From a virus, in the IMG/VR virus record IMGVR_UViG_3300042691_006802, positions 1 to 50,397 of that record: a stretch of DNA of 50,397 bases; one strand, written 5' to 3'. Below, in pieces: positions 1 through 50,397 of the stretch. Below the pieces are notes generated by a model. That model saw nothing but the letters and a program-made list of their open reading frames with translations. It had not been told where the DNA came from and ran no database searches. Position numbers and translations under genes: made by a program. Position 1 is the first letter of the stretch. The number at the start of each line of letters is the position of its first letter.

Positions 1-58
1 GCTTGGTCACCGTCTCGTACACGCGAGACTTCAAGCTTCCGCACTTTGGACACTCCAT
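1..58 (-). CDS. Zinc-ribbon protein, N-terminal fragment
   Basis: Only the first 19 codons are in the window, reading leftward off its edge. They give MECPKCGSLKSRVYETVTK. The CPKCG knuckle followed by a serine/arginine/valine stretch resembles the N-terminal zinc ribbon of NrdR and of small phage zinc-ribbon proteins, but the rest of the protein is missing. The start is supported by GAGGAGA just upstream of the ATG, and the gene follows the stop of the zinc-finger gene to its right by a few bases. Seen: one CxxC and an RBS. Inferred: nucleic-acid binding. Confidence 0.6.
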   Translation of the reverse strand, partial: MECPKCGSLKSRVYETVTK

Positions 59-67
59 GTTCTCTCC

Positions 68-241
68 TCATCCTTTCTTTTGGCATTTGTGATGTTCCCA
101 TTGTTTGCGGTTGAAAAAATATCTTCCACATTCCTTGCATCGAAAAATGTACCCTTCGCGTACGCGAGTAGTTCCCCCTCTGTCATACGGGTCAGTTCGG
201 TACGAAGTCCCTTCGAATGTTCTGATGATCTCTGGTTCCAT
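68..241 (-). CDS. Small zinc-finger protein, 57 aa
   Basis: A 57-codon gene. Its C-terminal half reads CKECGRYFFNRKQWEHHKC, a CxxC-x12-HHxxC-like arrangement typical of a single C2H2/C2HC finger, with aromatic residues in the finger core. The first half is polar with many Arg and Gly. A GAAGAG ribosome binding site precedes the ATG, and the next leftward gene starts ten bases after its stop. A longer reading frame (31-294, GTG start) overlaps it but shows no recognisable motif, so this frame is preferred. Function is unknown. DNA or RNA binding is inferred from the finger only. Confidence 0.65.
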   Translation of the reverse strand: MEPEIIRTFEGTSYRTDPYDRGGTTRVREGYIFRCKECGRYFFNRKQWEHHKCQKKG

Positions 242-290
242 GATCTCTTCGCCTTGTAGTAGGTGGTGATGAGTTTAATGATTGTCCACT

Positions 291-530
291 TCACGCCTTC
301 TCCCTTTTTGCTTTTTCTTCCGCCAACATCTCCGACAATCTTTCTTCAATCGGCTTGTCTTGCAACGGCCTGTTTGTCCATGAATCCCAGATTGGCATTC
401 GGTTGTTGATGGTTAAGTCGCCATTCGGACTGTTCTTCAACAGTTCTCCCATCTGGGCGCAACTTGCCGTTGGCTGTTTTGGCTCCGGCCCCGGGGGGCA
501 GATTGTGTAGGTGTACGGCAATTTAGCCAT
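291..530 (-). CDS. Hypothetical phage protein, 79 aa
   Basis: No family recognised. The protein begins MAKLPYTYTIC, has a Pro-rich segment (PPGPEPKQP) and ends in a charged helix rich in Glu and Lys. The start was set at 530 rather than the far upstream 668 because AGGAGA lies just before this ATG and the upstream gene stops at 523, giving an eight-base overlap typical of translational coupling in this arm. Confidence 0.6.
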   Translation of the reverse strand: MAKLPYTYTICPPGPEPKQPTASCAQMGELLKNSPNGDLTINNRMPIWDSWTNRPLQDKPIEERLSEMLAEEKAKREKA

Positions 531-753
531 TGGTCTTCTCCTCTGTGTGCGCTCGTTGTAGTCGGCGGTACTGCGCCACGTTGTTGTGCCACGCCCTTGG
601 ATCACATGCGCTTTTTGTAATGATCTGCGTTTGTGGGAATTCGGCAAACACAACAAGGAAGTGTGCACCGCTTCGGGGTTCTATGTCTACCGCATGGAAA
701 CCCTTGTTCTCATAAAACTTCAGCTGCTCTCTCAGTGGTCGTGGTATTTTCAT
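523..753 (-). CDS. Small HicA/dsRBD-like phage protein, 76 aa
   Basis: A short basic protein with the pattern of small alpha/beta nucleic-acid-binding phage proteins: a helix (LREQLKFYENKGFHAV), a beta hairpin around GAHFLVVF, then DPRAWHNNVAQYRRL, which resembles the conserved Arg/Asn C-terminal helix of HicA-like small proteins. The His expected after Gly-Ala is present (GAHF). Assignment rests on pattern only. There is no partner antitoxin next to it, so a toxin role is not claimed. It overlaps the stop of the gene to its right by four bases. Confidence 0.55.
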   Translation of the reverse strand: MKIPRPLREQLKFYENKGFHAVDIEPRSGAHFLVVFAEFPQTQIITKSACDPRAWHNNVAQYRRLQRAHTEEKTNG

Positions 754-1355
754 AGTACAAGCGTCCCCATTTCAGTGTCGATGTGTTTCAAAAGATTGCC
801 GTAGTTGTCGGTGACGTACCAGACATTGCGTGTTCTGTTCAATCCATTCACGTTGTGAACCTCCAGCTTGCCGTAGTTTGTGACGTACCCGTCCACCATC
901 GACATCATCCTGAACGGTCTGTGTGGGTGGTACTCGTAGTTGATGGTGGTCTTGTTCTCCCGCAGGATGTATGCGCCGTTGCCCAGATGGAAGTCCTGCG
1001 CCATCACCGTCTTGGGGGACAGTGTGACAAACCTCTTCACCTCTGGTCTGATGCGACTGATGTGGTCTAGTGCGCCAATGAGCAAACCACGCGCCGCGCC
1101 CCGCTTGTACGACCATATCGTGTAGAACACCGCCACGGTCTGCCTGACTCCATCATCGAACAGATCGTCCTCTGATGTCGGCACGGCTTGCGTGTAGGAC
1201 ACACAGGTCACCGCAGTGGGGTTCTCGTGGTCACCCGTTATGAAGAGGTGGGCGTTGCGACCGAGGCGCTTCTCTGCCGGGATGCCCGGACGAACCGGGT
1301 CATCCTTGACCAGTCTCTCAATCAGTGCTGGCTGGTTGATGTAGTGGGTCTTCAT
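750..1355 (-). CDS. GNAT-like acetyltransferase-fold protein, 201 aa
   Basis: The middle reads KRFVTLSPKTVMAQDFHLGNG followed by TTINYEY. This is the pattern seen in phage GNAT-fold proteins, where a strand is followed by a helix and a 'FH..NGA' turn near the acetyl-CoA pocket. RGAARGLLIGALDHI could be the helix after the pyrophosphate-binding loop, although a textbook R/Q-x-x-G-x-G/A loop is not clean. Substrate unknown. The start is at a CTCAAGGAGAAGAACACATG junction shared with several neighbours, and the ATG overlaps the preceding TGA. Fold assignment is inference. Confidence 0.6.
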   Translation of the reverse strand: MKTHYINQPALIERLVKDDPVRPGIPAEKRLGRNAHLFITGDHENPTAVTCVSYTQAVPTSEDDLFDDGVRQTVAVFYTIWSYKRGAARGLLIGALDHISRIRPEVKRFVTLSPKTVMAQDFHLGNGAYILRENKTTINYEYHPHRPFRMMSMVDGYVTNYGKLEVHNVNGLNRTRNVWYVTDNYGNLLKHIDTEMGTLVL

Positions 1356-1843
1356 GTGTTCTTCTCCTTGAGTTTGGCTTCAACTTCTGCAAACAACTGT
1401 TGCCATTCTTCGTGGGTCATTTGATCTGCTTTCCAAAAACTCGCCTTATCTTCATCCGTCAGCCCAATCCATGTGCGCTGTGGTGGGGCGGTGTAGACCT
1501 GACCGCAGTTGTGGCATTGCACGACTTGGTTGTAAGGGTTCCATTTAATTGCGCTTGCATCGGTATAACCGCAACAAGGCAACGCCACAGGCTCCTGCTT
1601 TGGCTGTGCCAATCGTTGTGCTTCCATGGCCTTCCACCAACCAAATGCAAATGCCTTCTTCTCTTCCTCGGTAACGCACTCGGGTGGAGTCTCGGGCTGG
1701 GGTGAGGCGATGTAGAGGGCGGTTACTCGTTTCTGTGCCATTTGGTTGACCGCCTTGTCCACGCTGGACTGCATCTGGTGTAGCATCCCGTCGATGAACC
1801 CGCGCTCGTAGTCCGGGCCTTGATCATGTCTCGGTCTGGTCAT
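1352..1843 (-). CDS. Hypothetical protein with internal zinc ribbon, 163 aa
   Basis: Modular small phage protein. A helical N-terminal part is followed by AQPKQEPVALPCCGY and, 25 residues on, CHNCG. These two knuckles would make a zinc ribbon. Then come PPQRTWIGLTDEDKASFW and a helical C-terminus ending EAKLKEKNT. The AQPKQEPV and PPQR-W-GL modules recur in the gene at 2016-2483. The last codons are also the ribosome binding site of the next gene. Function unknown. Confidence 0.6.
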   Translation of the reverse strand: MTRPRHDQGPDYERGFIDGMLHQMQSSVDKAVNQMAQKRVTALYIASPQPETPPECVTEEEKKAFAFGWWKAMEAQRLAQPKQEPVALPCCGYTDASAIKWNPYNQVVQCHNCGQVYTAPPQRTWIGLTDEDKASFWKADQMTHEEWQQLFAEVEAKLKEKNT

Positions 1844-2019
1844 GTGTTCTTCTCCTTGAGTTTGGCTACGACTCGTGTTTTGATTTTGGGGTTTGATGTA
1901 AACAAGGAATCACCATCCCACCACGCTTCGACAACAGCGGCATGAGGGTTCTCTGTTTTGAGTTGTTCCAATCGTTCACGCAGTTGTTGGCGCATTTCAT
2001 CTGTAACCAGTTTCATCAT
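1840..2019 (-). CDS. Hypothetical protein, 59 aa
   Basis: Short mostly helical protein (VTDEMRQQLRERLEQL) with AVVEAWWDGDSLF in the middle and the recurrent C-terminus KLKEKNT. The start was set at 2019, where ATGATG follows AAGGAGAAGAACC and overlaps the preceding stop. The in-frame extension to 2073 lies inside the upstream gene and is not needed. No family recognised. Confidence 0.55.
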   Translation of the reverse strand: MMKLVTDEMRQQLRERLEQLKTENPHAAVVEAWWDGDSLFTSNPKIKTRVVAKLKEKNT

Positions 2020-2483
2020 CGGTTCTTCTCCTTGAGCCGGGATTCGATGGCACGGGCAAATGCGTGAAGCCAACGCGGTGATGTGTGGTTGTCTCCATAC
2101 GCATCTTCAAAAACGCTTGGGCCTTCTGGGAAGCATTCTTCGATCGTTTCGAAGTCCAGCCCAACCCACGGGCGCTGTGGTGGATCGATGTAGAGGGGCG
2201 TGTTTAAAGGCAGGTCTTTGAACATCACCACCGTCTTGACTGCGGGGGCCTGTGACCACGGCATAACTTGCCCGTTGTAACTGCCGCCCACAAACGGGCG
2301 AGAAGTATCCAATGCAACCACGCCCACAGGCTCCTGCTTTGGCTGTGCCAAGGCTTCTTTGGCAGCATCCATCGCCGTGTCAATTTCAGCTGGCAAACAA
2401 ATGGCGTTCTCACCAATGCTCAACTTGTTTATTTCCACCAACACATCCAGCACCAGCTTCAATGCTTCTCGTTCTTTGGTCAT
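2016..2483 (-). CDS. Hypothetical modular phage protein, 155 aa
   Basis: Begins with a helical segment (MTKEREALKLVLDVLVEI), then KEALAQPKQEPVGVVAL, a middle part with GGSYNGQVMPW, then PPQRPWVGLDFETIEECF and the C-terminus ESRLKEKNR. The same ordered modules occur in many phage small proteins and in the gene at 1352-1843, with which it shares a 28-base identical stretch. This points to shuffling or duplication. No catalytic motif is seen, and the role is unknown. Confidence 0.6.
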   Translation of the reverse strand: MTKEREALKLVLDVLVEINKLSIGENAICLPAEIDTAMDAAKEALAQPKQEPVGVVALDTSRPFVGGSYNGQVMPWSQAPAVKTVVMFKDLPLNTPLYIDPPQRPWVGLDFETIEECFPEGPSVFEDAYGDNHTSPRWLHAFARAIESRLKEKNR

Positions 2484-2716
2484 TTGTTCCTCTCTTTCAT
2501 GCGTTGAATCCGCGCCATTCTTTTGTTGAACGCCTCTGCGTAGACGACATACTCCATACCGGCAGTTACACGCTCCCAGTAGCTCTGTCCTTCAACCTCG
2601 GGTGCGTCCATCTTCCGGTTGTCAGCATCCTGCCTCGCCTTGGACTCGATGGTTCGCATTCGCGCATCCCCAACGACCTCCTTGGCGGTGTCAATGTCAA
2701 AGCTCAGAGGACGCAT
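2480..2716 (-). CDS. Hypothetical protein, 78 aa
   Basis: Charged, largely helical protein (DTAKEVVGDARMRTIESK) ending QRMKERNK. The ending is encoded by a degenerate form of the AAGGAGAAGAAC start junction used by the next gene. It overlaps its upstream neighbour by 13 bases. No family recognised. Confidence 0.55.
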   Translation of the reverse strand: MRPLSFDIDTAKEVVGDARMRTIESKARQDADNRKMDAPEVEGQSYWERVTAGMEYVVYAEAFNKRMARIQRMKERNK

Positions 2717-2937
2717 GCACCCTCCTGCACAGACTCAAGCCACGCAACAGGTGCGCCGACATACTGATACGGCCCATGCCCGTCAAACCTTACCCATGCG
2801 CCACCATCCCCAGCGCCGCACAGGACAGTCCCGTAGCAACCGTGATACGCCAGATGCTCCCCGTTGATCTGCGGGAACTTCATCAGGGACTTCATAGGCT
2901 CTTTGTCGTGATCGGGGATCATCAGTCTTACCCTCAT
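2704..2937 (-). CDS. Hypothetical protein, 77 aa
   Basis: A small mixed alpha/beta protein with GAWVRFDGHGPYQYVG and two cysteines. It starts after AAGGAGAAAAACAC, a variant of the arm's recurrent junction. Here the junction lies between genes rather than inside the upstream coding sequence. Function unknown. Confidence 0.55.
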   Translation of the reverse strand: MRVRLMIPDHDKEPMKSLMKFPQINGEHLAYHGCYGTVLCGAGDGGAWVRFDGHGPYQYVGAPVAWLESVQEGACVL

Positions 2938-2954
2938 GTGTTTTTCTCCTTGAG

Positions 2955-3275
2955 TTAGTAAAGGCGACCATTCATCCAGTGATCTTCTTCATCTTGCGCG
3001 GCTTCTCGGCCACCCTCGATGAAACGATCCATGTCGTTCATAAAGAAACCCATGGATGCCATTCCTCGACTCACAGCGACCTCAATGTCTGGCATTTCCA
3101 TCTCCATTCCCTCTATCCCTTTTCTTGCCTCCGCTATTTTGGTGAAAATGGCCCCCGTGACGAATAATTTTGACCCCTGAACACTTGCTGTCCCGTGCCC
3201 AAGTTTGCAAAAATAAAAAGTCCCAAACTTTCCATTGCGTTGCGGCATCTCCGACTTGCAAACCACGCACTTCAT
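2955..3275 (-). CDS. Zinc-ribbon protein, 106 aa
   Basis: The N-terminus holds two knuckles: MKCVVCKSEMPQR with CxxC at residues 3-6, and YFCKLGHG about 17 residues on. Together they make a Cys3-His or topoisomerase-type zinc ribbon. The C-terminal two-thirds is helical and acidic (ARKGIEGMEMEMPDIEVAVS, then MNDMDRFIEGGREAAQDEEDHW). Probably a small nucleic-acid- or protein-binding adaptor, inferred from the ribbon alone. The ATG overlaps the upstream stop and follows AAGGAGAAGAACAC. Confidence 0.6.
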   Translation of the reverse strand: MKCVVCKSEMPQRNGKFGTFYFCKLGHGTASVQGSKLFVTGAIFTKIAEARKGIEGMEMEMPDIEVAVSRGMASMGFFMNDMDRFIEGGREAAQDEEDHWMNGRLY

Positions 3276-3454
3276 GTGTTCTTCTCCTTCAACTTGGGTT
3301 TGAATGCGTCAAACGCTTTGAGTTGGTAGTCCACCTGTCTGCTTGTGTTTTCCCAAAAATCAATCAGCTGTTTCTGTCGAACCAACCAAACCAACTCCTC
3401 AATCTGAGGCGTAGGTTCAACACCAGCCAGCTTATAAAGTTCTTCGTCCGTCAT
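3272..3454 (-). CDS. Hypothetical protein, 60 aa
   Basis: Begins MTDEELYKLAGVEPT and ends KPKLKEKNT, the recurrent C-terminus encoded by the start junction of the next gene. Helical with several Trp and Gln. The start at 3454 follows GAAGGAGAAGAACAC and overlaps the stop of the 50-codon gene to the right. No family recognised. Confidence 0.55.
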   Translation of the reverse strand: MTDEELYKLAGVEPTPQIEELVWLVRQKQLIDFWENTSRQVDYQLKAFDAFKPKLKEKNT

Positions 3455-3603
3455 GTGTTCTTCTCCTTCGCATGCACAACCGCCTCCAAGTATTTCCAAT
3501 CCTGTGGTGTCCACTTGCGGCCAAGTCGGGCTTCATCTTCCTTGACGAACGCCATGAGTTGGATCAGTCTGTCAAATAATGCTGGGTCTTTTCTCAGGTT
3601 CAT
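3451..3603 (-). CDS. Small hypothetical protein, 50 aa
   Basis: A 50-codon frame that exactly fills the space between two coupled neighbours. It starts MNLRKDPALFDRLIQL, has GRKWTPQDWKYLEAV, and ends AKEKNT at the recurrent junction. Both ends overlap neighbours by four bases (ATGA). The tight fit and shared C-terminus support it as real. Function unknown. Confidence 0.6.
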   Translation of the reverse strand: MNLRKDPALFDRLIQLMAFVKEDEARLGRKWTPQDWKYLEAVVHAKEKNT

Positions 3604-3794
3604 TCTTCAATTCCAAAATGTTTTTTGATCAGGTCATCGGCTTTGTAGGGTTCGGCGATGTCGGCAATCTCAGCGCACTGTCTGGCCACCTCCTTGACCA
3701 GAAGCTCAAGGTGCGGCGTTGATACCGTCCATGTTGTGTAGTTGCTGTTCTCCGCAATGATTTGCTTGAGTGTTGTTGCCATGTCGAATTTCAT
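3600..3794 (-). CDS. Hypothetical protein, 64 aa
   Basis: Starts MKFDMATTLKQII and contains LELLVKEVARQCAEIAD, a likely amphipathic helix, ending KKHFGIEE. Overlaps its upstream neighbour by four bases, after a GAGAGGAAAT ribosome binding site. No family recognised. Confidence 0.55.
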   Translation of the reverse strand: MKFDMATTLKQIIAENSNYTTWTVSTPHLELLVKEVARQCAEIADIAEPYKADDLIKKHFGIEE

Positions 3795-4138
3795 TTCCTC
3801 TCCTTTAGTGTTGCAAGTTCTTCATCAACCTTTTTCTTGTTCCCTTTGAGTGCGTCTTCATAGAAAGAGCAGTTTGGATGGATCCAGAGGTCGCCCCATT
3901 TGATTGATTTCCAGACCGGCCCCCTCTTTGGCACAGGCAGTATCGGAGCGTCTTCTGTTATCTCAGTCACCCTGACGTACGAAACATGTTTCTTCGCGCT
4001 TTCAAACTCACTCAGCTCTCCTACGTGTAAACACAGAAACTTCTTGTCCCATGTGTCAAACCCGGCCCATATCTCTGCCTCCGGGTTGGCTTGTATGTAG
4101 TCAAGCCAAGCCTTGCAGTTCTCCGGGTTTAATTTCAT
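3791..4138 (-). CDS. Hypothetical protein, 115 aa
   Basis: Contains NCKAWLDYIQANPEAEIWAG near the N-terminus and a Trp-rich middle (GPVWKSIKWGDLWIHP), ending with a Lys-rich helix. No known domain is recognised. The start follows AAGGAGAAGAACACATG and is coupled to the stop of the gene on its right. Confidence 0.55.
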   Translation of the reverse strand: MKLNPENCKAWLDYIQANPEAEIWAGFDTWDKKFLCLHVGELSEFESAKKHVSYVRVTEITEDAPILPVPKRGPVWKSIKWGDLWIHPNCSFYEDALKGNKKKVDEELATLKERK

Positions 4139-4380
4139 GTGTTCTTCTCCTTGAGTCGTTCTTCAAAGGCGGCATACAGATCCTGCATGTAGACAACTTT
4201 CCCCGTGAGAACCTTAGCCTTGATTGCCTCGCGCTCCTCGTCAGTCAGGCCCACCCAGTTATCACGCGGGTTCAGGCTTCTTACTTCGGCTTCATGCGGC
4301 GCAATGCTGTTAGCGATATATGGACCCGCCTTGCGTGAAATTTCATTGCGCCTTTTGTTGGTCAAAAATACCCATGTCAT
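4135..4380 (-). CDS. Hypothetical protein with WVGLTDEE module, 81 aa
   Basis: Carries the module NWVGLTDEEREAIKAK followed by a helix and the recurrent C-terminus EERLKEKNT. It is related in architecture to 1352-1843 and 2016-2483 but lacks the AQPKQEPV linker and zinc knuckles. Function unknown. The last codons double as the ribosome binding site of the following gene. Confidence 0.55.
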   Translation of the reverse strand: MTWVFLTNKRRNEISRKAGPYIANSIAPHEAEVRSLNPRDNWVGLTDEEREAIKAKVLTGKVVYMQDLYAAFEERLKEKNT

Positions 4381-4766
4381 GTTTTCTTCTCCTGTTCATT
4401 GATTGCCGCCTTCAGCTTGGGGGAGTACCGCCCGACACTGATCAATATGGACCGTGCCGTTCCCGGGTCGAACCCATACTCAAGGTGTTGTTTCAGATTT
4501 ACGTGCGCCATACCAAGCAGTCCGTAGAGCGTGGCGTTCTCATTTTTGAGTTCTTCGATCTCCAGATTCCTGCGCCGCGTCACCTCTTCTGCAAACCTCC
4601 TGAGCATGGAGTTGGTGGCCTCATGCTCCACGTTCCAGCCAAGCAGTCGAGCAATCTCAATCACCTCGTCCCGCCTCATTGCCTCTTCCTGCCTGTCTTC
4701 AATCTGCCTCTTGCGCCAACCGCTTTGACGGCGTGCGGCTTCAAATGCTTCGTCTTCTTCGTTCAT
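4377..4766 (-). CDS. Coiled-coil hypothetical protein, 129 aa
   Basis: Strongly charged and helical through most of its length (NEEDEAFEAARRQSGWRKRQ, then RRRNLEIEELKNENATLYGL), consistent with a coiled coil. Ends INEQEKKT. No catalytic motif. Overlaps neighbours by four bases on both sides. Confidence 0.55.
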   Translation of the reverse strand: MNEEDEAFEAARRQSGWRKRQIEDRQEEAMRRDEVIEIARLLGWNVEHEATNSMLRRFAEEVTRRRNLEIEELKNENATLYGLLGMAHVNLKQHLEYGFDPGTARSILISVGRYSPKLKAAINEQEKKT

Positions 4767-4981
4767 TTTCTCCCCCTTTCTCTGATCAATGACGCAAAGT
4801 ACGGCCCTCTATGCCTGTCTGATTGTTCACACGCCTTCGCACACGCCTCACGCTCTTCAGCGCGGACAAGCGCTGCAAAGCGTTCAATGAACAACTCATA
4901 CATTGAGTGTTGGTAAACGATATTGCTTTTTTCTGGCAATAGCCCAGCCTCCCTCGCCATGCGGGCGATGTCTTCGTTCAT
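4763..4981 (-). CDS. Conserved phage hypothetical, 72 aa
   Basis: Starts MNEDIARMAREAGL and contains ERFAALVRAEEREACAKACE, a motif combination seen in many small phage proteins. Helical, with two Cys in AKACEQ. The start at 4981 follows GAGGGAGC and overlaps the upstream stop. The longer in-frame start at 5026 would run through the upstream gene. Function unknown. Confidence 0.6.
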   Translation of the reverse strand: MNEDIARMAREAGLLPEKSNIVYQHSMYELFIERFAALVRAEEREACAKACEQSDRHRGPYFASLIRERGRK

Positions 4982-5202
4982 TGCTCCCTCGCTTTCATCA
5001 TTGCGTCCGCCGCATCGTATGACCACAACGCCAACCGCGTCGGGTCATCACGGAACGTGCCGAAATCAAAGTGATGCACCAAACCCTGCATCGCCTTGGC
5101 CGCAAAGTAGTCGCGCAGGGTCATGCCTTGAAATGCGATGGCATGCCCGCCCGCTGTATCGGGAAAAACCGGGAACGCTGGGCCTCCTGTTTCTTTATTC
5201 AT
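4978..5202 (-). CDS. Conserved phage hypothetical (GMTLRDYFAAKAMQ family), 74 aa
   Basis: Belongs to a widespread family of small phage and prophage proteins with the order GGPAFP, then QGMTLRDYFAAKAMQG, then YDAADAMMKAREQ. The family has no established function. The reading is clear and the length typical. The start overlaps the end of the membrane peptide at 5195-5302. Confidence 0.7.
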   Translation of the reverse strand: MNKETGGPAFPVFPDTAGGHAIAFQGMTLRDYFAAKAMQGLVHHFDFGTFRDDPTRLALWSYDAADAMMKAREQ

Positions 5203-5302
5203 CTTTGTTCATCTCCGAAAAAATTGTGAGTAACAACACCATGCCGCCGACCCCGAGACCTGCGCCAAGGATCAGCAACAAACCAATGATTAACCCTTCC
5301 AT
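5195..5302 (-). CDS. Single-span membrane peptide, 35 aa
   Basis: A 35-codon frame encoding one hydrophobic helix (LIIGLLLILGAGLGVGG, then MVLLLTIF) with small-residue spacing G-x3-G, and a charged tail EMNKDE. An AAGGGG ribosome binding site precedes the ATG. The frame fills the space between the winged-helix-like gene and the next gene, overlapping the latter by eight bases. The topology suggests a small inner-membrane peptide. Its role is not known. Confidence 0.55.
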   Translation of the reverse strand: MEGLIIGLLLILGAGLGVGGMVLLLTIFSEMNKDE

Positions 5303-5305
5303 GCT

Positions 5306-5884
5306 TTACCCCTTAAAGATCTTGGTGAGTTCTTCGTAGAGTGCGCGTGCTTGGCTGACACTGAGGTTGTCGATCATCACCTTCGCATCCCACGTTGTAA
5401 CCATGCGAGGAGAAGTGGTCGTGGCAATAGCCGCGATGCCCTCTGCTTGTTTGTCTGTCTGCGGCACAACTTTCTTGACGATCAGCGTGAGGTTGCGCTT
5501 GGGTTTGTGCTTCTTGAGGGGCGGCAACTTACTAATGGTTCTGTACTTGGTTGTTGCTGGCGTGATCTTGCCTTCGACATCTCGGTTGACGAGGTTGTTG
5601 CGAATCATCTGAGAGATGAGCGATGACGTTGAATTGGCTTTGATGCCGTGCTTGACAAGATCTTTTGCGTAGCCCATGTGCGTGTTGCCGGGGTTGGATG
5701 TGATGTAGTCAAAGATGCGCTTGGCTTGTGGCTCTTTCTTTTTGGGTGTGAGGGTCTTGGGTGCGGGTGCGGCTTGTGTTGTCATGTTGAGTTGCTCCTT
5801 TGGTTTGACGTCTGGTTGTGTCTGCTGTGCGTCTGCTTCCCACGCAGACAAAGTTTTCTTGAGTTCAGACTGGAGGTCTGGCAT
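5306..5884 (-). CDS. Putative winged-helix DNA-binding protein, 192 aa
   Basis: The N-terminal 50 residues are low-complexity and Pro/Gln/Lys-rich. Residues about 56-115 (KRIFDYITSNPGNTHMGYAK through SSLISQMIRNNLVNRDVEG) read as a winged helix: a helix, a turn, a recognition-like helix, then a wing with TKYRTI. A basic linker (LKKHKPKRNLT) and a helical C-terminus ARALYEELTKIF follow. Probably a transcription or replication-associated DNA binder, by inference. The nearest alternative is a structural DNA-binding accessory. Confidence 0.6.
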   Translation of the reverse strand: MPDLQSELKKTLSAWEADAQQTQPDVKPKEQLNMTTQAAPAPKTLTPKKKEPQAKRIFDYITSNPGNTHMGYAKDLVKHGIKANSTSSLISQMIRNNLVNRDVEGKITPATTKYRTISKLPPLKKHKPKRNLTLIVKKVVPQTDKQAEGIAAIATTTSPRMVTTWDAKVMIDNLSVSQARALYEELTKIFKG

Positions 5885-6101
5885 GGCTCACTCCTTTCAA
5901 TGAGACGGATAGAAACAGGAAAAACAAAATGGCGTAGAACAGGGCTCGTGCCACTCTACGTAGGTTGAAAAGCGGCATCGGGTATCCCAGCAGCACGCCT
6001 TGTATGAACTCCTCCTCTGGAGTCATCTTGTGCGGTGGCGGTTGCCACCGCATACCAATCAACACTTTGCCCGTGTTGTAGGGTGTGTGTCTGTGTTTCA
6101 A
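5865..6101 (-). CDS. Small membrane protein, 78 aa
   Basis: The N-terminus MKHRHTPYNTGKVLIG with PPPHKMTPEEEFIQ is a pattern seen in small phage proteins. The C-terminus holds one hydrophobic span (ALFYAILFFLFLSVSL) after RRVAR, giving a likely N-in topology. Overlaps the next gene by 20 bases. Function unknown. Confidence 0.6.
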   Translation of the reverse strand: MKHRHTPYNTGKVLIGMRWQPPPHKMTPEEEFIQGVLLGYPMPLFNLRRVARALFYAILFFLFLSVSLKGVSHARPPV

Positions 6102-6110
6102 ATGTCCTCC

Positions 6111-7265
6111 TTACACAGTGATACAAGCGTTGTCGTATAGCCAACAGGCGATGTAGTCCACATCACACATTGACAGCATGGCTCTTGCTTCTTCGAGCAA
6201 TTCATCGGTGATCAGCTTTTTGTCAATTAGACGCGCAGCTAACGTAGGGTCTTCAGGATACACCGATTCTGCGATGAATTCAATCAGGTATTTGTGATGG
6301 CCTGAGAGGGCATCAAAGATCAGCTCCCGAAAGTAGTCCTTTTCGTCTTCGTCTGAGGCGTAAAACTCATACGCTTCAGCGGACAGCCCCGCAAAAGAAG
6401 AGTTGACACTGGTCGCCCCGCCCCCCAGCCCATCGTAGAGACTGCCGTACGCTCCGCCCCACTTGTACCCGTAGAGGGAGTCCTCGTCAGGCTCCAGCGG
6501 GTCACGCGATGTGGGCAGGGCATCCCAGTTGATGCGCAGCACCTGAGACGCAAGGGTTGTGAAGTGCACAAGGTCAAGCTGTTCTCGTTCGCTGTGCTCG
6601 TAGTCGTAGCCCACGCTGATGTTGGTGCACTCGGGGATGACATCAACGAACTCGGCGGTGTCGGTGTAAATGCCTGTGTTGTCTGGCAAGTACATGAGTG
6701 CTAACTCCTCGTTGAGTGCATCAGCCAAACTCTGGGCGAACACATCGGAGCAGCACCGCCCCCAGCCTTGGTGCGAGATGACGGAGTCAATGCCACGCCT
6801 GTCAAACGCAATGGCCCTGTCGAACTGGGACAGGATGTGGGCGTAGTTGTCCCGCAGGTACTTGGCACCCTTGCCGCCACGCTCCTCGCCTTGGGTGAAT
6901 ACGTAGTATGCGGGCACACCGCTGTGGAGCAGGTGCATGAGCATGGCACAGCCAGCACCATCGTCTGCGCCAAGCTGGGAGCCATCGGCGTACCACATGG
7001 ACGGGGTCTTGCGGATGTTGTTCTTGCCGTCAGAACTGTGCACTGTGTCAACGTGCGCCACGAACAGGGTGCGGTTGGCATCGGACTGCCGAGCGTCAAT
7101 GTGCACATTGCCAAACGCATCACGGAACGATTGCTTCCTGTGCTGTTTGGGTATGGCGCACCACAGCCAGTCAGTGAAGCGGGCTGCGCCTGTGCCGCCA
7201 TCGGGGCGCTTGATCGAGAGTGCATGGGCGAGGGTCTTGTAGAGCATGGATCGTTTGTTCATCAT
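6111..7265 (-). CDS. M20-like zinc metallopeptidase, 384 aa
   Basis: The spacing of metal ligands fits the M20/M28/M42 di-zinc peptidase fold: AHVDTVH (His71, Asp73), LGADDGAG (Asp101), GEERGG (catalytic/metal Glu pair 127-128), AFDRRG (Asp155) and DYEHSE (His224). This fold cleaves peptides or amide bonds. The substrate here is unknown. The C-terminal 130 residues, acidic and helical, do not match the usual dimerisation domain. It is the second largest gene of the leftward arm and overlaps the stop of the cysteine-rich gene. ATGATG leaves two possible starts three bases apart. Confidence 0.75.
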   Translation of the reverse strand: MMNKRSMLYKTLAHALSIKRPDGGTGAARFTDWLWCAIPKQHRKQSFRDAFGNVHIDARQSDANRTLFVAHVDTVHSSDGKNNIRKTPSMWYADGSQLGADDGAGCAMLMHLLHSGVPAYYVFTQGEERGGKGAKYLRDNYAHILSQFDRAIAFDRRGIDSVISHQGWGRCCSDVFAQSLADALNEELALMYLPDNTGIYTDTAEFVDVIPECTNISVGYDYEHSEREQLDLVHFTTLASQVLRINWDALPTSRDPLEPDEDSLYGYKWGGAYGSLYDGLGGGATSVNSSFAGLSAEAYEFYASDEDEKDYFRELIFDALSGHHKYLIEFIAESVYPEDPTLAARLIDKKLITDELLEEARAMLSMCDVDYIACWLYDNACITV

Positions 7266-8596
7266 TCATCTCCTTGGGTTTCATTCAGGGGCAGGTCAAG
7301 CTGGTCAGGGTTGGGCGCATGGTCGGGGTGGTATGTATTGCCATCGACCTCAACGCATTCAGTGGCATCGGTGTACCAATTGCACGTCTCAGCGCACTGC
7401 CAGCAGTCGTCAGTCAACTCGTATCGCTCAGTGTCCTCGGCGTAGCAGATGCGCTCGTCATCCGTGCGGTAGTACTCATCGCATGACTCGATGAGCACAG
7501 CGTTGTCAATGTGCACGATGCTGCCGTTACTCAGCTGAACCATGTCGTTGTCATCGAGGTACTCGATGACATAGTGCTCGTCGTCATCGTCACAGAACAC
7601 GCACTCGTCTTCACTCTCGTAGTACTGATTGCCGCGTGCGCCATACGCATGGCAGTAGCTGTCGATGCAACACGGGCCGATGCGTCTGTCAGCCCAGCGG
7701 CCAACCCAGTACGAGTCGTCCTCATCGTGGTTGTCGCCACAGTCCTCACACTCAACGCCGCACACACCGACAGTGCCGTCAGTTTGGCACGCCTCGTACT
7801 CACCACTGGACTCAATGGTCATGTACGTGCTGTGGTCATCAATCGCACGATTGTCGCCGTCAATGTATGGCATCACGAACCCATCAAATTGCTGCTCGAT
7901 GCGTGCAACCCGAGCACCGATAGGCCAGCCGCTAAGCTTGGTGTAGCCCTGATCCTTGAGCCACGCTTCAAGCTTCTCGTCAGCGTGCGAGTACCCGCCG
8001 TTGGGACAGCGTTTGTACGACCGCACAAACACAGGGCCATCTTCTTCATCGTCGTTCAAGCACAGCGCACGACCCTCGACTTGCCCGCCATTCTTGCGCA
8101 CCGCCATGTGCCAGCCATACTCGGGTTTGTAAACTGCGTAAGGGTGTGCGACAAGCTGAAGGAAGCTGTTTGACATACACGAGTGCGGACCACTACGCAC
8201 AGCGGCAACCATCTCGTCAGTCGTATGCACGAACTGCAACGTATGACCCGATGTGTCATAGAGCGCAACGATATCTCGAAGCTCATGGTCAGGCATATCG
8301 AAGTGACGGCGCAGGTACTTGCCAACGCTTGTCACTGTCTGGATGTCCTCGGCACCCTTGCGTTCGTTCTGCGTGTACGCCACACGCTCACCATCTTCTG
8401 CTTTGTGCGGCCACTCAAGCAAGAGTTGCTGCCAGTCAACGGGGCGGTAGATCGACATGGCTTTCTCGACCACAGGATGCAGGTCGTACTTGTCGCGCTC
8501 ACGCTTGAACCACCAGCGGTGGTTGCACAAGATGTGGCAAGCGCGATGCCAAGTGTCGTAGAACGCAAAGCTTTCAGAGTTTGATGTCCACTTCAT
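7262..8596 (-). CDS. Cysteine-rich acidic hypothetical protein, 444 aa
   Basis: Not a recognised enzyme. The N-terminal half has Trp/His-rich patterns (YDTWHRACHILCNHRWWF) and a conserved-looking segment RSGPHSCMSNSF. The C-terminal half is very acidic and has repeated cysteine pairs (CGVECEDCG, PCCIDSYC, ECVFC, CWQCAETC) that could bind several metals, ending TYHPDHAP. The start at 8596 follows AAAGGAGCAACACC. The upstream in-frame start at 8650 would run into the palindromic element. Coupled by ATGA to the peptidase gene, which suggests joint function. Confidence 0.65.
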   Translation of the reverse strand: MKWTSNSESFAFYDTWHRACHILCNHRWWFKRERDKYDLHPVVEKAMSIYRPVDWQQLLLEWPHKAEDGERVAYTQNERKGAEDIQTVTSVGKYLRRHFDMPDHELRDIVALYDTSGHTLQFVHTTDEMVAAVRSGPHSCMSNSFLQLVAHPYAVYKPEYGWHMAVRKNGGQVEGRALCLNDDEEDGPVFVRSYKRCPNGGYSHADEKLEAWLKDQGYTKLSGWPIGARVARIEQQFDGFVMPYIDGDNRAIDDHSTYMTIESSGEYEACQTDGTVGVCGVECEDCGDNHDEDDSYWVGRWADRRIGPCCIDSYCHAYGARGNQYYESEDECVFCDDDDEHYVIEYLDDNDMVQLSNGSIVHIDNAVLIESCDEYYRTDDERICYAEDTERYELTDDCWQCAETCNWYTDATECVEVDGNTYHPDHAPNPDQLDLPLNETQGDE

Positions 8597-8629
8597 GGTG
8601 TTGCTCCTTTGTTGTGAAGTGATTGATTG

Positions 8630-8652
8630 CCGTGGGACAGGGTGTCCCACGG
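8630..8652. repeat. Dispersed palindrome copy 1
   Basis: Perfect inverted repeat with ten-base arms CCGTGGGACA / TGTCCCACGG around a GGG centre. It lies between the genes at 7262-8596 and 8672-8911. One of six copies in 5 kb. Confidence 0.85.
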
Positions 8653-8671
8653 GGTTGTCTGGTCTCTTTTA

Positions 8672-8911
8672 TTATTCTTTCCATTCAAGCGTTTTGTCGC
8701 TTCCGTTGTAGTTGCCATAGTCATAGTTGGTCATGACCAAGACCTCAAGCGCGTGCTTGTCTGTGTTGACCCACACCCCTGTGGGTATGTAGCCGTTGAT
8801 GTGGCGTGACAAGTCGCTGAAGTAAATGCGGTTCTTGTCTCTATCGTACTCAGCCACTATGCGTTGTCCATGCTCGTCGTATTGACGGCCTGTGTTCCAT
8901 TGATGTTTCAT
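8672..8911 (-). CDS. Hypothetical protein, 79 aa
   Basis: Starts MKHQWNTGRQYDEHGQRI with a beta-rich middle (IYFSDLSRHINGYI, then GVWVNTDKHALEVLV) and NYDYGNYN near the end. The pattern is common among small phage proteins of unknown role. The start at 8911 follows GAGGAATGAG, placing it immediately after the neighbour's stop. Confidence 0.6.
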   Translation of the reverse strand: MKHQWNTGRQYDEHGQRIVAEYDRDKNRIYFSDLSRHINGYIPTGVWVNTDKHALEVLVMTNYDYGNYNGSDKTLEWKE

Positions 8912-8912
8912 C

Positions 8913-9098
8913 TCATTCCTCCTCGATTGGTTCATCAACATCTGCCTGTGTGTACCCAGTCAGAATCTCAGGGCGGTACTGACTGAGCTTTGCTTCAGCG
9001 CACAGGTCGCACACTCGGCACAGCGGTATGCCTCGTGCATCGTATTCCCACCACGAGTACTGACCCTCGTGTGTGCAGTGGCGCGGGTCTTGTTTCAT
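8913..9098 (-). CDS. Conserved phage cysteine-motif protein, 61 aa
   Basis: Reads through YSWWEYDARGIPLCRVCDLC, with a CxxCxxC knuckle, and ends with ADVDEPIEEE. This arrangement recurs in many small phage proteins. With CTHEG near the start it may bind zinc. The start at 9098 follows GAAAGAAATG-type spacing after the upstream gene, and the ATG overlaps its stop. Function unknown. Confidence 0.65.
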   Translation of the reverse strand: MKQDPRHCTHEGQYSWWEYDARGIPLCRVCDLCAEAKLSQYRPEILTGYTQADVDEPIEEE

Positions 9099-9349
9099 TT
9101 CTTTCCTTTCTTCGGCACAAAATGGCCGAGCCATTGTGAGCCCTCGACCTGTGGTTGGAACCACTTGATCTCGTAGTTGGTGTCATACGAGACTGGCACG
9201 AGGAACAGGTTGTATGGATGCCCGTCACTGTCCATCAGCTTTATTAACTGGCGCAGGTCACGCTCACTGTTTGTGGTTGCCCACTGCGCTACGCTTGCAG
9301 CGTAAAAGTGGAAGGTGTCGGGGTGTGGGTGTTGTTGTTGCGTTGTCAT
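9095..9349 (-). CDS. Hypothetical protein, 84 aa
   Basis: A polar N-terminus with Gln/His (MTTQQQHPHPDTFHF), a helix ERDLRQLIKLMDSDG and a beta-rich C-terminus ending VPKKGKK. No family recognised. Starts after AGGAGAAAAAG and overlaps both neighbours by four bases. Confidence 0.6.
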   Translation of the reverse strand: MTTQQQHPHPDTFHFYAASVAQWATTNSERDLRQLIKLMDSDGHPYNLFLVPVSYDTNYEIKWFQPQVEGSQWLGHFVPKKGKK

Positions 9350-9549
9350 TCTTTTTCTCCTATGAGTTGGTTGCGAATGTCGTCAAGTTGTTCGAGCACT
9401 GCTTCTCTTGAACCTTTGAACCCCATGCCACGCAGTACCGAGTATGCGGTGCGTCCACGGCGTTTCATTCCACGCAGCTCAAGCTTGAGTGCTTGGCGCA
9501 GGGTCAAGAGGCGTGCAGCCTCGATCTGGTTTCCTGTCAGCGTTGTCAT
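9346..9549 (-). CDS. Hypothetical basic protein, 67 aa
   Basis: Helical and Arg/Leu-rich (ARLLTLRQALKLELRGMKRR), ending DDIRNQLIGEKE. It could bind nucleic acid, but no motif proves it. The start at 9549 overlaps the upstream stop. The longer start at 9579 lies within the upstream gene. Confidence 0.55.
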   Translation of the reverse strand: MTTLTGNQIEAARLLTLRQALKLELRGMKRRGRTAYSVLRGMGFKGSREAVLEQLDDIRNQLIGEKE

Positions 9550-9797
9550 TTCATGTTCCTTTTTGGTTGAAGTGGCCATAGTTTGTATCCCACACAGTCT
9601 GGCGTGTGGAATAGTCCGTCCTCCCCGATTGCACTGTCGTGCAGGACCATTGAATCAGGGTGCTTGGTGTGGCAGGGGAACCCGCCTGATCGAATGATGG
9701 TTGCGATCTTGCTCCTTAAAAGGTTTCGGTCTGACTCAGGTCTTGTTGGTTTGCACGGGCAATCGGCGCAAACACTTGGCTTTTCCTTCTCTGTCAT
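9546..9797 (-). CDS. Cysteine-cluster small protein, 83 aa
   Basis: Cysteines CADCPC near the N-terminus, FPCHTKHP in the middle and DCVGY toward the C-terminus form a spaced set of potential metal ligands, as seen in small phage cysteine-cluster proteins with PF-CH motifs. Function unknown. The start follows AACCAAGGAGAAAGCAAATG, a leader that also precedes the gene at 10515-11189. Confidence 0.6.
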   Translation of the reverse strand: MTEKEKPSVCADCPCKPTRPESDRNLLRSKIATIIRSGGFPCHTKHPDSMVLHDSAIGEDGLFHTPDCVGYKLWPLQPKRNMK

Positions 9798-10027
9798 TTG
9801 CTTTCTCCTTGGTTGGTTTGTTGATCAATCGGTGGGACATCGTGTCCCACGGCAAAGAGGTTGTCCCTCTCCTCCTCGTCATCGATGAGCTCTGCCTCAC
9901 AGCAGTCACTCACCTCGTATGTTTCCCTGTGCGTTCCTGTCGCACCCCAGTATTCGTAGTCGAACTCCTCAACTATCTCGATGGCCTCGCACGGCTCACC
10001 GCAGTCTGCGCACCAGTAGTAACTCAT
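9794..10027 (-). CDS. Zinc-knuckle phage protein with palindrome-encoded tail, 77 aa
   Basis: Starts MSYYWCADCGEPCEAI, followed by an acidic stretch and VSDCCEAEL. The CxxCxxxC and CC ligands suggest a zinc ribbon common in small phage proteins. The C-terminus VGHDVPP is encoded by a copy of the dispersed palindrome. ATG at 10027 has AAGGAG seven bases upstream. The GTG two codons earlier is too close to the ribosome binding site. Confidence 0.65.
   Translation of the reverse strand: MSYYWCADCGEPCEAIEIVEEFDYEYWGATGTHRETYEVSDCCEAELIDDEEERDNLFAVGHDVPPIDQQTNQGESK
9795..9825 (-). repeat. Duplicated 31-base leader, copy 1
   Basis: Identical to 11187-11217. Here it lies inside the end of the gene at 9794-10027 and forms the ribosome binding site and start of 9546-9797. 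Confidence 0.75.
9832..9850. repeat. Dispersed palindrome copy 2 (in gene)
   Basis: GTGGGACA-TCG-TGTCCCAC, perfect eight-base arms. It sits in frame near the 3' end of the gene at 9794-10027, where it codes for VGHDVPP. Confidence 0.85.
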
Positions 10028-10029
10028 CT

Positions 10030-10260
10030 TCACTCTCCTTGTGGTTGGGTTGCTACCATGGTCTGCAAGCGGTCTCTGAAGACCTGCAATCGGTCGAGTC
10101 TTTCTTGCACTTCGCCAATCTTTCGATTGCGAAACGCTTCGTCCATGTGGAAGTAGCGTTTGTCTACATACTCACGCACAGTAGTGCGTTGGTTGCAATG
10201 CTCTTGCAACGCCCTCAACACGGCTTCAGCCGTTTCCATTGGTAGTTTTATTTCAATCAT
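10030..10260 (-). CDS. Coiled-coil hypothetical protein, 76 aa
   Basis: A likely single long helix in the C-terminal half (NRKIGEVQERLDRLQVFRDR), preceded by ETAEAVLRALQEHCNQ. No family recognised. AAAGGAGAGAGCAA precedes the ATG. Confidence 0.6.
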   Translation of the reverse strand: MIEIKLPMETAEAVLRALQEHCNQRTTVREYVDKRYFHMDEAFRNRKIGEVQERLDRLQVFRDRLQTMVATQPQGE

Positions 10261-10272
10261 TTGCTCTCTCCT

Positions 10273-10503
10273 TTACTTCATGATGATCTTCCAACCCATG
10301 GCCTTGAGCACACGGGTCACTGATGTGTCTCTGCCAAACGGCGCATCGACTGTGGCGATCTGCTTCTTCTTGTCGAAGGTCACCACAGTGCCTGACCTTG
10401 GTATGAGCCACTTGCCCCCATCTCGGATGTTGTTGACCAGCTGCTTTGTCCAGAGCATGGCGTTGACCATGCCCTCCTTTGTGTTGAGGTCGTAGTTGTC
10501 CAT
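10273..10503 (-). CDS. Hypothetical protein, 76 aa
   Basis: Begins MDNYDLNTKEGMVNAMLWT and then reads GTVVTFDKKKQIATVDAPFG, a beta-rich stretch, ending VLKAMGWKIIMK. The start at 10503 has CAGGAGAAGTG just upstream, which decides it over longer frames. Function unknown. Confidence 0.6.
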   Translation of the reverse strand: MDNYDLNTKEGMVNAMLWTKQLVNNIRDGGKWLIPRSGTVVTFDKKKQIATVDAPFGRDTSVTRVLKAMGWKIIMK

Positions 10504-10514
10504 CACTTCTCCTG

Positions 10515-11189
10515 TTATGGTTGCCCATCTCGTCCAATCCAACCCATCCCAGCGTAGTCGCTGGGGTCTTCGCGCATTGGGATACTGTCGCGCCACGGCG
10601 TGATCTCCCACTCCCCGATCCTCAATGACTTCTCCTTTGTGTTTCCAAACGCCCAGTTGTGCGCCCATTTCTCGAACGCTTGGACAGTCTCGACAGGGAT
10701 GGCGGGGTGCGGTATGCCTTGCCCTTCGTCCTCGCCATTGTGTTGCCAGCCCCACCAGTGGTAGTTGTCGCCAGACGGAGACAAGTTCTCGCCCCATCCA
10801 ATGTTGACAAGGTATGTCTCCTCCCATCTGCCTTCACGCCCGACTCGAAATCCCTCGTACTCTTGGTTGTCATCACGCGCCACATCTGCCTTGTGCCACG
10901 CGCTGGTGATGCAGTCTTGTACTGCGGCTATCCTCCAATCGTCGGTGCTCGCATAGCCCAGACCCTCGGTATCAAAGTCGTCGGACACGCTGACCTCGAC
11001 CTTGATCTTGACCCCGTCCTCTGACCAGATGCGAGCGCTGGCGATCTCTTTCTTGCTGGAGTACCACCCTGTGTCGAACGGGGTATGCTCGACCAGCGCC
11101 GCTGTCAACTGCGCCTCGCCATCCTCGTACCAATCGGACAAGCCACAGTGTGCGCCGTCCCCGTTTTGAAATGCGTCAAGTACTTTCAT
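10515..11189 (-). CDS. Hypothetical protein, 224 aa
   Basis: An acidic, Trp-rich protein. The N-terminus (DAFQNGDGAHCGLSDWYEDG) is followed by a mixed alpha/beta body with DDNQEYEGFRVGREGRWEET and a Trp/His stretch NYHWWGWQHNGEDEG, then PHPAIPVETVQAFEKWAHNW. No known domain recognised. The start at 11189 follows the same AACCAAGGAGAAAGCAAATG leader as 9546-9797. Longer in-frame starts run through upstream genes and are rejected. Confidence 0.6.
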   Translation of the reverse strand: MKVLDAFQNGDGAHCGLSDWYEDGEAQLTAALVEHTPFDTGWYSSKKEIASARIWSEDGVKIKVEVSVSDDFDTEGLGYASTDDWRIAAVQDCITSAWHKADVARDDNQEYEGFRVGREGRWEETYLVNIGWGENLSPSGDNYHWWGWQHNGEDEGQGIPHPAIPVETVQAFEKWAHNWAFGNTKEKSLRIGEWEITPWRDSIPMREDPSDYAGMGWIGRDGQP

Positions 11190-11217
11190 TTGCTTTCTCC
11201 TTGGTTGGTTTGTTGAT
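11187..11217 (-). repeat. Duplicated 31-base leader, copy 2
   Basis: Identical over 31 bases to 9795-9825. Its minus strand contains AACCAAGGAGAAAGCAAATG, the start region of the gene at 10515-11189. Both copies have a palindrome a few bases upstream. Confidence 0.75.
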
Positions 11218-11218
11218 A

Positions 11219-11242
11219 ACTGGGGTGAACATTCACCCCAGT
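11219..11242. repeat. Intergenic hairpin ACTGGGGTGAA/TTCACCCCAGT
   Basis: Perfect eleven-base inverted repeat with a two-base centre in a 59-base gap. The T-rich run after it is on the plus-strand side (TTTCTTTTC), whereas neighbouring genes run leftward, so it is not a clear terminator for them. It may be an operator or RNA structure. Confidence 0.7.
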
Positions 11243-11248
11243 TTCTTT

Positions 11249-11437
11249 TCACTTCGCTTCCTCCATTCCCCACATGGCGTGTGCCTTCTCGAACAGGTGC
11301 ATGAAGGCGGTCTCGATGCGGCGTTGGTTGTCTGAGTCCGCCAGCAAATACGCCTTTGATAGTGCGGTGGCAAACCCGCCAAGGCGGGGCAGGTGGTTGA
11401 CTGCAAGCTTGTGCAGTTGTTGTTTGGTCAGTGTCAT
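11249..11437 (-). CDS. Hypothetical helical protein, 62 aa
   Basis: MTLTKQQLHKLAVNHLPRLG, then a helix AYLLADSDNQRRIETAFMHL, ending AMWGMEEAK. Helical, no family recognised. Overlaps the upstream stop by four bases. Confidence 0.6.
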   Translation of the reverse strand: MTLTKQQLHKLAVNHLPRLGGFATALSKAYLLADSDNQRRIETAFMHLFEKAHAMWGMEEAK

Positions 11438-11673
11438 TGCTTCTCTCCTTCGTAAAGCGTTTCCGAAATGTTGCCGTTGCGGTAGACGTAGACACGCAAG
11501 GTGTCTTCATCCCCGCCGTGGTAGTCAGACCCATCGACATTGATGTCGAAGTTTTTGTAGGCGTACCAAGTGTCAACGCCTGGTTTTTCTACTGCGTGTG
11601 TGACATCGAGCACACCTTGCAGGTATGCGTTGGCCACGGCAATCGCTTCTTCCAGTCCTTCTTCAATCTCCAT
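11434..11673 (-). CDS. Hypothetical protein, 79 aa
   Basis: An N-terminal helix (EIEEGLEEAIAVANAYLQG) is followed by an acidic beta-rich part (NFDINVDGSDYHGGDEDTLR, then VYVYRNGNI). Function unknown. The start at 11673 follows AAGGAGAGAGCA and overlaps the upstream gene by eleven bases. The longer in-frame reading to 12000 is an overlap artefact. Confidence 0.6.
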   Translation of the reverse strand: MEIEEGLEEAIAVANAYLQGVLDVTHAVEKPGVDTWYAYKNFDINVDGSDYHGGDEDTLRVYVYRNGNISETLYEGEKQ

Positions 11674-12295
11674 TGCTCTCTCCTTCTTGGGTTGGTATGT
11701 CCCGTGTGAACGGGGTCTTGGTGCGTGCTTTCGCACGATGGGGGATGTTGCTAAACAGCAGCATGATCTGGTCTTTCTTCCTGTCAGACACCCAGTCTGT
11801 CCAGTGCTGGGCACGGGAGCGCAGGTGAACGGGCGGGGCAAGGTGCGGCTTGCCAGCATCTCGCAACTCATTGGCCAGCTCGTTTGGCGTGAAGTCCTGC
11901 TTGAGTGCGGTGCGAAACCGCTGGAGCAGGGTTGTGAGCAAGGCGTGGTATGCCTCGTATGCGGTCTGCCTTGCGGTGTCTCTGTCGTTTGGTGGGACAT
12001 CGTGTCCCACGGCTACGGCTTCAGCCGCCTCATCATTTTTCCGATAGTTGAGTGCAACCTGCACACGTTTGCGCTCAGCCATGAGCGGGTCGATGAGGTG
12101 TTGCCATTCCGATTCCACCATCGACCTTCGGCGCTGGCTGTTGGCTCGGGCAGTCTTTTGCTGGTTCACGATGTCGATGATCTCTTGGGCGAGGGTTCTC
12201 GGCCAGCCCTTGGCTTGGAGTTTGTCACGCAGGGCACGTTCGCTGAGTGCCATGTACGAGGGGTATTTGAGGCGGGGTTTTGCGTTGGGTTGCAT
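11663..12295 (-). CDS. Hypothetical protein with palindrome-encoded insert, 210 aa
   Basis: Basic, helical protein. The N-terminal SYMALSERALRDKLQAKGWP is followed by helices rich in Arg and Gln (QQKTARANSQRRRSMVE). AVAVGHDVPPNDRD in the middle is encoded by the dispersed palindrome and looks like an insertion between two helices. The C-terminus is Arg/Lys-rich. It may bind nucleic acid, by inference. It is preceded by the non-coding region 12296-12724 and is likely the first gene of its transcript. Confidence 0.6.
   Translation of the reverse strand: MQPNAKPRLKYPSYMALSERALRDKLQAKGWPRTLAQEIIDIVNQQKTARANSQRRRSMVESEWQHLIDPLMAERKRVQVALNYRKNDEAAEAVAVGHDVPPNDRDTARQTAYEAYHALLTTLLQRFRTALKQDFTPNELANELRDAGKPHLAPPVHLRSRAQHWTDWVSDRKKDQIMLLFSNIPHRAKARTKTPFTRDIPTQEGESNGD
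11992..12010. repeat. Dispersed palindrome copy 3 (in gene)
   Basis: GTGGGACA-TCG-TGTCCCAC inside the gene at 11663-12295, in frame, coding for VGHDVPP as copy 2 does. Confidence 0.85.
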
Positions 12296-12698
12296 GGGGA
12301 GAAGTCCTTTCTTTTGTCAAAGATTGTAACGCAAAGCGGAAAAATGACCAGATTGTCCAGAAAGTGTCCATCAAACTTCCTTTTTTAAAAATGTTTGGAC
12401 AGCAAAAAAGCTAGGATTCATGCGGGTTGCAGGGGCTCACGTCCAAGTGTCCATCGCTGGGGAAAAACTTTATGGTCTAAACCTTTTTGTGTTTTTGTTT
12501 GTATGTGTGTCTTGATGTACGGGTACATATATAAATACTTTTCTTAAAAGATGTATATATATATGGACATTTGGACGCGTGCCTCTGGAAGCCGCATGAA
12601 TGCTGAGTTTTTTGGTGTCCATTGTGTGGTATGCGTGGAAGAATGATGGGCCTGCAAAAAATGAGTGTCCATTTCCGTTTTAAAAGTGGAAGAATGAT
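12296..12698. promoter_or_regulatory. Non-coding AT-rich region with TGTCCA boxes
   Basis: About 400 bases without a convincing gene. TGTCCA occurs at 12354, 12365, 12448, 12616 and 12666, and its complement TGGACA at 12396 and 12564. GTGGAAGAATGATGG occurs twice, at 12635 and 12686, each 19-20 bases after a TGTCCA box. A run of alternating T/A (12522-12565) is flexible, easily melted DNA. Together this looks like a control region or a replication origin. No protein that binds it can be named. Confidence 0.5.
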
Positions 12699-12719
12699 GG
12701 TGGGACATGATGTCCCACC
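12699..12719. repeat. Dispersed palindrome copy 4
   Basis: GGTGGGACA-TGA-TGTCCCACC, perfect nine-base arms. It lies between the box-rich region and the gene at 12725-12967, abutting the second GTGGAAGAATGATGG repeat. Confidence 0.85.
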
Positions 12720-12724
12720 GAGTT

Positions 12725-12967
12725 TTAGTGGCACAGGGCAGCTTGCTGCGGGGTTAAGCGTAGCTTTCTTTTTTCCTGTTCGTAGGACTCACGGGTTGTG
12801 CAGGTGATGCCTGTGCCTTGGTTGCACCTGCGTGGGTGCAGGGTTATCAGCCAGAAGGTGGGATGCTTCGTGCCGTGGGGGAAGTAGGTTTCGGATTGCC
12901 ATTCCACGCCATCGTTGGCAAGGAAGGTTTCGAGGGGTTTGAAGGTGGGGCGGGAAGTTGTACGCAT
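12725..12967 (-). CDS. Hypothetical protein, 80 aa
   Basis: Starts MRTTSRPTFKPLETFLANDG and continues with aromatic strands (VEWQSETYFPHG, FWLITLHP), ending with a Glu/Lys helix. No family recognised. CTGGAGAACCACC precedes the ATG at 12967. Confidence 0.55.
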   Translation of the reverse strand: MRTTSRPTFKPLETFLANDGVEWQSETYFPHGTKHPTFWLITLHPRRCNQGTGITCTTRESYEQEKRKLRLTPQQAALCH

Positions 12968-13036
12968 GGTGGTTCTCCAGTTGTCGGGCAGGATTGCCCC
13001 CACAACCCACGCTGTGCATGGGCTGGGAGAGTTTCC

Positions 13037-13219
13037 TTATTCGGGGGAGACTTCAACGAGGTGGTCGAATGCGAAATGTCTCCACACGCTGGTTTTGGTG
13101 TTGCGGGTGGTGTGTTCACAGACGGCATGAAATGCGCTGATCTTTTTGTAGGTGCAGTTTTTGTGGATGAAGTAGTCGCCTACATCAAGACCGCCAAAGT
13201 GTGTGCGAATGGTGTGCAT
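13037..13219 (-). CDS. Conserved small phage protein, 60 aa
   Basis: HFGGLDVGDYFIHKNCTYKK followed by ISAFHAVC, then FDHLVEV. The alternation of GD and hydrophobic strands points to a small beta-barrel like other small phage proteins with a 'VGD-F-H/Y' core. GGAGATTTTTCC precedes the ATG at 13219, which decides the start. Function unknown. Confidence 0.6.
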   Translation of the reverse strand: MHTIRTHFGGLDVGDYFIHKNCTYKKISAFHAVCEHTTRNTKTSVWRHFAFDHLVEVSPE

Positions 13220-13293
13220 GGAAAAATCTCCGTTAGACAAGGGAAAGAACAGCGGCCAGCCCTCTCAGGCGTGACCGCACAGGAAAAAACTCC

Positions 13294-13312
13294 GTGGGAC
13301 ATCGTGTCCCAC
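13294..13312. repeat. Dispersed palindrome copy 5
   Basis: GTGGGACA-TCG-TGTCCCAC in the 98-base gap between the genes at 13037-13219 and 13318-13746, close to the stop of the latter. Confidence 0.85.
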
Positions 13313-13317
13313 CAGAA

Positions 13318-13746
13318 TCAGGCAACAGCTTTGAGTGCGGCGATGGCATCTTTCAGACTCTCAAACTGAGCGAGATACGCCTTGGCCGCTTTGCGTGCAT
13401 CGGGTGAGATGCGGGCATGGGTTTTGGGCGTGGCGGGTTTCTCAGGCTTGAACCAGACCATGACGTTGCGCTCCCATGACTTGCGGGCGGCATCGTTGCG
13501 GGTGTCCCGTGTGGACTCATCGCCGTTGTAGAACACGGCACGGCCTTTGCCATCCCATGTGTAGTTGCACGCATACTTCGCCGCATGGACTTTGGCGAGT
13601 GCCCCGAGTAGCGTGGGACATGGTGTCCCACCGAGTTCACTCGCAGCTTTTCGCATGGCTTCGCCATACGAGATGCCCGCCTGCAAAAACTTGCCGTAGG
13701 CGTTGACTGCATCGGTTTGGGTTTGGGTGAGGGTTTTGGTGCTCAT
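13318..13746 (-). CDS. Hypothetical protein with palindrome-encoded insert, 142 aa
   Basis: Helical N-terminus (TQTQTDAVNAYGKFLQAGIS), then LGGTPCPTLLG, where the palindrome is read in a different frame from copies 2 and 3, then YTWDGKGRAVFYNGDE and a helical C-terminus. First gene of the leftward arm, starting after AAAGGAAAAACC. No family recognised. Confidence 0.6.
   Translation of the reverse strand: MSTKTLTQTQTDAVNAYGKFLQAGISYGEAMRKAASELGGTPCPTLLGALAKVHAAKYACNYTWDGKGRAVFYNGDESTRDTRNDAARKSWERNVMVWFKPEKPATPKTHARISPDARKAAKAYLAQFESLKDAIAALKAVA
13613..13631. repeat. Dispersed palindrome copy 6 (in gene)
   Basis: GTGGGACA-TGG-TGTCCCAC inside the gene at 13318-13746, in frame, coding for GGTPCPT. 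Confidence 0.85.
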
Positions 13747-13869
13747 GGTTTTTCCTTTCAAGAGCGGGTTGTCCTAAGCGACATTGCCTAGGATGACTCC
13801 ATTGTGCGGAACCCCCCAAACGAAAGGCATCGATACCCCATGCAATGCGTAAAAAACGAGGACTTTTGA

Positions 13870-13892
13870 CCCCCACCCACCCCCCATCCCCC
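13870..13892 (-). other. Candidate G-quadruplex tract
   Basis: The plus strand reads C5-A-C3-A-C6-AT-C5. The minus strand therefore has four G runs of at least three with one- or two-base loops. If leftward transcription begins to the right of it, the tract would lie in the 5' leader of the 13318-13746 transcript. Confidence 0.55.
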
Positions 13893-14036
13893 AAACTATT
13901 GGCTACGTGGGGCGTCGCACAACAACACTATTCCCCACCCGCACTGCACAATCCCAGTAAATCTTTATAACTAAACAGCCCCCCTTCCCAAAATTCAGCC
14001 CAGCCCAAAAAATTTTTCAAAAATTTTGCAAAGCAC

Positions 14037-14056
14037 TTTGTCTAACAATAGACAAA
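14037..14056. promoter_or_regulatory. Inverted repeat TTTGTCTA/TAGACAAA
   Basis: Eight-base perfect arms around ACAA, just left of the terminator hairpin. Symmetry and location suit an operator, but the binding protein is unknown. Confidence 0.45.
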
Positions 14057-14060
14057 AGCC

Positions 14061-14095
14061 AAGAAAAAAAGCCCCCGGTTTGTGGCCGGGGGCTT
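14061..14095 (-). terminator. Leftward-oriented terminator hairpin
   Basis: Perfect ten-base stem AAGCCCCCGG / CCGGGGGCTT with a seven-base loop. On the minus strand it is followed by TTTTTTTCTT. It would stop leftward transcription coming from the right, shielding the leftward arm, or act on a short antisense RNA. Confidence 0.7.
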
Positions 14096-14103
14096 GAAGG
14101 TTC

Positions 14104-14220
14104 ATGACGAACCAAGGAGGAGCAACTGAGACCAGACTTGTCACAACTGCGAAAGTAAGTGTACACTCCGCCGCACGGGTGCGCAATAACCCGCAGGAGC
14201 GTGGATGCTTGAACATTTGA
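14104..14220 (+). CDS. Possible small leader protein, 38 aa
   Basis: A 38-codon frame beginning MTNQGGATETRLVTTAK and ending RGCLNI. GAAGG lies four bases before the ATG, and the stop overlaps the start of the terminase gene by 16 bases, which would allow coupling. No family recognised. It may instead be part of an untranslated leader. Confidence 0.35.
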   Translation: MTNQGGATETRLVTTAKVSVHSAARVRNNPQERGCLNI

Positions 14221-14810
14221 TTGCGATGAACTTTGAGGCGGAGGTGGACGACCTTGCGGGCCCCGCTGTCCCTCTTACAAAAGCCACACCGCAAGAAGTT
14301 GTCAGCGCCCAATCCAACACGGCAGAGTGGCTGTCAAAGTTTGGCAACAAGCCAGCAGACGAAGTTGTCTCCCACATCGAACAGCAAGACGCCAGAAAGG
14401 CGTTCTCTGCGCTCACCACCTCCACCAACCCAGAAGAGATCAAGGGCCAGCTCCTCCAGCTTCAGACCCCACCGGCCGTGCGCCACCTTGTGGGCATGCT
14501 GACTGCCTACGACTGGGAATTTGTACAGCAAGCCAAGCAGCTGCGCGGCTACGCCATGGCCAAGCTCTTGGAAGAGGTGGAGAACCCCAACGCCAACATC
14601 CGCCTGAAAGCGCTGGGGTTGCTTGGCAAGGTGACAGAGGTGGGGCTCTTCACAGACAAGATCGAGGTCAAGAAGACTGACCTCACAGAAGATGAGATCG
14701 AGGCCAAGCTCAAGGAAAAGCTGGCCAAGTTCATCGGCGTGCAAGACGCCGATATCGTAGACGCCGAAGAAGTCGAGCAAGAAGATGAACGCCCCGCTGA
14801 CCAAAGCTGA
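14205..14810 (+). CDS. terS: Terminase small subunit, 201 aa
   Basis: Placed directly before the large terminase, as usual for the DNA-recognition subunit of the packaging motor. The middle carries AKQLRGYAMAKLLEEVENPN followed by IRLKALGLLGKVTEVGLFTD, a helical pattern characteristic of small terminases in environmental tailed phages. The C-terminus is acidic (DADIVDAEEVEQEDE), suited to contact the large subunit. AGGAG lies five bases before the ATG. Overlaps terL by 26 bases. Confidence 0.75.
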   Translation: MLEHLIAMNFEAEVDDLAGPAVPLTKATPQEVVSAQSNTAEWLSKFGNKPADEVVSHIEQQDARKAFSALTTSTNPEEIKGQLLQLQTPPAVRHLVGMLTAYDWEFVQQAKQLRGYAMAKLLEEVENPNANIRLKALGLLGKVTEVGLFTDKIEVKKTDLTEDEIEAKLKEKLAKFIGVQDADIVDAEEVEQEDERPADQS

Positions 14811-16314
14811 AGCCGCTGCGCTCATGAAGAACCTCAGCGCCTTGACGCTGGAGGAGAAGCTCGAAGCGCTGGAGCTCATCGACCGGGTCGAGGAGAACAA
14901 GAAGAAGCAGTTGGCCAGAGGCGACATGATTGAGTTTGCCAAGGCGGTCTACCCGGGATTCAAGGTGGGGCCGCACCACAGGAAGCTGGCCAAGATCTTT
15001 GCGGACGTGATTTCCGGCAAAAAGAAGCGCGTGATCATCAACATCGCGCCTCGTATGGGCAAGTCCGAGTTCTCCAGCTACCTGTTCCCAGCCTTCTTTC
15101 TAGGTAATTACCCTGATAAGAAGATCATCATGGGCACGCACACGGCCAGTTTGTCGGAAGACTTTGGCCGACGGGTGAGGAACTTGATCGATGGGGAGGA
15201 GTTCCGTGAGCTGTTTCCAAAGACCTTGGTGGCAGACGACCAAAAAGCTGCTGGCAAGTGGAGCACAAGCGCTGGGGGTCAGTACTATGCTGCTGGTGTC
15301 GGCGGCGCTCTTGCTGGTCGTGGTGCTGACCTGTTCGTTATTGATGACCCGCACTCGGAACAAGACGTAAAGGCCAACAGCCGCTTGGCGTTTGACACGG
15401 CTTGGGCGTGGTTCCAGACCGGTCCGTTGCAGCGTTTGATGCCAAACGGAGCCATCATCGTCATCATGACGCGCTGGGGCAAGCTCGACCTCACCGGTCG
15501 CCTCATCGACTACCAGACCAAGAACCCGGACTCGGAGCCTTGGGAGATTGTGGAGCTGCCAGCCATCCTCAACGAGGGGTCAGACAACGAGAAGTCGCTC
15601 TGGCCGGAGCAGTGGCCGCTTGAGTCCCTGAAGCAGAAAAAGGCCGGTCTTGACCCCCAGTACTGGAACGCCCAGTACATGCAGAACCCCACGTCCAACC
15701 AAGCCGCCATCATCAGCAGGAAGCTCTGGCGCATATGGGAGGGCAGTGAGCCGCCCAAGTGCGAGTACATCATCCAGTCGTGGGACACGGCGTTTGAGGC
15801 CAAGACCACCGCTGACTACTCAGCGTGCACAACGTGGGGCGTGTTCTACAACGAGGAAGAGAACAACACCGCGCAGGTCATACTGCTCGACGCGTTCAAG
15901 GACAGGATGCAGTTTCCGGAGCTCAAGCAGGTTGCCTACAAGCACTACAAAGAATGGGATCCAGATGCGTTTTTGATTGAAAAGAAAGCCGCTGGGGCTC
16001 CGCTCATTCAGGAGCTGCGCAACATGGGCATACCCGTCTCGGAGTTCACACCTTCGAGGGGGAACGACAAGATCGTGCGTGTCAACGCGATTGCGGATTT
16101 GTTTCAATCAGGTAAAGTGTGGGCTCCTGACACCCGCTGGGCGCGTGAGGTCATTGAAGAAGTGGCATCGTTCCCCAACGGCGACAACGACGACTACGTC
16201 GATACGACGTCCCAAGCACTGATTCGGTTCAGACAAGGCGGACTCATTCCGCTTGAGTCTGATGAGAAAGACGAACCGACATTTTTCAAACGCCGCCGAG
16301 GCGGCTATTACTGA
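14785..16314 (+). CDS. terL: Terminase large subunit, 509 aa
   Basis: The packaging motor ATPase and nuclease. Walker A is APRMGKSE (88-95), Walker B FVIDDPH (184-190), and the coupling motif is near MTRWGKLDLTGR (228-239). The RNase H-like nuclease ligands are QSWDTAF (Asp334), FLIEKKAAG (Glu399) and DDYVDTTSQAL (Asp473). The length is normal for the family. It cuts concatemers and drives DNA into the prohead through the portal encoded just downstream. Confidence 0.95.
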   Translation: MNAPLTKAEAAALMKNLSALTLEEKLEALELIDRVEENKKKQLARGDMIEFAKAVYPGFKVGPHHRKLAKIFADVISGKKKRVIINIAPRMGKSEFSSYLFPAFFLGNYPDKKIIMGTHTASLSEDFGRRVRNLIDGEEFRELFPKTLVADDQKAAGKWSTSAGGQYYAAGVGGALAGRGADLFVIDDPHSEQDVKANSRLAFDTAWAWFQTGPLQRLMPNGAIIVIMTRWGKLDLTGRLIDYQTKNPDSEPWEIVELPAILNEGSDNEKSLWPEQWPLESLKQKKAGLDPQYWNAQYMQNPTSNQAAIISRKLWRIWEGSEPPKCEYIIQSWDTAFEAKTTADYSACTTWGVFYNEEENNTAQVILLDAFKDRMQFPELKQVAYKHYKEWDPDAFLIEKKAAGAPLIQELRNMGIPVSEFTPSRGNDKIVRVNAIADLFQSGKVWAPDTRWAREVIEEVASFPNGDNDDYVDTTSQALIRFRQGGLIPLESDEKDEPTFFKRRRGGYY

Positions 16315-16325
16315 GGAAGAACTGA

Positions 16326-18764
16326 ATGGCCACCAACATCGACAAGGGACTTTACTCTGCGCCCGCAGGGCTTGAGAGTCTTGGGCAGGAAGAAGAACCA
16401 ATTGAGATCGAGATCGTTGACCCCGAGCAGGTCAACATCCACGCCGATGGGTTGGACATCAGCATCACGCCAACTGAGTCAGACTTTGATGCCAACTTGG
16501 CTGAGGAGATGGACGAAGGTGCGATGCAGTCCATGGCCTCAGATCTGGCTGAAGACATCGTCAACGACAAAGACAGCCGCAAAGAGTGGGAGAAGGCGTA
16601 CGTTGATGGCTTGAAACTCTTGGGCCTTCAGTACGAAGAGCGCACTGAACCGTGGCTTGGCGCTTGTGGTGTGTTCCACCCCATGCTCACGGAAGCCGTT
16701 GTGCGCTTCCAGAGTGAAACCATCACCGAGACGTTCCCGGCCCAAGGCCCGGTGCGCACCAAGATCTTGGGCAAGCAAACGCCCGACAAACAAGAAGCCG
16801 CAGTGCGTGTCGAGAACGACATGAACTATGAGCTGACCGAGGTCATGCGCGAGTTCCGCCCTGAGCATGAGCGCATGCTGTGGTCGCTGCCAGCCACCGG
16901 TTCGGCGTTCAAGAAGGTGTACTACGACCCCAACATTGGCCGTCAGGTATCGATGTTTGTGCCAGCAGAAGACATCCTGCTGCCTTACGGCACGACGGAC
17001 TTGGACACTTGCTACCGTGTGACGCACGTCATGCGCAAGACCAAGAACGAGATCATCAAGCTCCAGCAAGCTGGGTTTTATCGCCAGATCGAGCTGCCAG
17101 ATCCTTCGATTGAGCGAGACGACATCAAGGAAGCCAAGAACAAGGAAACGGGCTTCAACGACTTGAACGACGAGCGTTACGTCATCTATGAGTCGCACGT
17201 TGACTTGGACCTCAAGGGCTTTGAAGACAAGGACGACGAGGGCAACGAGACGGGCATTGCGCTGCCCTACGTGGTGACCCTCATCAAAGGCACGAACGAC
17301 ATTTTGGCCATCCGGCGTAATTGGAAAGAAGACGACGTGCTGCGCTTGAAGCGCCAGCACTTTGTGCACTACCAATACATCCCGGGCTTTGGTGCGTACG
17401 GCTTTGGCCTCTTCCACCTGATCGGCGGCTTTGCCAAGTCGGCCACGAGCATCATGCGCCAGTTGGTGGATGCGGGCACGCTCTCCAACCTCCCCGGCGG
17501 TTTGAAGGCCCGGGGCTTGCGCATCAAGGGTGACGACACGCCCATCTCTCCGGGCGAGTTCAGGGATGCTGAAGTGATGTCTGGGGTGCTGCGCGACAAC
17601 ATCCTGCCACTGCCGTACAAAGAACCCTCCATGGTGCTGTACCAGCTGCTGGGCAGCATCGTTGAGGAAGGGCGTCGGTTCGCCGCCACTGCTGACATGA
17701 AGGTGTCAGACATGTCGGCCCAAGCGCCGGTGGGCACGACCTTGGCGCTCCTTGAGCGGCAGTTGAAGGTGATGACGGCAGTTCAGGCCCGGGTGCACTT
17801 CAGCTTCAAGCAAGAGTTGAAACTCCTTGCCGCCATCATCCGCGACTACACGGACTCTGACTACGACTATGACCCCGACGAAGATGTGTCGCGCAAGGCC
17901 AAGAAGTCGGACTACAACCACGTTGACATCATCCCGGTGAGTGACCCCAACGCGGCAACCATGAGCCAGCGTGTGGTGCAGTACCAAGCCGTGATCCAGA
18001 TGGCACAGATGGCTCCCCAGATCTACGATCTGCCCAAGCTCCACAGGGGCATGCTGGAGGTGTTGGGGGTCAAGAACGCCGACAAGCTCGTTCCACTGCC
18101 GGACGACCAGAAGCCCTGCGACCCGGTGGCTGAGAACATGAAGGTGCTCAAAAGTGAGCCCCTCAAGGCGTTCCAGTACCAAGACCATGAGTCCCACATC
18201 CGGGTGCACATGGCCGCGATGCAAGACCCGATCATTGCCCAGATCATTGGTCAGAACCCTGCGGCCCAGCAGATCATGGCCGCGATGAATGCGCACATCG
18301 CCGAACACGTTGGGTTTGCCTACCGCCAGAAGATTGAGCAGCAGCTTGGCATGCCGCTGCCCCCGCAGGATGAGAAGCTGCCGCCCGAGATCGAGCTCCA
18401 GCTCTCCAGCATGATGGCTCAGGCTGCACAACAAGTTCTTCAGCAAAATCAACAACTTGCTGCGCAACAGCAAGCCCAGCAGCAAGCACAAGACCCCGTG
18501 GTCCAGATGCAGATGCAAGAGCTCCAGCTGCGCCAGCAGGAGTTGCAGATCAAACAACAAGAAGCTCAGGCCAAGATTGCCATTGACCAGCAGCGACTTG
18601 CACTGGAGGCCGAGAAGGTCAAGACCTCCAAAATCGAGAAGGCCATGCGCGACCGCATGGACACTCGCAAACTTCAGGTCAACGCTCTGCAAGCGGCGGG
18701 CAAGCTCAATGCAGACCGCATGAAAAACCAACAACCAACCAAGAAGGAGAGTAAACCCGCATGA
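16326..18764 (+). CDS. Portal protein, 812 aa
   Basis: Large size and position directly after terL identify the dodecameric portal through which DNA enters and leaves the head. N-terminal acidic region (EIEIVDPEQVNIHADG), then a long core with EPWLGACGVFHPMLTEAV and an ERTEPW segment, LPATGSAFKKVYYDP, and HYQYIPGFGAYGFGLFHLIG. The C-terminus (about 690-790) is a Gln-rich coiled coil (QMQELQLRQQELQIKQQEAQ), longer than in most portals and possibly forming a barrel. The size is closer to P22-type portals (725 aa) than to siphovirus ones. Confidence 0.9.
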   Translation: MATNIDKGLYSAPAGLESLGQEEEPIEIEIVDPEQVNIHADGLDISITPTESDFDANLAEEMDEGAMQSMASDLAEDIVNDKDSRKEWEKAYVDGLKLLGLQYEERTEPWLGACGVFHPMLTEAVVRFQSETITETFPAQGPVRTKILGKQTPDKQEAAVRVENDMNYELTEVMREFRPEHERMLWSLPATGSAFKKVYYDPNIGRQVSMFVPAEDILLPYGTTDLDTCYRVTHVMRKTKNEIIKLQQAGFYRQIELPDPSIERDDIKEAKNKETGFNDLNDERYVIYESHVDLDLKGFEDKDDEGNETGIALPYVVTLIKGTNDILAIRRNWKEDDVLRLKRQHFVHYQYIPGFGAYGFGLFHLIGGFAKSATSIMRQLVDAGTLSNLPGGLKARGLRIKGDDTPISPGEFRDAEVMSGVLRDNILPLPYKEPSMVLYQLLGSIVEEGRRFAATADMKVSDMSAQAPVGTTLALLERQLKVMTAVQARVHFSFKQELKLLAAIIRDYTDSDYDYDPDEDVSRKAKKSDYNHVDIIPVSDPNAATMSQRVVQYQAVIQMAQMAPQIYDLPKLHRGMLEVLGVKNADKLVPLPDDQKPCDPVAENMKVLKSEPLKAFQYQDHESHIRVHMAAMQDPIIAQIIGQNPAAQQIMAAMNAHIAEHVGFAYRQKIEQQLGMPLPPQDEKLPPEIELQLSSMMAQAAQQVLQQNQQLAAQQQAQQQAQDPVVQMQMQELQLRQQELQIKQQEAQAKIAIDQQRLALEAEKVKTSKIEKAMRDRMDTRKLQVNALQAAGKLNADRMKNQQPTKKESKPA

Positions 18765-18955
18765 TCGACAAATTCGCAGAAGTCCTGCGCAGCAAAATCA
18801 GGGAAGACATGAACAACTTTGCCGACGACGTGGCAAGCGGTGCGTGTCAAACCTTTGAGGATTACCAAAAACTCTGTGGTGTGATTCAAGGTCTCGCCAT
18901 CGCAGAGCGCCATTTACTTGACCTTGCAAAGAAAGTCGAAGAATCAGATGAGTGA
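18761..18955 (+). CDS. Conserved small phage protein, 64 aa
   Basis: Helical protein ending LCGVIQGLAIAERHLLDLAK and KVEESDE. It occurs between portal and co-chaperonin-like genes in a tightly overlapping set (ATGA with portal, eight bases with the next gene). Probably head-assembly associated, by position only. Confidence 0.65.
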   Translation: MIDKFAEVLRSKIREDMNNFADDVASGACQTFEDYQKLCGVIQGLAIAERHLLDLAKKVEESDE

Positions 18956-19382
18956 AATCCTCCTGCCCCCGGGCGTTTCCCTGCCCCCTACCATCCAACC
19001 CAAGGATGCCCCTGATGCAGCCGCATCAAACGAGCAAAAGGCAAGCATGCTGCCAGAGCCTACGGGCTGGAAGCTGTTGTGTGTTGTGCCCGACGTGTCT
19101 GAAAAGATCGACGGCACTGATCTGGACCTCGTCAAAGCCACGTCAACCCTGCGTCAAGAAGAGCATGCAACCACGGTGCTGTTCGTGATGAAGGTTGGCC
19201 CCGACGCATACAAAGACACGGCCAAGTTCCCCAACGGAGCATGGTGCAAGGAAGGTGACTTTGTGTTAGTGCGTACTTACTCTGGAACCCGTTTCAAGAT
19301 TTACGGGAAAGAGTTCCGTCTCATCAACGATGATCAAGTTGATGCTGTTGTGCAAGACCCTCGCGGTGTAACCCGTGCGTAA
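18948..19382 (+). CDS. GroES-like co-chaperonin, 144 aa
   Basis: The body follows the GroES/Cpn10 order: GWKLLCVVPDVSEKIDG at the N-terminal strand, a variable mobile-loop-like region, then GAWCKEGDFVLVRTYSGTRF, KIYGKEFRLINDDQV and DAVV, matching 'G-D-V-L-v....G..v...g.ey.lv.e.dilav'. An N-terminal extension of about 40 residues is Pro/Ala-rich. Its place between portal and scaffold suggests it directs host GroEL to fold capsid proteins, as gp31 does in T4. The role is inferred. Confidence 0.65.
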   Translation: MSEILLPPGVSLPPTIQPKDAPDAAASNEQKASMLPEPTGWKLLCVVPDVSEKIDGTDLDLVKATSTLRQEEHATTVLFVMKVGPDAYKDTAKFPNGAWCKEGDFVLVRTYSGTRFKIYGKEFRLINDDQVDAVVQDPRGVTRA

Positions 19383-19393
19383 AGGAGATGTGA

Positions 19394-20362
19394 ATGAACG
19401 ATAAATTTCGTTTTCCTGATGAGGATGACACCAACAATGAGGTCAAAACGGACGAAAAGGTGGAGATTTCCGCCGATGACGACGTTGAGATTGAGATTGT
19501 TGATGACACGCCTCCCAAAGACCGTGGCCGAAAGCCCCTTGACCGTGAGGTTGAGGAGCCAACTGAGTCTGAACTCGACGAGTATTCAGAAAAAGTTCAG
19601 GGCCGCATCAAGGAACTGACGCACGCCCGTCACGACGAGCGGCGTAAAAAGGAAGCACTCCAGCGCGAACGCGATGAGCTTGAGCGCCTTGCACAGCACA
19701 TGGCGGCTGAGAACAAAAAGCTTAAGGAATACGTCCAAAACGGCTCCCAGCAGTACGGCGAGATGGCCAAAACTGCCGCAGAAGCCGAGTTGGAACAGGC
19801 CCGCCGCGCTTTGAAAGCGGCCCAAGAGGCGTTTGACACAGACGCCATTGTGGAAGCCCAAGAAGCACTGTTCTCTGCCAAGATCAAGGCCGAACAGGCA
19901 AAAAATTTCAAACCACCCTCTTTACAAGAGGAAGAAACTCCTGTACAACCCCGTCCAAGCGAACCCCAAAGAGTTCCACCGGACGAAAAAACCTTGCGCT
20001 GGCAAGCCAAAAACCAGTGGTTCGGGGCTTACGGGTTCGAAGAAGTCACCAGCTTTGCACTAGGGCTGCATCAAAAACTAGTCACAAACGGGGTTGACCC
20101 CCGCTCTGATGAGTATTTCGAGCATATTGACGCTCGCGTGAAGTCGAAGTTCCCTGAAGTTTTTGGGGAAACCGAAGACAGACGTGGTACGCCCAGCACG
20201 TCTCCAAAGAAACCTGCTGCGGTAGCTGCACCCGCGACCCGGTCGTCAGGTGCAAAGACAATTCAACTTACTCCAACGCAGATTGCGTTGGCGAAAAAAT
20301 TTGGATTGACCCCTAAGCAGTATGCAGAACAAGTTGCAAGATTGGAGAAACAAAATGGCTGA
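19394..20362 (+). CDS. Scaffolding protein, 322 aa
   Basis: Very acidic N-terminus (DDDVEIEIVDDTPP), then a long coiled coil (RRKKEALQRERDELERLAQH), then a C-terminal region with LTPTQIALAKKFGLTPKQYA. Composition, size and location just before the capsid genes are typical of head scaffold proteins, which template capsid assembly and then leave. No protease gene is next to it. Confidence 0.75.
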   Translation: MNDKFRFPDEDDTNNEVKTDEKVEISADDDVEIEIVDDTPPKDRGRKPLDREVEEPTESELDEYSEKVQGRIKELTHARHDERRKKEALQRERDELERLAQHMAAENKKLKEYVQNGSQQYGEMAKTAAEAELEQARRALKAAQEAFDTDAIVEAQEALFSAKIKAEQAKNFKPPSLQEEETPVQPRPSEPQRVPPDEKTLRWQAKNQWFGAYGFEEVTSFALGLHQKLVTNGVDPRSDEYFEHIDARVKSKFPEVFGETEDRRGTPSTSPKKPAAVAAPATRSSGAKTIQLTPTQIALAKKFGLTPKQYAEQVARLEKQNG

Positions 20363-20810
20363 ACAAAATCGTACCCCTCGTGACCTCGTGTCTCGTGAAA
20401 AGACGGCTCGTGCGGTGTACCGCCCCCCGTCATCGTTGCCGGATCCAACCCCCGAACCGGGATACGTGTATCGCTGGATTGCGACGCACGTTTTGGGGCA
20501 AGCTGAACCCACCAACGTGTCCAAAAAGATGCGTGAAGGTTGGGAACCAGTCAAGGCAGCAGACCATCCGGAGCTTATGCTGGCTGGTAATGAAAAAACG
20601 GGCAATGTGGAAATCGGCGGACTCATGCTTTGCAAGATGTCCCGCGAACAAGCAGAAGCTCGTGATGACTATTACCGCACTCAAGCGCAAGCCCAGATGG
20701 ATTCAGTGGACAACCACTTCATGCGAAACAATGACCCGCGCATGCCGCTGTTCTCGGAACGAAAGTCCACGACCAGTCGCGGTGCAGGTTTTGGTTCAGG
20801 TTCAAAGTAA
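20355..20810 (+). CDS. Head-associated hypothetical protein, 151 aa
   Basis: VYRWIATHVLGQAEPTNVSK, then MREGWEPVKAADHPEL, and a C-terminus rich in Ser/Gly. The pattern recurs in phage head modules with no assigned function. Its start overlaps the scaffold stop (ATGGCTGA), and the gene sits before the decoration-like gene. Confidence 0.65.
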   Translation: MAEQNRTPRDLVSREKTARAVYRPPSSLPDPTPEPGYVYRWIATHVLGQAEPTNVSKKMREGWEPVKAADHPELMLAGNEKTGNVEIGGLMLCKMSREQAEARDDYYRTQAQAQMDSVDNHFMRNNDPRMPLFSERKSTTSRGAGFGSGSK

Positions 20811-20825
20811 TTTAGGAGTCCTTCA

Positions 20826-21446
20826 ATGGCATCAACCGCTTCTCCCTACGGCTTCAAAGCCGTGAATGAGCTGGGTGGCCTACCTTATGCGGGTAGCACT
20901 CGCTCGTTTCTCATCGACCCCGCTGGCTACAGCAACAACATTTTCAATGGCAGCATTGTGTTTGTTGGTTCTGATGGCTACCTGCAACTGGTGACTGGCA
21001 CTGGCGCAGACGGTACGACCAACTCTTTCCCCGGCAACGGTACTCTGACCGGCGCAATCGGGATTTTTGTTGGCTGCACCTACGTCAACGCTCAAGGTCA
21101 ACAAATCTTCTCGCAGTACTACCCCGCCAACACCACTGGCGTTGTGTCTGCGTACGTGATTGATGACGACCGTGCCGTGTTCCAAGTGCAAGCTGCTGGC
21201 GTTATCAGCCAGACTGAGCTGGGCAACAACGTGTACTTGGCCAACGCCCAGAGCACGTCCACTGGTTCGACCACCACTGGTAACAGCAACATCGCCGTGA
21301 ATGCCACTGCCATCACGACCACCGCTGCGTTCCGCATCGTTGGCTTCGTGAACAGCACGACTTCGCAGGTTGGTGACGCTTACACCGACATCTTGGTGAA
21401 GTTCAACCCCGGCTATCACAGCTATTCCAACGCCGTTGGCCTGTAA
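20826..21446 (+). CDS. Putative capsid decoration/stabilising protein, 206 aa
   Basis: Begins MASTASPYGFKAVNELGG, followed by beta-rich, Gly/Thr/Asn-rich sequence (YSNNIFNGSIVFVG, QIFSQYYPANTTGVV). This type of protein lies directly before the major capsid gene in related phages and is often virion-associated. No enzymatic motif. The decoration role is inferred from position and composition. GGAG lies eight bases before the ATG. Confidence 0.65.
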   Translation: MASTASPYGFKAVNELGGLPYAGSTRSFLIDPAGYSNNIFNGSIVFVGSDGYLQLVTGTGADGTTNSFPGNGTLTGAIGIFVGCTYVNAQGQQIFSQYYPANTTGVVSAYVIDDDRAVFQVQAAGVISQTELGNNVYLANAQSTSTGSTTTGNSNIAVNATAITTTAAFRIVGFVNSTTSQVGDAYTDILVKFNPGYHSYSNAVGL

Positions 21447-21459
21447 GGAGTAATTCACC

Positions 21460-22392
21460 ATGGCAATTTCACGCGCACAACTTTTGAAAGAACTGCTCCC
21501 CGGCTTGAACGCCCTGTTCGGCATGGAGTACGCTCGTTACGGCGAAGAACACAAAGAGATCTACGAAACCGAGACCTCCGAGCGTTCCTTCGAAGAAGAA
21601 ACCAAGCTGGCCGGTTTTGCTGCTGCACCTGTCAAGAACGAAGGCGCTGCCATCGCTTACGACAATGCGCAAGAAGCGTTCACCGCCCGCTACACCCACG
21701 AAACCATCGCTTTGGGCTTCAGCATCACTGAAGAAGCTGTGGAAGACAACCTGTATGACAGTCTGTCTGCCCGCTACACCAAGGCTCTGGCTCGTGCCAT
21801 GGCTTACACCAAGCAGGTGAAAGCTGCCTCCGTCCTGAACAACGCTTTCAGCGGTTCGTATCTGGGCGGCGACGGCGTGTCTCTGTGCGGTGTGAACAGT
21901 TCCGGCACTCGCGTTGGCCATCCCTTGGTCGGCGGCGGTCAGAACTACAACAGCCCCACCACCGGTGTGGACCTCAACGAAACGTCGTTGGAAAACGCAG
22001 TGATTCAGATTGCTGGTTGGACCGATGAACGTGGTCTGTTGATTGCTGCCAAGCCCCGCAAGATGGTTGTTCCTCCCAGCCTCATGTTCGTTGCCAAGCG
22101 TCTGCTTGACACTGAACTGCGTGTGGCTACGGCTGACAACGACATCAACGCATTGAAGCAGCTGGGTTCCATCCCCGAAGGCTACACCGTCAACCACTTC
22201 TTGACCGACAGCAACGCTTGGTTCCTGATGACCGACGTTCCCAACGGTCTGAAGCACTTTGAACGTGTGGCCATGGGCACTTCCATGGACGGCGACTTTG
22301 ACACGGGCAACGTCCGTTACAAGGCTCGTGAGCGTTACAGCTTCGGCTGGTCTGATCCCCTGGGCATCTGGGGTTCTTCCGGTTCGTCCTGA
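21460..22392 (+). CDS. Major capsid protein, 310 aa
   Basis: An HK97-fold capsid protein by pattern: an N-arm (LLKELLPGLNALFGMEY), an E-loop-like segment (ERSFEEETKLAGFAAAP), a spine helix (YTKALARAMAYTKQVKAASV), and the P-domain RKMVVPPSLMFVAKRLL with GYTVNHFLTDSNAWFLMTD. Resembles the Mu gpT-type group. Strong Shine-Dalgarno (AAGGAG), a following terminator and its position support a highly expressed structural protein. Confidence 0.85.
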   Translation: MAISRAQLLKELLPGLNALFGMEYARYGEEHKEIYETETSERSFEEETKLAGFAAAPVKNEGAAIAYDNAQEAFTARYTHETIALGFSITEEAVEDNLYDSLSARYTKALARAMAYTKQVKAASVLNNAFSGSYLGGDGVSLCGVNSSGTRVGHPLVGGGQNYNSPTTGVDLNETSLENAVIQIAGWTDERGLLIAAKPRKMVVPPSLMFVAKRLLDTELRVATADNDINALKQLGSIPEGYTVNHFLTDSNAWFLMTDVPNGLKHFERVAMGTSMDGDFDTGNVRYKARERYSFGWSDPLGIWGSSGSS

Positions 22393-22398
22393 TGAGAT

Positions 22399-22426
22399 GG
22401 GGGGCTTCGGCCCCCTTTCTTTTTTC
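22399..22426 (+). terminator. Terminator after major capsid gene
   Basis: Stem GGGGGC-TTCG-GCCCCC with the very stable UUCG tetraloop, followed by TTTCTTTTTTC. It begins seven bases after the capsid stop. Confidence 0.9.
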
Positions 22427-22453
22427 TCGTGGGTAGGTTACTATTCACACATC

Positions 22454-22509
22454 CCGGGATTCCCGGTGTATCTGACAGACCCGGCTGACGACATGCAGAC
22501 AGATACACC
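22454..22509 (+). promoter_or_regulatory. Structured leader with inverted repeats
   Basis: CCGGGA-T-TCCCGG (22454-22466) is a compact palindrome. GGTGTATCTG (22465-22474) and CAGATACACC (22500-22509) are perfect ten-base arms around 25 bases. The element lies between the capsid terminator and the gene at 22533, so it may be a promoter/operator or a structured 5' leader for the following operon. Confidence 0.5.
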
Positions 22510-22532
22510 TTAACTCGCATGTGAGGAAAAAC

Positions 22533-23072
22533 ATGGCACGCACTACCTTTCAAGGCCCGGTTCGTTCGCTGGGCGGCGTCTATCAACAAGGCCCTGCCTC
22601 TGTTGTGGCAGTTACTTCCAGCACCACGCTGAACCCCGTTGATCATGGCGGTCGCATCATCTCCGTTGGTGGCTCTTTGGCCGCAAACGTGGTTTTGACC
22701 CTGCCGAGCATCAATACTTCGACCAACGACGTCACTTCTGGTCCCGGCCAAGACCCCAACACCGCCAACAACCAAGGCGTGGTCTACACCATTTGGGTCC
22801 CCACCACCATCTCCACCAGCTCCCTCAAGATTGGCACGGACGGCACTGACAAATTTGTCGGTTCTGTGATCTCCGTGGACACCGATTCTTCTGGCGCTGT
22901 GGTTGGTTTCACTGCCGCTTCTTCCAACGATTTCATCAACCTCAACGGAACCACCACCGGTGGCGTTGCTGGTACTTGGATTCAGATCGTTGCTGTTGCC
23001 GCCAACAAGTACATGGTGACTGGTACTGTGAACGGTTCGGGCACTGTTGCTACTCCGTTTGCTGACTCCTGA
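22533..23072 (+). CDS. Virion-associated beta-rich protein, 179 aa
   Basis: Starts MARTTFQGPVRSLGGVYQQG, then Ser/Thr/Val-rich strands (VVAVTSSTTLNPVDHGGR, then VVLTLPSINT) and a Gly/Thr-rich C-terminus. Composition matches phage structural proteins. GAGGAAAAAC precedes the ATG at 22533. The first gene after the capsid terminator, so likely transcribed from its own leader. Confidence 0.6.
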   Translation: MARTTFQGPVRSLGGVYQQGPASVVAVTSSTTLNPVDHGGRIISVGGSLAANVVLTLPSINTSTNDVTSGPGQDPNTANNQGVVYTIWVPTTISTSSLKIGTDGTDKFVGSVISVDTDSSGAVVGFTAASSNDFINLNGTTTGGVAGTWIQIVAVAANKYMVTGTVNGSGTVATPFADS

Positions 23073-23086
23073 TCTAGGAGCACCAG

Positions 23087-23377
23087 ATGACTACGCAATA
23101 TGACGTTAAATCAGTGCATTTGAATGCGTCTGGCAGCGTTTTTTCGCAGCCGACGCGTGTCAAAGGCTTCTCGATTTGCGCAACTGCCAGTCAGGCTGGA
23201 ACCCTTCTTCTGAAAGATGGGGGTTCCGGTGGAACGACCTTGCTTGAAGTGGACATCCCGTCTAATTCAAACCCCAACTCGTTCTACACCCTGATCCCCG
23301 GCGAAGGAATTCGGTTCAGCACAAACGTTTACGCGACGCTGACGAACATCGCTTCTGTCACGGTGTACTATGGCTAA
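23087..23377 (+). CDS. Hypothetical virion protein, 96 aa
   Basis: A small beta-rich protein (KGFSICATASQAGTLLLKDG, then GIRFSTNVYATLTNIASVTV) with a fold suggestive of small decoration or spike-like proteins. No known family. AGGAG precedes the ATG, and the end overlaps the next gene by eight bases. Confidence 0.6.
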   Translation: MTTQYDVKSVHLNASGSVFSQPTRVKGFSICATASQAGTLLLKDGGSGGTTLLEVDIPSNSNPNSFYTLIPGEGIRFSTNVYATLTNIASVTVYYG

Positions 23378-23624
23378 GACTCCAGCATGGCAACGCAAGG
23401 AAGGGAAGAATCCCAAAGGCGGCTTGAACGCCAAAGGACGAGCTTCCTACAACAAAGCAAACCCGGGGAAGCCGGGGCTGAAAGCCCCGCAACCCGAGGG
23501 CGGCTCACGCCGAGACTCTTTTTGCGCCCGTATGGAAGGGATGAAAAAGAAATTGACGAGCGCAAAAACCGCAAAGGATCCCAATTCGAGGATTAACAAA
23601 TCTTTGAGGGCGTGGAACTGCTGA
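23370..23624 (+). CDS. Conserved phage basic protein (DUF6321-like), 84 aa
   Basis: Carries WQRKEGKNPKGGLNAKGRAS, then APQPEGGSRRDSFCARM and SRINKSLRAWNC. This highly conserved order matches the small basic phage family annotated DUF6321, usually found among head/connector genes. It may bind DNA inside the head. Function is not established. Confidence 0.75.
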   Translation: MAKTPAWQRKEGKNPKGGLNAKGRASYNKANPGKPGLKAPQPEGGSRRDSFCARMEGMKKKLTSAKTAKDPNSRINKSLRAWNC

Positions 23625-23625
23625 C

Positions 23626-23835
23626 ATGGGCCAACACAACGACACAGTCAAGCATGGAATGGACGTTCTGGCAGCAATTGCTGCCATTTCGTCTTTTCTT
23701 CAGCTACTTACCCCTATCTTCGGTTTGATCGGGGCGGTCTGGACGCTCATGCGCATTGCAGAGATGGTGTCAGGCAAACCTTTTGCGGTCTTGATTGGTC
23801 GTCAGAAAGACGATGCAAATGCCAAGCAAGAGTAA
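23626..23835 (+). CDS. Small membrane protein, 69 aa
   Basis: One or two hydrophobic spans (MDVLAAIAAISSFLQLL, then FGLIGAVWTLMRIAEM) followed by KPFAVLIGRQKDD. Size and topology recall class II holins, but a separate holin is present at 38281-38784, so this may be a virion or assembly membrane peptide. Overlaps the next gene by 17 bases. Confidence 0.55.
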   Translation: MGQHNDTVKHGMDVLAAIAAISSFLQLLTPIFGLIGAVWTLMRIAEMVSGKPFAVLIGRQKDDANAKQE

Positions 23836-24253
23836 GAAGCAACACGATTTCATGGCGGCGGTGGCCAACAACCCAGCGTTTGCCAAGAAAGCAGGAGTCC
23901 CACAGTCTGTGGGTCAGGAGTTCGTGAAAGCGGACAAAGGGAAGTCTGGCTCTCGGGCCGACGTTCAGGTAATCAACAAGCCCAAGACCAATCAGGGCTC
24001 CCAAGAACTTTTCTCACGAGGTGGTGAAATGAAAGAATCCAAAGCAATGGCCAAGAAAGAAATCTCCTTCATGCAAAAGAAGGGGGCTCCCAAGTCCATG
24101 ATCAAGCATGAGAAGGCCGAGTACGGCATGGCCAAAGGCGGCATGACCAAGATGGGCGCTGTGCGCACTGCTGCTCCCAGCAAAGACGGCATCGCTGCCA
24201 AAGGCAAGACCAAGGGCAAGATGGTCACCATGAAAAAAGGCGGCTACTGCTGA
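23819..24253 (+). CDS. Conserved basic phage protein (DUF3008-like N-terminus), 144 aa
   Basis: Begins MPSKSKKQHDFMAAVANNP and continues AKKAGVPQSVGQEFVKADKG, then a Lys/Gly/Met-rich tail. The N-terminus resembles the small DUF3008 family. Highly basic, consistent with a DNA-associated head protein. ATG at 23819 is preferred because it begins the conserved motif. Confidence 0.65.
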   Translation: MPSKSKKQHDFMAAVANNPAFAKKAGVPQSVGQEFVKADKGKSGSRADVQVINKPKTNQGSQELFSRGGEMKESKAMAKKEISFMQKKGAPKSMIKHEKAEYGMAKGGMTKMGAVRTAAPSKDGIAAKGKTKGKMVTMKKGGYC

Positions 24254-24537
24254 TGCGCCCCTCCCGTGGCATGGGGGTTATCAACCCCTCCAAAATGCCA
24301 ACCGGGGTCAAAAAGCCCCGGCGGGATGACACCGACTTTACTCAGTACGCCGAAGGCGGGAAGGTCAAGTCAAAGGTCAATGAGGCGGGTGTCTACACCA
24401 AGCCGGGGATGCGCAAATCGCTGTTTGAGTCCATCAAGTCCCGGGCGGTGCAAGGCACAGCCGCAGGTCAGTGGTCGGCCCGTAAGGCCCAGCTTCTGGC
24501 CAAGCAGTACAAAGCCAAGGGTGGTGGCTACAAGTGA
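24253..24537 (+). CDS. Conserved basic phage protein, 94 aa
   Basis: MRPSRGMGVINPSKMPTGVK, then EAGVYTKPGMRKSLFESIKS and GQWSARKAQLLAKQYKAKGG. The ordered motifs are shared with a known group of small basic phage proteins near connectors. Role unknown, probably virion- or DNA-associated. The ATG overlaps the preceding TGA. Confidence 0.65.
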   Translation: MRPSRGMGVINPSKMPTGVKKPRRDDTDFTQYAEGGKVKSKVNEAGVYTKPGMRKSLFESIKSRAVQGTAAGQWSARKAQLLAKQYKAKGGGYK

Positions 24538-24767
24538 AGAATCCGCAGCAATCCCTTAAGGACTGGACTGCCCAAAAGTGGAGGACGAAAAGTGGTAAAC
24601 GCTCTTCTGACACAGGTGAAAGATACCTTCCTGAAGCTGCAATCAAAGCTCTCAGCCCTTCTGAGTACGCTGCGACAACGCGTGCAAAGCGTGCTGGAAA
24701 AAAAGCCGGGAAGCAGTTCGTGAAGCAGCCACCCAAGGTGGCGGCAAAAACAGCGAGGTACAGATAA
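24534..24767 (+). CDS. Conserved basic phage protein (DUF5872-like), 77 aa
   Basis: LKDWTAQKWRTKSGKRSSDT, then GERYLPEAAIKALSPSEYAA and TTRAKRAGKKAGKQFVKQ. This arrangement matches the small basic family annotated DUF5872 in phages and giant viruses. Function is unknown. Very basic, so probably nucleic-acid associated. Overlaps the previous gene by four bases. Confidence 0.7.
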   Translation: MKNPQQSLKDWTAQKWRTKSGKRSSDTGERYLPEAAIKALSPSEYAATTRAKRAGKKAGKQFVKQPPKVAAKTARYR

Positions 24768-25466
24768 ATGGCAACATCAGGAACCACTGACTTCAACCTT
24801 GACCTTGTTGAGCTGGTCGAGGAAGCATTTGAGCGGGCCGGTTCCGAGATGCGTTCTGGCTACGACTTGCGCACTGCCCGTCGCAGCCTCAACATTCTGT
24901 TTGCCGACTGGGCAAACCGTGGCATCAACATGTGGACGTTTGACTCTGGGGCCATCAATCTGGTTCCGGGCACGGCCACGTATAACTTGCCAAGCGACAC
25001 AGTGGACTTGATTGAGCATGTGATCCGCACCGGTGCGGGCAATGCGGCCACACAGGCCGACCTCACCATCACGCGTATCAGTGTTTCTACCTATGCCACG
25101 ATCCCCAACAAGCTGACGCAAGCCCGCCCAATTCAGGTGTGGATTGATCGTAAACCCCAGACCCCCACGATCACAGTTTGGCCAGTGCCGGACGATTCCC
25201 AAGCCTATCAGTTTGTCTACTGGCGGTTGCGCCGCATTGATGATGCTGGCAGCGGGACGAACACGATGGACGTGCCGTTCCGGTTCTTGCCCTGCATGAC
25301 GGCTGGGCTGGCCTATTACTTGGCCCTCAAGATTCCCGGCGCAGAAGCACGCTTGCCCATCCTCAAACAGCAATACGACGAGGCTTGGGAGCTGGCCGCG
25401 TACGAAGATCACGAAAAAGCTGCGGTGCGTTTGGTTCCCCGACAGACCTACATTGGGAGGTACTGA
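24768..25466 (+). CDS. Head-tail connector/adaptor protein (gp4-like), 232 aa
   Basis: LVELVEEAFERAGSEMRSGY, then LRTARRSLNILFADWANRGI, then NMWTFDSGAINLVPGTATYN. These helix-strand motifs match the P22 gp4-like connector group that docks under the portal. The C-terminal part (FLPCMTAGLAYYLALKIPG) is typical. It likely forms the ring between portal and tail hub. Confidence 0.75.
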   Translation: MATSGTTDFNLDLVELVEEAFERAGSEMRSGYDLRTARRSLNILFADWANRGINMWTFDSGAINLVPGTATYNLPSDTVDLIEHVIRTGAGNAATQADLTITRISVSTYATIPNKLTQARPIQVWIDRKPQTPTITVWPVPDDSQAYQFVYWRLRRIDDAGSGTNTMDVPFRFLPCMTAGLAYYLALKIPGAEARLPILKQQYDEAWELAAYEDHEKAAVRLVPRQTYIGRY

Positions 25467-25852
25467 TGGGCAATCGGTTTGCCTCCGGTAAATGGGCAAT
25501 TTCTGAGTGTGACCGCTGTGGTCAGCGGTACAAGCTCAGGGTGCTCAAAAAGGAAGTCATCAAGGGGCGTAACTACGACCTGTTGGTGTGCCCAACCTGC
25601 TGGGATCCTGACCAACCGCAGTTGCATCTGGGTGAACAACCTGTGTATGACCCGCAAGGTCTGCGCAACCCTCGCCCCGACCGCAGTTACGTGACCTCTG
25701 GTTTGGATGCCAATGGGTATCCGTCTGGCGGAAGCAGGGACATTCAGTGGGGCTGGAACCCGGTTGGCGGTGGACGTGCGTTTGACGACGCTCTGACACC
25801 AAATTACTTGGTTTTGGCAGTGGAAATTGGTACAGTCACGGTATCCGTGTAA
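25466..25852 (+). CDS. Zinc-ribbon virion-region protein, 128 aa
   Basis: SECDRCGQRYKLRVLKKEV and LVCPTCWDPDQPQLHLG form two CxxC knuckles, a clear zinc ribbon, followed by a Pro/Arg-rich conserved stretch (QGLRNPRPDRSYV). Widely conserved in phages between connector genes. Its function is unknown. ATG overlaps the preceding TGA (tgATGGGC). Confidence 0.7.
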   Translation: MGNRFASGKWAISECDRCGQRYKLRVLKKEVIKGRNYDLLVCPTCWDPDQPQLHLGEQPVYDPQGLRNPRPDRSYVTSGLDANGYPSGGSRDIQWGWNPVGGGRAFDDALTPNYLVLAVEIGTVTVSV

Positions 25853-25861
25853 GGAGTCACT

Positions 25862-26029
25862 ATGGATAACATGAAGAAAATTGCCAAAGCCGAAGTGAAG
25901 GCGCACGAAAAGCGCATGCACGGGGTCAAAAAGATGGCCGCTGGCGGCAAAACCAACGAGCAGATGCTCAAGTATGGACGCAACATGGCCAAAATCATGA
26001 ACCAGCGTTCTTCTGGACGGGGGCGTTAA
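25862..26029 (+). CDS. Small basic conserved protein, 55 aa
   Basis: A 55-codon gene: MDNMKKIAKAEVKAHEKRM, then KKMAAGGKTNEQMLKYGRN, ending RSSGRGR. Basic and helical, in the connector region alongside other small basic genes. AAGGAGTCACT precedes the ATG. Confidence 0.65.
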   Translation: MDNMKKIAKAEVKAHEKRMHGVKKMAAGGKTNEQMLKYGRNMAKIMNQRSSGRGR

Positions 26030-26031
26030 TC

Positions 26032-26232
26032 ATGGCTGAGTACAAACAACCTGTGAAGACTGCCAGCTCTCCCGCTGGCGTGTCCGACAACAAGCAGTAC
26101 ATGCGCGAGGCCAATGTGTCTGTGGCCAATTCGCACAGCAACGACTACAAGCCCACCAAGACTTCTGGCATCAAGATTCGCGGCACTGGTGCTGCAACCA
26201 AAGGTGTGATGGCACGCGGCCCGATGGCGTGA
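26032..26232 (+). CDS. Conserved small phage protein, 66 aa
   Basis: Ends SGIKIRGTGAATKGVMARG PMA, a conserved C-terminal motif in small phage proteins of connector regions. N-terminal half polar and Ser/Asn-rich. Function unknown. Confidence 0.65.
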   Translation: MAEYKQPVKTASSPAGVSDNKQYMREANVSVANSHSNDYKPTKTSGIKIRGTGAATKGVMARGPMA

Positions 26233-26239
26233 GGTTTGA

Positions 26240-26950
26240 ATGACCTACGATGAACTTGTTGCGGCGATTCAGTCGTACACCGAGAACCAGTTCCCAACGA
26301 CCTACTTGGCCGATGGGACTGGCGTTTCTCCGACCACTCAAATCGACACGTTCATCAAGCAAGCGGAACAGCGGATCTTCAACACGATCCAGTTCCCCTC
26401 GCTTCGCAGGAACGTCACTGGGTTGACGACCACTGGCAACAAGTACCTGTCGTGCCCGTCTGATTTCCTTGCCGTCTACTCGATGGCGGTTGTGGACGCG
26501 CTGGGCGCGTACGAGTACCTGCTGAACAAGGATGTGAACTTCATCCGTCAGGCGTACCCGACTCCCACGGACACAGCCACGCCGAAGTATTACGCCCTCT
26601 TTGGCCCCACGACCACGAGCGGCGGCAGTCCCACCATCACCAACGAGCTGTCGTTCATCCTTGGCCCCACCCCTGATGCGGCCTACACGGTTGAGCTGCA
26701 CTACTTCTACTACCCGACCTCGATTGTGGACTCCGGCGACGGCCACACATGGCTGGGTGACAACTTCGATTCCGTGCTTCTGTACGGCTCTTTGGTCGAG
26801 GCGTACACCTTCATGAAGGGCGAGGCCGACCTCATGGCCCTCTACGACGGCAAGTACAAGGAAGCCCTTGCGCTGGCCAAACGTCTGGGCGACGGGATGG
26901 AGCGTCAGGATGCCTATCGTTCTGGTCAATACAGACAGGCGGTCACATGA
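26240..26950 (+). CDS. Head-tail adaptor (SU10-like), 236 aa
   Basis: QIDTFIKQAEQRIFNTIQFP, then LSCPSDFLAVYSMAVVDALG, then YEYLLNKDVNFIRQAYPTP and PKYYALFG. These conserved blocks match the adaptor proteins of podoviruses related to SU10. A helical C-terminal region (KYKEALALAKRLGDGME) ends the protein. It would join the portal complex to the tail hub or fibres. Confidence 0.75.
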   Translation: MTYDELVAAIQSYTENQFPTTYLADGTGVSPTTQIDTFIKQAEQRIFNTIQFPSLRRNVTGLTTTGNKYLSCPSDFLAVYSMAVVDALGAYEYLLNKDVNFIRQAYPTPTDTATPKYYALFGPTTTSGGSPTITNELSFILGPTPDAAYTVELHYFYYPTSIVDSGDGHTWLGDNFDSVLLYGSLVEAYTFMKGEADLMALYDGKYKEALALAKRLGDGMERQDAYRSGQYRQAVT

Positions 26951-27366
26951 GCATCATGCAAGGGGCTACCACGAGCTTCAAGGTTGAGTTGCTCGACGGC
27001 GTTCACAATTTTCTGACCGACACGTTCAAGATCGCCCTCTACACAGGCAATGCTTCTTTGGATGCGTCCACCACGGTCTACAGCACCACGAACGAGGTGA
27101 CTGGAACCGGGTACACGGCGGGCGGCAACACACTCACAGCCACCACTCCGACATCGTCTGGCACGGTGGCATACGTGTCCTTCGCGAACACCTCTTGGGC
27201 TTCTGCGTCGTTTACAGCAAGAGCCGCCCTCATCTACAATGCCACACAAGGCAACAAGTCTGTGGCAGTGTTGGATTTTGGCTCTGACAAAACGGTCTCA
27301 AACAGCACTTTCACAATCACTTTCCCAGTCGCCGATGCCTCCAACGCCATCGTGCGTATCGCATAA
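26947..27366 (+). CDS. Virion structural protein, 139 aa
   Basis: TFKIALYTGNASLDASTTVY, then TGTGYTAGGNTLTATTPTSS and ARAALIYNATQGNKSVAVLD form a recurring order in phage structural proteins of the fibre region. Beta-rich, ends with AIVRIA. ATGA overlap with the adaptor gene. Likely a tail or fibre-associated protein. Confidence 0.65.
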   Translation: MSIMQGATTSFKVELLDGVHNFLTDTFKIALYTGNASLDASTTVYSTTNEVTGTGYTAGGNTLTATTPTSSGTVAYVSFANTSWASASFTARAALIYNATQGNKSVAVLDFGSDKTVSNSTFTITFPVADASNAIVRIA

Positions 27367-27377
27367 GGAGAAATCCC

Positions 27378-27956
27378 ATGTTGGACAACAAAGCAAAAGC
27401 TTTTGACCAGTTCAAGGCATCAGTCGCAGTGGAGCAGGGGTCATCTGAACGTGTGAAGGCGGGCGGTTTCTTCGTTGTTGAATGCTTCGACAAGGACGGC
27501 AACCTGAAGTGGAAAGAGGAGAACCACAACCTCGTGGTGAACGTGGGCCTCCAAGACATGAACGCCAAGTACTTCACCGGCTCCAGCTACACGGCGGCTT
27601 GGTACATCGGCCTCTACGGTGCTGGCGCGTCCAACACCCCTGCGGCTTCTGACACCATGTCCTCCCACGCTGGCTGGACTGAGGTGACGGATTACAGCCA
27701 ATCCACTCGCCCTGCTTGCACGTTTGGCACTCCCACAACTTCAGACCCCTCGGTGGCAACCAACACTGCGTCACCCGCATCGTTCAGCATCAACGGTACG
27801 ACCACAGTTGGCGGCGCGTTCTTGACGAGCAACAACACCAAGGGTGGCACGACCGGCATTCTGTTCTCCGCTTCTGACTTCACTGGCGGCGACCGCTCGG
27901 TGGTGTCTGGTGACACGCTGACGGTGACCTACACCTTCAGCCTTGATGCTGCTTAA
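27378..27956 (+). CDS. Virion structural protein, 192 aa
   Basis: N-terminal helix (DNKAKAFDQFKASVAVEQG), then a beta-rich core with GNLKWKEENHNLVVNVGLQD and YTAAWYIGLYGAG. Shares this pattern with small phage tail or fibre-associated proteins. Ends TVTYTFSLDAA. Function inferred from location. Confidence 0.65.
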   Translation: MLDNKAKAFDQFKASVAVEQGSSERVKAGGFFVVECFDKDGNLKWKEENHNLVVNVGLQDMNAKYFTGSSYTAAWYIGLYGAGASNTPAASDTMSSHAGWTEVTDYSQSTRPACTFGTPTTSDPSVATNTASPASFSINGTTTVGGAFLTSNNTKGGTTGILFSASDFTGGDRSVVSGDTLTVTYTFSLDAA

Positions 27957-27965
27957 GGAGGCATG

Positions 27966-28145
27966 ATGGCTAAGTTCCAAAAAGGTGATGTTGTTCGTGT
28001 GAACGCCGTAGTCCCGCAAGGCCCTGTTCAGGGCTTTCGCATGGACGAAGAGACTGGCGATGTCTACTGCTTGATTGAGTGGACTGATCTCAACGGTGAA
28101 ACCCAACAACGCTGGTTCAAAGAAGATGACTTGACTGGAGTGTGA
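27966..28145 (+). CDS. YodC-like small protein, 59 aa
   Basis: MAKFQKGDVVRVNAVVPQG with CLIEWTDLNGETQQRWFKED matches the SH3-like YodC/DUF2158 group (GDVV at the start, F-K-E-D-D-L at the end). ATGATG occurs at 27963. The second is chosen because GGAGG is too close to the first. A small beta barrel, role unknown. Confidence 0.6.
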   Translation: MAKFQKGDVVRVNAVVPQGPVQGFRMDEETGDVYCLIEWTDLNGETQQRWFKEDDLTGV

Positions 28146-28148
28146 TAA

Positions 28149-28577
28149 ATGGCTTTCGTTCTTGCCGACCGGGTCAAGGAGACTACGACAACGACAGGGA
28201 CGGGAACCGTCACACTCGGGGGAGCCGCCACTGGCTTCCAATCGTTTTCTGCCATTGGCAACGCCAACTCCACCTACTACACCATCGCTGGGCAAGGCAC
28301 GGCTGAATGGGAGGTGGGGATTGGGACGTACACCTCCAGCGGCACAACCCTCTCCCGTGACACAGTCTTGGCCTCCAGCAACGCTGGGAGCAAGGTCAAC
28401 TTCTCTGCTGGCACGAAGGATGTCTTTGTCACCCAGCCAGCGGAAACGACTGTTGTCGTCAGCAACAACCCGGGGACATCTGGGCAGGTTCTCACATCCA
28501 ACGGAACTGGGGTTGTCCCGAGCTGGCAGACTTCCGCTGTTGAGCCAGCCTACTTCCTTGCAACCATGATGGGTTGA
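28149..28577 (+). CDS. Fibre-region conserved protein, 142 aa
   Basis: FVLADRVKETTTTTGTGTVT, then EWEVGIGTYTSSGTTLSRDT and KVNFSAGTKDVFV. This is a well-known recurrent sequence among phage fibre-region genes, beta-rich and Thr/Ser-rich. The C-terminal Pro/Gly-rich PGTSGQVLTSNGTGVVPSW may be a linker to a receptor-binding part. Likely a fibre or fibre-base component. Confidence 0.7.
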   Translation: MAFVLADRVKETTTTTGTGTVTLGGAATGFQSFSAIGNANSTYYTIAGQGTAEWEVGIGTYTSSGTTLSRDTVLASSNAGSKVNFSAGTKDVFVTQPAETTVVVSNNPGTSGQVLTSNGTGVVPSWQTSAVEPAYFLATMMG

Positions 28578-28578
28578 T

Positions 28579-28905
28579 ATGCCAACATACGCAAATACCT
28601 CCTACGTCGCCAAGAATGTTGGCACATCCGCATCCACCCTCACCACGGTGGCAAGCGCGACAACCATCGCCATCACAAGCTTGGTTGTGGCAAACACGAC
28701 CACATCCCCGATCACCTGTGATGTGTACTTCACCCGGTCTGCGGTGGACTACTACTTGGTCAAGACGGCCACTGTGCCCGTGGGCGGGTCACTGGAAGTG
28801 ATTGGCGGCAACAGGGTGGTGCTGATTGCATCGGATGCCCTGAAGGTTGTCTCAAGCGCCGCAAGTTCTGCGGATGTGGTTGTCTCTGTCCTGACGGCGG
28901 TCTGA
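28579..28905 (+). CDS. Hypothetical fibre-region protein, 108 aa
   Basis: Thr/Val/Ser-rich beta-strands (TTIAITSLVVANTTTSPITC) with VPVGGSLEVIGGNRVV, resembling short jelly-roll or decoration proteins. No known family. The ATG is one base after the preceding stop. Confidence 0.6.
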   Translation: MPTYANTSYVAKNVGTSASTLTTVASATTIAITSLVVANTTTSPITCDVYFTRSAVDYYLVKTATVPVGGSLEVIGGNRVVLIASDALKVVSSAASSADVVVSVLTAV

Positions 28906-28906
28906 C

Positions 28907-29356
28907 ATGGCGTTCATTGGTAACACCTACACCACCCAAGCGTTTACACCCGCGATCGACTATTTCAGCGGGAACGGCTCCACCACGGCGTTCACTTTGT
29001 CGCGCCCGGTGGCATCGGTGGCTCAGGTGCAGGTTGTCATCGAGAACGTGCCTCAGAACCCGAGCAGCTCCTACACCATCAGCGGGAACACCATCACGTT
29101 CACTTCTGCCCCGCCCAGCGGGACGAACAACATCTACGTGTACTACACCAGCCCCATCACGCAGATCATTGCGCCGGGGCAAGGTACGGTGAATCAGGCT
29201 TCGCTTGGCATCGTCAACTTCTACACCAACCCGCAGAACATCGTGGCGAACTACACCCTGCCTGATGGCTACAACGCCATGTCTGCCGGTCCGGTGACGG
29301 TGGCAACCGGTGTGACGGTGACTGTGCCCACGGGCTCAACTTGGACGGTGGTGTAA
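28907..29356 (+). CDS. Fibre-like protein, 149 aa
   Basis: GNTYTTQAFTPAIDYFSGNG followed by STTAFTLSRPVASVAQVQVV. The 'F-S-G-N-G-S-T-x-A-F-T-L' block recurs at 31416-32438. These are beta-structured tail-fibre repeats seen in many phages. The C-terminus is Thr/Val-rich. Likely a fibre or receptor-binding subunit. Confidence 0.65.
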   Translation: MAFIGNTYTTQAFTPAIDYFSGNGSTTAFTLSRPVASVAQVQVVIENVPQNPSSSYTISGNTITFTSAPPSGTNNIYVYYTSPITQIIAPGQGTVNQASLGIVNFYTNPQNIVANYTLPDGYNAMSAGPVTVATGVTVTVPTGSTWTVV

Positions 29357-29709
29357 TGAGTACGCTCAAGGTAACAACTATTCAGAACCTGTCCGGCACA
29401 GAGGTGTACACCGCCAAAGCGTGGGTGAACTTCAATGGCACAGGCACAGTCGCCATCCGCGCAAGCGGGAACGTCTCATCGATCACAGACAATGGCACGG
29501 GCGACTACACCGTGAACTTCACTGTGGCAATGACGGATGCGAATTATAGTGGGGTTGCTTTATTTGGAAATGGGAATACTGTTTCTGTTGCTCCGGTTGC
29601 GGATATTGGTGCAGCACCAACAACAAGCACGTTTAGAGTTTTATCCTACTTAAGATCAACAGGTGCGGCTTTAGATGTGGCGTATTGCAACGTTTCCATC
29701 TTCCGCTGA
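29356..29709 (+). CDS. Paralogous fibre protein A, 117 aa
   Basis: MSTLKVTTIQNLSGTEVYTA then KAWVNFNGTGTVAIRASGNV, SSITDNGTGDYTVNFTVAM and a variable C-terminus ending CNVSIFR. The central block is shared with three other genes (29719, 30121, 32442), and only the N-terminal tip and C-terminal half differ. It starts by the TAATG overlap with the preceding gene. Confidence 0.7.
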   Translation: MSTLKVTTIQNLSGTEVYTAKAWVNFNGTGTVAIRASGNVSSITDNGTGDYTVNFTVAMTDANYSGVALFGNGNTVSVAPVADIGAAPTTSTFRVLSYLRSTGAALDVAYCNVSIFR

Positions 29710-29718
29710 GACCAAATC

Positions 29719-30108
29719 ATGTCAACCATCAAGACCACGACACTCAGCAACGTAGCAGGAACTTCATCGGTTCCTGTGGATACCGTCATCAATGGCAGTG
29801 CCAAGGCGTGGGTGAATTTCAACGGGACTGGCACTGTTGCCATCCGAGCTTCTTTTAATGTTTCCTCAATCACCGACAACGGGACTGGAAATTACACGGT
29901 GAACTTCACAACAGCTTTATCAGATACAAATGGCGCGGCAAATGTATCCGGAGCGGCTGGGACATCTCCCACTGGATTGCGTGCGTACGGTTTAAGTTCC
30001 ACATTGTCTTCAAGCTCTGTTACTGTTTTTTCTGCGTACATTTCATCTACTGGCGGATCTTCAACGGCGGAAGATGAGCCTGTAATGTGTGTTTCCGTCT
30101 TCCGCTGA
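29719..30108 (+). CDS. Paralogous fibre protein B, 129 aa
   Basis: MSTIKTTTLSNVAGTSSVPV, then KAWVNFNGTGTVAIRASFNV and TDNGTGNYTVNFTTALSDTN. Ends CVSVFR. Shares the central block with the other three paralogues, with a variable C-terminal half rich in Ser/Thr. Confidence 0.7.
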   Translation: MSTIKTTTLSNVAGTSSVPVDTVINGSAKAWVNFNGTGTVAIRASFNVSSITDNGTGNYTVNFTTALSDTNGAANVSGAAGTSPTGLRAYGLSSTLSSSSVTVFSAYISSTGGSSTAEDEPVMCVSVFR

Positions 30109-30120
30109 AAGGACAACAAC

Positions 30121-30495
30121 ATGGCAATGACAATCAGCGGATCAAACGGAGTCACCTACCCAGACGGCACATCTCAGGCTTCTGGTTCTCAGGCTTGCAA
30201 GGCTTGGGTGAATTTCAACGGGACAGGGACTGTGGCAATCAGGGCGTCGTACAACGTGAGTTCTATCACCGATAACGGCACAGGTGATTACACCGTGAAC
30301 TTCACCACGGCGTTGGCGGATGCGAATTATTCTGTGGTTGGGATGGTGGATAGAAATAGATCCACTGAAAACGGAACAACCATAAATGTCGATTCATCTA
30401 CAGCGCCAACAGCAGCAGCAGTTCGTTTAGTGACATTTAGAGTTAGCGTTGGATTGGTTGATTCAACTTACGCTAATGTCGCCGTCTTCCGTTAA
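30121..30495 (+). CDS. Paralogous fibre protein C, 124 aa
   Basis: TISGSNGVTYPDGTSQASGS leads into CKAWVNFNGTGTVAIRASYN and TDNGTGDYTVNFTTALADAN. Ends NVAVFR. The N-terminal 'NGVTYPDGTSQ' tip is typical of phage tail-fibre ends. Third member of the family. Confidence 0.7.
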   Translation: MAMTISGSNGVTYPDGTSQASGSQACKAWVNFNGTGTVAIRASYNVSSITDNGTGDYTVNFTTALADANYSVVGMVDRNRSTENGTTINVDSSTAPTAAAVRLVTFRVSVGLVDSTYANVAVFR

Positions 30496-30513
30496 CCCAT
30501 TCAAGGAGCAACC

Positions 30514-30711
30514 ATGACTCAACGAATCATTTACCCAACAGACGAAGGCGGTGTAGCCGTCATCATCCCCACGCCGGAGGCATTGCAGTCCATGTCGATC
30601 AGAGACATTGCGCTCAAGGATGTCCCCGCTGGGAAGCCTTACAAGATCGTGGATGTGCAAGACATTCCGTCTGACCGCACCTTCCGCAACGCATGGGAGT
30701 ACCAAGAATGA
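30514..30711 (+). CDS. Conserved fibre-region small protein, 65 aa
   Basis: QRIIYPTDEGGVAVIIPTPE, then KDVPAGKPYKIVDVQDIPSD and DRTFRNAWEY. The pair of small genes here (with the next one) recurs in fibre regions of many phages. The function is unestablished, and a chaperone or fibre-assembly role would be a guess. AAGGAGCAACC precedes the ATG. Confidence 0.65.
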   Translation: MTQRIIYPTDEGGVAVIIPTPEALQSMSIRDIALKDVPAGKPYKIVDVQDIPSDRTFRNAWEYQE

Positions 30712-30941
30712 TTGTCATCAACATCAACAAAGCCAAGACCATTGCTCATGACATGCGCCGCGCCGCTCGTGCAGAAGAGTTTGCGCCGCTGGATGCCGCC
30801 ATCATGAAGCAGATCCCCGGCACAGACGTTCAGGCGGTTGAGGCAGAGCGTCAAGCCATCCGCGACAAGTACGCAACCATCCAGACCAACATTGACTCCG
30901 CAACCACGACGGACGAGATCAAGTCTGCCTTGGGGATCTAA
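30708..30941 (+). CDS. Conserved fibre-region small protein, 77 aa
   Basis: MIVININKAKTIAHDMRRAA then AVEAERQAIRDKYATIQTNI and DEIKSALGI. Helical. Always next to the gene above in similar modules, so the pair probably works together. ATG at 30708 overlaps the preceding TGA. Confidence 0.65.
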   Translation: MIVININKAKTIAHDMRRAARAEEFAPLDAAIMKQIPGTDVQAVEAERQAIRDKYATIQTNIDSATTTDEIKSALGI

Positions 30942-31412
30942 ATGCCAATCAGCAAGGTGTCGCAACAGGGGATGTACGCCGGTGCGGTGTTGCAGGTGTT
31001 GCAGGGGTCTTCGTCAACACAAGTTATCAACAACAGCAGTACGTACGCTGACACCGGCTTGTCCGTCGCCATCACGCCATCAAGCACAGCAAACAAAGTT
31101 CTTGTTCAGGCATCAGTCCCTTGGGTGTTTGGAACAAACGCAGGTGGCGGGCAAATGCAATTCCGAATTCTTCGAGATGCGACGGAGTTGACCAGCAACA
31201 TCGTTTTCAACAATGTGAGCGTTGCAATTATTCAGCTTGGTGGAACACAAGTTATCTCTTGGCTGGATTCACCTTCATCAACCTCCTCCATCACATATAA
31301 AGTTCAGTTTAGAGAACTGGCGATTTCCAACCGCTACGGGAATACAACGGTCATGGCGACACTCAATGCGTCCCAGACTGGAACGATTCAAGCATTTGAG
31401 ATTGCGGGGTAA
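30942..31412 (+). CDS. Fibre-like jelly-roll protein, 156 aa
   Basis: AVLQVLQGSSSTQVINNSST then ITPSSTANKVLVQASVPWVF, a beta-rich pattern like receptor-binding jelly-roll domains in phage fibres. NRYGNTTVMATLNASQTG precedes a C-terminal FEIAG. Likely a fibre component. Confidence 0.65.
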   Translation: MPISKVSQQGMYAGAVLQVLQGSSSTQVINNSSTYADTGLSVAITPSSTANKVLVQASVPWVFGTNAGGGQMQFRILRDATELTSNIVFNNVSVAIIQLGGTQVISWLDSPSSTSSITYKVQFRELAISNRYGNTTVMATLNASQTGTIQAFEIAG

Positions 31413-31415
31413 GGC

Positions 31416-32438
31416 ATGGCATACATTGGCAACAACCCACTCAGCGTAGCCTTCCTGACTGATCAGTTCAGCGGGAACGGGTCAACTGTTGCCTTCACGT
31501 TGTCCGTGGCTCCGGCAAACACTGCGTCCATCCTTGTGGCTGTCACGGGCGTGGTTCAAGACCCATCGACCTACAGCGTCTCTGGCACAACCCTCACATT
31601 CTCTGCCGCGCCTCCGTCTGGCACGGGGAACATCTCTGTTCGGTATCTGGGCATCCCGGCTTCTGGGGTTACGACCACGGCCTACCGCACAGTCACGGAC
31701 AGCACTGCCACAGCGGGTCAGACGACCTTCACCATCCCGAGCTACACCGTTGGGTATTTGAACGTTTACCGCAACGGGGTGCGACTTGCCGCCGCAGACT
31801 TCACCGCCACCTCGGGCACGACAGTGGTTCTTGCTTCTGCCGCGACGGCAGGGGACACCATCACCACCGAGTCGTTCTACGTCTCGTCGGTGCTCAACGC
31901 CATCCCTGCAACCTCTGGCAGTGTGGCGGCTTCGTACTTGGTGGCTAGTTCAATCACGCCAACTTACTTGGCCCAGCCTCTGACATCCGGCACTGCACAA
32001 GCTTCCACCTCTGGGACATCGATTGACTTCACAGGCATACCGTCATGGGTCAAGCGCATCACTGTGATTTACTATGGAGTCAGCACGAACGGCGCAAGTA
32101 ACGGGCAAATTCAAATTGGGTCTGGCAGTTTTACAACTTCCGGCTATACAAGCAGTGCGGCCTACACCGGGGCTTCTGCTGGCATGACCACTCAAACGTC
32201 TGGATTTCTTCTTTGGTGGGCCGGGGGCGCTGGGGATTTTTATAGGGGCAACATTGTCATCACCAATGTGTCCGGCAATAACTGGGTTTGCTCAAACACT
32301 CTTGCAAGAGCAGATGGCTACCAATTGATTGGCGGCGGGTCTGTTTCTCTTTCAGGCACTCTTGATCGAGTTCGCGCAACAACCGTCAACGGCACAGACA
32401 CATTCGACGCCGGAACAATCAACATTCTCTATGAGTAA
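31416..32438 (+). CDS. Tail-fibre-like protein, 340 aa
   Basis: DQFSGNGSTVAFTLSVAPAN opens a fibre domain also present at 28907-29356. A second repeat-like unit is TATAGQTTFTIPSYTVGYLN. The C-terminal 130 residues (SWVKRITVIYYGVSTNGASN through SGTLDRVRATTVNGTD) form a jelly-roll-like receptor-binding domain as in many fibres. Together with paralogues it likely decorates tail fibres. Confidence 0.7.
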   Translation: MAYIGNNPLSVAFLTDQFSGNGSTVAFTLSVAPANTASILVAVTGVVQDPSTYSVSGTTLTFSAAPPSGTGNISVRYLGIPASGVTTTAYRTVTDSTATAGQTTFTIPSYTVGYLNVYRNGVRLAAADFTATSGTTVVLASAATAGDTITTESFYVSSVLNAIPATSGSVAASYLVASSITPTYLAQPLTSGTAQASTSGTSIDFTGIPSWVKRITVIYYGVSTNGASNGQIQIGSGSFTTSGYTSSAAYTGASAGMTTQTSGFLLWWAGGAGDFYRGNIVITNVSGNNWVCSNTLARADGYQLIGGGSVSLSGTLDRVRATTVNGTDTFDAGTINILYE

Positions 32439-32441
32439 GCC

Positions 32442-32801
32442 ATGACACAAGCCGCAGTTTTAGCGTCAAACGCCAGCCTCATGACAACGCCGTCTGGCAC
32501 AGCCCCGTCTTACATTTGCCGCGCATGGGTGAACTTCAATGGCACAGGCACAGTGGCGATTCGTGCGTCAGGGAATGTGACATCGATCACTGACAACGGG
32601 ACTGGTGATTACACGGTGAACTTCACGACTGCCATGACGGATGCAAACTATGCGTATGCTTTTTCTGGAGGCGGGGCGGTTTCTAGCGGCACTATGGTTT
32701 ACCAAGCTACTGCCCAAGCAACGAGTTCCTTGCGGTATACGTTGGCAAGTACCACTGCGGCGCAAGATGCTTCAACGCAATGTGTAGAAATCTTCCGCTA
32801 A
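32442..32801 (+). CDS. Paralogous fibre protein D, 119 aa
   Basis: PSYICRAWVNFNGTGTVAIR, then NGTGDYTVNFTTAMTDANYA, ending CVEIFR. Fourth member of the paralogous group, 1.9 kb downstream of the third. Most of the difference is in the C-terminal half. Confidence 0.7.
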   Translation: MTQAAVLASNASLMTTPSGTAPSYICRAWVNFNGTGTVAIRASGNVTSITDNGTGDYTVNFTTAMTDANYAYAFSGGGAVSSGTMVYQATAQATSSLRYTLASTTAAQDASTQCVEIFR

Positions 32802-32813
32802 GGAGAAACAGTA

Positions 32814-33149
32814 ATGGCTCTCACAAAAGTTGATCAAGGAATGCTGGGGACATTTGCCGCCGGTACAAAAACAACCTCTTATGTCTTGACGACGGCGGAT
32901 GTTGGAAAGTATGTTCAGGTCAGCAATGGCGGTTCAATCACAATCCCAACCAGCACCTTTGCTGAAGGTGACGCAATCTCGATTGCCAACAACACCACGG
33001 GCAACATCACGATCACTTGCTCCGCACCAACGGCCTACATCGCTGGCACGAACACGGTGAAGACATCCATGACGTTGGCGACTCGAGGAGTCGCAACGGT
33101 TCTGTTCATCTCAAGCACTGTGTGCTTTGTCACCGGGAACGTGACCTGA
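32814..33149 (+). CDS. Small beta-rich fibre-region protein, 111 aa
   Basis: TTSYVLTTADVGKYVQVSNG, then SITIPTSTFAEGDAISIANN, a single beta-sandwich-like unit common among phage fibre-associated proteins. Probably an accessory head or fibre protein. Function unknown. Confidence 0.65.
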   Translation: MALTKVDQGMLGTFAAGTKTTSYVLTTADVGKYVQVSNGGSITIPTSTFAEGDAISIANNTTGNITITCSAPTAYIAGTNTVKTSMTLATRGVATVLFISSTVCFVTGNVT

Positions 33150-33150
33150 T

Positions 33151-33909
33151 ATGTCTGGGATTATGCAGATGCTGTTGGGCAGAGAGGCAAGTGCTTTTGC
33201 CTTCACCATCTCTACCAACCAGACCAACGCAAACCTTGCCACGTTGGCAACTGCGGCTGGCTGGAATGGCTCATCTGCGCTTACTGCAACCATCAACTCT
33301 GGCGTTTACATCTCCAGCAACTCCACAGGAACTCCTGCTCTGACGGTCAGTGGCTCATTCCCCGGCGGGGTGACCTTGATCAACAATGGGTTCATCTACG
33401 GGATGGGTGGGGCTGGTGGAGCTGGTAGGCCAGCGGCAAGTGCTGGCCCCGGTGGCGCTGGCTCTGCTGGCGGGCTGGCCCTATCTGTCTCCTCTGCAAT
33501 CTCTATAAACAACACCAGTGGCGTGATTGGAGGCGGAGGCGGAGGCGGGGGCGGCGGCGGAAACGGTAGCGGTATCACACAAGGCGGTGGTGGCGGTGGG
33601 GGTATCAGTTCGTTTGCTGCAAACTCTGCTGGTGGCAGTGGATTTGCTGGCGGCGGAGGCGCTGGCACGTATACAGCCGCTGGTGGCGGCAGCTCTGGAC
33701 AGTCTGTAACTTTGTGCTTCTGCGGCGTTCCAGTGACCTATACAGCAGGTTCTGGAGGAAGCGGCGGGTCTCGCGGGGCAACTGGTTCCACTGGAGGAAC
33801 GGGTACAGGTCAGCCCGGAGGGGCTGGCGGGGCTGGCGGTGGGGCCGTCACTGGAAACGCAAACATCACTTGGATTGCAACAGGATCAAGATTTGGGAGC
33901 ATCACATGA
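33151..33909 (+). CDS. Glycine-rich adhesin-like protein, 252 aa
   Basis: N-terminal 60 residues (ATLATAAGWNGSSALTATIN, SGVYISSNSTGTPALTVSGS) are typical of distal tail-fibre adhesins. The rest is strikingly Gly-rich with runs such as GGGGGGGGGGNGSG and GGAGGAGG-type blocks, expected to form polyglycine-II helices as in the S16 gp38 adhesin. It likely binds the host surface. The C-terminus (NITWIATGSRFG) is aromatic. Confidence 0.7.
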   Translation: MSGIMQMLLGREASAFAFTISTNQTNANLATLATAAGWNGSSALTATINSGVYISSNSTGTPALTVSGSFPGGVTLINNGFIYGMGGAGGAGRPAASAGPGGAGSAGGLALSVSSAISINNTSGVIGGGGGGGGGGGNGSGITQGGGGGGGISSFAANSAGGSGFAGGGGAGTYTAAGGGSSGQSVTLCFCGVPVTYTAGSGGSGGSRGATGSTGGTGTGQPGGAGGAGGGAVTGNANITWIATGSRFGSIT

Positions 33910-34205
33910 GCATCACGTACTCATACGAAATTATTGCGGTCAATGAAGCCGCTCGTTGCATGGAGATCATTTACACAGCAGAAGGTCACCAGACCATGCA
34001 CATCGGCGCTCGACTGCCATACGAAGGCGAAACGCTGGAGCAGATCGTTCGCATGTACGAGCCTGTTCGGTATTGGGAAGAGCAAATGCTCCCTGTGGTT
34101 GTGCCGCAGGTTGGAGAGACGGGGACGCTTGCGCCGTTGCCTCCTCCTGAGCCCGTTCAACCTGCACCTGATCAACCCACCGTTGAAGGAGCGCAGACGC
34201 TGTGA
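33906..34205 (+). CDS. Fibre-region hypothetical protein, 99 aa
   Basis: YSYEIIAVNEAARCMEIIYT, then GHQTMHIGARLPYEGETLEQ, then a Pro-rich C-terminus (PLPPPEPVQPAPDQP). Helical and conserved next to glycine-rich adhesins in similar phages. An assembly or chaperone role would be a guess. The ATG overlaps the preceding TGA. Confidence 0.6.
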   Translation: MSITYSYEIIAVNEAARCMEIIYTAEGHQTMHIGARLPYEGETLEQIVRMYEPVRYWEEQMLPVVVPQVGETGTLAPLPPPEPVQPAPDQPTVEGAQTL

Positions 34206-34483
34206 TCAAGCCCGTGTTCCAAAAATTTCATGTTGTACAGGACGGCGCGGGTCTGAATGTTTACCATGCAAACGCAGGTGAAGGCTTGCCTCGACATGAA
34301 CACGCCTATTCACACCTAACCTTTTGTCATGCTGGCAAGTGCATCGTTCGCAAGGAAGGGCGTGAGCTGATCATGACCAAGGACACTCAGCCAGTCAATC
34401 TTGTTGCTGGTGAGTGGCATGAGATCGAGGCGCTGGAAGACGGGACTGTGTTTGTGAATGTTTTTGCCGAGGGTAAAAGCTGA
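34202..34483 (+). CDS. Cupin-fold protein, 93 aa
   Basis: LPRHEHAYSHLTFCHAGKCI, then LVAGEWHEIEALEDGTVFVN, the two conserved boxes of the cupin beta-barrel with HEH, an Asp/Glu and a later His as possible metal ligands. Small and single domain. Lies between fibre genes, so it could be a structural cap or a small enzyme. No substrate can be named. Confidence 0.7.
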   Translation: MIKPVFQKFHVVQDGAGLNVYHANAGEGLPRHEHAYSHLTFCHAGKCIVRKEGRELIMTKDTQPVNLVAGEWHEIEALEDGTVFVNVFAEGKS

Positions 34484-35571
34484 TGTTTGGATTCACGCCG
34501 TACGCTCAAGCACCCTATGCTTCACTTGGAAATGCAGTCTATGCTGTGGACATTTCCGAGAGCGCAACTGCGTCCGACTCAATCTCTGCTGTTGCCACGC
34601 TCCTTGCCTCTGTTTCTGAATCTGCCACTGCCGCCGACTCCATCTCTTCTTCAGTGGTGTTCCCAGCCAGCGTCTCTGAGTCTGCGACCGCATCGGATGC
34701 CTTCACGGCGCTGGCAACATTCCTTGGCCTGATCAGCGAATCTGCAACTGCATCCGACTCTGTCTCGGCAGTGGCGACGTTGGCGGCAGACATCTCTGAA
34801 TCGTCCACGGCCTCGGACTTTGTGTTCTCAAAGGCGGTGTTTGGCTCTGCGGTTGACGAGTCTGCTACTGCCGCTGACTCGGTTGACTCCAACTTCGATG
34901 TCTTTGCCTCTGTCTCTGAGTCCGCCACGATCAGTGACGCACCGACCGCGCTGGTGACCTTCTTGGCCTACTTGGTCGAGGCGGCAACAGCCAACGATGC
35001 CTTTGCCCTTGCTGTGACCCGGGAGGGGCTGATCTCCGAGTCCGCCACGGCGGCTGATTCCGTCAGTTTGGATGCCACCTTTGCCGCCAACATTGCTGAA
35101 TCTGCCTCTGCCTTGGACGCAGTTGACTCCTCCTTGGTGTTCTTCGGGGCGGTGGACGAAACGGCTACTGCCTCGGACTCGGTTGTGGGCATCTCTTACT
35201 TCCCGGTGAACATTGTGGAAGGGGCCACGGCCAGCGACACCATGACCTCCATCGCCACCTTCTTGGCGGCTGTGGCAGAAATGGCTCAGGCATCGGACAC
35301 CAACTCAGCAAGCGCCAACTTCCGTGTGGCGGTGATGGAGTACGCCATGGCGCTGGATGCCATGACGGCCCGCCTCCTCTGGGAACTTATTGATGACAGC
35401 CAGACTCCAAACTGGCAAAATATCAATGACGCACAGCCGGGGGCTTGGGCGGCGGTGAACACGAGTCAGACCGCAGGTTGGCAGAACATCAACACCGCCC
35501 AGACCACGACTTGGTCTGACGATGACACGGATCAAAATCCGGGGTGGACTGACATCCCGACCATCAACTAA
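34483..35571 (+). CDS. Tandem-repeat fibre protein, 362 aa
   Basis: A 22-residue N-terminus is followed by fourteen consecutive 20-residue repeats (consensus xISESATASDSxSAxATFLA; residues 23-302), then five consecutive 11-residue Trp repeats (e.g. INDAQPGAWAA) at 303-357. The exact lengths argue for a regular rod or solenoid. Probably a long fibre or whisker. Low similarity of codons between repeats shows that the arrays are old. The function is inferred from the fibre setting. Confidence 0.75.
   Translation: MFGFTPYAQAPYASLGNAVYAVDISESATASDSISAVATLLASVSESATAADSISSSVVFPASVSESATASDAFTALATFLGLISESATASDSVSAVATLAADISESSTASDFVFSKAVFGSAVDESATAADSVDSNFDVFASVSESATISDAPTALVTFLAYLVEAATANDAFALAVTREGLISESATAADSVSLDATFAANIAESASALDAVDSSLVFFGAVDETATASDSVVGISYFPVNIVEGATASDTMTSIATFLAAVAEMAQASDTNSASANFRVAVMEYAMALDAMTARLLWELIDDSQTPNWQNINDAQPGAWAAVNTSQTAGWQNINTAQTTTWSDDDTDQNPGWTDIPTIN
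34549..35388 (+). repeat. Fourteen 60-base coding repeats
   Basis: Fourteen units of exactly 60 bases (20 codons each), each carrying a version of ESATASDS. Repeat 8 (VEAATAND), 12 (VEGATASD), 13 (AEMAQASD) and 14 (MEYAMALD) are the most diverged. Confidence 0.85.
35389..35553 (+). repeat. Five 33-base coding repeats
   Basis: Five units of exactly 33 bases (11 codons), each with a Trp at position 9: SQTPNWQN, AQPGAWAA, SQTAGWQN, AQTTTWSD and DQNPGWTD. Confidence 0.8.
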
Positions 35572-35580
35572 GGACAAGGC

Positions 35581-36621
35581 ATGAGCACCTACTCCAGCAA
35601 TCTTCGCATCGAACTGATCACCACGGGTACTCAGGCGGGCACATGGGGCACGACCACCAACGACAACTTGTCCACGGTGCTGGAGGCGGCAATCGCTGGC
35701 AGTGTGTCAGTCACCACGGTGGCGGCAAACGAGGCGCTGACGTACCTCAACGGCCCTTCCAGCACGGCCTCGGCCAACTCGTCCGTGCGGGCCATCCTGA
35801 CTTTGAACACCTCCACCGGTGCGAACTTTGCCGTTTACGCGCCCCCAGTGTCCAAGCTGTACATCATCAAGAACGCCAGCTCCTACACGGCCACGATCTA
35901 CAACTCAACCGTGATTGGGAACACCACGGCGGCTGGGTCTGGGGTCGCCATCCCCGCTGGCAAGACCATCGCGGTCTGGTCTGACGGCACGAACTTCGTC
36001 CAGCAGGTCACCTACTTGATCTCCCCTGAGCTGGCCGGAACCCCTGTTGCGCCCACGGCATCGGCTGGCACGAACACCACCCAGATTGCCACCACGGCTT
36101 TTGTGCAAGCCGCAACCACGGCACTTGGTTTGGGCACGATGTCCACCCAAAACGCCAACAACGTGGCGATCACGGGCGGCACGGTTGCCGGGACGACCAA
36201 CTCAAGCAACACCTTTACCACGGGCAACAGCATTCAGGGCTTGCTGGAGAAGGCGACCATCACGGCATCTGCCCCCAGTAGCACCACCAACTTTGATGTC
36301 CAGACCCAGTCTGTCCAGTACTACACCAGCAACGCCTCGACCAACTTCACCCTGAACGTGCGCGGGGACGGTTCGACCGCCCTGAACTCGGTGATGTCCA
36401 CTGGTCAGGCCATCACGATTGCCCTGCTGGTGACCTGTGGCTCCACGGCCTACTACCCCAGCGCCTTGACGATTGATGGAAGCTCAGTGACTCCCAAGTG
36501 GCAAAACGGGTCTGCTCCAACCGGCGGGCTGGCGAGTTCAGTTAACGTATACGTTTACACAATCATCAAGACGGCATCTGCCACGTTCACGGTTCTGGCC
36601 TCTCAAACCAAATTCTCCTGA
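35581..36621 (+). CDS. Tail fibre protein, 346 aa
   Basis: STYSSNLRIELITTGTQAGT and WGTTTNDNLSTVLEAAIAG are typical of phage fibre N-termini. The middle has APTASAGTNTTQIATTAFVQ, the well-known short tail-fibre repeat. The C-terminal part (ALTIDGSSVTPKWQNGSAPT) is a receptor-binding domain by position. Fibres recognise the host surface. Confidence 0.75.
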   Translation: MSTYSSNLRIELITTGTQAGTWGTTTNDNLSTVLEAAIAGSVSVTTVAANEALTYLNGPSSTASANSSVRAILTLNTSTGANFAVYAPPVSKLYIIKNASSYTATIYNSTVIGNTTAAGSGVAIPAGKTIAVWSDGTNFVQQVTYLISPELAGTPVAPTASAGTNTTQIATTAFVQAATTALGLGTMSTQNANNVAITGGTVAGTTNSSNTFTTGNSIQGLLEKATITASAPSSTTNFDVQTQSVQYYTSNASTNFTLNVRGDGSTALNSVMSTGQAITIALLVTCGSTAYYPSALTIDGSSVTPKWQNGSAPTGGLASSVNVYVYTIIKTASATFTVLASQTKFS

Positions 36622-36623
36622 TC

Positions 36624-37406
36624 ATGCCCATCATTTCTTCTGCCGCATCAGCCTCTGCCCGAGGGTACGGGTTCAACGGAAACATTTTGGTTCCGGGGAA
36701 CAGCGGTGTTTTGACCTCTGGTACGTCCTACACCCTGCCGCTGACTTCTGGTACGACAGTGAACATTTTGGTCATCGCAGCTGGCGGCGGTGGCGGCGGT
36801 GGTTCTGGCAGGAACGCAAACTATGACGGCTTCAACACCGGTGGCGGTGGCGGTGGAGCAGGTGGAAACGCATACGTTTTGAGTGTGCCTGTTGTGCCCG
36901 GCCAGACCATCAGCTATTCAATCGGCAGTGGCGGCAGCGCTGGAAGCTTCAGGGATGGCGTTTACACAAGCGGTAGCTCTGGCGGCACTGGGAGCGTGAC
37001 TACTGCCACGGTTGATGGGAATCTGGTTGCAAGGGCAACCGGAGGTAGCGGCGGCACGGTTTCCCCAAGCGGTAGTGCTGGCGGCGCTGGCTCCTACACG
37101 GTTGGCACTCAACTATCAACGCCCACCGCTGGCGGCAGCGCACCGAGCGGGAGCTATTCTGGCGGCGTGGGCGCAAAAGGGTACACCATCACCACCACGG
37201 TGGGCACTGTGCTTGGATCTTTGCTTTCCTACGGATCAAACGGGACAACCTATCCGCAGGGGAGCAGCAGCTCAAACACCCCGGGCACTGGGTACGGTGC
37301 GGGCGGCTCTGGCGGCAGTGCTTTGCAGTCCGACCAATACAACACGGCCCCGCTGTCTTCAAACGCTGGCCTTGCTGGCGCAGTGTTCATCTGGTGGGGC
37401 TATTAA
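36624..37406 (+). CDS. Second glycine-rich fibre protein, 260 aa
   Basis: A short N-terminus is followed by TVNILVIAAGGGGGGGSGRN, GGGGGGAGGNAYVLSVPVVP and further Gly-rich strands up to LAGAVFIWWGY. A typical phage glycine-rich receptor-binding protein (also found as 'PE_PGRS-like' annotations). With 33151-33909 this gives the phage two distinct glycine-rich adhesins. Confidence 0.7.
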   Translation: MPIISSAASASARGYGFNGNILVPGNSGVLTSGTSYTLPLTSGTTVNILVIAAGGGGGGGSGRNANYDGFNTGGGGGGAGGNAYVLSVPVVPGQTISYSIGSGGSAGSFRDGVYTSGSSGGTGSVTTATVDGNLVARATGGSGGTVSPSGSAGGAGSYTVGTQLSTPTAGGSAPSGSYSGGVGAKGYTITTTVGTVLGSLLSYGSNGTTYPQGSSSSNTPGTGYGAGGSGGSALQSDQYNTAPLSSNAGLAGAVFIWWGY

Positions 37407-37409
37407 AGT

Positions 37410-38126
37410 GTGGACCCCTTCACCCTCCTTGCCATCGCCAAAGGCGCTGTCACTGCCATCAAGCAGGGGTGTGAGCTTTACAACGAGTTCAAGGGGCATC
37501 TGGTCGAGGCCAAAGAGGCGATTGATGAGGCCCGTGGCATCGTCACTGAGGTCACCGGATTCTGGGGCAGTCTCAAGAATTGGTGGTTTGGAGAGCCAGA
37601 GCCCCAGCCAACCGCAGAACAGCCCAAGCCAAAGGCCAAGTCGCGCAAGAAGTTTCAGGAGTTTGACGAGATTGAGGTTCGCCGGGACATTGCCGACAAC
37701 CTCGTCAAGTTCTTCAAAGCCTTGGAATCACTCAAGAACCACATCGCCGAGGAGGAGGAGAAGTCCCGCAACGTGTACGACCCCGACCAAAACCTGATGG
37801 AAGCCGCACTGCACCGAGTTCTGGCTCTCGATGAGATGGAGAAGTTGCAGTACGAGATCAGGCAGGTGATGGTGTATCAGACCCCCGGGATGGGGGACTT
37901 GTACACCCGAGTGGTCAAGATGGTTGGTGTGATTTCCGAGGAGCAGGAGCTGGCTCGGATTCAGAAGGTCAAGGCGGAGCGGAACGCAAGATGGCGACGA
38001 AGAAGGGCGCAGGAAAAGGCAACGGACGTTCTTTTGGCGGCAGTGGGAATCGTCCTACTGGCGGGGTATATCGGGGGAGTGTGGTGGATTCTGGTGAAGG
38101 ATCGGATGGATCGCTGGGGATTTTGA
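37410..38126 (+). CDS. Conserved lysis-region membrane protein, 238 aa
   Basis: GTG start, no strong ribosome binding site. N-terminal helix (DPFTLLAIAKGAVTAIKQGC) and long helical body, with ESLKNHIAEEEEKSRNVYDP, RVLALDEMEKLQYEIRQVMV, then a C-terminal hydrophobic span (VLLAAVGIVLLAGYIGGVWW). Conserved before holin and lysozyme genes in related phages. Its last 135 bases are shared with the next gene in another frame. Role unknown, perhaps lysis regulation. Confidence 0.65.
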   Translation: MDPFTLLAIAKGAVTAIKQGCELYNEFKGHLVEAKEAIDEARGIVTEVTGFWGSLKNWWFGEPEPQPTAEQPKPKAKSRKKFQEFDEIEVRRDIADNLVKFFKALESLKNHIAEEEEKSRNVYDPDQNLMEAALHRVLALDEMEKLQYEIRQVMVYQTPGMGDLYTRVVKMVGVISEEQELARIQKVKAERNARWRRRRAQEKATDVLLAAVGIVLLAGYIGGVWWILVKDRMDRWGF

Positions 38127-38281
38127 TTGCCATGCTGTCGATGGCAATTGTGCTGTTTCTCATGGTCTTGACAGCGTTCATTTACATCGACATCCTCGGG
38201 GCCAAGGCAGAGGTAAGGGAGCAGCTTGTCAAGCTTGAGAAGTTGCGTCGGGAAGTGGAAAAACTTGCAAAGGAAAAGTAA
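37991..38281 (+). CDS. Overlapping membrane/coiled-coil protein, 96 aa
   Basis: Starts inside the previous gene and overlaps it by 136 bases in a different frame. Basic, Gly-rich N-terminus (KKGAGKGNGRSFGGSGNRP), one hydrophobic span (LIAMLSMAIVLFLMVLTAFI) and a coiled-coil tail (LVKLEKLRREVEKLAKEK). Topology recalls an inner-membrane spanin, but no lipoprotein partner is visible. Possibly another lysis accessory. Confidence 0.6.
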   Translation: MATKKGAGKGNGRSFGGSGNRPTGGVYRGSVVDSGEGSDGSLGILIAMLSMAIVLFLMVLTAFIYIDILGAKAEVREQLVKLEKLRREVEKLAKEK

Positions 38282-38784
38282 TGCTCAGTCTCATTTCAAC
38301 CCTAGGTGGTCTTTTGATCTCAGGTCTGCCCAAGCTGCTTGAGTTCTTCCAAGACAAGGCAGACAAGAAGCACGAGCTGGCGCTGGCCGAGATGCAGACA
38401 ATCCGCGAGAAGGAACTGGCCGTCATGGGCTACGCCGCCCAAGCCAAGGTCGAAGAGATCCGCGCTGACCAGATCGCCATGCAGACCGATGCCCAGATGA
38501 CCCAAGCGGCTCTGGCGCACGATGAGAAGGTTCTGGAGAAGTCCAGCAAATGGGTGGTCAACTACGTGGGCACTGTGCGCCCGACTGTCACCTACATGTT
38601 CGTGCTGGAGTTGATTGCCATCAACCTGTACATGACCTACTACCTGTTTGCCCACCCAAGTCTGATTCAGACGGTGGACGATGTGATCCGCTATTCCGAA
38701 ATTATTTTCAGTGGTGATGAGATGGCAATGCTCGGGGGAATTATTGGATTTTGGTTTGGAAGCCGTAACTGGAACAAAAAGTGA
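38281..38784 (+). CDS. Holin (three-TM family-like), 167 aa
   Basis: A helical charged part (DKKHELALAEMQTIREKELA) followed by hydrophobic spans (YVGTVRPTVTYMFVLELIA, then LYMTYYLFAHPSL) and ending GGIIGFWFGSRNWNK, matching the C-terminus of holins annotated 'holin of 3TMs'. It stands directly before the endolysin and would open the inner membrane at lysis. Confidence 0.75.
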   Translation: MLSLISTLGGLLISGLPKLLEFFQDKADKKHELALAEMQTIREKELAVMGYAAQAKVEEIRADQIAMQTDAQMTQAALAHDEKVLEKSSKWVVNYVGTVRPTVTYMFVLELIAINLYMTYYLFAHPSLIQTVDDVIRYSEIIFSGDEMAMLGGIIGFWFGSRNWNKK

Positions 38785-39305
38785 AGACATCCGACAAAGG
38801 CATCCATCTGATGCACCTGTTTGAGGGCTATAGGGACAAACCCTATCAATGCTCTGCTCACATGTGGACGATTGGGTGGGGCCATGTCATCTACCATGAT
38901 CAACTCAAACTGCCGATGGTCAGGAAGGAAGGCTATGAAGGACTCATCCGTTCGGAATACCCGCTTCGCCCGGAGCATAACCGTGTCTGGAGCCGCCCAG
39001 AATTGGTCGGTATATTCAAAGATGACCTCGTCAATTTTGAACGTGGTGTTCTTCGACTTGCTCCCAATCTGTCTGGCCGTCAAGGCGCTTTCGACGCTTG
39101 CGTGGCTTTCAGCTTCAACGTAGGTCTGGGGAACTTCCAAAGATCCACGATTCGTCAGAAAATCGGGCGAAAGGATTGGGACGGAGCCGCCGAGGCATTT
39201 ATGGTTTGGACGAAAGCCGGTGGCAAGGTTCTCAAAGGTTTGGTTCGCCGCCGAGAGGCGGAACGTGCGCTCTTCCTGAGCGACAAAGACGAAGAAGAGA
39301 ATTGA
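38781..39305 (+). CDS. Endolysin, T4-type lysozyme (muramidase), 174 aa
   Basis: The glycoside hydrolase 24 active site is read as HLFEGYRDKPYQCSAHMWTI (catalytic Glu15, Thr30) followed by GWGH. The triad is E-x8-C-x5-T: the residue equivalent to T4 Asp20 is Cys24, a substitution known to keep activity in T4 lysozyme. C-terminal AFDACVAFSFNVGLGNFQRS and LVRRREAERALF are typical. GTG start overlapping the holin TGA. No signal peptide is seen, so holin release is likely. Confidence 0.85.
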   Translation: MKTSDKGIHLMHLFEGYRDKPYQCSAHMWTIGWGHVIYHDQLKLPMVRKEGYEGLIRSEYPLRPEHNRVWSRPELVGIFKDDLVNFERGVLRLAPNLSGRQGAFDACVAFSFNVGLGNFQRSTIRQKIGRKDWDGAAEAFMVWTKAGGKVLKGLVRRREAERALFLSDKDEEEN

Positions 39306-39306
39306 C

Positions 39307-41340
39307 ATGCCCCTCCAAAAGTTGCAGTTCCGGCCCGGTGTAAACAGGGAATCCACGACCCTTGCGAACGAAGGCGGCTGGTTTGAGTCCGACAAAGTGC
39401 GCTTCCGCTCCGGCTTCCCAGAGAAGATTGGCGGCTGGACGAAGGACACCGGGTCTGAAGATGTCACCACACCCAAGGACACTCTTGCCGCAAGTGGCCT
39501 TGTGACGGCTTTGCCGCCCACCACTGGATCGTTCTGGGGGGTCTGCCGCGCCCTTTTCAACTGGATCAACTTGTCCGGCTACAACCTGCTGGGCCTTGGG
39601 ACGAACCTCAAGTACTACATCCAGAACGGCGTTGGAGGCACGTTCTACGATGTGACCCCAATCCGAGACACAGCCACTGGGGTGACCAACGCCTTCACCA
39701 CTGACACCGCCACCAACTCTGGTGGGCAGACCACGCTGATCGTGAACGACGCTGGGCATGGGGCGCAGACGGGCGATTTTGTCTGCATCTCAAACACCTC
39801 CGGCCCGGTCAATGGGGTGCTTGCGGCCAACATCGACGGTGAGCACCAGATCACCTACATCTCCTCCAGCACGTACTCCATCACGGTGACGGGCACGGCC
39901 ACATCCTCTGGCACACCTGCGGTGTCGGCCAACTTTTACTACCAGCTTACAGTGGGTTCTGATGTTTACACGACATCGGTGGGCTGGGGCGCTGGCGGCT
40001 GGGGCGGGGCAACCACTGGGTATTCCTCAACCGGCTGGGGTTCTGCGGCTCCTGCGGGTCTCGGGATTGGCGTTCAGCTTCGCCTGTGGAGCCAGTCCAA
40101 CTTCGGACAAGATCTGATCATCAACCCCCGTGGCGGGGCCATGTACTACTGGGCCGTGAACAGCAGCCCCAGCACCTTCGACCGCGCCCAGATCATCAAG
40201 GCGAGTACCGGCATTTCCATCCGTGGCAGCACGGTGACTCCAGACTCCACCTGTCCATCTCTGGTCAACATGGTGATGGTGTCGGATGCCTCCCGTTTTG
40301 TGATCGCCTTGGGGACAAACGATCCGTCTGGCGTGTTGTTCGGCACGGCCATCGATCCATTGCTCATTCGCTGGTCGGATCAGGAGTCCGTTGCCATTTG
40401 GTCGCCTGATGTGGACAACCAAGCGGGTAGCTACCGTCTGAGCCAAGGCTCCGAGATCATCACTGGCTTGCAGACCCGACAAGAGATTTTGATCTGGACG
40501 GACTCCGCAATCTACTCCATGCAGTACTTGGGCGCTCCTTACGTCTGGGGCTTCCAAATCATGGGCTCCAACATTTCCATCATGGGGCCAAACGCTGTGG
40601 CGGTTGCCAACAACGTGACCTACTGGATGGGCACGGACAAGTTCTACATGTACTCCGGTCGCGTGGAAACGCTCCCCTGCACCCTGCGACAGTACGTGTT
40701 TGACGACATCAATCTTGAGCAGTCGTATCAGTTCTTCGCTGGCACGAACGAGGGCTACAACGAGGTGTGGTGGTTCTATTGCTCTGCCAATTCGACCGTG
40801 GTTGACCGCTACGTGATCTTCAACCACTTGGAGCGCACTTGGTACTACGGATCGATGGAGCGCACGGCTTGGACTGACAGCCCACTGCGCGACTTCCCAA
40901 TGGCCGCTGGGTACGACGGCATGCTCATCTACCACGAAGATGGAGTCGATGATGGAACCACAAACCCTCCTTCTCCTATCGTTGCTTATTGCCAGTCCTC
41001 GGATTTCGACATTGGTGACGGTCACAATTTCGGCTTGGTTACTCGGATTATTCCCGACGTGACCTTTGACGGGTCCACAGTCAACAACCCGACGACTGTG
41101 TTCACCGTGCGTCCACGCCAGAACCCCGGCGCAAACTATGGGGACACCGACAACCCAGATGTGATCAGCGCACAGAACTACCAGAACCAGCAGACCTACA
41201 ACGTCCAGCAGTTCACCAATTACGCCTACGTCCGCATCCGTGGCCGTCAGATGGCGTTCAAAATCAGTTCCGATGGTCTGGGTGTCTCTTGGCAACTTGG
41301 CACACCCCGCCTTGAGGTTCGCCCTGACGGAAGACGTTGA
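39307..41340 (+). CDS. Tail hub / DNA-stabilising protein (gp10-like), 677 aa
   Basis: QFRPGVNRESTTLANEGGWF, then KVRFRSGFPEKIGGW, followed by a propeller-like beta-rich body with LTVGSDVYTTSVGWGAGGWG, LWSQSNFGQDLIINPRGGAM and WSPDVDNQAGSY. This is the pattern of P22 gp10-like packaged-DNA stabilisation or tail-hub proteins of podoviruses. It forms the hub below the adaptor. Position after lysis genes is unusual but common in environmental podoviruses. Confidence 0.75.
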   Translation: MPLQKLQFRPGVNRESTTLANEGGWFESDKVRFRSGFPEKIGGWTKDTGSEDVTTPKDTLAASGLVTALPPTTGSFWGVCRALFNWINLSGYNLLGLGTNLKYYIQNGVGGTFYDVTPIRDTATGVTNAFTTDTATNSGGQTTLIVNDAGHGAQTGDFVCISNTSGPVNGVLAANIDGEHQITYISSSTYSITVTGTATSSGTPAVSANFYYQLTVGSDVYTTSVGWGAGGWGGATTGYSSTGWGSAAPAGLGIGVQLRLWSQSNFGQDLIINPRGGAMYYWAVNSSPSTFDRAQIIKASTGISIRGSTVTPDSTCPSLVNMVMVSDASRFVIALGTNDPSGVLFGTAIDPLLIRWSDQESVAIWSPDVDNQAGSYRLSQGSEIITGLQTRQEILIWTDSAIYSMQYLGAPYVWGFQIMGSNISIMGPNAVAVANNVTYWMGTDKFYMYSGRVETLPCTLRQYVFDDINLEQSYQFFAGTNEGYNEVWWFYCSANSTVVDRYVIFNHLERTWYYGSMERTAWTDSPLRDFPMAAGYDGMLIYHEDGVDDGTTNPPSPIVAYCQSSDFDIGDGHNFGLVTRIIPDVTFDGSTVNNPTTVFTVRPRQNPGANYGDTDNPDVISAQNYQNQQTYNVQQFTNYAYVRIRGRQMAFKISSDGLGVSWQLGTPRLEVRPDGRR

Positions 41341-41990
41341 TGACGATCCCAGCCCGAGTCCTCCTTGCTCCGCAACCTCCGATGTTGCCGATTGCCCCTG
41401 TGCAATACGGCCAGCAGTATCAGGATCAGTTTGCCAACGTACTGCGCCTCTACTTCAACCAGCTCTCCAACACTTTTGGCACAGAGCTTGGGCCAACCGG
41501 CGGGCGGTTTCTGAACTTCCCCTACGCCGCCGTCCAGCGCACAACGGATGTAGCCTTCACCGCCAATACGCCAGCGCAGATCACATTCGACACCAACGAC
41601 TTTCTGAACGGTTGTACGAACGATGGCACGGACGGGATTCATGCTGACTACGCTGGCATCTACAACTACCAGTTCAGTGTCCAGTTGAGGAACACCAATA
41701 CGCAGATCCATTCTGCTTGGATCTGGCTCAGGGTGAATGGGGTTGATGTTGATGGCACTGGGAGCAAGTTCGATGTGATCTCTTCCCACGGCGGCATCGA
41801 TGGATTTGTGATTGCTGCTGCAAACTTTTATGTGAGCCTCAACGCCGGTGATTACGTGGAAATGTGGGCGGCGACTGACAACACCGCCGTTTCGTTTGAT
41901 GCCACTGGCGCACAGACCTCGCCCTTTGTGATGCCATCCATCCCTTCGGTGGTGGCAACCCTTTCTTTCGTCTCGTCTGTACCTGCGTAA
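41340..41990 (+). CDS. Beta-rich virion protein (C1q/TNF-like), 216 aa
   Basis: N-terminal helical part (YQDQFANVLRLYFNQLSNTF) and a C-terminal jelly-roll-like domain (YAGIYNYQFSVQLRNTNTQI, then SAWIWLRVNGVDVDG and VEMWAATDNTAVSF). The fold resembles phage receptor-binding or knob domains. ATG at 41340 overlaps the preceding TGA. A TTG codon immediately upstream could be an alternative. Confidence 0.65.
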   Translation: MTIPARVLLAPQPPMLPIAPVQYGQQYQDQFANVLRLYFNQLSNTFGTELGPTGGRFLNFPYAAVQRTTDVAFTANTPAQITFDTNDFLNGCTNDGTDGIHADYAGIYNYQFSVQLRNTNTQIHSAWIWLRVNGVDVDGTGSKFDVISSHGGIDGFVIAAANFYVSLNAGDYVEMWAATDNTAVSFDATGAQTSPFVMPSIPSVVATLSFVSSVPA

Positions 41991-42042
41991 GGATTGATCA
42001 AAGATGTCCAAAATGGTACGATTCAAATACTAGGAGAAAAGT

Positions 42043-43314
42043 ATGGCTGGCGGTGGAATTGGCGAAGCAGCTCTCATTGGCGCAGTGATTGGCGGCGGTT
42101 CTTCCGCTTTGACTGGCCGCGACCCTCTTCAGGGCGCACTCCTTGGGGGTCTTACCGGCGGCGCTGGTGCTGGCATCAGCAATTTGCTGGGCGGTGTAAC
42201 TCCGGCTTTGGCTCCTGAACTTGCTGTTGGTGCTGATACAGGAATCGCCGCAGGAATCAATTCCGCTGCTTCCGCAGCGTCCCCCACAGGACTGGCAGCG
42301 TTGCAAAGCACGGCAGTCCCGCAGTCGGTCCTTGATCAGTCAATTGCGCAAGAGATGGCGCTCAATAAACCCGTTACTCAGCTGCTGGTTGACCCCGGTG
42401 TTTACGCTGCTCCGGTTTCTCCGACCACACAGGCTGCAATTGAGCAATCAATCGCAGGTGACCCTTCCTTCTCTCACCGAATTTCTCAAGTCGCCCCCAC
42501 CGTCCAATCCCAGACTCCTGTCTTCGATGCGATCAAATCGCTTGGAACGTCTATCGGGGACAACCAAAAAGGCACGACCACACAGGCGCTCAAGGATATT
42601 GGCTCTTCTGTTTTGGGCAAGATTGGAGACAACCCTGTTCCGTACGCGCTCTCCGGCATCGTTCCGCTGGCCATGCTGGACCCGAAAAAAACAGACGCTA
42701 CGCCAGTTGAAAAGTACGAAGGCCCCTTGAGCAAGTTCAAGTACGACCCCAACACCTTCCAGCCTTACACCCCTCAGCCGCCCAATCCTGTTTACCGCCC
42801 CGTCTACAACAGCTATGGCTTGCCAACCATTTACGCAGCCGCTGGTGGGTCTGTTGAGCAGATGTCTCAAGCCAATTCTGTTGGGGCCAACACGGGCTAC
42901 CCACAGGCTGACATCCTCGGTCATGCGTACTCCACGCCTTGGCAAACACCGGTTTCTCAAAATGTTGTCGCTGGGGTTGCCGATACTGGGGTTAACCCTA
43001 TTACCGGGCAGATGGCGTTTGCTGGTGGGGGCATCGCTGACCTTGGCAGCTACTCAGACGGCGGCCGCATGCTCAAAGGGCCGGGAGACGGCATGTCGGA
43101 CAGCATTCCTGCCACAATCGCCAACAAGCGCCCAGCTCGTTTGGCCAACGAAGAGTTCGTGGTTCCGGCAGACGTGGTCTCCCACCTTGGCAACGGCTCC
43201 TCTGATGCAGGAGCCAAACAGCTTTACGCCATGATGGACAGGGTGCGCAAAGCCCGCACCGGAACCAAACAGCAAGGGCGCGAGATCAACCCGACCAAGT
43301 ACATGCCCGCATGA
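42043..43314 (+). CDS. Internal virion / ejection-type protein, 423 aa
   Basis: N-terminal Gly/Ala-rich glycine-zipper segment (ALIGAVIGGGSSALTGRDPL, then GALLGGLTGGAGAGISNLLG), suited to insert in membranes. The C-terminus GPGDGMSDSIPATIANKRPA then LANEEFVVPADVVSHLGNGS and KYMPA is highly conserved among phage internal proteins. It could be part of the ejection conduit. AGGAGAAAAGT precedes the ATG. Confidence 0.7.
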   Translation: MAGGGIGEAALIGAVIGGGSSALTGRDPLQGALLGGLTGGAGAGISNLLGGVTPALAPELAVGADTGIAAGINSAASAASPTGLAALQSTAVPQSVLDQSIAQEMALNKPVTQLLVDPGVYAAPVSPTTQAAIEQSIAGDPSFSHRISQVAPTVQSQTPVFDAIKSLGTSIGDNQKGTTTQALKDIGSSVLGKIGDNPVPYALSGIVPLAMLDPKKTDATPVEKYEGPLSKFKYDPNTFQPYTPQPPNPVYRPVYNSYGLPTIYAAAGGSVEQMSQANSVGANTGYPQADILGHAYSTPWQTPVSQNVVAGVADTGVNPITGQMAFAGGGIADLGSYSDGGRMLKGPGDGMSDSIPATIANKRPARLANEEFVVPADVVSHLGNGSSDAGAKQLYAMMDRVRKARTGTKQQGREINPTKYMPA

Positions 43315-43718
43315 AGCTGATCCACATTCCAACCAATCACATCCTCCAGTTCTGGGACACGGTGGAGCCACATCTCAAACGCGCCGAGTCTTTTGGCGGC
43401 AACGAGTACAGCATCGAGCAGATCAAGGTCTACCTCACCTTGGGGCAGTGGATTTTGGTGGTGGCAATGGAAGAAGACCGCACGATCCACGGCGCGGCAA
43501 CACTGTCTTTCATCAACTACCCCAACGACCGCGTGGCGTTCATCACCTGCCTTGGCGGGCATGCGCTCCTGAATGCGGACGTCTTGGAGCAATTAAAAGC
43601 CCTTGTCAAAGAAGCAGGGGCCACCAAAATTCAAGGGGCCGTGCGCGAGTCTGTCGCCCGGTTGGCAAAGCAATGCGGCTTCTACGACCGATACCAGATC
43701 GTAGAGACCAAAGTTTAA
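43311..43718 (+). CDS. GNAT-like acetyltransferase-fold protein, 135 aa
   Basis: The whole reads as one GNAT-like alpha/beta unit: a helix IPTNHILQFWDTVEPHLKRA, strands ILVVAMEEDRTIHGAATLSF, then FITCLGGHALL, ending AGATKIQGAVRESVARLAKQ and CGFYD with the usual 'L-x-K-x-G-F' end. The acetyl-CoA loop is not obvious, so it may be structural. Commonly found among phage internal-virion genes. Confidence 0.65.
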   Translation: MKLIHIPTNHILQFWDTVEPHLKRAESFGGNEYSIEQIKVYLTLGQWILVVAMEEDRTIHGAATLSFINYPNDRVAFITCLGGHALLNADVLEQLKALVKEAGATKIQGAVRESVARLAKQCGFYDRYQIVETKV

Positions 43719-43728
43719 GGAGCGCACT

Positions 43729-44769
43729 ATGGCTGGCGGCGGCGGACAACCTTCACAACCTACACAAACAACCGTAACGAACACCAACCTGCCTGAGTAC
43801 GCTCGTCCGTACGTGGAGACGATGCTGGGCGCTGGGCAACAACAGGTGTTTGACTACAAACCAGACGCGTCTGGCAACATGGTGGCGCAGGGCTTTAGAC
43901 CCTACACGCCGTTCAGCACCGACCCTTCGGCCTACTTTGCAGGGTTTTCCCCTATGCAACAGGCGTCGTTCCAAGGTGCGGCCAATTTGGCCCAGCAAGG
44001 CGCGGCTCCGCAGGTCACGCAAGGGTCGCAGCTTGCCGGTGCGGCAGGTCTTGGCGCACTCAACACGGGGGCGTTTGGCACTCAGGAAGCCATGTCGTAC
44101 ATGAACCCATACGTTGAGGCGGCTTTGGCCCCCCAGATGGAGCTGATGCGGCGTCAACAAGGTGCTCAAGCCCAACAAATGGCGGGTCAGGCCACACTGG
44201 CCGGGGCGTTTGGCGGCTCCCGCTACGGGCTGGCGCAAGCCCAGCAGAACCTTGCCAACCAGCTTGCACAGCAAAACTTGGTGGGGCAGGGGTATCAAAC
44301 GGCCTACCAGCAAGCCGCCCAACAGTACAACGCCGATCAAGCGCGGCGTTTGCAAGGTCTGCAAGCCGCCATGCAGGGGGCACAGACTCTGGGGCAGCTG
44401 GGGCAGACGGCCTACGGCCAGCAGACGGGCAACATCAATTTGCTCAACCAGTTGGGCGGGCAGCAGCAAGCGGCTGAACAGGCCAAGATCAACCAGCAGA
44501 TTCAGGACTACGCTACGCAGCAGCAATACCCGATGATGCAGTTGGCCAACCTGAGCGGCCTGTTGCGCGGCTTGCCGATGCAGTCTGCCACCACCCAGAT
44601 GTACCAAGCTGCGCCCAGCACGATGAGCCAGATTGCCGGTCTCGGGACTGCGGCGGCTGGTGCTTACAAACTGTTTGGGGCTAAGAAGGGTGGTAAGGTG
44701 CCCACACCCAAAGTGGGTAGTGCTGGATTGATGGACTTGGCGCTTGCCAAGATGGAGAGTGCTGCATGA
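43729..44769 (+). CDS. Internal virion protein, Gln/Ala-rich, 346 aa
   Basis: N-terminus NLPEYARPYVETMLGAGQQQ is conserved among internal phage proteins, then a long Gln/Ala-rich helical stretch (QQNLANQLAQQNLVGQGYQT). Ends LMDLALAKMESAA. Likely packaged in the head and ejected with DNA. Function inferred from position. Confidence 0.7.
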   Translation: MAGGGGQPSQPTQTTVTNTNLPEYARPYVETMLGAGQQQVFDYKPDASGNMVAQGFRPYTPFSTDPSAYFAGFSPMQQASFQGAANLAQQGAAPQVTQGSQLAGAAGLGALNTGAFGTQEAMSYMNPYVEAALAPQMELMRRQQGAQAQQMAGQATLAGAFGGSRYGLAQAQQNLANQLAQQNLVGQGYQTAYQQAAQQYNADQARRLQGLQAAMQGAQTLGQLGQTAYGQQTGNINLLNQLGGQQQAAEQAKINQQIQDYATQQQYPMMQLANLSGLLRGLPMQSATTQMYQAAPSTMSQIAGLGTAAAGAYKLFGAKKGGKVPTPKVGSAGLMDLALAKMESAA

Positions 44770-46592
44770 TTAACGTCCCCCAAATCACCGCTGATCTGGC
44801 CCGCATGCCCGACAGGTCATTGCAACAGTACGCCCAGATGCACCGCAACGACCCCTACATCGTGGCGTTGGCGTTGGCTGAGTCCAACCGCCGCAAGCAG
44901 CTTCGCATCGGTGCACAGGCTGGCCAAGCCCAACAGATGCCCACTGTGGTGGAGCAAGACATTGCTCAGATGGCCCCCGAACAGGTTGGCATCGGCTCCC
45001 TGCCCGAGCAGTCTCTTGCCAAGATGGCAGGTGGCGGCATCGTTGCGTTTGAAGAAGGCGGTGAGGTTGAGCACTACCAGAACCGTGGCTTCACTGGATT
45101 AGAAGAGCCAGACGCGAGATTTTTGTTTCCCAACATTGGTCCGCAACCAACAGTCTCAACAGCGGATGAAGACAATCCTCGCATTCCCAACTGGGTTAGA
45201 CGGTTGCCTGATGACAGCCCTCTTAAGGCAGCATGGTTGCGAGAGTTTCAAAACGAGCCTGTCAAAAAATTGATCAATGCTAATGGGTTGTTGGCTATGC
45301 AGCCTACACAGTCCCAACAAGCATTGGGGAGCAGGTTTGCTTCTCCGCCAACCGGCCCCGGCAGTAAACCTTCTTCAGGCAGTCAGGCACCAATGGCTGA
45401 TGTGCTTAGAGGGCAAGGTTCTGCAAGCGGGGTAAACGCCCTTACAAACAATCTGATTGCTGCGTCACAAGAAACCGACGCCGGTATGTACCCTCGTGGG
45501 AATGAGCCTCGTGCACCTGAAACGCCCGCAGGTGTTGCAGCGGCAGCTCCCAGTCCTGCGTTTGCCGCGCTTCAAGCCGCAGCCACACAGCAAGGTGGTG
45601 GCGGAGCCCCGCGCAGTGGCGTTGGCAGTTTGGTCCAAAGTCCTGAACAGTATCAGGCCATGTACAACAAACTCCGTCCTAATCCTGCCACCATTTCTGA
45701 CCCTTTTGCAGTTCAAGCTGCGGAAGCTGGCCGCGCTCGTATCGCGGCTTCGGAAGCTTCACGAGACCAGCTTAAGCAGGACATTGAAGCGCTTGGCGAG
45801 TTTGGCAAAGAACGAGAGGCACGGCTTAAAGCGCGAGAAGAAAAACTTGGCAAGCAAGAAGGCGAAACAACGGGTCTGGCGTTGCTCAAAGCTGGTTTTG
45901 CCATGATGAGCGGTACAAGTCCTCACGCATTTGTCAACATTGGCGCTGGTGCTGGTATTGGTGTGGATGAGTACACCAAAGGTAAAGAGAAAATTGACGC
46001 TGCCCGCGAACGGCTCGATGAGGCGTATTCAAGGCTTGATGAGATTCGCCGAGGCGAAAAAGTTGCAAACGCCAGAGAACTGCGTGCGGCAAATAAAGAA
46101 GTCAAGTTGGCTGAAGCCGATGTTAAAGACAAAGGCGTGGCTGCTTTGCGGACTCAGTTGGGTATTGAAGAGGCCAAAGCCACAGAACTTGTCAATGCGT
46201 ACACCCAAGATCGCCGCACACAGTTTACGGCAGAGTCGCAAGAAAGAATTGCGGCACAAAACAGACAAAGCCAAGCCCTTTCCACTCTGGCTCAGATTGA
46301 AGCGCATAAAGAAATTGCTGCAATGCCGGGGGCAGAGCAAAAGCTCTACACGGCCTTGGGCGGTGGCGACATTCTCAAAGGTTTTGAGAAAGCCAAAACC
46401 ATCATGCAAGAGACAAAGAAGGACTTGATGACTGAGTACACCGAATGGCTTAAAGCCAACCCGATGGCTGGCATGGAGCCCGATAACGGCATGAACAAGT
46501 TTCTAAAACAGAAAATGATGTTCAGCGGGTTGGGTGGGCTGAATAAACCCCCTGCTCCAACTGGAGCGCCTACTGGACAAGTCCGTCAGTAA
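44766..46592 (+). CDS. Internal virion protein with coiled coils, 608 aa
   Basis: Begins MINVPQITADLARMPDRSLQ, with VALALAESNRRKQLR, and KMAGGGIVAFEEGGEVEHYQ. A long helical region (RARIAASEASRDQLKQDIEA and AARERLDEAYSRLDEIRRG) follows. The AxGG-GIVAFxxGG motif recurs among internal proteins of tailed phages. Overlaps neighbours by four bases. Probably ejected with the genome. Confidence 0.7.
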   Translation: MINVPQITADLARMPDRSLQQYAQMHRNDPYIVALALAESNRRKQLRIGAQAGQAQQMPTVVEQDIAQMAPEQVGIGSLPEQSLAKMAGGGIVAFEEGGEVEHYQNRGFTGLEEPDARFLFPNIGPQPTVSTADEDNPRIPNWVRRLPDDSPLKAAWLREFQNEPVKKLINANGLLAMQPTQSQQALGSRFASPPTGPGSKPSSGSQAPMADVLRGQGSASGVNALTNNLIAASQETDAGMYPRGNEPRAPETPAGVAAAAPSPAFAALQAAATQQGGGGAPRSGVGSLVQSPEQYQAMYNKLRPNPATISDPFAVQAAEAGRARIAASEASRDQLKQDIEALGEFGKEREARLKAREEKLGKQEGETTGLALLKAGFAMMSGTSPHAFVNIGAGAGIGVDEYTKGKEKIDAARERLDEAYSRLDEIRRGEKVANARELRAANKEVKLAEADVKDKGVAALRTQLGIEEAKATELVNAYTQDRRTQFTAESQERIAAQNRQSQALSTLAQIEAHKEIAAMPGAEQKLYTALGGGDILKGFEKAKTIMQETKKDLMTEYTEWLKANPMAGMEPDNGMNKFLKQKMMFSGLGGLNKPPAPTGAPTGQVRQ

Positions 46593-46601
46593 ACATACAA
46601 T

Positions 46602-46624
46602 AGCCCCATCCCCTTGATGGGGCT
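46602..46624 (+). terminator. Intergenic hairpin
   Basis: Stem AGCCCCATC / GATGGGGCT with a CCCTT loop. The run after it is only TCTACAATT, so it is a weak terminator or an RNA-stabilising hairpin between the gene above and the large gene at 46650. Confidence 0.5.
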
Positions 46625-46649
46625 TCTACAATTCGATTGGAAAACTGCC

Positions 46650-49600
46650 ATGCCGCAATACTTGCCGCTCCCTGATGGGTCGTCTCTATTGATGAAAGAG
46701 GGTGAAAGCCCTCAAGAAGCATGGCTTAGAGCAATTGAAAAACACCCCGACGCTTTTGGCCTGTCCACACCAGCGCCAGAAGCCAAACCAGAATCGGGTT
46801 TTGTTCCCGCCCTACAGGCGGGCTTCAAAGGGCTCAAAGGCGACATTGCCGCACTGGCTGGGCGCTCTGGCCTGATGGACTTGGCCGCTGCTGAAGAGTA
46901 CAAGAAGCAGCAAGAAGCCGAAGCCAAGAAAATCTTTGCCCCCACCCAGCAGGGTTGGACCGAAGCGCCTTTCACTAAAGTTGCCGAACTGCTTGGCGGG
47001 TCACTTCCCTACATGGCCGCTCCTGTGGCTGCTGGCGCTATTCCGTTTGTTGCGCCTGTTGCCGCGCCCACTGCGGCCTTGGTTAGTACCGGTTTGGCAG
47101 GGCTGACTTCCGCCGCCCAGTTCACTGGCTCCAACTTGTCCCGTCAGATGGAAGAAGGCAAGTCTCTGGGAGAGACTGACCTTGGCGCTGCTGCCGCTGC
47201 CTCCGTGCCTCAAGCCGCGCTGGACATTGTTGGCTTCAAGATGATCCCCGGCATCCGCCGTTTGTTTGGCGCAGCGGGTAAAGAGCTGACTGAAGAAGCC
47301 GCCAAGAAGATTGCTGACAAGAGCCTCAAGTCCGTCATTGCGGATTACACACTCGCTACTGGCAAGACGATGGGCGCTGAAGGTTTGACCGAAGCTGGCC
47401 AGCAAGCGTTTGAGCGCCTCCAAGCAGGGCTGTCGTTGACGGATGAGAAAGCCCGTGACGAGTACCTTGAGAACTTCATTGGCGGCGCTGTGCTTGGCGG
47501 CGTGCTGGCCCCGGCTGGCCGCTTTGTTGAACGCGGTGAAGAGCAAGGCAAAGCCAAAGCATTTTTGGAAAAACAAGCCCAAGACCGCGAAGAAGCCGCC
47601 CGCAGCACCCCTGAAGCCTTGGTGAAACTTGGCACAGACTTCCAACAGGCACGCACACAGCTCACCAACCTGAACAACGCTTTGCGCACTAAGCCCGGGA
47701 AGAAAGCTTCTGAGGAAGAAAAAGCCCAGTATGCGGCGTTGAAAGAGCAACGCGACGCGCTGCTTGAGCAGTACAAACCTCTGGCGCAAGAGTACGCCAA
47801 ACGCAAAGATGCGGTAGATGCCGCAATGGCGCAAGCCCAATTTCAGGCAGAAACTGGGGTGGAGCAGCCTACTGCACAAAGGGCTCTTCCAAGCGACATG
47901 CCAGAAGCCATGCCCTACCAGTTGAGCCCGATGGCTCAGTTGATGGATCAGCACCAGCTCCTTGGTGACCAGATCAGCGACATCCAGACTCAGCTTGAGA
48001 GTGGACCTGACGTAGACACGCAGCTTGCCCTTACCCAACAGCTCAGTGACTTGCAAGCGCGGCAAGCAGAGATGGGGCAAACCATCGAAGCCCAAGGCGG
48101 CACAACGCTGACCCAAGAACAGCACGAGAAGGCTATGGCCGCTACCGAAAAAGCGCGGCTTGACGCACTTCAAAAAGGCGATTGGGGAGCCGCCACCAAA
48201 CAAGCACAGAAACTCAAAGCCCTGCAAGCACAGACTCCTGCGTTGCAAGAGCTTGCCTACCACCGTGAGCGCAAAGGCGTTGCTGCTGCCACACCCGAAG
48301 GTGAAACCATCCCGCTATTCTCAGAGAGCACTGAGGGTGAGAAGGTTCGTCAAAAGCCTTTGAAGTTTGTTGGGGCCGAAGGCAAGCCACTGACAGGGCT
48401 GCAAGCCGCCAAGAAGGCCGCAGAAAAAGCTGCCGCTCCGGAGACCCCCGTTGTGGCGGCAGGGCTGACCAAAGAAGTTCAACGCACTACAGCCAACTTG
48501 GCCAATGCAGTCAAGAACGCTCGGCGCAATGAGCAAGGCCAACTGGACACCACGGCAATCTACGACGCCATCAAGCAGCGCAACGAGGCCGAGAACGCAG
48601 TGTCTCGCGCTGAGGGTGCGCCTACAGAGAAAGGTTTGAAGCCTGTTGTGCTCGACATTTTTGATTTGGGCAACCAGATCAGAACGGCCATTCAGAACGG
48701 CGACACCGCGCTTGTGGATCGGATTGCCAAGACTGTTGACAAACAAACGCTCGATGCCGTGTTGGACGAGAAAGCATCCGAACGTGAAAAATTGGCCAAG
48801 GTGCTGGATGCCAAACTTGGCGTTCCGGGCACGAAACGGGTGCGGGCTGACTTGTTCAGTAAGCTGTACAACCCCAAGCAACAAGCCGAGTTCAAAAACG
48901 GAACCAGTCTTGAGACGGTTGAGCGGCCCAAAATCAGAATGATCGAGCAAGAAGTGCTCGACAAAAACGGAAAGCCCGTTCGCAATAAAGACGGCAGCAT
49001 TTTGACGGAGAAGGTTGAGGATCCTGACGGCAAGCCTGAGATTGGCAAAAACGGTTTGCCGGTGATGGAGACCGTAAAGCTCCAAGACGTGTACGACAAA
49101 GGTGGCCCTCAAGCCGTCGAGTACGAAGTCATCATGTCCCAGATTGCGGACATCTCTAAGAAAGTCACCACCAAACAAGGCCGCGCCAAAAAATCTTTGG
49201 TGCAAGAGCTGTACGATTTGGCAGCTGAACACGAGGCGTTGAAAGCGCAGCTTGCGTCTGGCATAGCTGTGCCCACCATGAGGGAGAAAGTTGCTGGCGT
49301 CCAAGCAAAGCTTGGCAAAGGGGAAGCCCCGGCAGAACGCCAGATGGATGCAAGTGAGCTATACCAGCTCAAACGCAGGCTTGCCGCCATTGAGAACAAG
49401 TACCGTGCAGTTGAAGGGCAAGTGACCCCTGTGCGGGATAAAGTGCTGAAGCTTTATGACAGCCTATACGAGACAACCGCAGAAGCGCCTGTAGAAAAAG
49501 TCCGTGCTGAAAAACGTGCAGAGTTGAGTGAGTTGGGCCAGCGCCCTGCCGTGTCTCGTGCCGCCAAGACAAAAGCGCGTATTGAGTCTGGCAACGTGCG

Positions 49601-50397
49601 CAAAGAAGCCGAAGCTTCACAAAAAATGCGGGACTTGGCCAAACAGCTTGGCACGGAAGAAAAAGAGTACGACAAGTTTGGCGAAGGCTTAATGAAAAAA
49701 GTCCGTGCTTTGGAAGAACGGTACGGTAAAAACGATCCTGCTGTGACAAGTTTCCGCATCGACATGATGCGGCAACTTGAAGAAAAAGCCCTTGAGCTTG
49801 GCAAGAAGACGCCTGAGTACAAAGCCACGCTGAAAGAGCAGATTGAATTTATGAAGTCGGCGCTTGAGTCGGCCAGTGAAGCCGGGTTTAAACAGACTGT
49901 GCCTACCAAGCGAAGCACGCAAGTCACGCGCAAATCAAGCGGTGCTCCCAAACGCATTGTTACGTCTTCTCCAGAAAGCAAGGCGACGTCGGCCAGAGAA
50001 CAAGAGGCGTTTGAACAGCGCCGGGGGGTGTTCCGGGAGATGCAAGAAGGCATTGAGTCTGAACGTCAAGGGCGGGAAGAAGATCGGTTCTTGCGCGGGG
50101 TTGAGACAGAAAGCGTTGACCTGAGCAAAGAGCAGGTCAGTCTCATCAACAACAATAAAGTTCAGTCTGTGTTGTTGGCCGTGGCATACGACGACCGATA
50201 TGACGCGTTTACCCGCACCGTGGCAAAGGCGCTTCGCCCGTTCTTGGACAACACCAACATTCGGATTGAAGACAAAGTTTATGATGGTGAAGGCAGGGAA
50301 GTGCTTGGCTATGCCATCAGCACGCAGATTGTTATCAGCCGCAATGGCGGCTTGTCAGTTGAGACTTTGCTGCACGAAAGCACCCACGCCGCTGCTG
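46650..50397 (+). CDS. Giant internal polyvalent-type protein, partial (>1249 aa)
   Basis: Open for 1249 codons to the window end. It begins MPQYLPLPDGSSLLMKEGES and has an Ala/Pro/Gly-rich part (SLPYMAAPVAAGAIPFVA, then GLTSAAQFTGSNLSRQMEEG) that could insert in membranes, followed by very long helical and charged regions. At the last residues NGGLSVETLLHESTHAA carries an HExxH zinc-binding motif. This fits large 'polyvalent' proteins that enter the host with phage DNA. The 3' end, and so the complete protease domain, is outside the window. Confidence 0.7.
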   Translation, partial: MPQYLPLPDGSSLLMKEGESPQEAWLRAIEKHPDAFGLSTPAPEAKPESGFVPALQAGFKGLKGDIAALAGRSGLMDLAAAEEYKKQQEAEAKKIFAPTQQGWTEAPFTKVAELLGGSLPYMAAPVAAGAIPFVAPVAAPTAALVSTGLAGLTSAAQFTGSNLSRQMEEGKSLGETDLGAAAAASVPQAALDIVGFKMIPGIRRLFGAAGKELTEEAAKKIADKSLKSVIADYTLATGKTMGAEGLTEAGQQAFERLQAGLSLTDEKARDEYLENFIGGAVLGGVLAPAGRFVERGEEQGKAKAFLEKQAQDREEAARSTPEALVKLGTDFQQARTQLTNLNNALRTKPGKKASEEEKAQYAALKEQRDALLEQYKPLAQEYAKRKDAVDAAMAQAQFQAETGVEQPTAQRALPSDMPEAMPYQLSPMAQLMDQHQLLGDQISDIQTQLESGPDVDTQLALTQQLSDLQARQAEMGQTIEAQGGTTLTQEQHEKAMAATEKARLDALQKGDWGAATKQAQKLKALQAQTPALQELAYHRERKGVAAATPEGETIPLFSESTEGEKVRQKPLKFVGAEGKPLTGLQAAKKAAEKAAAPETPVVAAGLTKEVQRTTANLANAVKNARRNEQGQLDTTAIYDAIKQRNEAENAVSRAEGAPTEKGLKPVVLDIFDLGNQIRTAIQNGDTALVDRIAKTVDKQTLDAVLDEKASEREKLAKVLDAKLGVPGTKRVRADLFSKLYNPKQQAEFKNGTSLETVERPKIRMIEQEVLDKNGKPVRNKDGSILTEKVEDPDGKPEIGKNGLPVMETVKLQDVYDKGGPQAVEYEVIMSQIADISKKVTTKQGRAKKSLVQELYDLAAEHEALKAQLASGIAVPTMREKVAGVQAKLGKGEAPAERQMDASELYQLKRRLAAIENKYRAVEGQVTPVRDKVLKLYDSLYETTAEAPVEKVRAEKRAELSELGQRPAVSRAAKTKARIESGNVRKEAEASQKMRDLAKQLGTEEKEYDKFGEGLMKKVRALEERYGKNDPAVTSFRIDMMRQLEEKALELGKKTPEYKATLKEQIEFMKSALESASEAGFKQTVPTKRSTQVTRKSSGAPKRIVTSSPESKATSAREQEAFEQRRGVFREMQEGIESERQGREEDRFLRGVETESVDLSKEQVSLINNNKVQSVLLAVAYDDRYDAFTRTVAKALRPFLDNTNIRIEDKVYDGEGREVLGYAISTQIVISRNGGLSVETLLHESTHAAA

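Follow-up and report, generated by a model that had tools for sequence, protein, structure and literature searches.

In Cluster A mycobacteriophages, such as L5 and Bxb1, a single binding site is repeated many times in each phage, and its sequence varies between phages together with the regulator (PMC6550527, PMC9283540). The sites are found at promoters and elsewhere, including around the regulator gene (PMC6550527, PMC9283540). These stoperators are asymmetric and oriented with transcription, with 20–30 per genome; the repressor that binds them is monomeric, the phages are temperate, and the distance between motifs tracks whole-genome distance (PMC6550527, PMC9283540). The locus described here lies in a linear, incomplete virus record of 50,397 bp, analysed over its whole length (the window). 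As in Cluster A, each genome has a single recurrent site that falls mainly in non-coding sequence. However, the sites are perfect palindromes, whereas stoperators are asymmetric; they number approximately three to eight per phage and occupy one arm. The proposed reader, g26, has no relatives in the family libraries and shows no homology to the L5-type repressor. The motif is also uncoupled from the relatedness of the large terminase subunit (TerL), and no integrase was found in 11 relatives of 61–68 kb. By analogy, the system would work most like Cluster A stoperators, but we do not place it among them, since tests of site symmetry and of protein family both showed a difference.

The operators of lambda CI and Cro are palindromes whose half-sites are spaced by one turn; specificity is set by a matched protein–operator pair, and there is autoregulation. 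Palindromes with half-sites approximately one turn apart are also found here, and the matched pair and the autoregulation probably have counterparts. In contrast to lambda-type systems, the sites are dispersed over an operon instead of lying in one promoter region, g26 has no match to a helix-turn-helix (HTH) family and no lysogeny module was found. The best reading of these comparisons is a stoperator-like but palindromic system, apparently with an unrelated protein, in phages without recognisable integrases. We found no description of such a system in the open-access literature.

Palindromes in the window and its relatives

The window contains six exact copies of GTGGGACA-N3-TGTCCCAC with eight-base arms, all in the leftward arm. 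They are located at 8632–8650 (centre GGG; between g17 and g16), 9832–9850 (TCG; near the 3' end of g20), 11992–12010 (TCG; within g24), 12700–12718 (TGA; directly past the stop of the minus-strand gene at 12725–12967), 13294–13312 (TCG; approximately 15 bp past the g26 stop) and 13613–13631 (TGG; approximately 115 bp into g26). The 8–3–8 geometry places half-site centres 11 bp apart. The first-pass annotation of this DNA had listed the same six copies and centres, with ten-base arms at 8630–8652 and longer arms at 12699–12719, and had described three copies as intergenic and three as translated, giving VGHDVPP in g20 and g24 (minus strand) and GGTPCPT in g26; all of this was confirmed. Allowing up to three mismatches retrieved no further copy in the window, while dinucleotide shuffles searched at the same tolerance held a mean of 0.41 copies and never reached six (0/100). 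The annotation was also right that copies are absent from 14000 to the end (14000–50397). Across relatives, all 298 sites detected with at most one deviation were upstream of TerL, the 477 kb beyond it containing none.

The left arm is a leftward operon beginning with g26 (13318–13746, minus strand; 142 aa), the proposed DNA-binding protein, and the right arm begins with g27 and TerL (g28; 14785–16314, plus strand), with no sites downstream. Further along the operon, all on the minus strand, are g24 (11663–12295), a divergent protein with a weak RecX_HTH1 match, for which the site in relatives usually lies past the stop; g20 (9794–10027); and g16 (7262–8596), directly downstream of the 8632 site and its presumed target. 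A −10-like CACAATGGAG at 13806–13797 precedes the first leftward gene of the window; within it, CACAAT at 13801–13806 (minus strand) matches the consensus and is the putative −10 element of a leftward early promoter. A strict −10 pattern was found in 24 of 85 relatives, and in none on the opposite strand. Beside the palindromes, 430 bp of AT-rich non-coding DNA carry repeats of another kind (TGGACA) and look like an origin.

The window TerL is 47–53% identical to those of Phage DSL-LC04 and of Pelagibacter phages HTVC027P and HTVC023P, and 44% identical to that of Synechococcus phage MinM2. A megablast search of the region against phage records gave no match, and a scan of genome contigs with TerL retrieved just two metagenome-assembled contigs, identifying no host or integrated prophage. 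Because scans of IMG/VR with g26 proteins gave few loci (6, 7 and 13), relatives were anchored on TerL. This sample comprises 150 distinct loci with a related TerL and at least 1.4 kb upstream of it, fetched regardless of motif; nearly all are metagenomic contigs, with predicted gene starts.

A recurrent palindrome, defined as two or more copies with exact 6+6 arms and one spacer, was present in the same arm in 119 of the 150 loci, compared with 1 of 150 shuffled stretches. Three or more copies were found in 89 loci and in no shuffled stretch. Each phage has its own recurrent palindrome, uniform within the phage and at similar places relative to TerL, and arm sequence and spacer vary between phages, giving dozens of types. 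The raw number of (arm, spacer) types, 57, is an over-count because arm boundaries vary, and merging by eye leaves approximately 30. Types with an N3 spacer include GTGGGACA, GTGATACA, GTGGAACA, GTGGCACA, GTGAGACA, CGGGGACA, GCGGACA, GCAGACA, GCTGACA and AGATAGA; other spacers are found in GGGGACT-N1, CGGGTCAC-N1, GTGGTCAA-N0, GTGGAGAA-N0, AACGGGGC-N6 and CTGGGGT-N8. The exact window pattern was retrieved from 70 IMG/VR stretches, many with three to six copies. Over whole records, two relatives of 61–62 kb hold six GTGATAC palindromes each, and two records of 62–66 kb hold four and six GTGGGACA palindromes. The stretches fetched from DSL-LC04 and HTVC023P showed no recurrent palindrome, and HTVC027P and 023Pt_psg01 yielded only low-complexity or two-copy, chance-like families.

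Site placement and selection on the DNA

In 85 loci with distinct g26 N-terminal domains, 257 sites were intergenic and 88 coding, although intergenic sequence makes up 28% of the arm by the gene calls used. Most intergenic sites preceded by a leftward gene (154/225) were found no more than 20 bp past its stop codon; the median distance was 15 bp, and copies commonly lie approximately 12–15 bp past stop codons. The first leftward gene could be scored in 77 loci, its assignment requiring a site no more than 45 bp from its stop; the slot after the g26 stop is filled in 77/77 of these relatives, which were chosen for a site near the stop. In 69 of the 77 there was one further site near the start of this gene, either inside it (35 loci, median 115 bp in) or upstream of its start (34 loci, 20 at 24–42 bp and 14 at 93–136 bp), and the two arrangements never occurred together (0/77). 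Classical promoter occlusion is not supported for the window phage because there is no site in the g26 promoter region, the nearest being 115 bp inside the gene.

Several copies within a few kb, beside the 430-bp AT-rich, origin-like region with TGGACA repeats, might instead serve partition or replication, as parS-like elements or iterons to which g26 binds to control copy number or segregation, not transcription. We consider this unlikely, as the copies extend over 5–7 kb, sitting at gene ends and on both sides of g26, and no ParA or ParB match was found among the left-arm proteins of the window that were scanned.

The palindrome inside g26 spans seven codons. Among 16 GTGGGACA phages, all of these except the centre codon have an invariant third base (six of seven), compared with 1 of the 48 conserved codons in the rest of g26; the mean top frequency of the third base outside the palindrome is 0.65. 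When the in-gene palindrome is GTGATACA, GTGGAACA or GTGGCACA, GGTPCPT becomes GDTPCIT, GGTPCST or GGTPCAT. VGHDVPP and GGTPCPT are not selected as protein, as the g26 peptide shifts when the in-gene palindrome shifts. That selection on the palindromes acts at the DNA level is well supported by sequence. Two refinements of the earlier description follow: the palindrome is one member of a phage-specific class, and constraint on the DNA produces its in-frame reading as a side effect.

The position of many sites directly past stop codons, their 8-bp stems and the terminator-like scores of three strand readings in the window could also suggest RNA hairpins at the 3' ends of early genes, acting as terminators, in RNA processing or stabilisation, or as targets of RNA-binding proteins. 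However, the arms are fixed in sequence within each phage, beyond pairing, and some sites fall within genes, while others precede the first gene, close to its promoter or in it. Only 16 of 88 one-arm, one-base deviations keep a G-U pair in the leftward mRNA, fewer than those giving A-C (39) or the transversions (33), and therefore RNA pairing is not maintained. Hairpins are accordingly a quite improbable explanation of these repeats.

Covariation with the first leftward protein

Motif similarity between phages was correlated with the identity of the N-terminal 92 residues of g26 (rho 0.46, Mantel 0/500), in tests that use related sequences and remove phylogeny incompletely. Correlation was weak for the g26 tail (0.20), g24 (0.19) and TerS (0.12), and absent for TerL (0.04, Mantel 100/500). 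On these values, TerS and TerL were rejected as drivers. We also rejected g24 as the reader, given its weak correlation and the occurrence of the same palindrome with very different g24 proteins. Pairs of phages with similar N-terminal domains and different tails had a motif similarity of 6.6, whereas pairs with similar tails and different N-terminal domains had 3.2, against a background of 2.6.

Single residues follow the motif as well. Across 33 class I proteins, Asp or Glu at position 85 is present in 21/21 GTGGGACA phages and in 0/12 others (Fisher 2.8e-9, uncorrected for common descent). At position 89, Lys or Gln accompanies G at the fifth motif base, Met accompanies A or C, and Gln accompanies T. 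Among columns that are not encoded by the site, those most strongly linked to the motif are D85, K89 and R88, which form one helix face; G40 and P44 are also strong columns, yet are encoded by the in-gene palindrome itself. A recurrent palindrome had been missing from 20 loci; for each, the motif belonging to the closest N-terminal domain was predicted, and it was present in 11, compared with 6 of 200 for unrelated motifs; the prediction failed in the other 9.

The match between palindrome sequence and the N-terminal domain of g26 is well supported by sequence, and it is very likely that g26 binds these palindromes. An operator set controlling the leftward genes, as the first-pass annotation had proposed, is strongly supported by the palindromes at orthologous positions in relatives, which covary with the first leftward protein, and by the lack of sites beyond TerL. 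Each relative seems to carry a private version of protein and docking sequence, like matched locks and keys.

The AlphaFold2 model of g26 (pLDDT 91.8) contains two helices, a beta hairpin, a helix at residues 85–94 and two tail helices, forming an N-terminal domain (approximately residues 1–95) and a swappable C-terminal helical tail (approximately 105–142). In the class II protein L104, the elements are modelled in the same order (pLDDT 83.3). The third helix (residues 85–94; 13465–13494, minus strand), whose face includes D85, R88 and K89, is the predicted recognition helix and most likely contacts the half-site. No convincing match to g26 was found in Pfam, PDB sequences, PDB folds or BFVD; family models recognise no HTH family in it, and the AlphaFold2 fold is unmatched. 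Three g26 members match one unnamed PHROG, at 4e-4 at best, and tblastn searches with three g26-type proteins detected none in the 50,697 phage records scanned. The first early gene thus seems to encode a small DNA-binding protein not described before, g26, with the six palindromes looking like its docking sites.

Palindromes with a spacing of one turn are common as binding sites of host regulators, and a host transcription factor or nucleoid protein could read the sites while g26 merely co-travels. This is very improbable, since there are dozens of motif types among phages with closely related TerL, and motif choice follows g26 residues on one helix face.

Three closely related loci, L050, L055 and L066, with approximately 90–94% DNA identity over most of their length, differ in their motif. 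L055 carries GTGGAACA at five sites where L066 has GTGGGACA, with conserved flanks; L055 retains one GTGGGACA site, and L050 retains one GTGGAACA site. L050 and L055 look like intermediates of a motif switch. The other half of the annotation's interpretation, a mobile element spreading in the leftward arm (REP or PTE-like), is not supported and we give it almost no weight: several identical copies do have differing flanks, but relatives carry different palindromes at the same positions, the L050 and L055 arms changed symmetrically in place with flanks intact, and the other arm has no copies.

Proposed regulation and superinfection specificity

We consider it likely that the palindromes are dispersed, two-fold-symmetric operators read by g26, the first product of the leftward operon. 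A g26 dimer would bind with one half-site per subunit, the 11 bp between centres corresponding to one helical turn. The copy near the g26 start (within the gene or its leader, or close to the promoter) and the copy past its stop would let g26 regulate itself negatively, and occupied copies at the ends of genes further along the operon would block RNA polymerase. As g26 accumulates, early leftward transcription would shut itself down in a stoperator-like manner. For the mode of action of g26 at these sites, we lean towards repression or roadblock.

Since the variation of the matched pair between phages does not follow phylogeny, we infer a private specificity. One possible but tentative consequence is that a resident phage silences a superinfecting phage of the same type; with less confidence, specificity may diversify because it decides which superinfecting phages are silenced. 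DNA polymerase A is present in all 11 relatives of 61–68 kb, and no tyrosine integrase or resolvase was found in any of them, leaving the usual lysogenic immunity without support; any immunity would probably act during lytic infection or in an unintegrated state. More speculatively, and somewhat doubtfully, diverse aquatic phages in which no integrase is recognisable may carry a fast-diversifying self/non-self code at one locus. It would consist of approximately 30 specificities of a new DNA-binding family, the recognition helix changing in step with the dispersed palindromic operators, the resident silencing incomers of its own type and others escaping.

If g26 reads the sites, this locus is a large natural experiment in protein–DNA specificity, with one small family and dozens of palindromes and spacers. 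Each genome would report the specificity of its own protein, amounting to a recognition-code data set for an undescribed fold. It would further point to immunity-like specificity groups in phages without a visible lysogeny module, which bears on the reasons why superinfection specificity diversifies.

MinM2 (OQ594354) is a sequenced, named phage with a comparable site array, which makes part of this idea testable. BLASTP gave nothing significant between its first leftward protein and the single g26-type protein compared. This TerL relative (44%) contains 36 GGTTCAG-N-CTGAACC sites with at most two deviations (0.15 expected by chance), located in both arms, in contrast to the window. Many of them lie 11–16 bp past leftward stops, and one is 66 bp upstream of the first leftward gene.

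Tails of the g26-type proteins

The g26-type proteins, named after g26, the first gene of the leftward operon, are the proposed readers of the palindromes. Their last 35-40 residues sort into a few tail types (LRAVAK, LLNALK, KRRFLKAI and RDSVSFQ). These tails are freely paired with N-domains of differing proposed palindrome specificity, which suggests that recombination has occurred at a domain junction.

Palindromes of other types

Synechococcus phage MinM2 (OQ594354; loci L181 and L277), whose terminase large subunit matches that of the window, carries 36 copies of GGTTCAG-N-CTGAACC across 62 kb, and these sites extend into the rightward structural genes too. In the window, a perfect palindrome, AACTGGGGTGAA-N2-TTCACCCCAGTT, lies at 11218-11243, 6 bp past the stop codon of the leftward-arm gene g23. 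It differs in type from the window's recurrent palindrome, is similar to the CTGGGGT palindromes of the relatives L080 and L082, and is absent from the close relative L151. This palindrome could be a terminator, or an operator with a different specificity that was imported.

Other features of the leftward arm

The AT-rich non-coding stretch of ~430 bp ahead of g24 (12296-12724) contains seven copies of TGGACA/TGTCCA and is a possible replication origin. Relatives have AT-rich non-coding regions at the equivalent position, some sharing the TGGACA/TGTCCA repeats. The early arm also includes g15 (6111-7265, minus strand), with matches to Pfam Peptidase_M28 and to a peptidase family in PHROG.
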